Shown here one piece after another: positions 1 through 34,571 of a stretch of 34,571 nt of DNA (positions are counted from its first letter, which is position 1; each line of letters starts with the position of its first letter). The translations under genes and the position numbers were made by a program. Source of the DNA: Actinomycetota bacterium (lineage in GTDB: Bacteria; Actinomycetota; Thermoleophilia; Solirubrobacterales; JACPNS01). The notes under the pieces were generated by a model. The model did no database searches, was not told the DNA's origin, and saw nothing but the letters and a program-made list of their open reading frames with translations. Where the stretch lies: assembly GCA_016219715.1 (NCBI GenBank), contig JACRKX010000032.1:1-34571 (forward strand), in the 5' to 3' direction.

Positions 1-51
1 CCGTGGGGGCGGCGCGGTGCGGGTGGCGCGGTCCCCGGCGAACGCGTGGGG

Positions 52-300
52 CTACGGGAAGAGCTGTTCGCCCGACTCGGCGTCGTAGACGAAAATCGCG
101 TCCACGGGGCAGTCGCCGGCGGCCTGGAGGGTCGTGGCGCGATCCGCGCCGTCGGCATCCTTGACGATCGACACCTCTTCGTCGTCGAGCTCGAAGACCT
201 CTGGCGCGGTGTCGACGCAGTCGCCAAAACCGAAGCAGAGGTCCCTGTCGACCCAGATGCGGATTCCGTTCTGCGTGGAGACTGTTCCCTCAGCGCTCAT
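52..300 (-). CDS. [3Fe-4S]-type ferredoxin
   Basis: A small acidic electron carrier of 82 residues. The N-terminal half has a cysteine cluster (DLCFGFGDCVDTAPEVF) and the C-terminal half has the CPVDAI motif. The spacing of five residues between the first two cysteines, and the lack of a fourth cysteine in that cluster, fit the single-cluster ferredoxins that often serve cytochromes P450 and related oxidases in actinobacteria. The length is normal for the family. The ATG start has no clear Shine-Dalgarno; TATCCT lies nine bases upstream, so a very short leader is possible. The next gene on the same strand upstream is an acyl-CoA dehydrogenase, 107 bases away, so the electron partner could be an oxidase of lipid metabolism, but no P450 lies in the window. 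The partner is unknown. Confidence 0.88.
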   Translation of the reverse strand: MSAEGTVSTQNGIRIWVDRDLCFGFGDCVDTAPEVFELDDEEVSIVKDADGADRATTLQAAGDCPVDAIFVYDAESGEQLFP

Positions 301-355
301 CAGCGGGTGAGGATAGACGTAGTCCGTGCCCCGGCCGCCCCGCCCCCAAACGCCA

Positions 356-379
356 ACGGCCGCCCCGAGGGACGGCCGT
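356..379 (-). terminator. Possible terminator hairpin after the acyl-CoA dehydrogenase
   Basis: ACGGCC at 356-361 pairs with GGCCGT at 374-379, extended by one inner G-C pair, about 30 bases past the stop of the acyl-CoA dehydrogenase. There is no good U-tract on the minus strand, which is common for GC-rich actinobacterial hairpins. It might equally be a processing or attenuation hairpin ahead of the ferredoxin. Confidence 0.35.
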
Positions 380-407
380 CTGGCACGACTTGCTTACGGC
401 TGGCGGT

Positions 408-1679
408 CTAGGCCGGAACCGCGGCTCCGTTCTGCGCGGCGTCGCGGGCGGCTTCGAAGCCTTCCTTTGCCTCGTCGAGCTGGCGACGGAACTCGCTCAC
501 CTGCATACGGCCGATGACCATGCGCTGGATCTGCGAAGTGCCCTCGAACAGCTGGTAGATCTTCGCGTCGCGGTACCACTTCTCGATCGGCAGCTCGGTG
601 CTCCAGGCGTCGGGACCGATGATGTCCATGCACTTGGCGGTGGCCCACATCGCGACGTCGCCGCACTTGAGCTTGCTCATCGAGCCCTGGCCGCCGAGCA
701 GCGGCACGCCGTTGCGACCCATCCAGCCGGCGCGCTGCACCAGCAGGCGGGCGGCGTCGATCTCGGTGGCCACATCGGCGATCGCCTGGTGCGTGCCGGG
801 GTGGTCGAGCGCGGGCTTGCCTTCGATCGTCTGCTCGTTGAGGTATTCGAGCGTGAACTCGTAGGCGGCGCGGGCGATACCGATCGCGCTGGCGCCGACG
901 AACGGGCGCGTCAGCTCGAACGTGGCGAGCGCGTTGGCGCCGCCGGTCTTCTGGCCGCTGCGGGCCTTTTCGAGCTTGGAGTTGAGCTTGTCCATGCCGC
1001 CCAGCAGGTACTCGGCCGGGATGCGGCAGTTCTCGAGCACGACCTCGGTGGTCTGCGAAGCGCGGATGCCGAGCTTGTCCTCTTTCTTGCCCTGGCTGAG
1101 GCCCGGCGTGCCCTGCGGCACGATGAACGACGCCTGGCCACGGGTGCCAAGCTCGGGGTCGACGGTGGCCACCACGACGGTGACGTCGGCGATGCCGCCG
1201 TTGGTGATGAAGACCTTGGTGCCGTTGAGCACCCACTCGTCACCTTCGAGCTTGGCCGTGGTGCGCAGCGACTTGACGTCGGATCCGGCGCTTGGCTCGG
1301 TGACGGCGTAGGCGCCAAGGTGAGCCTCGTCGGCCGACGAGAAGCACTTCGGGACCCACTCGGCGATCTGCTCGCCGGTGCCCGACGACGCGATGCCGGC
1401 GGCCGCCAGGCCCGAACCGGCGATCGACAGGGCGATGCCGGCGCAGCCCCAGTGCATCTCCTCGGCGTAGATCACCGAGAACTGGCCGCCTGGGTCGCTG
1501 CCCATGTTCATCATGAAGTCGAGCGTTCCGATGCCCTCGGCGGACGCCTGCTTGATGACGTCCCACGGAACCGACTGCTCGCGGTCGTGAATCGGTGCGG
1601 CGGGGCGAATGACCTCACGGGCGAACTTGTTGAGCTTCTCCTTCAGCTCAAGCTGCTCGGGGCTGTAACTGAAATCCAC
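408..1679 (-). CDS. Acyl-CoA dehydrogenase (FAD-dependent)
   Basis: A flavoenzyme of 423 residues that introduces the 2,3 double bond into acyl-CoA, the first step of beta-oxidation or branched-chain degradation. The middle domain carries the flavin/substrate signature AVTEPSAGSD near residues 125-134 and the FITNGGIADV stretch near 158-167. The C-terminal helical domain ends in YQLFEGTSQIQR, where Glu379 is in the position of the catalytic base of medium- and short-chain dehydrogenases. Length is slightly over the usual 380-400 because of an Ala-rich C-terminal tail. It starts at GTG with TTGGAG seven bases upstream. Substrate length cannot be read from the sequence. An inverted-repeat cluster in the divergent upstream region could be the site of a TetR-type lipid regulator. 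A thiolase and a hydroxyacyl-CoA dehydrogenase lie 5-7 kb away. Confidence 0.95.
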   Translation of the reverse strand: MDFSYSPEQLELKEKLNKFAREVIRPAAPIHDREQSVPWDVIKQASAEGIGTLDFMMNMGSDPGGQFSVIYAEEMHWGCAGIALSIAGSGLAAAGIASSGTGEQIAEWVPKCFSSADEAHLGAYAVTEPSAGSDVKSLRTTAKLEGDEWVLNGTKVFITNGGIADVTVVVATVDPELGTRGQASFIVPQGTPGLSQGKKEDKLGIRASQTTEVVLENCRIPAEYLLGGMDKLNSKLEKARSGQKTGGANALATFELTRPFVGASAIGIARAAYEFTLEYLNEQTIEGKPALDHPGTHQAIADVATEIDAARLLVQRAGWMGRNGVPLLGGQGSMSKLKCGDVAMWATAKCMDIIGPDAWSTELPIEKWYRDAKIYQLFEGTSQIQRMVIGRMQVSEFRRQLDEAKEGFEAARDAAQNGAAVPA

Positions 1680-1779
1680 TGTCTGGCTCCAATCTCGACG
1701 GCTGCGCTCACGGAGCCAGGCCCGCCGACCTATCGGGGAAAATTGCTGACTAAGAAATCACTCTCAAGTGTGGGGCTGG

Positions 1780-1812
1780 ACCGTTCGAGCGGTAAACGAT
1801 TACTGAACGGTC
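1780..1812. promoter_or_regulatory. Candidate operator: palindrome plus third half-site
   Basis: ACCGTTCGAGCGGT at 1780-1793 is an imperfect palindrome (12 of 14 positions symmetric). GACCGTTC at 1779-1786 recurs inverted as GAACGGTC at 1805-1812. It lies between the divergent acyl-CoA dehydrogenase and the CWB2 lipoprotein. Symmetric sites of this size are typical for TetR-family regulators of lipid genes, but the regulator is not in the window and the assignment is an inference. Confidence 0.4.
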
Positions 1813-1866
1813 GACAAGCAGGATTGTATCGGCGGTGGCCTCCTTGCCCATGGCTATCGTGCGCGA

Positions 1867-3108
1867 GTGATGTCCTTCACACGTCGCAACATCCAGGCGC
1901 GCTCAGCCGCAGCCGTTGCCTTGACCGCGATCGCACTGGTTCTGACCGGCTGCGAGCTGGGCGACGACGGCGGATTAACGGGCCTCAGCGGCAACTCATC
2001 GGCGGACGACTTCTCGCGCGGCACCGGCTCTCCGGCGCTGGCGACCAAGAACACGATTCGCATCCCCGGCGAGGATCCGACCGGCAACGCGGCGGGCGCG
2101 GCGCTGACCGTCTACCCCTCCACAAGCGCAGCGACACGCCCGAAGCTGGTCTCGGTCGTCGGAAAGAACGACTGGCGCGCGGCCATCGCGATGAGTGTGC
2201 TCGCGGCCCGGCCACTCGGCGCGCCGCTGCTGATCAGCGAAGAAGACGACGTTCCCGACGTAACCAAGTCGGCGATCGAGGCGCTCGGTCCCGTCGGCGT
2301 CACGGTTCCCGGCCGCACGGTCAAGCCGAAGGCACTCGTCGCGGGCAGCGCCGAAGTGCCCGAGAAAATGCCGCGCATCAACCTCGTCAACACGAGCTAC
2401 GAAAAGCTCTCGCTTAGCATCGATGCCCTTTGGATCACGCTCAACGGCGGCAAGCCCTCCGAGGAGGTGATCGTGACCACCGCGGATCCCGCGCTCTCGC
2501 GATTCGCGCTGCCGGCCGGCCCGCTTGCCGCCAAGACCGGCAGCCCCGTCTTCTTCACCGAGAAAGACAAGGTGCCGCTGGCCACGCTGCGCGCAATCGA
2601 AGCGCACGGCAAACCGCGCATCTACGTGGTCGGCCCACCGCGGGCAATCTCCGACACGCTGCTCAAGCGGCTCAAGCGCTACGGACGCGTAACGCGCGTC
2701 GGCGGCCCGACACCAACCCAGAACGCCGTGCAGCTGGCAGCCTTCTCCGATCCGCAGTCGGGCTGGGGCTGGGGCATCGACAATCCCGGCCACGGTCTGG
2801 TGATCATGAACTCGCACCGCGAGATGGACGTCGCCGCGGCGACCTCGCTCTCGGCCGGCGCCGCGTATGGCCCGCTGCTGCTCAACGGCAGCGCCGCCGT
2901 GCTCGACAAGTCGCTCGAGAACTACCTGCTCGACATCCAGCCGGGCTACATCGACGACCCGGCCAACGGCGTTTACAACCGCGCCTGGCTGCTGGGAAAC
3001 GAGTCGGCCATCTCGCCGGGGCTGCAAGCGCAGATCGACAAGCTCGCGCAGATCGTTCAGATCACAGGAGAGACCGGCGCCGCGCTGACCGATTCCGAGG
3101 GATTCTGA
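1867..3108 (+). CDS. Lipoprotein with cell-wall-binding repeat 2 (CWB2)-like repeats
   Basis: A 413-residue exported protein. A basic N-terminus (RR at 6-7), a hydrophobic stretch and the lipobox LTGC at residues 26-29 mark a lipoprotein anchored at Cys29. After a Gly/Ser-rich linker come three diverged repeats of the CWB2 type at about residues 100-150, 205-290 and 318-395. Each has the pattern of an Ala-rich helix, a 'PLLL/PVFF' strand and a helix followed by a 'VVG/LLGN' strand, for example APLLISEEDDVP and SPVFFTEKDKVP. CWB2 repeats in Firmicute and actinobacterial surface proteins bind anionic wall polymers. Here no enzymatic domain is attached, so it is probably a wall-binding or structural lipoprotein. 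The start is GTG 1867 or the adjacent ATG 1870. No Shine-Dalgarno is visible, but TATCGT lies six bases before the GTG, which suggests a leaderless mRNA. A small unknown gene follows 42 bases downstream. Confidence 0.8.
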   Translation: MMSFTRRNIQARSAAAVALTAIALVLTGCELGDDGGLTGLSGNSSADDFSRGTGSPALATKNTIRIPGEDPTGNAAGAALTVYPSTSAATRPKLVSVVGKNDWRAAIAMSVLAARPLGAPLLISEEDDVPDVTKSAIEALGPVGVTVPGRTVKPKALVAGSAEVPEKMPRINLVNTSYEKLSLSIDALWITLNGGKPSEEVIVTTADPALSRFALPAGPLAAKTGSPVFFTEKDKVPLATLRAIEAHGKPRIYVVGPPRAISDTLLKRLKRYGRVTRVGGPTPTQNAVQLAAFSDPQSGWGWGIDNPGHGLVIMNSHREMDVAAATSLSAGAAYGPLLLNGSAAVLDKSLENYLLDIQPGYIDDPANGVYNRAWLLGNESAISPGLQAQIDKLAQIVQITGETGAALTDSEGF

Positions 3109-3150
3109 AACAACGGCCGCCCAGCTGCCGGCTAGTAAAGTGACCGGTCG

Positions 3151-3426
3151 ATGAGCGAGTTCGAACGACCCGAGCTGGCCGACGCACCAGGCCGTCTAAC
3201 CGCCGACGACGTGCGTGCCATCTCCGGCGCCGCCACGCCCCACTTCTCGCTGCACATCCGCAACCGCCTGCGCCGCCTGATCGAGCCACTGCCCGCGGGC
3301 GATCCCGCCCGTCTGTACGCCGAAGCCGAGATCGCACGCCTCGAGCGGCTCGCGACTGAACTCGAGCACGGACCGAAGGGCGATTCGGACCTGCCGACGC
3401 TGCGCGAAGCGGGCGGCGAGGCCTAA
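3151..3426 (+). CDS. Small hypothetical protein downstream of the CWB2 lipoprotein
   Basis: A 91-residue protein that I do not recognise. It has no signal peptide, membrane segment or cysteine. The middle (about residues 30-72) is a charged, Arg/Leu/Glu-rich amphipathic helical region (HIRNRLRRLIEPLPAGDPARLYAEAEIARLERLA), so it is probably a cytosolic helical protein that binds a partner. Codon use with G/C at the third position matches neighbouring genes, which supports it being real. It lies 42 bases after the lipoprotein on the same strand and may be cotranscribed, although TAAAGT nine bases before its ATG could be its own -10. Its stop overlaps by four bases the stop of the convergent HD-GYP gene. 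Confidence 0.7.
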   Translation: MSEFERPELADAPGRLTADDVRAISGAATPHFSLHIRNRLRRLIEPLPAGDPARLYAEAEIARLERLATELEHGPKGDSDLPTLREAGGEA

Positions 3427-4616
3427 GCCGACTGCAGCGCTTCGCGCGCGCTGCGGCCGAAGGCATTGCTGAGCACGCGCTCGGGCGAAAGCTCGCCGCC
3501 ACCGATGCCCATACCGCCCCTGCCGTCGAACGACGAGAGCAGCGCGCCCACGATTACGGGGTCGAACTGCGTGCCGGCGTGGCGGACCAGCTCGGCGCGG
3601 GCGTCCTCTTCGGGCATCGCCGTGCGATACGGGCGATCGCTGGTCATTGCGTGGTAGGCGTCGCAGACCAGCACGATGCGGCTGGCCAGCGGAATCTCGG
3701 AACCCTTCAAGCCATCGGGATAACCCTTGCCATCCCAGCGCTCGTGCTCGTGACGGATCGCGCGGGCGACCTCTTCAAGGCCGGGAATGCGCGAGACGAT
3801 GCGTTCGCCGATCACGGGATGCTGCTTCATGATCTCCCACTGCGACTCGTCAAGCTTGCCGGGAGAGTGCAGGATCTCGTTCGGGATTCCGATCTTGCCG
3901 ATGTCGTGCAGCAGCGCGACGTCGGCGATCGTCTCGACGGCTTCGCGAGCCAGCGCGAGCTGCCCGGTCACCGCGTTGACCAGCTCCAGCGTCTCGGCCG
4001 AATGCTCTCCGGTGTAGCCATCGCGCGCCGACAGCGCAGCGCAGAGGGCTTCGACGGTGGCCTTGAAGCGCTTGCGCTCGGTGCTGCTGACGCCGCGCAC
4101 ACGATGCGCGAGCACCCCGACCATCGCCGATGTGGCGATGAACGTAGGCATCGCGACGATCATCTGATCGGCGCTAACCGGCCCATCGCGCAACACCTCG
4201 GCACCCACGAACAGTGCGCACCACAAGGCATAGCCGGGAATGATCACGTTCCAGCGACCCCAGTAGAAGAAGGCCAGGAACAGCAGCGGGAAGAGGTGGA
4301 AGGCGGAGATGCCGGGCTTGTCGAGCACGACGGTCGCGGCGCTGATCACCAGCGTCGCGTACAAGATCATCGGCAGCACCCACCATCGGTCGGCGCGCTG
4401 CCACGGCACCGTCAGAGAAGCCACGCAACCGACCAGACAGAGCAGTAAAAGCACCCACGACTGCGTCGATGCACTCTCGGTGCTGAGGATGTAGGCGGTT
4501 GAGAGCACTGCCCCAAGCACCCAGGCCGCGGCTGCCAGCCGCCCGACCCAGATAAAGGTCCGTTGTGCCTCTGCCTTCCAACCCTGCCAGTTGATTGAAC
4601 TTGCGTGTTCGTCCAC
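3423..4616 (-). CDS. Membrane HD-GYP domain phosphodiesterase (c-di-GMP), copy 1
   Basis: Predicted cyclic-di-GMP phosphodiesterase with an N-terminal membrane module. Residues 20-170 contain about five or six hydrophobic segments; the HD-GYP domain fills about residues 185-362. Metal ligands are intact: H205 (GEHSAE), H237-D238 (LLHDIGKIGIP), H266 (QHPVIGE), H289 and H291 (RHEHERWDGKGYP) and D319 (VLVCDAYHAM); the GYP signature is at 298-300. I chose GTG at 4616, with GAGGAA eleven bases upstream. An in-frame ATG at 4712 would add 32 residues of low-complexity Gly/Thr sequence, has no Shine-Dalgarno, and would translate the G-run leader described separately. The gene is one of three consecutive HD-GYP genes on this strand and is a close paralogue of the next one. 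The signal sensed by the membrane part is unknown. Confidence 0.9.
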   Translation of the reverse strand: MDEHASSINWQGWKAEAQRTFIWVGRLAAAAWVLGAVLSTAYILSTESASTQSWVLLLLCLVGCVASLTVPWQRADRWWVLPMILYATLVISAATVVLDKPGISAFHLFPLLFLAFFYWGRWNVIIPGYALWCALFVGAEVLRDGPVSADQMIVAMPTFIATSAMVGVLAHRVRGVSSTERKRFKATVEALCAALSARDGYTGEHSAETLELVNAVTGQLALAREAVETIADVALLHDIGKIGIPNEILHSPGKLDESQWEIMKQHPVIGERIVSRIPGLEEVARAIRHEHERWDGKGYPDGLKGSEIPLASRIVLVCDAYHAMTSDRPYRTAMPEEDARAELVRHAGTQFDPVIVGALLSSFDGRGGMGIGGGELSPERVLSNAFGRSAREALQSA

Positions 4617-4634
4617 GATACGGAAGATTCCTCG

Positions 4635-4662
4635 CCCTGTCCCCTTAGTCCCCTGTGTCCCC
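4635..4662 (-). promoter_or_regulatory. G-quadruplex-capable leader of HD-GYP copy 1
   Basis: On the mRNA strand, four runs of G (4662-4659, 4653-4650, 4644-4641 and 4637-4635) are separated by loops of five, five and three bases. This fits the G3+N1-7 quadruplex rule. The unit is roughly a 9-base tandem repeat (GGGGACACA, GGGGACTAA, GGGGACAGG). It ends two bases before the GAGGAA ribosome site, so folding could gate translation. Whether it folds is unproven. Confidence 0.45.
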
Positions 4663-4811
4663 ACGCCGGTGGGCGTTTCACCCGGCGCGCATAACGGCAG
4701 TATGACGTTCATTCTCTAGAAAAACAATCCAAAAACGTGGTATTTACGAGAAATTGGCTAGAAGAGTCGCTGGAGCACTGGGGAAGCGGATAGAACAGTT
4801 GTCTAGGCGCT

Positions 4812-6026
4812 TCACGTGGCTTGCGCAAGCAGCGGAGCCGGGACGGTCGAAGCGGCCGGCACCGTGGCAACCTGACCGAGTTGCTCGACGTGCGCGCTGA
4901 ACTCATGGCCGCGACTGTCGAGCACCTGCAGCAACGCCCCTACGACGGTCGGATCGAACTGCGTTCCCGCGCAGCGCGAGAGTTCGAGCCGGGTCTCCGC
5001 AACGGTCATCGCGGCGCGGTACGGACGGTCGCTGGTCATCGCGTGAAAGGCATCGCAGACGAGAACGATGCGGCTCGCCAGCGGGATCTCGCCCTGGCTG
5101 AGTCCGTCGGGATAGCCGCTGCCGTCCCAGTGCTCGTGCTCGTGGCGAATCGCACGGGCGACGGCTTCCATGCCGGGCACCGTTGCGACGATCTTCTCGC
5201 CGATCACGGGGTGCTGCTTCATGATCTCCCACTGCTCGTCGCTGAGCTTGCCGGGCTCGTGCAGCACCTCGTTGGGAATGCCGATCTTTCCGATGTCGTG
5301 CAGCAAGGCGACGTCGCTGATGTACTCGCAGTCCTCGGGACGCAGCTTCAACTCGTCGCAGACGGCGCGCACGAACCAGAGCGTCTCGTGCGAGTGCTCG
5401 CCGGTGTAGCCGTCACGAGCGGTGAGCGCGGTGGTCAATGCCTCGATCGTTGCCTTGTAACGCGTGCGCTCGCGGGCGCGCATCGTGTGGAATCGCTCCG
5501 ACAGAGCACCCGAGAGCAGCGCCACGGTAACGATCGCCGGCAGCGTGATCATCAGACGGCCGGCCGGATCGCCGGCGTCGCCAGTGATGACCGGCAGCGC
5601 GTAGGCGGCCATCGCCAGCAGCAGGTTGCCCCCCACGAGCCGGCGGTCGTGGCCGAAGAAGTAAGTCAGGCCGATCATCGGCAGCAGCAGAGTCAGCGCG
5701 ATCGACGGCGCGTCGAGCACGTACACGGCGGCGGTAATCGCCACCACGGCAAGCCAGTAGAGCGTCAGCTGGTACTCGCGCGGCAGGCGCGTCCAGGGCG
5801 TGACCAGCGAAAAGACAGATGCCAGCACGGTGCCCGTCAGCAGCGCGAACGTAGCGCTGTCCCAGTGGCCTTCGATCGTCGCGTGAATCGCGATCGCGAG
5901 CGCTCCAGAGGCCATTCCCACGCCGAACGTCAGCGCCATCCATTCACGTAGACCGCGGCGCGGCGCGTACGTGTCGTCTGATGCGATCAGTCGCTCCAGC
6001 TTCGCGTCGGTGTCGCTGTTGCTCAT
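4812..6026 (-). CDS. Membrane HD-GYP domain phosphodiesterase (c-di-GMP), copy 2
   Basis: A 404-residue paralogue of the downstream HD-GYP gene with the same architecture: a short cytosolic N-terminus, several hydrophobic segments at about residues 30-178, then an HD-GYP domain to about residue 370. All expected ligands are present: H211 (GEHSHE), H243-D244, H272 (QHPVIGE), H295/H297 (RHEHEHWDGSGYP), D325 (VLVCDAFHAM), with GYP at 304-306. Predicted activity is hydrolysis of c-di-GMP to pGpG or GMP. The start at ATG 6026 is set by AGGGAG six bases upstream; an ATG at 6068 is in frame but has no ribosome site. About 200 bases upstream are free of genes and hold two short perfect palindromes. 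The gap to copy 1 is AT-rich and could contain a separate promoter. Confidence 0.92.
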   Translation of the reverse strand: MSNSDTDAKLERLIASDDTYAPRRGLREWMALTFGVGMASGALAIAIHATIEGHWDSATFALLTGTVLASVFSLVTPWTRLPREYQLTLYWLAVVAITAAVYVLDAPSIALTLLLPMIGLTYFFGHDRRLVGGNLLLAMAAYALPVITGDAGDPAGRLMITLPAIVTVALLSGALSERFHTMRARERTRYKATIEALTTALTARDGYTGEHSHETLWFVRAVCDELKLRPEDCEYISDVALLHDIGKIGIPNEVLHEPGKLSDEQWEIMKQHPVIGEKIVATVPGMEAVARAIRHEHEHWDGSGYPDGLSQGEIPLASRIVLVCDAFHAMTSDRPYRAAMTVAETRLELSRCAGTQFDPTVVGALLQVLDSRGHEFSAHVEQLGQVATVPAASTVPAPLLAQAT

Positions 6027-6144
6027 CGGACTCCCTACCGGCCAGCGGACGTGCAAAAGCGCAAACACGGCCCGAAGCCCCGAATGCGCACTTGCGTGGT
6101 TATCTGTTTTTCGTCTCGGAGATCAGGCCGGTGACCTCCGATCT

Positions 6145-6177
6145 ACTCGCGAGTTTCGTCATGTGACTCCGGAGTCA
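6145..6177. promoter_or_regulatory. Two perfect palindromes upstream of HD-GYP copy 2
   Basis: ACTCGCGAGT (6145-6154, 10 bp) and TGACTCCGGAGTCA (6164-6177, 14 bp) are both perfectly self-complementary and lie about 120-150 bases before the HD-GYP start. Protein binding is plausible; the binding factor is unknown. Confidence 0.35.
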
Positions 6178-6200
6178 TGCCTCGAAGCTTGAATTTTGCA

Positions 6201-6229
6201 CCCCGGCTTGCAGGCCGGTCACGCCGGGG
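6201..6229 (-). terminator. Hairpin after the degenerate HD-GYP gene
   Basis: CCCCGGC (6201-6207) pairs with GCCGGGG (6223-6229) across a 15-base loop, directly after the stop of the 192-residue HD-GYP-like gene. There is no U-tract on the minus strand (GCAAAATTC follows). A GC-rich terminator is possible. Confidence 0.4.
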
Positions 6230-6231
6230 AG

Positions 6232-6810
6232 CTACGGCTGGGGCGTCCATTCCCGCGCCAGCGACAGCATCGCCGCGACGATTTCCGGATCGAACTGTGT
6301 TCCGGCGCCGGCACGCAGTTCGCCGGCGATCGCGCGCGGGTGCATCGGCGCCCGGAACGGCCGCGGCGAACTCATTGCCTGAAAGGCCGCGGCAACGGCG
6401 ACGATGCGACTGGCGAGCGGAATGTCGGTGCCCTTCAGTCCGTCGGGATAGCCCTTGCCGTCCCAGCGCTCATGCACGTGGCGCACGTGCTCGGCGACCG
6501 TTTCGTAGCCGGGCATCGACGCGACCAGCGTCTGCGCGAAGATCGGGGCGCCGCGTAACTCGGCGCGCTCGGTCTCGTCGAGCGGGCGCTTTGCGCTGAG
6601 CGTGGCTCCCCTTATTCCGAGCAGTCCCAGGTCCTGCAGGCCGGCGACCCTGCGGGCCTCCTCGCGCACGTTCGGCGGCGCCTGCATGCTCTCAGAGAGA
6701 AGCTCGACGATTTCGCGCAGGTCGACTCCGGCCAGCGACGGGTATCCGTCACGCGACTGGCGCGCCATATCCAGCGATGCGAGTGTCTGCCTGTGCCGTG
6801 CTCTTGCCAT
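6232..6810 (-). CDS. Degenerate HD-GYP-like protein, probably catalytically dead
   Basis: A 192-residue protein that aligns along its length with the HD-GYP part of its two neighbours but lacks their membrane module. DGYPSL near residue 21 replaces DGYTGEH. LQDLGLLGI replaces LLHDIGKIGI, so the H of the HD pair is Q59. RGAPIFAQ replaces QHPVIGE (A88). AVAAAFQAM replaces LVCDAYHAM (A141). HVHERWDGKGYPDGLKG at 111-127 and the AGTQFDP motif are retained. Four of the usual metal ligands are gone, so hydrolysis is unlikely, while the GYP face is kept. It may be a c-di-GMP or protein-binding pseudoenzyme. It starts at ATG with AGGGA five bases upstream. The reading frame is intact and codon use is normal, so I call it a gene and not a pseudogene. 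Confidence 0.8.
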   Translation of the reverse strand: MARARHRQTLASLDMARQSRDGYPSLAGVDLREIVELLSESMQAPPNVREEARRVAGLQDLGLLGIRGATLSAKRPLDETERAELRGAPIFAQTLVASMPGYETVAEHVRHVHERWDGKGYPDGLKGTDIPLASRIVAVAAAFQAMSSPRPFRAPMHPRAIAGELRAGAGTQFDPEIVAAMLSLAREWTPQP

Positions 6811-6840
6811 GCCTGTCCCTGCATGGGTTATCGGCCCGGC

Positions 6841-6867
6841 CGCCGCCGGGGAACACCCCCGGCGGCG
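6841..6867. terminator. Strong GC-rich hairpin between thiolase and HD-GYP-like gene
   Basis: An 11-bp perfect stem: CGCCGCCGGGG (6841-6851) with CCCCGGCGGCG (6857-6867), loop AACAC. Both flanking genes run on the minus strand, so it should end the thiolase transcript, yet the T-run (AGTTTT) lies on the plus-strand side. It may work in either direction. Confidence 0.55.
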
Positions 6868-6918
6868 AGTTTTGCCGCTACCTACGGCGGCGAGCTCCGG
6901 GCGCGGGCCCGGCGCGGC

Positions 6919-8094
6919 TCAGACTCGCTGGATCAGCGTGGCGGTGCCGATGCCGCCGCCGCAGCACATCGTGACGAGTCCGACCTCTTTGTCTTGGCGT
7001 TCGAGTTCGTGCAGCAGCGTCGTGATCAACCGGGCGCCGCTGCCACCAAGCGGGTGGCCCAGCGCGATGGCGCCGCCGTTGACGTTCACGCGGTCCCAGT
7101 CGGGATCGAGCTCCCGGCGCCAGGCCGCGACGACGCTCGCGAAGGCCTCGTTGATCTCGATCAGATCGATGTCGTCGATCTTCATGCCATTGCGATCGAG
7201 GATCTGCCGTGTGGCGGGGATTGGGCCAGTCAGCATGATCACCGGATCGACGCCCACCGTGACCTGGTCGATGATCTTCGCGCGCGGCTTGGCACCCAAC
7301 TCGGCGGCCTTGTCCGGACTCATCAACAGAACCGCGGCGGCGCCGTCGCTGATCTGAGAGCTGTTACCGGCGGTCGTCACGCCGTCGGGCTTGAACGCCG
7401 GCTTCAGGCCGGCTAGGGCCTCGATCGAGGTCTCGCGAATGCCCTGGTCGACCGCGATCGTGTCGCCGTTGACCTGGAACGGCATGATCTCACGGTCGAA
7501 GCGCCCCTCTTCGGTGGCCTGGGCGGCCAGCTGCTGCGAACGAAGGCCAAGCTCGTCGAGTTCGCTACGCGGGATCTCCCACCGCTCGGCGATCATCTCG
7601 CTGCTCAGGCCCTGGGGAATCAACTGGTAACGCGCCATCAGCTCGTCCGTGAACGGAACGCCGGTTTCGTCGGGGTGCATCAAGCCGAGGCCGAACGGGA
7701 TGTGCCCCATGTGCTCGACGCCGCAGCTGACGACGACGTCGTTTGCGCCCGACGCGATCAGACCGCTGCCGAGGTTGACGGCGTGCTGGCTGGAGCCGCA
7801 TTGCAGGTCGATCGTGGTGGCCGGTGTCTCGATCGGCAGGCCGGCCTGCAGCCAGGCGTTGCGACCGATGTTCAGCGACTGCTCGCCGATCTGCTGAACG
7901 CATCCGGCGATCACGTTCTCGACGGCGGACGGTTCGATTCCGGCGCGCTCGATCACCTCACCCTGCACGGCGCCGAGCAGCGCGTTGGGGTGCACGTCCT
8001 TGTAGACGCCCTTCTCCTTGTGGCCGCGCCCGATCGGGGTGCGTACGGCCTCGACGATCAACGCCTCGCGGCCTCCGCCTGACTGCATGGTCAT
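6919..8094 (-). CDS. Thiolase (acetyl-CoA acyltransferase family)
   Basis: A 391-residue thiolase, normal length for the family. It catalyses thiolytic cleavage of 3-ketoacyl-CoA or the reverse condensation. The nucleophilic cysteine is in DLQCGSSQHA (about residue 99), the GHPLGGSGAR motif supplies the active-site histidine (about residue 347), and CCGGGIG near the C-terminus supplies the second catalytic cysteine. NEAFA at about 315 is also typical. The start is ATG with GGAAGGA upstream; a second ATG two codons later is equally possible. It is divergent from a 3-hydroxyacyl-CoA dehydrogenase across 129 bases, so the two consecutive beta-oxidation steps probably share a control region. Whether it acts on long chains or acetoacetyl-CoA cannot be decided from sequence alone. 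Confidence 0.95.
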   Translation of the reverse strand: MTMQSGGGREALIVEAVRTPIGRGHKEKGVYKDVHPNALLGAVQGEVIERAGIEPSAVENVIAGCVQQIGEQSLNIGRNAWLQAGLPIETPATTIDLQCGSSQHAVNLGSGLIASGANDVVVSCGVEHMGHIPFGLGLMHPDETGVPFTDELMARYQLIPQGLSSEMIAERWEIPRSELDELGLRSQQLAAQATEEGRFDREIMPFQVNGDTIAVDQGIRETSIEALAGLKPAFKPDGVTTAGNSSQISDGAAAVLLMSPDKAAELGAKPRAKIIDQVTVGVDPVIMLTGPIPATRQILDRNGMKIDDIDLIEINEAFASVVAAWRRELDPDWDRVNVNGGAIALGHPLGGSGARLITTLLHELERQDKEVGLVTMCCGGGIGTATLIQRV

Positions 8095-8152
8095 AAAGGG
8101 TCTTATCCTTCCGGGTTCTCGCCGCCCACGCGGACGGCTGACAGATCACATT

Positions 8153-8175
8153 TATACAACGGGCAGCGATGCCCG
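8153..8175. promoter_or_regulatory. -10-like box and hairpin/operator between thiolase and hydroxyacyl-CoA dehydrogenase
   Basis: TATACA (8153-8158) is a -10-like hexamer for the plus-strand gene; its reverse side also reads TATAAA. Immediately after comes CGGGCA-GCGA-TGCCCG (8160-8175), a perfect 6-bp inverted repeat closing a GNRA-type loop. It could be an operator at the transcription start or a stable 5' hairpin. No good -35 was found. Confidence 0.35.
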
Positions 8176-8223
8176 CGGCCGGGTCTCGATCCGTTTCGGC
8201 CGCATCGGATTGGAGAGGTTGCT

Positions 8224-9033
8224 TTGAGCGAGTCACTTGGAATCGTCGGAAGTGGGCTGATCGCCTGCGGTCTTGCCGTGGCTTCGGCCAGCACCGGCCA
8301 CGAGGTCGTCATCCGCGCGCGCTCGGAAGAGTCGGTCGCGAAGGCGAAGGCCTCGATCGAGAAGCAGTGCTCGCGACTCGACAACCCCGAAGCCGCGCTG
8401 GCGCTGGTAAAGCACACCACCGACCTGGCTGACCTGGCCGATTGCAGCTACGTGATCGAAGCCGTCGGCGAGGACTACGCGATCAAGAATCCGCTTGCCG
8501 CCGAGATCGTGCAGCACATCGGCCCCGACACGGTGCTCGCCTCGACCACGTCTTCGCTGTCGGTCAACAAGCTGGCCGACGCCGCCGGCATCCCCGAGCG
8601 CTTCGTCGGCTTCCACGTCTTCTCGCCGGTGCCGGTGATGAAGCTGATCGAGATCATCTACGCCGACGCGGTCACCGAAGACGTCAAGGCCCGCTCGCGC
8701 GCGCTCTGCCACGCGATCGGCAAAGTCGGTGTCGAAGTCCCCGACACGCCCGGGTTCATCGTCAACCGGCTGCTGTTCCCGTATCTGTTCGATGCCGCGA
8801 GCTTCCTCGAGACATCCGGTCTTGAGCCCGAGGCCGTCGACACCGCAATGAAGCTCGGCGCGAACATGCCGATGGGGCCGCTGGCGCTACTCGACTACGT
8901 CGGTCTCGACGTCTCGATCGCGATCGGCGAGCAGATCGGAGCCGAGATCCCGCAGAACTGCCGCGACCTGCTGGACGCGGGCAAGCTCGGCCGCAAGAGC
9001 GGCCAGGGCTTCTACAGCTACGACAAGAAGTAG
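8224..9033 (+). CDS. 3-hydroxyacyl-CoA (3-hydroxybutyryl-CoA) dehydrogenase
   Basis: A 269-residue NAD(P)-dependent dehydrogenase that oxidises 3-hydroxyacyl-CoA to 3-ketoacyl-CoA, or the reverse. The N-terminal Rossmann fold has the GxGxxx glycine pattern (GIVGSGLIACG, residues 6-16). The family motifs follow in order: STTSSLS, the catalytic histidine in GFHVFSPVPVMKLIEI, and VPDTPGFIVNRLL. The short-chain, stand-alone architecture (no hydratase domain) matches Hbd/FadB2-type enzymes, which are usually about 280 residues. It starts at TTG 8224, supported by GGAGAGG at 8212-8218; no ATG or GTG is in a better position. It is divergent from the thiolase and convergent with a CorC-like gene only six bases away. 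Confidence 0.93.
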   Translation: MSESLGIVGSGLIACGLAVASASTGHEVVIRARSEESVAKAKASIEKQCSRLDNPEAALALVKHTTDLADLADCSYVIEAVGEDYAIKNPLAAEIVQHIGPDTVLASTTSSLSVNKLADAAGIPERFVGFHVFSPVPVMKLIEIIYADAVTEDVKARSRALCHAIGKVGVEVPDTPGFIVNRLLFPYLFDAASFLETSGLEPEAVDTAMKLGANMPMGPLALLDYVGLDVSIAIGEQIGAEIPQNCRDLLDAGKLGRKSGQGFYSYDKK

Positions 9034-9039
9034 CCGGCG

Positions 9040-10374
9040 CTATCCGGACGAGATCGCCGCGTGCTCGGCGGTCTCGTCCTTCGGCACTTCGGCGATGCGC
9101 ACCGCTTCGACGCGGTTCTCACGCACCGACTCGACGCGGATCAGGTAGCCGTTCGAGCGGATCGAGTCACCACGCTTCGGCAACCGGCCGAGTTCGCTGA
9201 AGACGTAGCCGCCGATCGAGTTGTAGGCGTCGCTGTCGACGTGTAGCTCGATGCCGTGGTCCTCGAGATCGACCAGCGGAACGTGGCCGCGCACGAACAG
9301 GTCGCCGTTTGCCAGCCTGCGCACGGCGGCAAGCGCAGGGTCGGTTTCGTCGTCGATCTCGCCGACGACCTCTTCGACGATGTCCTCGACGGTGACGATT
9401 CCGACTGTGCGGCCGTACTCGTCGACCACGATCGCCATCGACATGCGCTCACGCTGGAGGTCGGCGAGCAGGTCGTCGAGTGGCTTCGTCTCGGGAACTA
9501 TCAACGCGTCGCGCACCGCCTTGGCGATGCCGGCATCCTCGCCCTTGCTGAGCATCAGCCGCACGAGCGACGAAAGGTGCAGGACTCCCTTGATCTTGTC
9601 GGTCGAGCGGTCTTCGGTGACCGGCAGCCGGGTGTGACCGGAACTGGTGCAGCGGCGCAACGCGACCTCGACGGTGTCGTCGATGTCGATCGTCACCACG
9701 GCCGGGATCGGCGTCATCACGTTGCGGGCCTCGTTCTCGTGCAGCTCGAATACGCCGGAAAGCATGTGCGCCTCGCCGGCGTCGAGCGTGCGGTGCGATC
9801 GACCGTGCTCGACGAGCATGCGCAGCTCCTCGCCGGTCGCGCCGAGCTCCATCTCGCTGGCAGGCTTGATCCCGAACACACCGACGAGCCGGTTGGCAGT
9901 GCCGTTGAGCACGACGATGAACGGATGGAAGGCGCGACGGAAGTAGCCCAGCGGGGAGGCCGTCCAGCGGGCCGTTGCCTCGGGAGCGCTGATCGCGACC
10001 GACTTCGGAGCCAGCTCACCGATGATGATGTGCAAGACCGTGATGATGATGAACGCGAAGGCCACGGCGACCGCGATACCGGCGCTCTCGCCGAAGAGGT
10101 CGTTGAACAACGGCTCGAAGAGGTGGCCGAGAGCCGGCTCGCCGGCGAAACCGAGGCCGATCGACGCCATCGTGATGCCCAGCTGGCAGGCCGAGAGGTA
10201 CGCGTCGATGTGCCGGATCGCGTAGAGCGCCTTTTCGGAACGCTTGGATCCGTTCTCTTCGACGTCCTGTTCGAGCACGCTGGCGCGGGCTCGCACGAGC
10301 GAGAACTCGGCGGCCACGAAAAAGCCGTTGAGCAGGACCAGCAGCAGTGCGACGAGCAACAGCGTGGCGGTCAT
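9040..10374 (-). CDS. CorC/HlyC-family membrane protein (CNNM, CBS pair, CorC domain)
   Basis: A 444-residue integral membrane protein. Residues 1-180 form the CNNM/DUF21 membrane domain (three to four hydrophobic segments, with the family signature GxxAAEFSLVRAR at about 17-30 and a conserved IGELAPK stretch at about 118-124). Residues 200-340 form a CBS pair (VMTPIPAVVTID and VVDEYGRTVGIVTVEDIVEEVVGEI). The C-terminus is the CorC_HlyC domain (NSIGGYVFSELGRLPKRGD). Relatives take part in Mg2+/Co2+ export or homeostasis, often with adenine nucleotide or Mg2+ bound at the CBS pair. The older 'hemolysin' label is a family name and not evidence of toxicity. The ATG start lacks a clear ribosome site. 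Confidence 0.92.
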   Translation of the reverse strand: MTATLLLVALLLVLLNGFFVAAEFSLVRARASVLEQDVEENGSKRSEKALYAIRHIDAYLSACQLGITMASIGLGFAGEPALGHLFEPLFNDLFGESAGIAVAVAFAFIIITVLHIIIGELAPKSVAISAPEATARWTASPLGYFRRAFHPFIVVLNGTANRLVGVFGIKPASEMELGATGEELRMLVEHGRSHRTLDAGEAHMLSGVFELHENEARNVMTPIPAVVTIDIDDTVEVALRRCTSSGHTRLPVTEDRSTDKIKGVLHLSSLVRLMLSKGEDAGIAKAVRDALIVPETKPLDDLLADLQRERMSMAIVVDEYGRTVGIVTVEDIVEEVVGEIDDETDPALAAVRRLANGDLFVRGHVPLVDLEDHGIELHVDSDAYNSIGGYVFSELGRLPKRGDSIRSNGYLIRVESVRENRVEAVRIAEVPKDETAEHAAISSG

Positions 10375-10526
10375 CGTCGGCCGTCCAGCCGTGAGGTACT
10401 CAGTTGTGCCGCGGGCAGACAGCCACGCGGGCTGCTACTTCGCGGAGGTTCGTCTTCGGGAATCCCCATTGTCGAACTCAAGATAGCGCGGGATGCGGGC
10501 GGCAGGCCAGAACCTTGGGCGGGCGC

Positions 10527-10805
10527 TCAGGCAAGCGCGTCGATGGCGGCCGCGAGCGCGAAGTCGGCAGCCGTAAGGCCGCCCTGCGAGTGAGTGCTGA
10601 TCGTGAAGGTGATCTCCTTCCAGGAGATCGCGACGTCGGGGTGGTGGTTTGCGCGCTCGGCTTCGACGGTGACCGAGTTCAGGAAGTCGACCGCGCCCTG
10701 GAAGTCGCCGCGGTCGAAGGTGCGGACGATCGCCGCGCCGTCGCGCCGCCACCCGCTGAGCGCGGCAAGCCGCTCGTCGATCTCGGCGTCGGTGAGCAGA
10801 GACAT
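10527..10805 (-). CDS. phhB: Pterin-4a-carbinolamine dehydratase
   Basis: A 92-residue protein with the complete family signature: EAERANHHPDVAISWKEITFTISTHSQGGLTAADF, which contains the two adjacent histidines, the following His in THSQ and the Asp in the C-terminal helix. The enzyme dehydrates 4a-hydroxytetrahydropterin to recycle tetrahydrobiopterin for aromatic amino acid hydroxylases. No hydroxylase lies in the window, so the physiological substrate here is open; bacterial homologues also occur without one, sometimes as moonlighting factors. Length is typical. It sits divergently from the cobalamin-binding-type gene and 150 bases upstream of the CorC-like gene, and looks monocistronic. 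Confidence 0.93.
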   Translation of the reverse strand: MSLLTDAEIDERLAALSGWRRDGAAIVRTFDRGDFQGAVDFLNSVTVEAERANHHPDVAISWKEITFTISTHSQGGLTAADFALAAAIDALA

Positions 10806-10882
10806 CGCACCGAATCCTACGCCGATCCGCTGGCAAACGGTCGAGCCGCATCTGGACGCTACGGCGCGTTAGCGTTTCACCC

Positions 10883-11893
10883 ATGCGAATCGTGAGTCTC
10901 GTTCCCTCGGCCACCGAGTTCCTGTTTGCGATGGGGCTCGGGCCCGAAGTCGTCGGGGTGACGCACGAGTGCGACCATCCCGACGAAGCGGCCGACCTCG
11001 TGCAGTTGACGCGAAGCGTGATCGCGCCAGGGCTCGAGCCACGCGCAATCGACGCCGCGGTGCGCGAGCACACCGAGCGCGGCGCCGCGCTCTACGCGCT
11101 AGACGAGGAGCTGCTGGCCGAGTGCGAGCCGGATCTGATCGTGGCCCAGCAGCTCTGCGAAGTGTGTGCGGTTTCGTTCGACGACGTACGGGCGATGGCC
11201 GATCGGTTGCCGTCGCAACCGGCCGTGATCTCGCTCGACCCGACGACAGTCGGCGAGGTGCTCGGCTGCATCCGCACCATCGCTCAGGCAGTCGACGACC
11301 GGCGCGTGCTGCTGGGCGAACGGCCGCTCGACTTCGGCGACGGCGCAACCGACGCCGACTCGCCCGCCGACGGCGACTCAGGCGTCTCGCCCGGCTCCGC
11401 GAAGGATGCCGGCGTCGATCTGCTGCGCTCGCTCGCCGACCGGATCGACATGATCAAACTCGACCTGCGCGAACTGAGAGGCCAGGCCGGCGAGCGCCAG
11501 AGCGTCGTCGCACTCGAATGGCTCGACCCGCCGTTTGTCGGCGGTCACTGGATCCCGCAGATGATCGAGCTGGCCGGAGGCGTCGACCTGCTCGGCCTGC
11601 CCGGCGAGCGCTCGCGTCAGACCGACTGGAACGAACTGCGCGCCGCCGAGCCCGACGTCGTCGTGCTGATGCAGTGTGGGTACGACCTCGCGACGGCTGC
11701 CGGCGAGGCCGACGAGTACACCGAGGAGCTGCGGTCGCTCGGCGCCGCGCGCATCTTCGCCTGCGATGCCACCGCTTACTTCTCGCGTCCGGGTCCGCGC
11801 ATCGTCGACGGACTCGAGCAGCTCGCCCACGCGCTCCACCCGGCGCTCACGGCCGAGCCCGACACTGGGCGGATGATCGAGATCGAGCTCTAG
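10883..11893 (+). CDS. BtuF-type cobalamin-binding protein (no signal peptide)
   Basis: A 336-residue member of the periplasmic-binding-like family (BtuF/FepB fold, COG0614 type). It begins directly with the domain (MRIVSLVPSATEFLFAMGLGPEVVGVTHECDHP), continues with an EPDLIVAQQLCEVCAV strand, and ends with a second lobe (GGHWIPQMIELAGGVDLLG, EPDVVVLMQCGYD). These proteins normally bind vitamin B12 or metal chelates for an ABC importer. This one has no signal peptide or lipobox, like many actinobacterial 'cobalamin-binding' proteins, so export is doubtful and a cytosolic binding role is possible. An Asp/Ser-rich insertion (about residues 152-175) separates the lobes. No Shine-Dalgarno is visible, but TAGCGT lies seven bases before the ATG, as in leaderless genes. 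Its stop overlaps the convergent rhomboid-fusion gene by four bases. Confidence 0.85.
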   Translation: MRIVSLVPSATEFLFAMGLGPEVVGVTHECDHPDEAADLVQLTRSVIAPGLEPRAIDAAVREHTERGAALYALDEELLAECEPDLIVAQQLCEVCAVSFDDVRAMADRLPSQPAVISLDPTTVGEVLGCIRTIAQAVDDRRVLLGERPLDFGDGATDADSPADGDSGVSPGSAKDAGVDLLRSLADRIDMIKLDLRELRGQAGERQSVVALEWLDPPFVGGHWIPQMIELAGGVDLLGLPGERSRQTDWNELRAAEPDVVVLMQCGYDLATAAGEADEYTEELRSLGAARIFACDATAYFSRPGPRIVDGLEQLAHALHPALTAEPDTGRMIEIEL

Positions 11894-13179
11894 AGCGCCG
11901 CGATCGCCGGGAACTTGTTCTGCGCGACGATCACGGTCAGCGCGAACAGCGCGATCGTGCCGATCGCTCCGATCAGCACCGCCGGCACCTTGGAGCGGCC
12001 GAAAAGGCCGCGCGTCTCGTCTAGGTCGATCAGTAGGAAGGCCATCACGAGCCCGCCCACGAGCCCGCCGAGGTGTCCACCCTTCGCGATCCCTGGCACC
12101 GCGAAGGTCAGCAGCAGGTTGAGCACGATCAGGCCGCCAATACCCGACTCCCACGGGTTGATCCCGCGCGTGCGCTGTGCGATCAGCGCGGCGCTCATCA
12201 AGCCGAAGACGGCGCCCGAAGCACCGGCCGCCGAGACCGCCGGCTCGAGCAGCAGCGAACCCATCGAACCGGCGACCAGCGAGAAGAAATAGATGCCGGC
12301 AAAACGCACGCTGCCGATCGCCGGCTCGAGCTGCCGGCCGAGCAGAAACAGCAGCAACATGTTCATGCCGATGTGGATGAAGCCGAGATGCAGGAAGCCA
12401 CTGGTGACGATGCGCCACCACTCGCCATCGGCGACGAACGGCCCGAAGAAGACGCCGTGGTCGAGCACCGACCCGGATATCGAGCGCGAGAGGCCGCTGG
12501 CGCTGGATCCCGTCGATAGCTCGACGATGTACATGAGCACGTTGATCGCGATCAGCGCCGCGGTGACCGGAGCGACGTCGATCAGCCGTGGCTCGACGAC
12601 CTGCCGGGCGCTGATCACCCGGGTACGGTCGCCGGCACACTCTGGGCAGCGCATGCCGACCGGAGACGGCGTCATGCAATCGGGGCAGATCGGACGGCCG
12701 CAGCCGCTGCAGGCAACGGCGGTCTCGCGGTCGGGATGGCGGTAACACGTCGGCATCGCCGGGCGAAGCCTAGGAGGCATCGCGCGCCGCGCGGAACGCT
12801 CGACCTCGCGCCGAACGTCACCGAGCGCCCCGCCGAGCTTGCGCACTGCTTCCGCGCTCTTGTCCTGCTCGCGGCGGCGCGTGCGCAGACCGAGCACGAC
12901 CAACGCTCCGGCGGCTGCACCGCCCGCGGCCAGCGCCACGGCGGGCTTGACCCAGTTGCGTGGGTCGCGCATCGCGGCGAGCTCCCATTCAGAGAGTTCG
13001 GCGGCTGCGTCGTCGAGTGTGCGCTCGAGGCGTTGTTCGAGGCGCTCGACCCGCTCGTAGAGATGAGCCGGCGGCTCGACAGGCGTCAGCGCGATCGAGA
13101 GCATGCGCTCGATCGTCTCGTCGGTTCCATCCCAGATCTGGGATGCTCCGATGCGGGTTGCTTTTGCGTCGCCGTCCAT
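11890..13179 (-). CDS. Rhomboid intramembrane protease fused to a membrane-anchored helical N-terminus
   Basis: A 429-residue protein with three parts. Residues 1-76 are charged and helical with no cysteines; residues 77-98 form a membrane segment followed by RTRRR. Residues 142-182 form a B-box-like zinc ribbon (C145, H148, C157, C160, C165, C168, C178, C181), which is the usual start of actinobacterial rhomboids. Residues 203-429 are the rhomboid core, with HIHIGMN (N273), GASG with catalytic Ser321, and His369. No stop and no ribosome site precede the internal Met134 or Met142, so the fusion looks real. The gene follows an ECF sigma gene by eight bases, and its ribosome site (TAGGTAGG) overlaps the sigma stop codon. 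This placement suggests that the N-terminus controls the sigma factor. Positive-inside charge would put residues 1-76 outside the membrane, which argues against a simple cytosolic anti-sigma domain. Confidence 0.88.
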   Translation of the reverse strand: MDGDAKATRIGASQIWDGTDETIERMLSIALTPVEPPAHLYERVERLEQRLERTLDDAAAELSEWELAAMRDPRNWVKPAVALAAGGAAAGALVVLGLRTRRREQDKSAEAVRKLGGALGDVRREVERSARRAMPPRLRPAMPTCYRHPDRETAVACSGCGRPICPDCMTPSPVGMRCPECAGDRTRVISARQVVEPRLIDVAPVTAALIAINVLMYIVELSTGSSASGLSRSISGSVLDHGVFFGPFVADGEWWRIVTSGFLHLGFIHIGMNMLLLFLLGRQLEPAIGSVRFAGIYFFSLVAGSMGSLLLEPAVSAAGASGAVFGLMSAALIAQRTRGINPWESGIGGLIVLNLLLTFAVPGIAKGGHLGGLVGGLVMAFLLIDLDETRGLFGRSKVPAVLIGAIGTIALFALTVIVAQNKFPAIAAL

Positions 13180-13187
13180 ATCCGTAC

Positions 13188-13736
13188 CTACCTAACTACG
13201 TCGCTCGGCTGTGAAAGTTGCTCGGCTTCGGCGAGCGAGGCGCCGAGCTGCTTGATCGCCCGGTGCAACAGGACCTTCGTCGCGCCCTCGGTCTTGCCCA
13301 TCGCCCGCGCTATTTCGCCGTTGTCCATGCCCAGCGCAAAGCGCATGATCAGGGCCTCCCGGCGATCGTCTGGCAGGTCGGCGACCTTCTCGAAGACCGC
13401 GGCGAGCTCTTCGCGCGCGGCGACGAGCTGCTCGGTGTCGTGCTCGTCGGCGAACTCTCCGGCGGCCTCGAGCGGCGCTTGCGGTTTGCGCGAACGGTCG
13501 CGGTAGAGATTGATCGCGAGGTTCTGCGCGATCCGAATCAGCCACGGCCGCAGCGAACGGCCATCGCTTTCGGCCAGCGCCTTGGGCAGGTGCCGGTACG
13601 CCTGCAGGAAGACCTGCTCGCTGACGTCCTCGGCGTCGTGGTGGTTGCCGAGCCGGTAGTAGAGGAACGAGTAGACGTCGCGCAGGTGCGCCTTGTAGAG
13701 ATCGGTGAAGGCGCGATCCAGCGCTGCCTTGTCCAT
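13188..13736 (-). CDS. ECF-type RNA polymerase sigma factor
   Basis: A 182-residue sigma-70 family protein with only regions 2 and 4. Region 2 is at about 10-95 (YKAHLRDVYSFLYYRLGNHHDAEDVSEQVFLQAY, then RPWLIRIAQNLAINLYRDRSR); region 4 is at about 120-175 (LPDDRREALIMRFALGMDNGEIARAMGKTEGATKVLLHRAIKQL), with the helix-turn-helix. Length is normal for ECF factors. I chose the ATG at 13736, with GGAG six bases upstream; the GTG at 13748 has no ribosome site. The downstream membrane protein overlaps its translation signals, so both are probably made together. No classic zinc anti-sigma gene is present. Its target promoters are unknown; an autoregulated promoter would be expected in the roughly 80 bases upstream. 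Confidence 0.93.
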   Translation of the reverse strand: MDKAALDRAFTDLYKAHLRDVYSFLYYRLGNHHDAEDVSEQVFLQAYRHLPKALAESDGRSLRPWLIRIAQNLAINLYRDRSRKPQAPLEAAGEFADEHDTEQLVAAREELAAVFEKVADLPDDRREALIMRFALGMDNGEIARAMGKTEGATKVLLHRAIKQLGASLAEAEQLSQPSDVVR

Positions 13737-13819
13737 GGGAGTCTCCACCAGGTCAGACTACCGCCGCGCGAGTGGCCGCGGGTCCGAACGGAAGCGCCGC
13801 GAGACCTTCGCGACTGGCC

Positions 13820-15631
13820 TCACGCGGCACGGCGTACGACCTGAACCCATTCCTCTGGGTCGATCGTGCCGGCGATCAGGTCACGCAACGCGAAGACCGT
13901 CGGCGCGTCGATTCCCTCGTTCTCGAAGACATTTGCCAGCAGCGGCACGGTGTCGACGGCCTCGGCGACGTGACCGAGTTCTTTTTTGATGTCGCCCGCC
14001 GCCACACCGGCGCCGAGCAGCTCGCCCGCGCGGCGGTTACGACTGCCCGCGGCGAGCACCGTGGCGACGAGGTCGCCCGTACCGGCCAGGCCGGTGAAGG
14101 TCTCGTGATGGGCGCCGTAGCTGCGCGCAAGGCGCTCGACCTCGCGGAAGGTGTGTCCGGCGGCGGCGCCGGCAGCGTTCATGCCGGCCACGGCGGCGGC
14201 ACTGGCGGCCAGTGCCGCGACGTTCTTGGCGGCGCCGGCAAGCTCGGTGCCGATCAGATCGGAGCTGCGTTCGACTTCGAGACCAGCCGATTCGAGCGCG
14301 TCGCCGAGCTGGCGGCGCAGTGCGTCGTCGGGAGTGGCCAGCACCACGCTGGCACCCTGCAGTACGGCTTCGGCTGCGTGCGCCGGCCCACCGAGACAGG
14401 CGATCGCGCGTGACCGCACACGCGAACCGACGTACTCGCTGGGAAGCGTGCCCAGCGGCGGTACTAGGCCCTTCGAGAGCACGAGAATCGCGCTGCGCGA
14501 GCCAATCCGGTCGGCCGACTGAGCCACCGCGTTGGGCAGCTCCTTCGACGGAGCGGCGAAGACGATCAGATCCTGACCCGAGAGCTCGATCTGGCCGACC
14601 TGCCTAACTTCGAGCTCGGGCGGAATGTCGACCTCGGGCAGGCGGTCGTTGCGGCGCTCGGCGTTGATCCGCTCGGCCTGCTCGTGGCTGCGGGTACCCA
14701 GCTCGACCTCGAGACCGGCCTGCGAGAGCAGAACCGCCACAGCGGTGCCCCATGAGCCGGCGCCGATCACGGCGACCTTGCGCATCGGCGGAAGGCCGCC
14801 AAGCCACTCCCACTGCAACTCGACGCGTGGCCAGATGCGGTTGGTGACCTCCACGGCCAACTCCTGCGAGGGGTTGTGCGTCTGCGGGAAGACCAATGGA
14901 CTGCCGGCGCGGATGCGGATCTTGCGCGGGTAGACGCGCCACTTGCGCCTCACGTCCTCGGTGCCGATCAGGGCGATCGGCACGATCTGCGCACCGGTCT
15001 CTAGCGCCATGCGGCCGACGCCGCGCTTCGGCCGTCCGAGCGCGCCCGGGCGGATTCGCGTTCCCTCCGGGAAGATCACGAGGCTGTCGCCGCGCTTGAG
15101 AACCGCGCGCGCGGTCTCGAGCATCTCGGCGTCGGACTGGCCGCGGTCGACCGGGATCGCGCCAAGCGAGTTGAGGAACCACGCTTGTAGGCGGTTCCCG
15201 AACAACTCCTTCTTGGCGACGTAGAACAGCGGCTTGCGCGCGATCGCACCGATGATGAACGGATCGAGGAAGCTGCGGTGGTTGGCGGCGAAGATCACGG
15301 CGCCGTCCTTGGGAACGTGCTCACGACCGATCCGGTCGAGCCGGAAGTAGATCAGGAAGAACGGAAGCAGCACTGCTCGAACGAGCCAGTAGAGCGGCTT
15401 GTTCACACCCTTCTCACGCGTGCGGCGATGGCACTCCTGATAGCGCTGTTCGAGCAGGGCGGCCTTGGCATCGGCGGCGGCCTGCGGTGTGGCGGAGTCT
15501 GCCTGCGAGGGCTGGAGTTCTACGGGCACTGTGCGTGTGAGATGGGGGTACGGCGCTGATCGGGGGTACGGCTGCGAAGCCTGTAAGACGGCGGAGGCCG
15601 GCGTACCGAAACCGAACACCGGGCGCACCAC
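13820..15631 (-). CDS. Fused acyltransferase (PlsC) and glycerol-3-phosphate dehydrogenase (GpsA)
   Basis: A bifunctional protein of 603 residues at most. The N-terminal domain is a PlsC-type 1-acylglycerol-3-phosphate acyltransferase: a membrane-facing helix (about 80-97), the NHRSFLDP motif with H118 and D123 (HX4D), and FPEGTR at 187-192. The C-terminal domain from M283 is NAD(P)H-dependent glycerol-3-phosphate dehydrogenase: GAGSWG at 290-295, SKG with Lys387, AAKN with Lys469, and GLAGTGDL at 514-521. One chain therefore makes glycerol-3-phosphate and carries out a later acylation towards phosphatidic acid. No ribosome site precedes M283, which supports one product. The N-terminus is uncertain: GTG 15631 lies only 23 bases from the tRNA. 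GTG 15526 or GTG 15406 (V76, just before the membrane helix) are alternatives, and the first 35 residues look non-coding. Confidence 0.92.
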   Translation of the reverse strand: MVRPVFGFGTPASAVLQASQPYPRSAPYPHLTRTVPVELQPSQADSATPQAAADAKAALLEQRYQECHRRTREKGVNKPLYWLVRAVLLPFFLIYFRLDRIGREHVPKDGAVIFAANHRSFLDPFIIGAIARKPLFYVAKKELFGNRLQAWFLNSLGAIPVDRGQSDAEMLETARAVLKRGDSLVIFPEGTRIRPGALGRPKRGVGRMALETGAQIVPIALIGTEDVRRKWRVYPRKIRIRAGSPLVFPQTHNPSQELAVEVTNRIWPRVELQWEWLGGLPPMRKVAVIGAGSWGTAVAVLLSQAGLEVELGTRSHEQAERINAERRNDRLPEVDIPPELEVRQVGQIELSGQDLIVFAAPSKELPNAVAQSADRIGSRSAILVLSKGLVPPLGTLPSEYVGSRVRSRAIACLGGPAHAAEAVLQGASVVLATPDDALRRQLGDALESAGLEVERSSDLIGTELAGAAKNVAALAASAAAVAGMNAAGAAAGHTFREVERLARSYGAHHETFTGLAGTGDLVATVLAAGSRNRRAGELLGAGVAAGDIKKELGHVAEAVDTVPLLANVFENEGIDAPTVFALRDLIAGTIDPEEWVQVVRRAA

Positions 15632-15654
15632 ATGGTTACAGAGCCGCGCGCCAA

Positions 15655-15727
15655 AGCCGGGAAGGGGACTCGAACCCCTGACCTACCGCTTACAAGGCGG
15701 TTGCTCTACCAGCTGAGCTATCCCGGC
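15655..15727 (-). tRNA. tRNA-Thr (anticodon UGU)
   Basis: A complete cloverleaf on the minus strand: acceptor GCCGGGA/TCCCGGC (15721-15727 with 15656-15662), D-stem GCTC/GAGC, anticodon stem ACCGC/GCGGT with loop CTTGTAA, and T-arm AGGGG-TTCGAGT-CCCCT. The anticodon TGT reads ACA (and probably other ACN) codons. CCA is not encoded. It lies between the ABC permease and the PlsC-GpsA gene and may share a transcript with the latter. Confidence 0.96.
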
Positions 15728-15760
15728 GCGAAGTCTGAGAGTACGAGCAACGCCGCTGTT

Positions 15761-16555
15761 TTACGACGCGATGTCACGCCGTTCGAAGAGCAACGCACCC
15801 ACCGCGGTCAGCGCCGCGGCGACGACCAGAACGAGACCAGCCTGCCCCCAGACGATTCCATTGCTGAGCCAGTCGTTGTAGTAGTAGAAGACCGAGATCT
15901 TCTGGATCTCCTCGAATGAGTCCTCGAAGGCCGCGATCACCGGCAGCATGTACATGAGCACCAGCACGCCGCCGGCGAATCCGAGTGTCATGCCGCGACC
16001 GCCGCGGGCGCCCGCGACCAGCGCGCCGAACGACGCGATCAGCGACGCCAGCGGGAACAGCGCGAAGCACGAACGCGCGAGATCGGAGTAGCCGAGGTTC
16101 ACCCCGATCAACTCGGCCGAGACGATCGTGCCGGCCCACAGCAGCACGAGCACGATCGCCAGCGAGGCCGCGGCGGCGAGCGTCGCGCCCGCGACCACCT
16201 GCCAGCGCCCAACCGGCGTGCAGAGCAGGTTGTCGAGAAAGTGGCGCTCCTCGGCGGCCGGCAGGCAGTGGTTGAGCACGCCAAGCGGTAGGAAGACGAT
16301 CGCCCACGGAAAGACGAGACTGAAGAGCTCGCCGTTGAGATAGCCGATCGGCGTACTGAAGGCGGCGGCGTCCTCCATGCCGAAGGCCTTGAGAACCTCC
16401 TTCGGGTAGGCCTTGAGCAGCTCTTCGTAGTTGACGTGGCTGATCGACGGGTAGATCGCGACGATCACGATCGACCAGACCAGCATGCCCGCCGCCCAGA
16501 TCAGGTTGGAACGACTGCGCAGGCGAAGCGTGTGGCCGACGAGCATTGCGATCAT
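15761..16555 (-). CDS. ABC-2 type transporter permease
   Basis: A 264-residue integral membrane protein with about six hydrophobic segments: roughly residues 18-37, 80-95, 120-145, 163-185, 192-212 and 236-256. It begins MIAMLVGHTLRLRSRSN, the cytosolic N-terminal helix common to ABC-2 permeases, and has a long extracytoplasmic loop after the first segment (ISHVNYEELLKAYPKEVLKAFGMEDAAAF), as in polyketide-drug and EfrA-like exporters. It overlaps the ATPase gene by four bases (ATGA), so the two are translationally coupled and should form one exporter. The substrate cannot be inferred. Confidence 0.9.
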   Translation of the reverse strand: MIAMLVGHTLRLRSRSNLIWAAGMLVWSIVIVAIYPSISHVNYEELLKAYPKEVLKAFGMEDAAAFSTPIGYLNGELFSLVFPWAIVFLPLGVLNHCLPAAEERHFLDNLLCTPVGRWQVVAGATLAAAASLAIVLVLLWAGTIVSAELIGVNLGYSDLARSCFALFPLASLIASFGALVAGARGGRGMTLGFAGGVLVLMYMLPVIAAFEDSFEEIQKISVFYYYNDWLSNGIVWGQAGLVLVVAAALTAVGALLFERRDIAS

Positions 16556-17466
16556 GCGCCGTTGTCCTCGTAGAGGCGGACGAATGCGTGCTCGAGACTC
16601 GGGCGCTCGCAGACGAGATCGACGACGCGGCCGCGCGTGATCGTGCGCAGCACGGCATCGATCTCACCCGTTACGTCGAACTCGACGACCTTGCCGTCGA
16701 TGCGAAGGTCGCTGACGCCGGTCAGCGAGCCGAAGTCCGCTTCGTCGGCCGGCTCGTCGAGCACTACGCGCATGTGCTTCGGCGCTCTCGCGAGCATCGA
16801 ATCGACGGTCTCGACGGCCATCAGGCTGCCCTCGTGAATCATCGCGACACGGTCGCACGCGCGCTCGGCCTCGGCCATGTTGTGCGACGACAGCAGAATC
16901 GTGCGGCCCTCTTCGCGCAGCTCGCCGACGATGCGCAGGAACTCCTCCTGCATCAGCGGATCGAGACCGCCGGTCGGTTCGTCGAACATCATCAGCTCTG
17001 GCTTGTGTACCAGCGCCTGGATCAGGCCGATCTTCTGGTGGTTTCCGCGTGAGAGCTGCTTCTGCGGCCGGTCGAGATCGGCGCGCAGCCGCTCCGCGAG
17101 TTCGTCGGCGTAGCTACCGGCTTCGGCGCCGCGCAGCCGGGCGAAGAACTCGATCACCTGGCGCCCGGTGAGGCCGTCCTCATATGCGAACTCGCTCGGC
17201 AGCACGCCCACACGGCGGTGAACTTCGCGGCGGCGGGCCCAAGTGTCGAAGCCGAGCACCGTGCCCGTGCCGCCGGTCGGGCGAATCAATCCCAGCAGCA
17301 GGCGGATGGCCGTCGATTTGCCCGCTCCATTCGGGCCCAACAGCCCGTACACCTCGCCGCGTTCGACCGATAGCGAGACGTCTTCGATGCCGCGATGCCT
17401 GCCGAACCACTTGGTCAGAGAGTCAGTCTCGATCACCTTGTCCCGAGTAGTGGCGGTCGCGTTCAC
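16552..17466 (-). CDS. ABC transporter ATP-binding protein
   Basis: A 304-residue nucleotide-binding subunit of an ABC-2 exporter. Walker A is GPNGAGKS at 44-51; the signature is the variant LSRGNHQKIGL; Walker B with the catalytic Glu is LMMFDEPTGGLDP; the H-loop is LLSSHNMAEAE. The last roughly 80 residues form the accessory C-terminal domain found in drug- and lipid-exporting ATPases (DUF4162 type). It starts at GTG 17466 without a strong ribosome site. The permease follows with a four-base overlap. Drug, lipid or polysaccharide export are all possible. Confidence 0.94.
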   Translation of the reverse strand: MNATATTRDKVIETDSLTKWFGRHRGIEDVSLSVERGEVYGLLGPNGAGKSTAIRLLLGLIRPTGGTGTVLGFDTWARRREVHRRVGVLPSEFAYEDGLTGRQVIEFFARLRGAEAGSYADELAERLRADLDRPQKQLSRGNHQKIGLIQALVHKPELMMFDEPTGGLDPLMQEEFLRIVGELREEGRTILLSSHNMAEAERACDRVAMIHEGSLMAVETVDSMLARAPKHMRVVLDEPADEADFGSLTGVSDLRIDGKVVEFDVTGEIDAVLRTITRGRVVDLVCERPSLEHAFVRLYEDNGA

Positions 17467-17535
17467 TGGCGCAAGTATCCCACACGACTCGACGGCCCCC
17501 GCCCGGAGGCGCAGGACCGATGCGACCTGGCGCTT

Positions 17536-17562
17536 CCCCGGCGGCGGCCACGGCCGCCGGGG
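17536..17562 (-). terminator. GC-rich terminator-like hairpin after sigH
   Basis: CCCCGGCGGC (17536-17545) pairs with GCCGCCGGGG (17553-17562), a ten-base-pair stem with a seven-base loop, 12 bases past the sigH stop codon. There is no U-tract. It probably marks the end of the sigH transcript before the ABC transporter operon. Confidence 0.55.
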
Positions 17563-17574
17563 CTCGCCACCGGA

Positions 17575-18297
17575 CTAGAGAACTACGTTGCGAGACTCGA
17601 GGTGCCCGCCGACCTTGCGCTTGACGCGCTGCAGGGCGTTGTCGACGGTCTTCGCGTCGCATCCGAGCTTCTCGCCGATCTGCTCGTAGCTGTAGCCGTC
17701 GAGGTAGAGACGCAGGACGTCGCCCTCGAGCTCGCTGAGAGTGGTCGAGAGACAATCGACCAGGCTGCCGAGCTCTTCGCCGCTGATCACCTGTACGACG
17801 GGGTCGTGCACGTGGCTGCCGGGCAGCATCTCGTCGAGCGTCTGGTCGCCATCATCGTCACCCGCGCCGGGCGGGCTGTTGAACGAGACGTACTGGTTGA
17901 GCGGCGCGTGCTTGTTGCGAGTGCTGGTCTTGACGGCGGTGATGATCTGGCGCGTTATACACAGCTCTGCGAAGTTGCGGAAGCTCGACTCGCGGTCGGT
18001 GCGGTAGTCGCGAATCGCCTTGTAGAGACCGACCAGACCTTCCTGGATCAGGTCGTCGGAGTCGCCGCCGACGAGAAAGTACGAACTTGCCTTCAGACGT
18101 ACGAATCCGTAGTAGCGACGCACCACCATCTCGTAGGCCTCGCTGTTTCCACCCTTTGCGAGGGCGATCAGGTAGTGATCATCAACCTCAGGTAGAGACT
18201 TAGACTTCTGACGGATCCGGCCGGCGTTCGTGCGCGGCGCGAGTTCTTCCGATGCCTGATCTTCCTGCTTTGCGACTGCCTGGGATGCAGTGGTCAC
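17575..18297 (-). CDS. sigH: SigH-type RNA polymerase sigma factor
   Basis: A 240-residue alternative sigma factor. After a basic, disordered N-terminus, region 2 begins near residue 40 (DDHYLIALAKGGNSEAYEMVVRRYYGFVRLKASSYFLVGGDSDDLIQEGLVGLYKAIRDYR), then SSFRNFAELCITRQIITAVKTSTRNKH. Region 4 is LSELEGDVLRLYLDGYSYEQIGEKLGCDAKTVDNALQRVKRK. This strongly resembles Bacillus Spo0H/SigH, and its position after rlmB in a gltX-cysS-rlmB row supports orthology. Nothing in the window suggests sporulation, so its regulon may differ. The start is GTG 18297, with TTGGAGG four bases upstream. An in-frame ATG at 18402 with AAAGGA could give an N-terminally extended form, but the added residues look non-coding. 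A 234-base gap separates it from rlmB, so it may have its own promoter. Confidence 0.92.
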   Translation of the reverse strand: MTTASQAVAKQEDQASEELAPRTNAGRIRQKSKSLPEVDDHYLIALAKGGNSEAYEMVVRRYYGFVRLKASSYFLVGGDSDDLIQEGLVGLYKAIRDYRTDRESSFRNFAELCITRQIITAVKTSTRNKHAPLNQYVSFNSPPGAGDDDGDQTLDEMLPGSHVHDPVVQVISGEELGSLVDCLSTTLSELEGDVLRLYLDGYSYEQIGEKLGCDAKTVDNALQRVKRKVGGHLESRNVVL

Positions 18298-18531
18298 GTA
18301 TCCTCCAATTCGGCAACCTTCCCGCAAATCAACGCTTTTTGAGCGTGATCGATGGGCTGGCCACCATTGTGGTCGTGACGCATGCCTCCCAACCTGCGCC
18401 ATATTTTCCTTTATGTACGGCTCAGGGCTTGATCCCGGCGAACCGGAGGACCTTACCTTGAAGCTGCACTTTAGGTTTAAGTTCAGACGGAATTATTGCG
18501 CCTTTATGGAAACCGTGGCGTCCGGTCCCTT

Positions 18532-19239
18532 TTACTGCATGCGATCTTGCAGAACGGCGTACACCAGCACCGCGGTGGCAGTCGAGACGTTGAGCGAATC
18601 GACCTTTCCGCGCATCGGGATGTGTACGAGCGCGTCGCAGCTCTTCGCGACACGCGGGCGCAACCCCCGCCCTTCCGAGCCGACGACCAGCACGACCTTG
18701 CCGCTGTAGTCGGGCTGGTCGTAGCGGGCTTCGCCCTCGGCGCTCGCGCCATAGACCCAGGCACCGGCGTCCTTTGCCGTGAGCAGGTAGTCGCCGATGT
18801 TGCCGACACGGGCAATCTTCAGGTGCTCGACGGCTCCGGCACTCGTCTTGCAGACCGTCGGTGTGACCTCTGCGCTGCGGCGCTCGGCGATCACGATGCC
18901 GCTGGCGCCCGCACTCTCGGCGACCCGCGCCAGCGCGCCGAGATTGTGCGGATCCTGGATCTCGTCGAGCACCAGCACGAGGGCGTCGGGATCGTCGAGC
19001 AGCCTCGCGGCGTCGGCGTACACGTAGTCGCTTACCTCGGCGCAGACGCCCTGGTGGTCGTCGACCCCGCTGAGCGCCGCGATCTCGTCGTGTTCGGCGC
19101 GCTCCACTGGAGTGTCACCGGCTGCCGCGACCTCTCCCAGCCACGGCTCGCGCGCAGCGGCGGCGGTGGCCCAGATGCGGTTGACCGAGCGCTGTCCGCG
19201 CAGGGCTTCGCGAACGGGGTTTCGTCCGTAGAGAATCAT
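18532..19239 (-). CDS. rlmB: 23S rRNA 2'-O-methyltransferase, TrmH/RlmB family
   Basis: A 235-residue SpoU-class enzyme that methylates a ribose 2'-O in 23S rRNA (G2251 in E. coli numbering for RlmB). The N-terminal RNA-binding part starts MILYGRNPVREALRG, and the SPOUT knot carries the three motifs in order: LDEIQDPHNLGALARVAES, VVLVVGSEGRGLRP, and IPMRGKVDSLNVSTATAVLVYAV. Length fits the family (about 240-250). It follows cysS by 38 bases and is probably cotranscribed. In Bacillus the same gene sits between cysS/mrnC and sigH. A yacP homologue, usual after rlmB there, is not seen. Confidence 0.93.
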   Translation of the reverse strand: MILYGRNPVREALRGQRSVNRIWATAAAAREPWLGEVAAAGDTPVERAEHDEIAALSGVDDHQGVCAEVSDYVYADAARLLDDPDALVLVLDEIQDPHNLGALARVAESAGASGIVIAERRSAEVTPTVCKTSAGAVEHLKIARVGNIGDYLLTAKDAGAWVYGASAEGEARYDQPDYSGKVVLVVGSEGRGLRPRVAKSCDALVHIPMRGKVDSLNVSTATAVLVYAVLQDRMQ

Positions 19240-19277
19240 CGCGGGGCATTATGGCCCGCCGCGCGGGCCGCCGAGGC

Positions 19278-20636
19278 TCAGACGGCGCGCAGCTTCGGCC
19301 CTTCGGCCGTGTCGCGGATCTCCCAGCCGAGTGCGAGCAGCTCGTCGCGCAGACGGTCGGCGCTTGCGAAGTCCTTGGCCTTGCGGGCTGCCTCGCGCTG
19401 CTCGAGCAGCGCCAGCGCGGCCTCGTCGGCTTCGCCGCCGACCGGCTCGTAAACGCTCTCGAGACCGAGCACAGTGAGCGCCTCACGCAGCGCCCTCGCG
19501 CCGCCCACTTGCTCGCCGGTGTCGAGCCGACGGTTGGCCTCGCGCACCCACTCCCAGATCGCGGCGATCGCGGCCGGCGTGTTGAAGTCGTCGGCCAGGG
19601 CGTCGTAGAACCGTCCCAAAGCCACTTCCAGAGCGGGGTCGACGGAATCGTCATCGGTCAAGCGGGCGACGATCTCGCGCAGTCGTTCGACGTTTGCCGT
19701 CGCCTGCGCCAGCGTAGCTTCGGTGCACTCGATCGGCGCGCGATAGTGCCCGCTGACGAAGAACATGATCAGCGTCGACGCGGGAAATGTGTCGAGCGCC
19801 TCGTGAAGCTGCCAGACGTTGCCCAGCGACTTGCTCATCTTCTCACCGGTGAAACGCACCATGCCGTTGTGCATCCACGCTCGGGCGAGCGGCTTGCCAC
19901 GGCCGGCGAAGGTCTGGGCGCATTCGTTCTCGTGATGCGGGAAGACGAGGTCGATGCCGCCGCCGTGCACGTCGAAGTCGACTCCGAGAATCACCTCGCT
20001 CATCGCACTGCACTCGATGTGCCAGCCAGGACGGCCGTCGCCCCACGGCGAGGGCCAAGCGGTGTCCTCGTCTGGCTTGCGCGTCTTCCATAGGGCGAAG
20101 TCGCGCGCGTCGCGCTTGAGTGAGTTGTCCTCCTCGCCCTGATCCATCTGTTCGGGGTCGCGGTTCGAGAGTTCGCCGTAACGGTCGTAGGAGGGAACGC
20201 TGAAGTAGACGTCTCCCCCGCTCTCATAAGCGTGGCCGCGCTCGATCAACGCCTCGATCAAGTCGACGATCTGCGGCACCGTATCGGTGGCCAGTGGCTC
20301 GGCGTCGGGCCGGCCCAGGCCCAGGCGGGAGGTGTCGTCGAAATATGCCTGCGTCATCTCGCTTGCCAGCTGGTCGCTGGGCACACCGGCCTCGCGCGCG
20401 GCGACGTAGATCTTGTCGTTGATGTCGGTGACGTTCGACGCGAAGGTCACGTCGTAGCCCTCGTGAGCGAGAAATCGCTTGAAGAGCATGAACACGACAT
20501 AAGGCCGCGCATTGCCGATGTGAATCCGCGAATAGACCGTCGGACCGCAAACATATATGCCGACTTTGCCGGGGTCGCGGACACTGAGCGGCTCGAGCCG
20601 GCCGGTTAACGTGTTGTGGATCTTGATCTCGCGCAT
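19278..20636 (-). CDS. cysS: Cysteinyl-tRNA synthetase
   Basis: A 452-residue class I synthetase. The HIGH signature is HIGN at 39-42, the KMSKS loop is EKMSKS at 265-270, and the zinc ligands are consistent with C30, C209, H234 and E238. The N-terminus (MREIKIHNTLTGRLEPL...VGIYVCGPTVYSRIHIGNARPYV) and the C-terminal helical and anticodon-binding regions are normal; length is typical of bacteria. It lies 41 bases after gltX and 38 bases before rlmB in a compact operon. No cysE is present between gltX and cysS, unlike in Bacillus. Confidence 0.97.
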   Translation of the reverse strand: MREIKIHNTLTGRLEPLSVRDPGKVGIYVCGPTVYSRIHIGNARPYVVFMLFKRFLAHEGYDVTFASNVTDINDKIYVAAREAGVPSDQLASEMTQAYFDDTSRLGLGRPDAEPLATDTVPQIVDLIEALIERGHAYESGGDVYFSVPSYDRYGELSNRDPEQMDQGEEDNSLKRDARDFALWKTRKPDEDTAWPSPWGDGRPGWHIECSAMSEVILGVDFDVHGGGIDLVFPHHENECAQTFAGRGKPLARAWMHNGMVRFTGEKMSKSLGNVWQLHEALDTFPASTLIMFFVSGHYRAPIECTEATLAQATANVERLREIVARLTDDDSVDPALEVALGRFYDALADDFNTPAAIAAIWEWVREANRRLDTGEQVGGARALREALTVLGLESVYEPVGGEADEAALALLEQREAARKAKDFASADRLRDELLALGWEIRDTAEGPKLRAV

Positions 20637-20677
20637 TGTGCAGGCGGGGGTTATCTACCGCCCCGCGGGCGAAAAGC

Positions 20678-21892
20678 CTACGCGCGATCGCGCAGTTTCA
20701 TCAAACGAGCGGAGCTGAGCGTGGCCAGCACGTAGGGAAACTCCGGCCCGTCCGCGCGTCCGGTCAGGCGGGCACGCAGCCCGTGCAGTGCCGGACCGAG
20801 CGGGATTCCACGTTCTCGCAGGATGGCTTTGAGGTCGCCGAACACGATGTCGGCGGCAGGCAGGTCGGCGGGAGGCGCCGGCTCGGCGCCGCCGAGCAGT
20901 TCGAGCAGAGCACCACTCGCCGCCTCGGCCTCGGGCGAGGCGGCGAGCTTTGCCGCCGCCGCGTCGGCCTCGGGCGGATCGAGCAACTCGCGAACCACAC
21001 GAGCACAGGCCTCGAACGTGCCGCCGGCCGTGCGCGCCGCGACGATCGCGACGGTCGGCGGGTCGAAACGAAGACGTGAACGCAGCTCCCGGGCCAGCAG
21101 CTCATCGTCGAGCGCGCGGATGTGCTGCCCGCCGATCCAATCGAGCTTCTCGAAGTCGAATCGGCTGTCGGCACTGTGCAGGCGCGCCAGGTCGAAACGC
21201 GCGGCCATCGCGGCCGGGTCAAGCATCACTTCGTCGACGCCGAAGTCCGCGAGCGACAGGGCCAGCGCGTTGAGGATCGCGGACGCCGGGTAGCCCGCCT
21301 CGCGCAGGCCGGCGATCGTCAAGCCAGGGCCACCGGTTTCATGGCCCTCGCGCTTCGAAATCTTCGCGCCGCCGGGAAGCGTGAGCAGCGGTGCATGCAC
21401 GTAGACCGGCGGCTCGGCGCCGAGCGCGCGGATGATCGCCGACTGCAACTCGGTGTTGCTGAGGTGGTCTCGGCCGCGCAGCACGTGCGTGATGCCGTCT
21501 TGTAGATCGTCGACCGCGGCGGCGAGGTTGTAGAGCGCGCTGCCGTCGGCGCGGGCGATCACCCTGCCCTCGAACTCGCGAGCGCCGTCACGGTCGATCG
21601 TCGGCAGCTCCGCCAACGCCTCGGCATGACGTTCGGCACGGTCGCTCTGGTGTACGGGACCCCTGTCCCAGTCGATCCCCAGCCAGCGCAGATCGTCGAC
21701 GATCGCTACCTCGAAGTCGGCGTGCGAGCGTTCGCGGTCGGTGTCGTCGATTCGCAGCAGCAGCTCGGCTTCAGCGCCGGCAGCGGGCGAACGCACGAAC
21801 ATCCAGTTCAGCAGCGCCGTGCGAGCCGACCCGACGTGCAGCGGCCCCGTCGGGCTGGGAGCGAACCTGGCGCGTACCGGCGCGCCGCTCAC
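20678..21892 (-). CDS. gltX: Glutamyl-tRNA synthetase with a shortened connective domain
   Basis: A discriminating GluRS-like class I synthetase of 404 residues; bacterial GluRS is usually 465-490. HIGH is HVGS at 19-22, KMSKS is KISKR at 177-181, and the C-terminal anticodon-binding domain is present with [28 protein letters not shown]. After [15 protein letters not shown] (about 82-96) the sequence jumps to a short link and then [17 protein letters not shown]. Compared with Thermus GluRS from memory, about 70 residues are missing: the acceptor-binding connective segment, which in E. coli GluRS carries the zinc-binding cysteines. The reading frame is intact and the gene overlaps ispF by four bases (ATGA), so the change is not a simple sequencing slip. 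Function is likely but should be tested; a second gltX elsewhere would change the reading. Confidence 0.9.
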
Positions 21893-22383
21893 CGCACCGT
21901 TGCCGTGGCCAGCACGGCGATCCCTTCGCCGCGACCGAGATAGCCCATGCCCTCGCCGCGCGTGAACTTCACGTTCACGCGATCGACCGGCAGGCCCAGT
22001 GCGCCGGCGAGATTGGCCACCATCGCCTCGCGGTGCAATCCGAGCATCGGCCGCTCGGCGATCACCGTGGCGTCGACGTTGCCCGGCTCGAACGACTTCG
22101 ATCGCAGCAGGTCGCGCGTCTTCGAGAGCAGCTCGATCGAGTCGGCGCCGGCGTAGGCGGGATCGGTGTCGGGAAAGTGCGCGCCGATGTCGCCAAGCGC
22201 TGCCGCACCGAGCAGCGCGTCGGCCACGGCGTGGGCGAGCACATCGGCGTCGGAGTGACCTTCGAGGCCGAGTTCGTATTCGATCGTCACCCCGCCGATC
22301 ACCAGTGGGCGGCCCGGCACCAACTTGTGCGTGTCAAAGCCGATCCCGCTGCGGATCGTGTCGCCGCTCATCGCTTCACTCAC
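21889..22383 (-). CDS. ispF: 2-C-methyl-D-erythritol 2,4-cyclodiphosphate synthase
   Basis: A 164-residue enzyme of the MEP isoprenoid pathway, converting CDP-ME-2-phosphate to MEcPP. Metal ligands D17 and H19 (GFDTHKL) and H51 ([11 protein letters not shown]) are present, as is [12 protein letters not shown]. The C-terminal motif is [16 protein letters not shown], where homologues often have TTTEGLGFxGRGEGI. Start codon ATG 22383 overlaps the stop of the PHP gene (ATGA); an ATG four codons later is also possible. It also overlaps gltX by four bases. ispD lies about 3 kb away, split off by the two-component genes. Confidence 0.95.
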
Positions 22384-23204
22384 CCCAGCGGTTCCAAACG
22401 CCGCCGCCGACCCTCGAAGACGCAGATCTCGTTGATTCCCAGCTCGCGCATCAGCTCAACCGTATCGGCGTAGGCGTACCCGACGTGTCCGGGTTCGTGA
22501 GCATCGGACGACAGCGCGAACGGCAGGCCCGCCTCGGCGCACATCTTCAAGAACACCGGAGCCGGGTAGATCTCGCCGACGGGTTTGCGCAGACCGGCGG
22601 TCGAGATCTCGACGGCCACGCCGGCGTCGACGAAGGCCTGTACGGCTGGCTCGTAGAAGCGGCGCAGATCGCCATCCGGCAGCGGCCGGCGCGCGCCCCA
22701 GTACTTGACGAGGTCGGGATGGGCGATCACGTCGAACAGCCCGCTGCGGGCCGAGTCGGCCAGAGTGGCGAAGTACTCGGTCCAGATTTGCTCGGGCGTG
22801 CGGTTCTCGCGCCAGACGTCGTAGTCCTCCCAGTCGAGCGCGGCGCGCTCGAGAAAGTGAACCGAGCCGATCACGTAGTCCCACTCGTGCTCGTCGATCA
22901 ACTCCGCGACGAGATCGGCCCGGCCGGGCACCCAATCCATTTCGATTCCGAGGCGCAGGTCGGTGGAGCGCACGAAGTCGCAGTACGCGGCGAGGTCGTC
23001 GAGCGCGTTGATCTTCCAGAAGGGGTGGTCCCACACGCGCAGGCAGTCGGTGAAGCGGTGAATGTGCTCGCTGACTCCCAGTTCGGTCACGCCGGCGGCG
23101 GTCGCGGCCTGGCGGTAGCGGGCGACGTTCTCGGCCGTCATGAAACGGTCGAACGTGGCGGACTCGTCGTCGGGGCGCAGGTGCAGGTGGTAGTCGGTGA
23201 GCAT
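22380..23204 (-). CDS. PHP-domain phosphoesterase, histidinol-phosphatase (HisK) type
   Basis: A 274-residue TIM-barrel-like PHP protein. The metal motifs run in order: DYHLHL (4-9), the EHIHRF stretch (46-51), [29 protein letters not shown] and [11 protein letters not shown]. This fits the histidinol phosphatase / metal-dependent phosphoesterase branch, which releases phosphate from histidinol phosphate or related metabolites. No his genes are in the window, so the substrate is open. It lies 47 bases after the histidine kinase and overlaps ispF by four bases (ATGA). It is therefore in the same transcript as ispF-gltX-cysS, which is unusual for a his enzyme. Confidence 0.85.
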
Positions 23205-23251
23205 CGCGTGGAAGTTAGCCGCGAGCTCGGGCGACGTGACGGCCGCGGACC

Positions 23252-24976
23252 TCAGGAATCGTTGCGGCGCCGGCTGAGCGACTTCGCCCTCCGCTCGCGC
23301 CTGAGCGCGCCGCTTCCCGGCGCCTGCTCGGCGGGCGGGGCGGCCGCGGGCGCCTCCGGAGCGCCGGTTTCGGGTTCGGCGGGACTCACGGGTTCACTCG
23401 CGAACGTGACGGCCGGGGTCACCTCAGCGGACTCTCCCGTGGCAGGCGGCGATTCCGGCTCGTCGCTATCGGCCGACTCGGGCATGCGCAGCGGCAGGTA
23501 CGCCGTGAAAGTCGACCCCGCGCCAGGCTCGCTCTCGACGGCCAGCCGCCCGCCGTGCAATTCGATCATCTGCTTGGCGATCGGCAGGCCGAGCCCGGTG
23601 CCGGGGATGCGCTCGGTGGTGCTCGCGCGGAAGAACGGTTCAGCCAGCTGCGGCAGCTCGTCTTTGGGTACGCCGGGGCCCCAGTCGACCACGCTGACCA
23701 CGGCCTGGCGGTTCACGCGGAAGGCACGCACGACGACGGCCTGGCCCTCGGGGCTGTACTTCAGCGCGTTGCCGATCAGGTTGCCGAAGGCCTGCTTCAG
23801 CCGCAGCGGCTCACCCGATACGACGAGGTCGCCGGTGTCGACGAGCACGAGGTCGACCTTCTTCTCGGTCGCCATCGGAAGCATCTCGGCCTTCAGCTCG
23901 CGCAGCAACAGCCGGATGTCGACTGGCTCGGGCTTCAGCGTCACCTTGCCGCTCTGCACGCGTGAAAGCGTCAGCAGGTCGTTGATCAGTTCGTCAAGCG
24001 TGCGCGCGTTGCGTTCGGCGACCTGCACGTAACGCAGTTGATCGGGCGTCAGATCGCCGGCTTCGCCACCGACCAGCAACTCCAGGTAGCCGCGTAGCGA
24101 GGTGATCGGCGTGCGCAGCTCGTGCGAGACCGACGAAACGAAGCGCGTGCGTGCCGCCGACAACTCGTGCAGCTGCTGCACGTGTTGCTGCACTTCGTCG
24201 GCCATCTGGTTGAAGGCACTCGACGCCAGCAGGATCTCGTCGACGCCACTCGGCTTGACGCGCGCCGAGAGATCGCCGTGCCCGAGCCTGCGCGAGGCGT
24301 CCGCCAGCTCGTCGAGCGGCTGGAGCATCTCACGGCGCAGCCATAGCATCACGCCAAGACTCGTCGCCAGGATCAGCAGGCCGGCGGCGACGATCAGGCC
24401 GATGTTCACGATCTGGCGGGTGCGCAGGGCGTCGCCGGCTTCCTCCTGCAGGCGCAAGAGCTCGTTCTGCAACGCCAGGCCCTGTTCGTTGATCTGCTTG
24501 ACCCGACCGAGCGAGGCCTGACCGCCGATAAGCTGGCGCGCCGCCGCGTCGTGCCCGTCGATCTTCAACTGGACGGCGTGCTCGCCGAACTCCTCGAGGT
24601 AACCCGTCACGTTGTCGACGTAGGCGTCGACCCGCACTTGCAGCACCGAGTCGAGATTGGGACCGATCTGTGAGGAGATCAGCAGGATCTGACCGCGAGC
24701 CTGCGTAAACGGTCCGAGCCGCAGCTCGTCGCCGGTGTTCACGAACTCGCGCACCGCGAGACGCGACCGCTCGAACTCGTTCTGAACGCCACGGATGTAG
24801 AGCGTGTCTCCGGTGCGGGTCTCGACGTCTTCGCTGATCCTGATCATCGAAATGCCGCCGACCACGCCGACGATCAGCACCACCACGATCATGGCTATCT
24901 GCGCGGCGACGCTGATTCTCAGCAGCCGCCTGAAGTTCAGCGCAGACCTTTGTGAAGTTCTGTCGTCACGCGGCAT
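23252..24976 (-). CDS. Membrane sensor histidine kinase (sensor, HAMP, HisKA, HATPase)
   Basis: A 574-residue sensor kinase. TM1 is at about 20-45 and TM2 at about 189-213. The roughly 145 residues between them form a helical extracytoplasmic sensor, CHASE3-like in pattern but not sure. HAMP follows (213-265), then the dimerisation domain with the phosphoacceptor His285 in SHELRTP, then the ATPase domain with NLIGNALKYSPEG (N-box), DWGPGVP (G1) and GTGLGLPIAK (G2). The last 65 residues are Pro/Ala/Glu-rich and end in an Arg/Lys-rich tail (RRERRAKSLSRRR), which is uncommon in kinases. ATG start, with AAGGGG eight bases upstream. It is divergent from a receiver-only response regulator and heads the compact run PHP, ispF, gltX, cysS. 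Confidence 0.94.
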   Translation of the reverse strand: MPRDDRTSQRSALNFRRLLRISVAAQIAMIVVVLIVGVVGGISMIRISEDVETRTGDTLYIRGVQNEFERSRLAVREFVNTGDELRLGPFTQARGQILLISSQIGPNLDSVLQVRVDAYVDNVTGYLEEFGEHAVQLKIDGHDAAARQLIGGQASLGRVKQINEQGLALQNELLRLQEEAGDALRTRQIVNIGLIVAAGLLILATSLGVMLWLRREMLQPLDELADASRRLGHGDLSARVKPSGVDEILLASSAFNQMADEVQQHVQQLHELSAARTRFVSSVSHELRTPITSLRGYLELLVGGEAGDLTPDQLRYVQVAERNARTLDELINDLLTLSRVQSGKVTLKPEPVDIRLLLRELKAEMLPMATEKKVDLVLVDTGDLVVSGEPLRLKQAFGNLIGNALKYSPEGQAVVVRAFRVNRQAVVSVVDWGPGVPKDELPQLAEPFFRASTTERIPGTGLGLPIAKQMIELHGGRLAVESEPGAGSTFTAYLPLRMPESADSDEPESPPATGESAEVTPAVTFASEPVSPAEPETGAPEAPAAAPPAEQAPGSGALRRERRAKSLSRRRNDS

Positions 24977-25013
24977 CCAGGAATCCCCTTGAATTGTTAC
25001 ATTCCGATCGTAC

Positions 25014-25052
25014 GGCCGAACCGGCCTGTCCGCATTACGGGCGCCGAACCGG
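25014..25052. repeat. 10-bp direct repeat and inverted repeat in the kinase/regulator divergent region
   Basis: GCCGAACCGG occurs at 25015-25024 and again at 25043-25052. The first copy lies inside the perfect inverted repeat GGCCG-AAC-CGGCC (25014-25026). They sit in the 95-base gap between the divergent histidine kinase and response regulator. They could be binding sites for a shared regulator; the receiver-only partner has no DNA-binding domain, so a third protein would be needed. Confidence 0.4.
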
Positions 25053-25071
25053 AATCAGCAGAGCGGTTGCA

Positions 25072-25530
25072 TTGAACGATCTCAACGACGATCAGCCAAC
25101 TCAGTCCGACCGTGCTGAACGGCCGAAAGTGCTCGTCGCCGACGACAACGACGACATTCGCGACCTGCTCAGCGCGCGGCTCGAGTTGCGCGGATTCGAT
25201 GTGATTACGGCGCCCGACGGCAAGGCGGCACTCGACGCCGCGCTCGAACACCTGCCGGACGTGATCGTGCTCGACTGGGTGATGCCCGTCATCCAGGGCC
25301 ACGAGCTATGCGTGAAGCTGAAGACCGACCCGCTGACACAGGGCATTCCGGTGATGATGCTGACGGCGCGCGGCGAGGAAGAGGACCGCCTGCTCGGCAT
25401 GGACCTCGGCGCCGACGCCTACATGGTCAAGCCCTTCGACATCGACGAACTGGAGCAGACGTTGCGGCGATTGCTCGACGACGCCGCCGGCGGCGGACCG
25501 ACTAACGATCTCTACCAGTTGCTGCTCTAA
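25072..25530 (+). CDS. Single-domain response regulator (receiver only)
   Basis: A 152-residue protein consisting almost entirely of a CheY-like receiver: the acidic pocket VLVADDNDD, phosphoacceptor Asp in VIVLDWVMP, Thr in MMLTARG, and Lys in MVKPFD. No DNA-binding or enzymatic output domain follows; the tail AGGGPTNDLYQLLL is short. It should be phosphorylated by the divergent histidine kinase and act by protein contact or as a phosphate relay. I chose the TTG at 25072 (weak AGAGCGG upstream). An in-frame ATG at 24952 would overlap the start of the kinase gene and add 40 residues unlike a receiver. Its stop overlaps the convergent ispD stop by four bases. Confidence 0.88.
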   Translation: MNDLNDDQPTQSDRAERPKVLVADDNDDIRDLLSARLELRGFDVITAPDGKAALDAALEHLPDVIVLDWVMPVIQGHELCVKLKTDPLTQGIPVMMLTARGEEEDRLLGMDLGADAYMVKPFDIDELEQTLRRLLDDAAGGGPTNDLYQLLL

Positions 25531-26309
25531 CGCGGGGGGCCCGCAGCGAGCAAGCCGGCCGCCAGCCGCAGATCCGCCTGCGTGGTCACCTTCGGGTTCG
25601 GGTCGGTCCAGGGCAGCACGACCACTCTGCCGCCGGCGGCCTCGATCAGCGACGCGTCGTCAGTCGCGGCGGCGATCGTCTCGTCGGACACGGGAGCGCT
25701 GGGCGGCAGTCCGAGCGCGGCGGCGAGCGCCGCGCCGCGGAAGGCCTGCGGAGTCTGAACGGCCCAGAGCGTGGATCTGTCGAGCGTCGCCGAGACGACC
25801 CCGTCAGCATCGGCCTGCTTGATCGTGTCGGATACCGGCGCGGCGGGCACCAGCGCGTCGGCTTGGCCATCTGCCAGCAGGCCATCGACGCAGGCGTCAA
25901 TCAACGCCGGACCAGCCAGCGGACGCGCGGCGTCGTGTACGAGCACGACGTCAGGCGCGACGATGCCTTCCGGCGACGCGACCGGGTCATCGCTCGCCAT
26001 CGCCACACGCAACGCTTCTCGCACGGAGTGCGAGCGCGTACTGCCGCCGGCACAGAGCGAGACCTGCAATCCGGCGGCGCGAGCGGGGGCAAGCTCGTCT
26101 TCGAAGCGCGCGAGTTCAGCGGCACGCCCAGCGACGACAACGTGCCGTACCGAACGGCAGTGCACGAAGGCTTCGAGGGTCCAGGCCAGCAGCGACCTGC
26201 CCGCACAATCGACGAGCGCCTTGGGGCCCTCGGCCCCTAGGCGCTCACCGGACCCGCCCGCCGCGATCAGCGCCACCGGCGCCGATCGCGGATCAGGGGC
26301 GGGGTTCAT
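25527..26309 (-). CDS. ispD: 2-C-methyl-D-erythritol 4-phosphate cytidylyltransferase
   Basis: A 260-residue MEP-pathway enzyme that couples MEP with CTP. The nucleotide motif is IAAGGSGERLGAEGPKAL (about 15-32), followed by VLVHDAARPL, SDTIK, LWAVQTPQAF and the C-terminal TDDASLIEAAGGRVVVLPW and NPKVTTQADL. All are as in the family, although a Pro-Lys-Ala replaces the commoner Pro-Lys-Gln. Start at ATG 26309 with GGGGGGAG five bases upstream. It is transcribed away from carD across 90 bases that hold a 14-bp tandem repeat, so it may have its own promoter. Normally it adjoins ispF; here a two-component system and PHP gene separate them. Confidence 0.95.
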   Translation of the reverse strand: MNPAPDPRSAPVALIAAGGSGERLGAEGPKALVDCAGRSLLAWTLEAFVHCRSVRHVVVAGRAAELARFEDELAPARAAGLQVSLCAGGSTRSHSVREALRVAMASDDPVASPEGIVAPDVVLVHDAARPLAGPALIDACVDGLLADGQADALVPAAPVSDTIKQADADGVVSATLDRSTLWAVQTPQAFRGAALAAALGLPPSAPVSDETIAAATDDASLIEAAGGRVVVLPWTDPNPKVTTQADLRLAAGLLAAGPPR

Positions 26310-26333
26310 GCTCGCTCCCCCCGGATGCTCTGA

Positions 26334-26361
26334 GTCATACGAACATGGTCATACGAACATG
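26334..26361. repeat. 14-bp tandem direct repeat upstream of ispD
   Basis: GTCATACGAACATG is present twice, back to back (26334-26347 and 26348-26361), 25-52 bases before the ispD start. On the ispD strand each copy contains CGTATGAC, a possible -10-like element. It could be a duplicated promoter or a tandem regulator site. Confidence 0.5.
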
Positions 26362-26398
26362 CCTCACCCAGAGCCAGGTGGCCGGCTGCCACATCCGC

Positions 26399-26968
26399 TT
26401 ACGCGGCGGGCGCAGCCTCTCCCTGGCCGAGCAAGTCGTCTACGTGCGCCTCGGCATCTTCCTCTGACATGTCCAGCGCGTACATGAACTCGCTGGCGAG
26501 GATGCGCTTGGCACGCACGAACATCTGCTTCTCACCCGACGAAAGGCCCTTCTCGCCCTCGAGCGCGGCAAGGTTGCGAATGACCTCGGCCAGCTCGAAG
26601 ATGTCGCCGGTGCGAATCTTTTCGCGGTTGTGCTTGAAGCGACGGTTCCAGTTGCCCGGCATGTCGCTGACCTCGTCTTGCAGCACGCCGACGACCTTCT
26701 TGACCGTGACGTGATCGATCACGCGTCGCAGCCCGGCGACGCCGGTGTTCTCACACGGCACCATCACGGTCATGTCGTTGTGAAGGATCTGGATGGTGAG
26801 GTACTCGCGCTTCTCGCCAAGCAGGATCTTCTTCTCCTTCTTGAGCACCTTGCCCGCACCGTGGTGCGGGTAGACGACCTTGTCGCCGACCTTGAATTTG
26901 ACCGGCGGAGCCTTGGGCTCGAGATCGAGGTCTTCGAGTTCCAAATCGAGAGTTTCTGAATCGGAAAT
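26399..26968 (-). CDS. carD: CarD-family transcription regulator, apparently starting at ATT
   Basis: An RNA-polymerase-binding regulator of 189 residues. The CarD/TRCF-like domain is KFKVGDKVVYPHHGAGKVL, and the C-terminal DNA-binding helices include MPGNWNRRFKHNREKIRTGDIFELAEVIRNL; the usual length is about 160-190. It stabilises open complexes, notably at rRNA promoters, in mycobacteria. The start is unusual. GGAGGG (26981-26976) is followed after seven bases by ATT (26968), then TCC GAT TCA GAA ACT, reading (I/M)SDSETLDLELEDLDLEPK. An in-frame TAG lies five codons before the ATT. The only conventional in-frame alternative is TTG 26944, 31 bases from the ribosome site. ATT initiation is therefore the best reading. 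disA lies upstream on the same strand, 90 bases away. Confidence 0.92.
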   Translation of the reverse strand: MSDSETLDLELEDLDLEPKAPPVKFKVGDKVVYPHHGAGKVLKKEKKILLGEKREYLTIQILHNDMTVMVPCENTGVAGLRRVIDHVTVKKVVGVLQDEVSDMPGNWNRRFKHNREKIRTGDIFELAEVIRNLAALEGEKGLSSGEKQMFVRAKRILASEFMYALDMSEEDAEAHVDDLLGQGEAAPAA

Positions 26969-27009
26969 GGTCTTTCCCTCCTACTTAAGCGGTCGCTCGC
27001 GGACACAGT

Positions 27010-27064
27010 GCGTCACGTATGCGTGGGAACGGTGCTTTTCAGCGGTGCAGTGCATACGTCACGC
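27010..27064. repeat. Inverted repeat spanning the disA stop and the carD leader
   Basis: GCGTCACGTATGC (27010-27022) and GCATACGTCACGC (27052-27064) are inverted copies matching at 12 of 13 positions, with a 29-base spacer. The right arm covers the disA stop codon. It may be a carD operator or a long-loop terminator of disA. Confidence 0.4.
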
Positions 27065-28171
27065 CTGCATGTAGCGGTCGACCATGTTGATCTCCTGAAG
27101 GCGCTTGAGTCCCTCACGAATGTCTTTGGCGCGCACGTCGCCAACGCCCTCGACTGCCTCGAGTTCGGAGTCGTCGGCCGAGAGCAGCTCGTCAAGGCCG
27201 CCAAACGCGTTGACGATGTCTTGGACGACCATCTTCGGCAGTCGCGGGATGCGTGAAAGGATGCGGTAACCACGCGGCGCCACCACGTGGTCGATGGTGT
27301 TCATCTTGCGGTCGTAGCCGAGCAGTTCTGCCAGGCGACCGAAATCGAGCAGGTCCTGGTGGCCCATGCGGGCGAGCTGGTCTACGACCTGGGCGTACAT
27401 CTCGTCGGTGTCCTCGCCGATGTAGTCGCGCACGAGACCGAACTTTTCGGCGGCGACGCCGATCATGGTCTCTTCGAGCTGCATCTCGATCAGGCGGCCC
27501 TCGGAGCCGAGCTCGACGATGTAGCGCTCGACCTCGACGCTCATGCGCGTGATCAACTCGGCGCGCTGAAGCACGGTGAGCACGTCGTGCATGTAGGCGC
27601 GGCCTTCGAATTCAAGAAGTGTGAGCCGGCTGCTGACCTGGTCGAGGCGGCGGCGGTACTTGTCGAGCGTCGCGAGCGCCTGGTTGGCCTTGGCCAGCAC
27701 TTCGGGGATGTCGACCATCACGTACTTGTTGTTGTCGACGTAGAGCGAGACGACCTCGCGGCGGGCGCTGATCGCCAGCACGATCGCGTCGGACTGTTTG
27801 GCGACGCGCTCGGCGGTGCGGTGGCGGGTGCCGGTCTCGACCGAATGGATGGTGGGGTCGGGCATTAGCTGCACGTTGGCCCAGGCGATCTTGCCGGCAT
27901 TGGCGCTGAGGATGATGGCGCCGTCCATTTTCGCCACCTGGTAGAGCATGGCCGGGGTGTAATCGAGGTCGAGCCTGATGCCACCGCTGAACATGAAGGC
28001 GAGCTCTTCGGGCTCGCAGATGATGATCAGCGCACCAGTGCCGCCCTGAAGCACGTCGTCGATGCCCTCGCGGATGAATGTACCGGGCGCGACCATCTCG
28101 AGCGCACGGAGCAGCTTGGGTTCTAGCCGCGTGTGGATGTCTACCGAGTCTTCACCTACACGCTGTGCCAT
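27059..28171 (-). CDS. disA: Diadenylate cyclase DisA (c-di-AMP synthase)
   Basis: A 370-residue DNA-integrity scanning diadenylate cyclase, which makes c-di-AMP from two ATP and scans branched DNA. The DAC domain has DGA at 83-85 and RHRTA at 116-120. A helical linker follows, and the C-terminal helix-hairpin-helix domain contains VNAFGGLDELLSADDSELEAVEGVGDVRAKDIREGL. Length matches Bacillus DisA. The start ATG 28171 (MAQRVGEDSVDIH) is chosen because the DAC fold begins there. The open frame continues upstream to 28381 but that part lacks coding features. No Shine-Dalgarno is seen; TACAAT lies seven bases before the ATG, so the mRNA may be leaderless. Neighbours are radA and carD, as in other bacteria. 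Confidence 0.96.
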   Translation of the reverse strand: MAQRVGEDSVDIHTRLEPKLLRALEMVAPGTFIREGIDDVLQGGTGALIIICEPEELAFMFSGGIRLDLDYTPAMLYQVAKMDGAIILSANAGKIAWANVQLMPDPTIHSVETGTRHRTAERVAKQSDAIVLAISARREVVSLYVDNNKYVMVDIPEVLAKANQALATLDKYRRRLDQVSSRLTLLEFEGRAYMHDVLTVLQRAELITRMSVEVERYIVELGSEGRLIEMQLEETMIGVAAEKFGLVRDYIGEDTDEMYAQVVDQLARMGHQDLLDFGRLAELLGYDRKMNTIDHVVAPRGYRILSRIPRLPKMVVQDIVNAFGGLDELLSADDSELEAVEGVGDVRAKDIREGLKRLQEINMVDRYMQA

Positions 28172-28178
28172 TCCATAT

Positions 28179-28184
28179 ATTGTA
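28179..28184 (-). promoter_or_regulatory. -10 box for a leaderless disA transcript
   Basis: TACAAT (5 of 6 to TATAAT) lies seven bases from the A of the disA ATG, which would place the transcription start on the initiation codon. No good -35 was found, as is common for actinobacterial promoters. Confidence 0.4.
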
Positions 28185-28298
28185 GGGCATCGGCATTTGG
28201 CTTTGTGATGCGGGTTTGCGGGGTAGTGAGTTAACCATAATCTGGCCGGTGGCACCCGCTCGACCGGCCATCCCGGCGAACCCGGACCGTACGAAGTT

Positions 28299-28820
28299 TC
28301 AGTGACCCGTGACCGGCTGCTGCTCGTGGTGCAGAACCCAGTGCGACTGGGTCGTGGGATACGCGCCCTCGAGCCAGGCATTGACGACTCGTGGCCAGAC
28401 GCGATAGAGCGCCGCGTCGGAGAGCTCGCCCTCAGGCGATAGCTCCTCCCTGGTCATCACGTACTTGTCCATGTACTTGTGCATCACCGAGATTGCCGGC
28501 TCGGAGTTGAATACGTCGTCCCAAGTGCAGACCTGTTCGACGGCGCCGTCGATGATCACGACGTCGTCGGCGCTCTCGACGTGCAGTACACAGCGAGGAC
28601 TGTGAGCGAGGTTCTTGCCCTTTACGCTCGAACGCCCGGTCGAGAACCAGATCGTTCCGTCGTGATAGACGCCCCAAACCGGACGCGCGTGCGGCGCGCC
28701 GTCGGGTTTCACGGTCACGAGCCAGTAGCTGCTGCTGGTGATCAGCTTCCGCTCGACCCAGTTCCATTCGAGCGGTTGGTTTTCGGACTCGTGCGAATGG
28801 CTGTCGTGCAGGGGGTCCAT
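28299..28820 (-). CDS. PNPOx-like flavin/F420-binding fold protein
   Basis: A 173-residue protein of the pyridoxamine 5'-phosphate oxidase-like split beta-barrel family. Strands include SYWLVTVKPDGAPHARPVWGVYHDGTIWFSTG, then SSVKGKNLAHSPRCVLHVES and DDVVIIDGAVEQV. The HARPVWG and 'STGRSSVKGKNL' elements are typical of actinobacterial members that bind FMN or F420 and act as oxidoreductases or haem-like detoxifiers. It lacks the substrate-specific residues I would need to call a true PdxH. It sits between radA and disA on the same strand and interrupts their usual adjacency. Weak ribosome site; start ATG 28820. Confidence 0.8.
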   Translation of the reverse strand: MDPLHDSHSHESENQPLEWNWVERKLITSSSYWLVTVKPDGAPHARPVWGVYHDGTIWFSTGRSSVKGKNLAHSPRCVLHVESADDVVIIDGAVEQVCTWDDVFNSEPAISVMHKYMDKYVMTREELSPEGELSDAALYRVWPRVVNAWLEGAYPTTQSHWVLHHEQQPVTGH

Positions 28821-28906
28821 CGCCTAGCCAGGGTAGAAGAGGTACTCCCTCTGCGCAAGTACCCATCGGAGGTATTTCGCTGCACTTTCACTTGTTTTCG
28901 GCCCTA

Positions 28907-30433
28907 CTACTGAGTAGAGAATGCTGCGGAAACCGCTTGGGCAAGACTCTTGAGACGGTCGCCGCCCTCGTCTGGCGGCGCCAAAACGCCGTGCAAACCG
29001 AACTTGGCGGCCTCTTCACGGCGGCGGTCGCCGTGCGGAACGCCGCGCAGCTCACCGGTGAGGCCGAGCTCGCCGAAGCAGGCCAGTGGCAAGTGCTGTT
29101 CGTCGTCGCTAGGGGCGGTGCCGGAGCGCAGCGGCCGCCCGCGCAACGCTGAAACGATCGCCAGCGCCATTGCCAGGTCCGCGGCGGGCTCGTCGACCCG
29201 TACGCCGCCGGCGACATTGACGAAAACATCGTGCGAACCCAGACCGACGCGGGCGTGACGCCCGAGCACCGCGAGCACCAGCGCAAGACGATTGCGATCG
29301 ACGCCGTTGGCCACGCGGCGCGGCGGCACGATCTCGGATGGCGCGACGAGCGCCTGAATCTCGACGAGCAGCGGCCGCGTGCCCTCCATCGCGCAGAACA
29401 CCACCGAGCCCGCGTTGCCCGAGGCCTCACCGACAAACCGTGCCGAAGCGTCGAGGATCTCGACAAGGCCCCCCTGGCGCATCTCGAAGACGCCCACCTC
29501 GTTGGTAGAACCGAAGCGATTCTTCAGTGAACGAAGCGTGCGGTAGCTGCGCTCGCGCTCGCCCTCGAACTGAAGCACGCAGTCGACGAGGTGCTCGAGC
29601 ACACGTGGGCCGGCGAGCGAACCCTCCTTTGTGACGTGACCGACGATCAACATGGCGATCTGGCGCGACTTGGCCAGCTGCATCAACCGCGCGGCGACCT
29701 CGCGCACCTGGCCGACGCTGCCGGGCGCGCCGGTTAGATCGGGGCAGTAGAGGGTTTGCACGCTGTCGATTACGACTACGCGCGGGTTGGCGGCGACGAT
29801 CGCCTCGAGCACGACGTTGAGATCGGTTTCGGCCAGCACCGGGACGTGCAACGCGTGCAAGCCGAGGCGCTCGTGACGTAGGCGTATCTGCTCGGGCGAC
29901 TCCTCGCCAGAGACGTAGAGCACCGGCTCTCCGGCGGCTACCAGCTTGCCGAGCGCATCGCCGGTAAGCGTGCTCTTGCCGATTCCCGGTGACCCGCCCA
30001 GCAGTACCAACGAGCCGGGAACGATGCCGAAGCCGGCGGGGCCGCCGCCCAGCACCCGGTCGAACTCGCCGATGCCGGTTGGAATGCGCTTGACGTCGGC
30101 GGCGCGGACTTCGCTGAGCAGGACCGGGCCGGCGGATGGGAACGCGGCGCTTGAGACCGGGTGCGAGGCAGGGCCCGCGGCACGCAAGCCCGGCGCAGCA
30201 TCTCGTGCCGATGCGACACCGCCCGTCGGCGAAGCGGCCCGGCTCGAAAAAGCAGCACCGGCCTGCGCGGCGGCATTGCGAGCACGCGGATCGATGCGTT
30301 CGGGTGGCCGCTCCTCGATGAGCGTGTTCCATTCGCCGCACCCTGGGCACTGGCCGTGCCACTTGGCCTCGACCGTTCCGCACTCGGTACACGCCCAGAC
30401 CGGCTGATGTGACTTGTGAGTAGATTTGGCCAT
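28907..30433 (-). CDS. radA: DNA repair protein RadA (Sms)
   Basis: A 508-residue recombination helicase that extends branches at D-loops. The C4 zinc finger is C15, C18, C29, C32 (ACTECGTVEAKWHGQCPGCGEW). Walker A is GSPGIGKS at 147-154, KNRFG is at 304-308, and the C-terminal Lon-like domain runs to the end (VNVAGGVRVDEPAADLAMALAI). Between zinc finger and ATPase lies an Ala/Pro/Ser-rich linker of about 60 residues, longer than in most RadA proteins. I chose ATG 30433 (MAKSTHKSHQPVWACTEC), the usual start; an in-frame start at 30472 would run back through the LexA box. No Shine-Dalgarno is visible, and TATGTT seven bases upstream could allow a leaderless mRNA. Confidence 0.96.
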   Translation of the reverse strand: MAKSTHKSHQPVWACTECGTVEAKWHGQCPGCGEWNTLIEERPPERIDPRARNAAAQAGAAFSSRAASPTGGVASARDAAPGLRAAGPASHPVSSAAFPSAGPVLLSEVRAADVKRIPTGIGEFDRVLGGGPAGFGIVPGSLVLLGGSPGIGKSTLTGDALGKLVAAGEPVLYVSGEESPEQIRLRHERLGLHALHVPVLAETDLNVVLEAIVAANPRVVVIDSVQTLYCPDLTGAPGSVGQVREVAARLMQLAKSRQIAMLIVGHVTKEGSLAGPRVLEHLVDCVLQFEGERERSYRTLRSLKNRFGSTNEVGVFEMRQGGLVEILDASARFVGEASGNAGSVVFCAMEGTRPLLVEIQALVAPSEIVPPRRVANGVDRNRLALVLAVLGRHARVGLGSHDVFVNVAGGVRVDEPAADLAMALAIVSALRGRPLRSGTAPSDDEQHLPLACFGELGLTGELRGVPHGDRRREEAAKFGLHGVLAPPDEGGDRLKSLAQAVSAAFSTQ

Positions 30434-30438
30434 ACCGA

Positions 30439-30450
30439 GAACATATGTTC
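30439..30450. promoter_or_regulatory. LexA (SOS) box at the radA start
   Basis: GAACATATGTTC is a perfect 12-bp palindrome with the GAAC-N4-GTTC core of the Firmicute/actinobacterial SOS box. On the radA strand, CGAACATATGTTCT matches CGAACRNRYGTTYC at 13 of 14 positions. It ends five bases before the radA ATG and covers the candidate -10 (TATGTT), so LexA would block radA transcription until DNA damage. Confidence 0.8.
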
Positions 30451-30536
30451 GTGTTCGGACGGATTGCCGCAAAGCCAGGTCCCAAGCGGTTTTTCACTAT
30501 CAACAAAGGCCGTTGCAAGAATTTTCACATGTGACC

Positions 30537-30565
30537 TTGCGCGTTTCGCCAATCACCACTATGAT
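30537..30565 (+). promoter_or_regulatory. Candidate promoter of the polysaccharide cluster
   Basis: TTGCGC (30537-30542) and TATGAT (30560-30565) are separated by 17 bases. The -10 matches consensus at five of six positions, and the -35 keeps only TTG. Transcription would begin near 30572, about 200 bases before the glycosyltransferase start. Confidence 0.4.
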
Positions 30566-30571
30566 GCTTGG

Positions 30572-30769
30572 AGTCGGTTGTTCCCGAACAGGAATTGGGT
30601 AGTCATTCTTCCGGCCCACCGGTTCTCGCACTCGGAAATTGCGGGAAACCGAAAAAATCGAACAGCGTGATCACGTGAGACTGGGCCGCCCGATGCGGGT
30701 TTGCGGGCCACTCCGCGAGTCCACAACCCCGAGATTGCGCGCAGCCACACATGAGATAAGGAGTCTCTG
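30572..30769 (+). other. Gene-free stretch: long leader of the glycosyltransferase gene
   Basis: Apart from the LexA box and promoter, the 336 bases between radA and the glycosyltransferase hold no gene. The leader contains a long hairpin (30621-30631 with 30641-30652, one bulge, nine-base loop) followed by six A residues, and overlapping palindromes GTGATCAC (30667-30674) and TCACGTGA (30671-30678). Another palindrome, TCACATGTGA, is at 30525-30534, before the promoter. No known riboswitch was recognised. AAGGAG at 30758-30763 is the ribosome site. Confidence 0.45.
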
Positions 30770-31723
30770 GTGACGTTTCTCGGCAAACTCGGCGAAGTTT
30801 CGGGATCAAATCGAACAAGTCTCTTGGAACGCGGTGTCACGGTGGACGACCGCACCCTCGTCAACGACGACGGCGCCCCCTACGTCCGCAATCCGCAGAT
30901 CGACGAGATCCGCGAGCGCGTGCTCAGTCGCCGCGACCGGCAGCCAAACCCGCGCCGCCGCGCCGCCGACAACCCGCGCGTCAGCGTCGTCGTTCCGGCC
31001 CGCAACGAAGCTAAGAACCTGCCGATCGTGTTCGACACGATCCCTGAGGACGTCTTCGAGATCGTCGTCGTCGACGGCGACTCCACCGATGGCACCGCCG
31101 AAGTCGCGCGCAGCCTGCGCGACAACGTGCGCGTCGTCGGCCAGACCAGGCCGGGCAAGGGCAATGCGCTGATCTGCGGCTTCGAGGCGGCGCGCGGCGA
31201 CATCATCGTGATGATCGACGCCGACGGCTCAATGGATGGCACCGAGATCCCGCTTTACGTCGACGCGCTCGTCGGCGGAGCCGACTTCGTGAAAGGTTCG
31301 CGCTACATGGACGGCGCCGGCTCGTCCGACATCACCCTGATCCGCAGCACCGGCAACCACGCGCTGCGCCTGATGGTCAACACGCTGTTCGGCACGCGCT
31401 ACACCGACCTTTGCTACGGCTACGCCGCCTTCTGGCGCTGGACGCTGCCGCAGCTCGCGCTCGACTGCGACGGCTTCGAGGTCGAAACGATGATGAACAT
31501 CCGCGCGCACACCGCGGGGCTCAACATCGCCGAGGTCCCAACCTGGGAACACGACCGCATCCACGGCGAGAGCAACCTCAACGCCACGCGCGACGGACTG
31601 CGGATCCTCAAGGTAATCATCTCGGAGCGTCTCGCCCCGAAGCGTGGACGTAAGCGCTTTGCCGCCAGCGCCGCGCCGGGCGCCAACGCTCCGGTCGCCG
31701 GCGAGGCCGCGTCGATCGCCTGA
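30770..31723 (+). CDS. Family 2 glycosyltransferase (DPM/polyprenyl-phosphate type)
   Basis: A 317-residue cytosolic glycosyltransferase with a GT-A fold at about residues 70-285. The start strand is VSVVVPARNEAKNLP, the nucleotide-sugar motif is VVVDGDSTDGTAE, and the metal-binding DxD is IDADGSMDG; KGSRY and GTRYTDLCYGYAAFWR follow, as in dolichol-phosphate mannosyl or glucosyl transferase-like enzymes. There is no membrane segment. The N-terminal 65 residues are charged and of unknown function, and the C-terminus is Ala-rich. Start GTG 30770 with AAGGAG six bases upstream. It heads a plus-strand polysaccharide cluster with a deacetylase and a tandem glycosyltransferase. The donor and acceptor are not known. 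Confidence 0.9.
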   Translation: MTFLGKLGEVSGSNRTSLLERGVTVDDRTLVNDDGAPYVRNPQIDEIRERVLSRRDRQPNPRRRAADNPRVSVVVPARNEAKNLPIVFDTIPEDVFEIVVVDGDSTDGTAEVARSLRDNVRVVGQTRPGKGNALICGFEAARGDIIVMIDADGSMDGTEIPLYVDALVGGADFVKGSRYMDGAGSSDITLIRSTGNHALRLMVNTLFGTRYTDLCYGYAAFWRWTLPQLALDCDGFEVETMMNIRAHTAGLNIAEVPTWEHDRIHGESNLNATRDGLRILKVIISERLAPKRGRKRFAASAAPGANAPVAGEAASIA

Positions 31724-31735
31724 ACAAATCGCTGC

Positions 31736-31756
31736 CGCCCGGCACGACGCCGGGCG
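31736..31756 (+). terminator. GC-rich hairpin after the glycosyltransferase
   Basis: CGCCCGGC (31736-31743) pairs with GCCGGGCG (31749-31756) around ACGAC, just past the glycosyltransferase stop codon. There is no U-tract. It may be a weak terminator or an mRNA-stabilising hairpin, since the next gene continues on the same strand. Confidence 0.35.
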
Positions 31757-31832
31757 CTACGAACATAATCTTCAAGACCGGAGCAGCGCCGGGCCGCCGG
31801 CCCGCCACGACTTCGCAGAGGTGAACCAAAAC

Positions 31833-32777
31833 GTGGCCGACTCAAGCGCCCCGCGCCCCACGCGGCATGACATAGCGGGTGACCGCATCCCCGTACTGCT
31901 GTACCACTCGGTCAGCGACGCGCCGCACCCGGCAATCGCCGAGTTCTCGACCGGTATCGGCGAGTTCGCCGAGCACGTGCGCGCGATCGCCGAGAGCGAC
32001 CGCGAAGCGGTCACCTTCGGAGAGCTCGCCGCCCGACTCGCGGCGCGCGACCACGCGCGTCTAAGCGGCCTGGTTTGCGTGACCTTCGACGACGGCTGGG
32101 CCGACAACCTCGCGGCGGCCCGCTTGCTTTCCGAGACCGGCCTACCGGCGACGTTCTTCGTTACCAGCGGATTCGTCGACAGCGCGGCGATGCTGACGAC
32201 CGATGAGCTGCGCGAGCTCGCCGCCCTGCCCGGGATCGAGATCGGCGCGCACAGCGTCTCGCACCCGTATCTCGACGAACTCGACGACCGCGCGCTGACG
32301 CGCGAGGTGCGCGAGTGCCGCCAGTGGCTGCGCGGCGCGCTCGGATTCGAGATCGACAGCTTCGCCTACCCGCACGGAGCACACGGGGCGCGTGTCCGCC
32401 AGGCCGTGATCGACGCAGGCTTCAAATCGGCCGCCGCGGTCAAGAACGCGATCTCCCATCCACGCGACGACATCTACGCCGTCGCACGCTGGACCGTGCT
32501 CGAGCAGCACGACGCCGGCGAAGTGCGAGAGCTGCTTGCCGGCACCAGTGGCCAGCCGGCATGGAGTGGCGAGAAGCTTCGCACCAAGGCATACCGGGCC
32601 TTTCGCCGCGCGCGCCGCTCGATCCGCGGAGTCGACGGCGGCCTCGCCGGCGACGAGGACTACCGGTCGCACGAGGAGCGGGCCAACGGTCACAAATTCC
32701 TCGACGACAAAAACGACGCGGTCAGCAGCGAGTCGATCGAGGGCACAGCCAGCGCCGGCGACGGGGGCGACGGGTGA
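31833..32777 (+). CDS. Polysaccharide deacetylase (NodB/CE4 family)
   Basis: A 314-residue CE4 esterase that removes N- or O-acetyl groups from polysaccharides. The catalytic motifs are in order: LLYHSVSDAP, VTFDDGWADN (metal and base Asp pair), the HSVSHPYLDEL stretch (two metal-binding His), and SFAYPHGAHGARV. No signal peptide precedes the domain, so it may act in the cytosol on lipid-linked intermediates or have an unusual export route. The C-terminal 60 residues are Arg-rich and then acidic/low-complexity. I chose GTG 31833 because GAGGTGA lies eight bases upstream. The open frame extends back to 31644 but would overlap the glycosyltransferase by 80 bases. The next gene overlaps its stop by four bases (GTGA). 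Confidence 0.9.
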   Translation: MADSSAPRPTRHDIAGDRIPVLLYHSVSDAPHPAIAEFSTGIGEFAEHVRAIAESDREAVTFGELAARLAARDHARLSGLVCVTFDDGWADNLAAARLLSETGLPATFFVTSGFVDSAAMLTTDELRELAALPGIEIGAHSVSHPYLDELDDRALTREVRECRQWLRGALGFEIDSFAYPHGAHGARVRQAVIDAGFKSAAAVKNAISHPRDDIYAVARWTVLEQHDAGEVRELLAGTSGQPAWSGEKLRTKAYRAFRRARRSIRGVDGGLAGDEDYRSHEERANGHKFLDDKNDAVSSESIEGTASAGDGGDG

Positions 32778-34571
32778 GCATCCAGTCGATCGACGCGCCG
32801 ATCGCGGTGCGCACGATCGACGTCGGCGTCGAGCCAGTCGACGTCTCGCTCGGCCGCGACCCCGATGGACGCGAGTACAACGCTCTTTACGCAATCGCGA
32901 CGCGCGGCGGACTCGCGATCGGCGCCTTCTTCGTACGCGCGGTCGGCGGAACGATTACCTCCGGCGCATTGCGGGCGGCTATCGCCGAGCATGCCGTGAC
33001 GGCAAGCGAAGACCGTCAGCCGGCCAGCGACTTCGCTCCGCTGGTTTCGGTCGTGATCTGTGCGATCGACGGCGGGTACGCCGCGGTGCGAACGGTCGAG
33101 ACGATCCTCTCCGGCGACTACCCGGCGATCGAAGTGATCGTCGTCAACAACCGGCCAGGCAACGGTGCCCTGGATCCCGTCGCCGCCGCCTTCGCCGACG
33201 ATCCGCGCGTTCGCACCGCGGAGGAACCCCGGCCCGGCCTGTCGTACGCACGAAACGCCGGCATCGCGGAGGCACGCGGCGAGATCGTCGCCTTCACCGA
33301 CGACGACGCCGTACCCGACGCGCGCTGGATCGAGCGGATCGTTGCCGCTTTCGCCGAGAACCCCGGCGCATCGTGCGTTACGGGATTGATCGTCCCGCTC
33401 GCGCTCGACACCGACGCACAGGTGCTGCTCGAGCGCTTCGCAGGCTTTTCGAAGGGCTTCTCGCGCAGGCGCTGGTCGCTCGCCGAGTGCAGCGACGAAC
33501 CGATGTTCCCCTATCGCGCGGGCCAGTTCGGCAGCGGGGCGAACATCGCCTTGCGCCGCGGAGCCCTCGACCTGCTCGGCGGGTACGACGACGCGCTCGG
33601 CATCGGAACGCCGGCCCACGGTGGCGAAGACCTCGATCTGTTCATACGGGTGCTGATGCACGGCATGGAACTCGTCTACGAGCCCGCGGCGATGGTCTGG
33701 CACGAACACCCGCGCACGATCGAGCACATCGAGCGCGAGGTTTCGCTCTACGGCTCAGGACTCACGGCAGCGCTGTTCAAACAGCTGATCCACGGCCCAC
33801 GGCGCCGGCGGCTGATCGGCGGCCTCGGCTCGGGAGCGCGCTACGCACTGAGCCCCTCTTCAGAGAAGAACGAGCGCAAGGGCGCGGACTTCCCGCTCGC
33901 CTACACCCTCGCCGAACTGCGCGGCATGCTCTACGGACCGATCGGATACCTGCGCTCGCGTCGCTTCGTGCGGCGCAACAAGACGTCGCGCGGAGCCAAG
34001 CGAGGCGCGCTGATGGGCCTGCTGATCGCACTGGGAATGCTTGGCGGCGGCGAGTCGACCGAATCCGCCAGGGCCGAGACGGGTGAGAGCACTCGCACCG
34101 TGCGCATGTCTGCTCGCGACAAGTCCGGCGGCGGGCCGCCGCCCGAACTGAAACCGCTGGATTCTTCATCGAACCCCGTGCGCTTCGAACCCACCTGGGT
34201 CGACGAAGTCGAATTGACGGCTCCGGCGGCGGATCTCGTGGCCGGTCCACGCGACGACGGCGGCGACTACACCCGCGCGTCGCTGCTCGTACGGCTCGAT
34301 GGTGAGCCGCTCGGCTTTGTCGCGGTGCCGCTGATCGACGGCCGGATCGGCGGCGCCGAGCTGCGGGCCGCGATCGACGAGCTGCTCGGCACGCGCGCGC
34401 GAGAGCGGCGCCTCGAGATCGCGTCGCGGCGCACCGCGCCGGCCGGAACGCCATTCGCCAGCGTCGTGATCTGCAGTCGCGACCGTGCAGAGTCGCTGGC
34501 CCGCACACTCGGCAGCGCCCTGGCGCTCGACTACCCCGGCTTCGAGATCGTCGTCGTCGACAACGCGCCCG
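32774..34571 (+). CDS. Tandem glycosyltransferase family 2 protein (partial, runs off the right edge)
   Basis: An uninterrupted frame of at least 599 codons, still open at the window end. It consists of two copies of a two-part unit. Unit 1: an N-terminal beta-rich module (about 1-85, AIATRGGLAIGAFFVRAVGGTITSGALRAAI), then a GT2 domain from about 91 (VSVVICAIDGG, VIVVNNRPGN, FTDDDAVPD as the DxD, FGSGANIALRR, HGGEDLDLFIRVL). A short hydrophobic stretch (about 410-425, ALMGLLIALGMLGG) and a disordered link follow. Unit 2 from about 469: the same module (YTRASLLVRLDGEPLGFVAVPL, GAELRAAIDELL), then a second GT2 start (ASVVICSRDRAESLART, FEIVVVDNAP). The start is GTG 32774, coupled to the deacetylase. 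The activity is presumably stepwise sugar addition to an envelope polysaccharide. Confidence 0.88.
   Translation, partial: MSIQSIDAPIAVRTIDVGVEPVDVSLGRDPDGREYNALYAIATRGGLAIGAFFVRAVGGTITSGALRAAIAEHAVTASEDRQPASDFAPLVSVVICAIDGGYAAVRTVETILSGDYPAIEVIVVNNRPGNGALDPVAAAFADDPRVRTAEEPRPGLSYARNAGIAEARGEIVAFTDDDAVPDARWIERIVAAFAENPGASCVTGLIVPLALDTDAQVLLERFAGFSKGFSRRRWSLAECSDEPMFPYRAGQFGSGANIALRRGALDLLGGYDDALGIGTPAHGGEDLDLFIRVLMHGMELVYEPAAMVWHEHPRTIEHIEREVSLYGSGLTAALFKQLIHGPRRRRLIGGLGSGARYALSPSSEKNERKGADFPLAYTLAELRGMLYGPIGYLRSRRFVRRNKTSRGAKRGALMGLLIALGMLGGGESTESARAETGESTRTVRMSARDKSGGGPPPELKPLDSSSNPVRFEPTWVDEVELTAPAADLVAGPRDDGGDYTRASLLVRLDGEPLGFVAVPLIDGRIGGAELRAAIDELLGTRARERRLEIASRRTAPAGTPFASVVICSRDRAESLARTLGSALALDYPGFEIVVVDNAP

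What the first reader, a model, noticed from the sequence alone, without database searches (positions are those of the whole stretch)
26399..26981. carD appears to start at the rare codon ATT
A GGAGGG ribosome site lies seven bases from ATT, and the codons that follow give SDSETLDLELEDLDLEPK, joining the CarD domain in frame. An in-frame TAG lies just upstream of the ATT. No ATG, GTG or TTG occurs within 30 bases of the ribosome site; TTG 26944 is too far. Known AUU starts (infC, pcnB) allow autoregulation through IF3 discrimination, so carD, an rRNA-promoter regulator, could be tied to translation-initiation state. A sequencing error turning ATG into ATT is the main alternative.
Basis: partly seen in the sequence, partly recalled or inferred. 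Interest (0 to 1): 0.6.

Follow-up and report, generated by a model that had tools for sequence, protein, structure and literature searches.

The report
Order-wide ATT/ATC start of carD
In this bacterium and over a hundred relatives, the gene for the transcription regulator CarD begins at the weak start codon ATT or ATC instead of ATG, so the oddity is a conserved feature (probably a brake on CarD production) and not a sequencing error.

Summary
carD starts at ATT (26968-26966, minus strand), behind AGGAGG/GGAGGG, with an in-frame TAG overlapping the ribosome site. It is not an error: the window is from the order Solirubrobacterales (Thermoleophilia). Of 112 distinct carD loci from that order, 72 have ATT and 36 ATC at the codon spaced from a Shine-Dalgarno site; one has CTG, one ATG, and two could not be called. 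In 23 loci no ATG, GTG or TTG exists in frame between the upstream stop and the CarD domain. Codon positions 1-2 never vary in 299 close pairs whose leaders are 67% mismatched; position 3 is T or C. Residue 2 is Ser, Pro, Thr or Ala in 109 of 110. Internal Ile codons of the same genes are 92% ATC, so ATT is not ordinary Ile coding. Other orders of the class start carD mostly at TTG or GTG; sampled loci elsewhere in the phylum at ATG, GTG or TTG. Among 251 conserved gene pairs, carD is the only clear case. The best reading is a conserved weak start that limits CarD synthesis. Control through IF3 is plausible but untested. Precedents: infC, pcnB, Streptomyces sigR (GTC), staphylococcal ccpN and cvfC1.

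The parts
26399..26968 (-). carD coding sequence starting at ATT, 189 residues, stop TAA 26401-26399
   Evidence: Pfam CarD_TRCF_RID and CarD_C
26966..26968 (-). ATT start codon
   Evidence: ATT or ATC at the equivalent place in 108 of 112 distinct loci of the order; ATG at that place in L237
26977..26982 (-). Shine-Dalgarno site AGGAGG, 8 bases before ATT (GGAGGG 26976-26981, 7 bases before)
   Evidence: a strong site is present in nearly all relatives
26981..26983 (-). in-frame TAG stop overlapping the ribosome site; rules out an in-frame upstream start
26897..26965 (-). N-terminal acidic extension of CarD (SDSETLDLELEDLDLEPKAPPVK), present in Solirubrobacterales and missing from the carD of most other Thermoleophilia
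   Evidence: codon-position pattern
26717..26896 (-). CarD RNA-polymerase interaction domain (CarD_TRCF_RID)
   Evidence: residues 25-84
26438..26698 (-). CarD C-terminal domain (CarD_C)
   Evidence: residues 91-177
26942..26944 (-). TTG, the nearest canonical in-frame alternative; no ribosome site and not conserved
26969..27058 (-). 90-base gap between disA stop and carD start; holds the ribosome site
   Evidence: equivalent leader bases -45 to -15 are 67% mismatched between close relatives
27059..28381 (-). upstream gene disA (open frame; family match residues 87-437, so the true start lies inside)
   Evidence: NF010009, E 5e-135
25527..26309 (-). downstream gene ispD

Best explanation
carD of Solirubrobacterales is translated from AUU or AUC, read as fMet by the ordinary initiator tRNA and directed there by a strong Shine-Dalgarno site. 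Purifying selection keeps the start codon in the near-cognate class AUU/AUC and away from AUG. The weak codon acts as a throttle: it holds CarD synthesis well below what the ribosome site would otherwise give and makes it sensitive to start-codon discrimination by IF3. Shown from sequence: the position and conservation of the codon, and that it is unusual in these genomes. Inferred: that it lowers CarD output (from measured cases elsewhere). Inferred and less sure: that IF3 level or activity varies in the cell and so regulates CarD, and through it rRNA and housekeeping transcription. My odds: start at ATT 0.95; selected low-output start 0.8; dynamic IF3-linked control 0.4.
For: 112 distinct loci: ATT 72, ATC 36, CTG 1, ATG 1, uncalled 2. 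23 loci have no canonical start codon in frame between the upstream stop and the CarD domain; 24 have an in-frame stop within 10 codons upstream; only 2 loci, one of them the ATG locus, have ATG/GTG/TTG in any frame at start distance from the site. In L237 the codon is ATG at exactly this place (CCC AGG AGG GAC CAC ATG ACT GAG). In 299 close pairs codon positions 1-2 never differ, position 3 differs in 35% (T/C), and leader bases differ in 67%. Residue 2 is S/P/T/A in 109 of 110, as expected of a residue exposed after Met removal. Internal Ile codons are 797 ATC, 68 ATT, 4 ATA. The tree needs at least 16 changes of the ATC label (at least 6 forced by well-supported branches) against one ATG and one CTG. 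In 251 conserved gene pairs of two relatives, carD is the only clear hit. The initiator-type anticodon loops found are CAU, in 19 of 21 genomes. Measured precedents: AUU/AUA starts give about 10% of AUG output behind extended Shine-Dalgarno sites (PMC13009471); IF3 represses Streptomyces sigR at GTC (PMC5472188).
Against: No protein, ribosome-profiling or reporter data exist here. The effect on CarD level is inferred from other organisms. The strong ribosome site could offset the weak codon. One complete genome (L237) uses ATG, and L108 has lost the pattern, so the feature is not indispensable. infC has a GTG start in this order, so there is no sign of the usual IF3 feedback through an AUU-type codon.
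Confidence: 0.75

Rival explanations
1. Sequencing or assembly error turning ATG into ATT in this genome.
For: The window comes from a draft assembly of 125 contigs.
Against: The same codon is ATT in all five genomes of the genus, including separately assembled named records, and ATT/ATC in cultured strains such as Solirubrobacter soli, Svornostia abyssi, Paraconexibacter antarcticus and Conexibacter sp..
Confidence: 0.005
2. Translation really begins at a canonical codon, either downstream (TTG 26944 in the window) or upstream in frame with disA, and the ATT/ATC is an ordinary Ile codon or leader sequence.
For: TTG starts are common for carD in other orders of the class; some relatives have an open frame upstream.
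Against: TTG 26944 has no ribosome site and is not conserved. 23 loci have no canonical codon at all in the possible range. Internal Ile codons are 92% ATC whereas this codon is mostly ATT (72 of 112 loci). In-frame stops overlap or closely precede the ribosome site in the window and others.
Confidence: 0.03
3. The weak start merely fixes a constant low level of CarD; IF3 or growth state has no regulatory role.
For: Weak starts are typical of carD in the class: 24 TTG, 9 GTG, 6 ATG in 39 loci of sister orders. AUU of cvfC1 showed no medium effect in S. aureus (PMC13009471). infC is not on an AUU-type codon in this order.
Against: A fixed low level could be had by a weaker ribosome site or TTG, and a strong site plus near-cognate codon is the arrangement seen in the IF3-sensitive gene sigR. 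Not decisive.
Confidence: 0.45
4. A dedicated initiator tRNA with anticodon GAU reads AUU/AUC, explaining why ATA is never seen.
For: The set AUU plus AUC is what a GAU anticodon reads; no ATA in 112 loci although infC of related groups uses ATA.
Against: The initiator-type anticodon loops found are CAU, apart from one mismatched GAU hit of doubtful nature in one genome. CTG and ATG each occur once. ATA is very rare in these genes.
Confidence: 0.01

Closest known systems
infC (IF3) AUU/AUC/AUA start and autoregulation
   Same: Near-cognate start behind a ribosome site, conserved over long distances. One search reads an ATC start for infC in L270 (AAGGAG ACACCC ATC AGC GAG), almost the same as carD here.
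   Different: A transcription regulator, not IF3; no autoregulatory logic follows. In this order infC itself begins at GTG.
Streptomyces sigR GTC start repressed by IF3 (PMC5472188)
   Same: A transcription factor gene of an actinobacterium with a near-cognate start, a strong conserved site (AGGAGGTG) and IF3 repression shown experimentally.
   Different: GTC/GTT in one genus, against ATT/ATC across an order here; IF3 not tested here.
Staphylococcus aureus ccpN (AUA) and cvfC1 (AUU) (PMC13009471)
   Same: Conserved non-canonical starts with extended Shine-Dalgarno sites on regulatory genes; about 10% of AUG output.
   Different: Other genes and phylum; mapped by ribosome profiling, which is missing here.
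E. coli pcnB AUU start (Binns and Masters 2002, cited in PMC13009471 and PMC1780047)
   Same: AUU start that limits output of the gene.
   Different: Poly(A) polymerase; conservation range not examined here.
Mycobacterial CarD (PDB 4ilu, 4kbm; PMC8820732)
   Same: Same protein family (E 2.8e-37); CarD level there is also held down at translation, by the antisense RNA AscarD, and by Clp.
   Different: The native solved chains align from residue 24-25 of the window protein, so they lack this N-terminal extension; the translational control is antisense RNA, not start-codon choice.

Membership tests
CarD family (RNA-polymerase-binding regulator) | N-terminal RID domain and C-terminal CarD_C domain | tested here: met
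   PF02559 58.9 bits and PF21095 108.3 bits, both over cut-off; mycobacterial CarD E 2.8e-37
CarD family (RNA-polymerase-binding regulator) | Binds RNA polymerase and stabilises the open complex | not testable with these tools
   needs biochemistry
Genes with a conserved near-cognate start codon | Non-ATG/GTG/TTG codon at ribosome-site distance with no canonical alternative | tested here: met
Genes with a conserved near-cognate start codon | Codon conserved across species as a near-cognate | tested here: met
   108 of 112 loci ATT/ATC; tree
Genes with a conserved near-cognate start codon | Strong Shine-Dalgarno site | tested here: met
   GGAGG or AGGAG core in most loci, 5-6 bases before the codon in the majority
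Genes with a conserved near-cognate start codon | Initiation at that codon shown by peptide, profiling or mutation | not testable with these tools
   no such data held
IF3-regulated genes (infC, sigR type) | Expression falls with extra IF3 and rises with IF3 fidelity mutants or an ATG start | not testable with these tools
   needs reporter or Western blot tests
IF3-regulated genes (infC, sigR type) | infC of the same organism carries a near-cognate start (feedback loop; accessory, not strictly defining) | tested here: not met
   infC begins GTG (one TTG) in the 28 of 30 readable loci of the order, without a ribosome site

The most novel reading that the evidence does not exclude
In Solirubrobacterales the IF3-sensed start codon has in effect moved from infC to carD: IF3 no longer controls itself through an AUU-type codon, and free IF3 relative to 30S subunits sets CarD level, joining rRNA and housekeeping transcription to the state of translation initiation across an order.
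Probability: 0.3. Interest if true: 0.8.

Novelty: new member of a known kind. Interest (0 to 1): 0.6.

Why it matters
Near-cognate starts are documented for only a handful of bacterial genes, and gene finders ignore them, so carD is probably annotated with the wrong N-terminus throughout this large group. An order-wide conserved AUU/AUC start on a global transcription regulator, with natural ATG and CTG variants, would be among the broadest cases outside infC. It offers a direct test of whether start-codon discrimination links translation initiation to rRNA transcription.

Tried and rejected
Sequencing error: rejected by conservation. Start at TTG 26944 or upstream in frame: rejected. Frameshift from another frame: only two loci, one of them the ATG locus, have a canonical codon in any frame at start distance. 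General relaxation of start-codon use in these genomes: not supported by the 251-gene comparison; the other flagged gene (A-24072, VEINRVAKVVKGG) looks like an internal stretch of ribosomal protein uS5, identified by eye only. A dedicated GAU initiator tRNA: none convincing. RNA structure hiding the start: mean folding energy around the start is weaker than upstream and no strongly paired block covers the codon; only a rough look. Literature searches found nothing on the carD start codon.

Full report
The observation. On the minus strand the window reads TAG GAG GGA AAG ACC ATT TCC GAT TCA, with AGGAGG at 26982-26977, TAG at 26983-26981 and ATT at 26968-26966. The frame from ATT runs to the TAA at 26401-26399 and encodes CarD with both domains. 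The next canonical codon in any frame is TTG 26944.

Who it is. The carD search of the window's genome and 60 relatives found it in all 61. Named records place the window in the order Solirubrobacterales, class Thermoleophilia. The gene lies between disA and ispD.

Conservation. The codon is ATT in all five genomes of the genus. In the order, 112 distinct loci were classified by a rule based on in-frame codons behind a ribosome site: 72 ATT, 36 ATC, one CTG (L091), one ATG (L237) and two uncalled (L108, which has an ATG nearby, and L227, where the contig ends). The rule considers only ATT, ATC, ATA, CTG and canonical codons, so it could in principle pick a chance Ile codon. Four results argue against that. 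In 23 loci no canonical codon exists in the whole possible range. In 110 called loci residue 2 is S, P, T or A in 109 (the rule gives a small bonus for this, but it breaks few ties; unscored listings show the same). Base composition aligned on the codon shows A in 106 of 107, T in 107 of 107, then T 72, C 33, G 2, with a G/A-rich site at -12 to -6. And internal Ile codons of the same genes are 797 ATC, 68 ATT, 4 ATA, so an ordinary Ile codon would almost always be ATC.

Selection. In 299 close pairs the leader (-45 to -15) is 67% mismatched, near randomness, while the first two bases of the start never differ and the third differs in 35% as T/C. These pairs are not independent. On a CarD tree the labels ATT and ATC need 18 and 16 changes, with at least 6 forced by well-supported branches, while ATG and CTG each appear once and ATA never. 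A single base change would give ATG, yet it is seen once at this place.

L237 is a natural control: a single-contig genome with CCC AGG AGG GAC CAC ATG ACT GAG, a canonical ATG at the very place where its relatives have ATT/ATC.

Extent. In other orders of Thermoleophilia carD lacks most of the N-terminal extension and starts right at the domain: TTG 24, GTG 9, ATG 6 of 39. In the readable loci from other classes of the phylum the candidates are ATG, GTG or TTG. So weak starts are the rule for carD in the class, and the near-cognate form is confined to Solirubrobacterales as far as sampled.

Uniqueness. About 400 and 368 kb of two genomes of one genus gave 251 filtered pairs of conserved genes. 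Only carD had an aligned ATT/ATC behind a strong site with no aligned canonical alternative carrying a site. The filter is coarse: only 39 pairs had a conserved canonical codon with a ribosome site by this rule, and genes without a site are not judged.

infC. As a positive control, the same reading finds candidate infC starts at ATA, ATC or ATT behind ribosome sites in one family of Thermoleophilia and in other classes (L260, L263, L265, L266, L268, L269, L270, L272), in line with the published ATC of Streptomyces infC (PMC5472188). In Solirubrobacterales infC begins at GTG, one TTG, directly after CTA or similar, without a ribosome site, in the 28 readable loci. The usual IF3 feedback codon therefore seems to be lost there. 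Leaderless initiation is one possibility, not tested.

Mechanism. Measured cases give the expected effect: AUU or AUA starts of ccpN, cvfC1 and citZ fusions gave about 10% of AUG output, up to 30% for ccpN in rich medium (PMC13009471), and Streptomyces sigR at GTC is repressed by IF3 (PMC5472188). By analogy the ATT/ATC of carD throttles CarD. That a low or controlled CarD level matters is supported in mycobacteria, where antisense RNA blocks CarD translation and Clp degrades CarD on starvation (PMC8820732). Whether IF3 varies enough to regulate CarD is open. If CarD activates rRNA synthesis here too, more free 30S per IF3 would raise CarD and so rRNA, which is not a simple homeostatic loop; this is a weakness of the regulatory reading.

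Verdict. A real, conserved near-cognate start on a global regulator, a new member of a small known kind. Interest 0.6, more if IF3 control is shown.

Noticed in passing
L131-L160 (infC loci of the order): infC begins at GTG (TTG in L142) with CTA or similar just before it and no ribosome site, and carries a conserved N-terminal stretch VPVPRRFDRRPPERD; it has no ATT/ATC/ATA start, unlike infC of family f8 of the class and of other classes.
   Followed up: partly
L111-L130, L240-L259: carD of other Thermoleophilia orders mostly starts at TTG (24 of 39), a codon that was rare among 39 conserved starts in two Solirubrobacterales genomes (3 of 39).
   Followed up: partly
L237, L091, L108: Natural variants at the carD start: ATG in L237, CTG in L091, and a changed leader with ATG in L108; useful for comparison.
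   Followed up: no
L050, L079, L083, L088: Records titled Bifidobacterium breve (three) and Acidobacteria (one) carry carD that groups with, or nearly matches, Solirubrobacterales; the organism labels look wrong.
   Followed up: no
window 24952-25530 (+): A response-regulator gene (PF00072) ends tail to tail with ispD, overlapping its stop by about 4 bases.
   Followed up: no
window 26897-26965 (-): The acidic N-terminal extension of CarD varies from about 22 to 50 codons in the order but often keeps an EDLE-like motif; its function is unknown.
   Followed up: no
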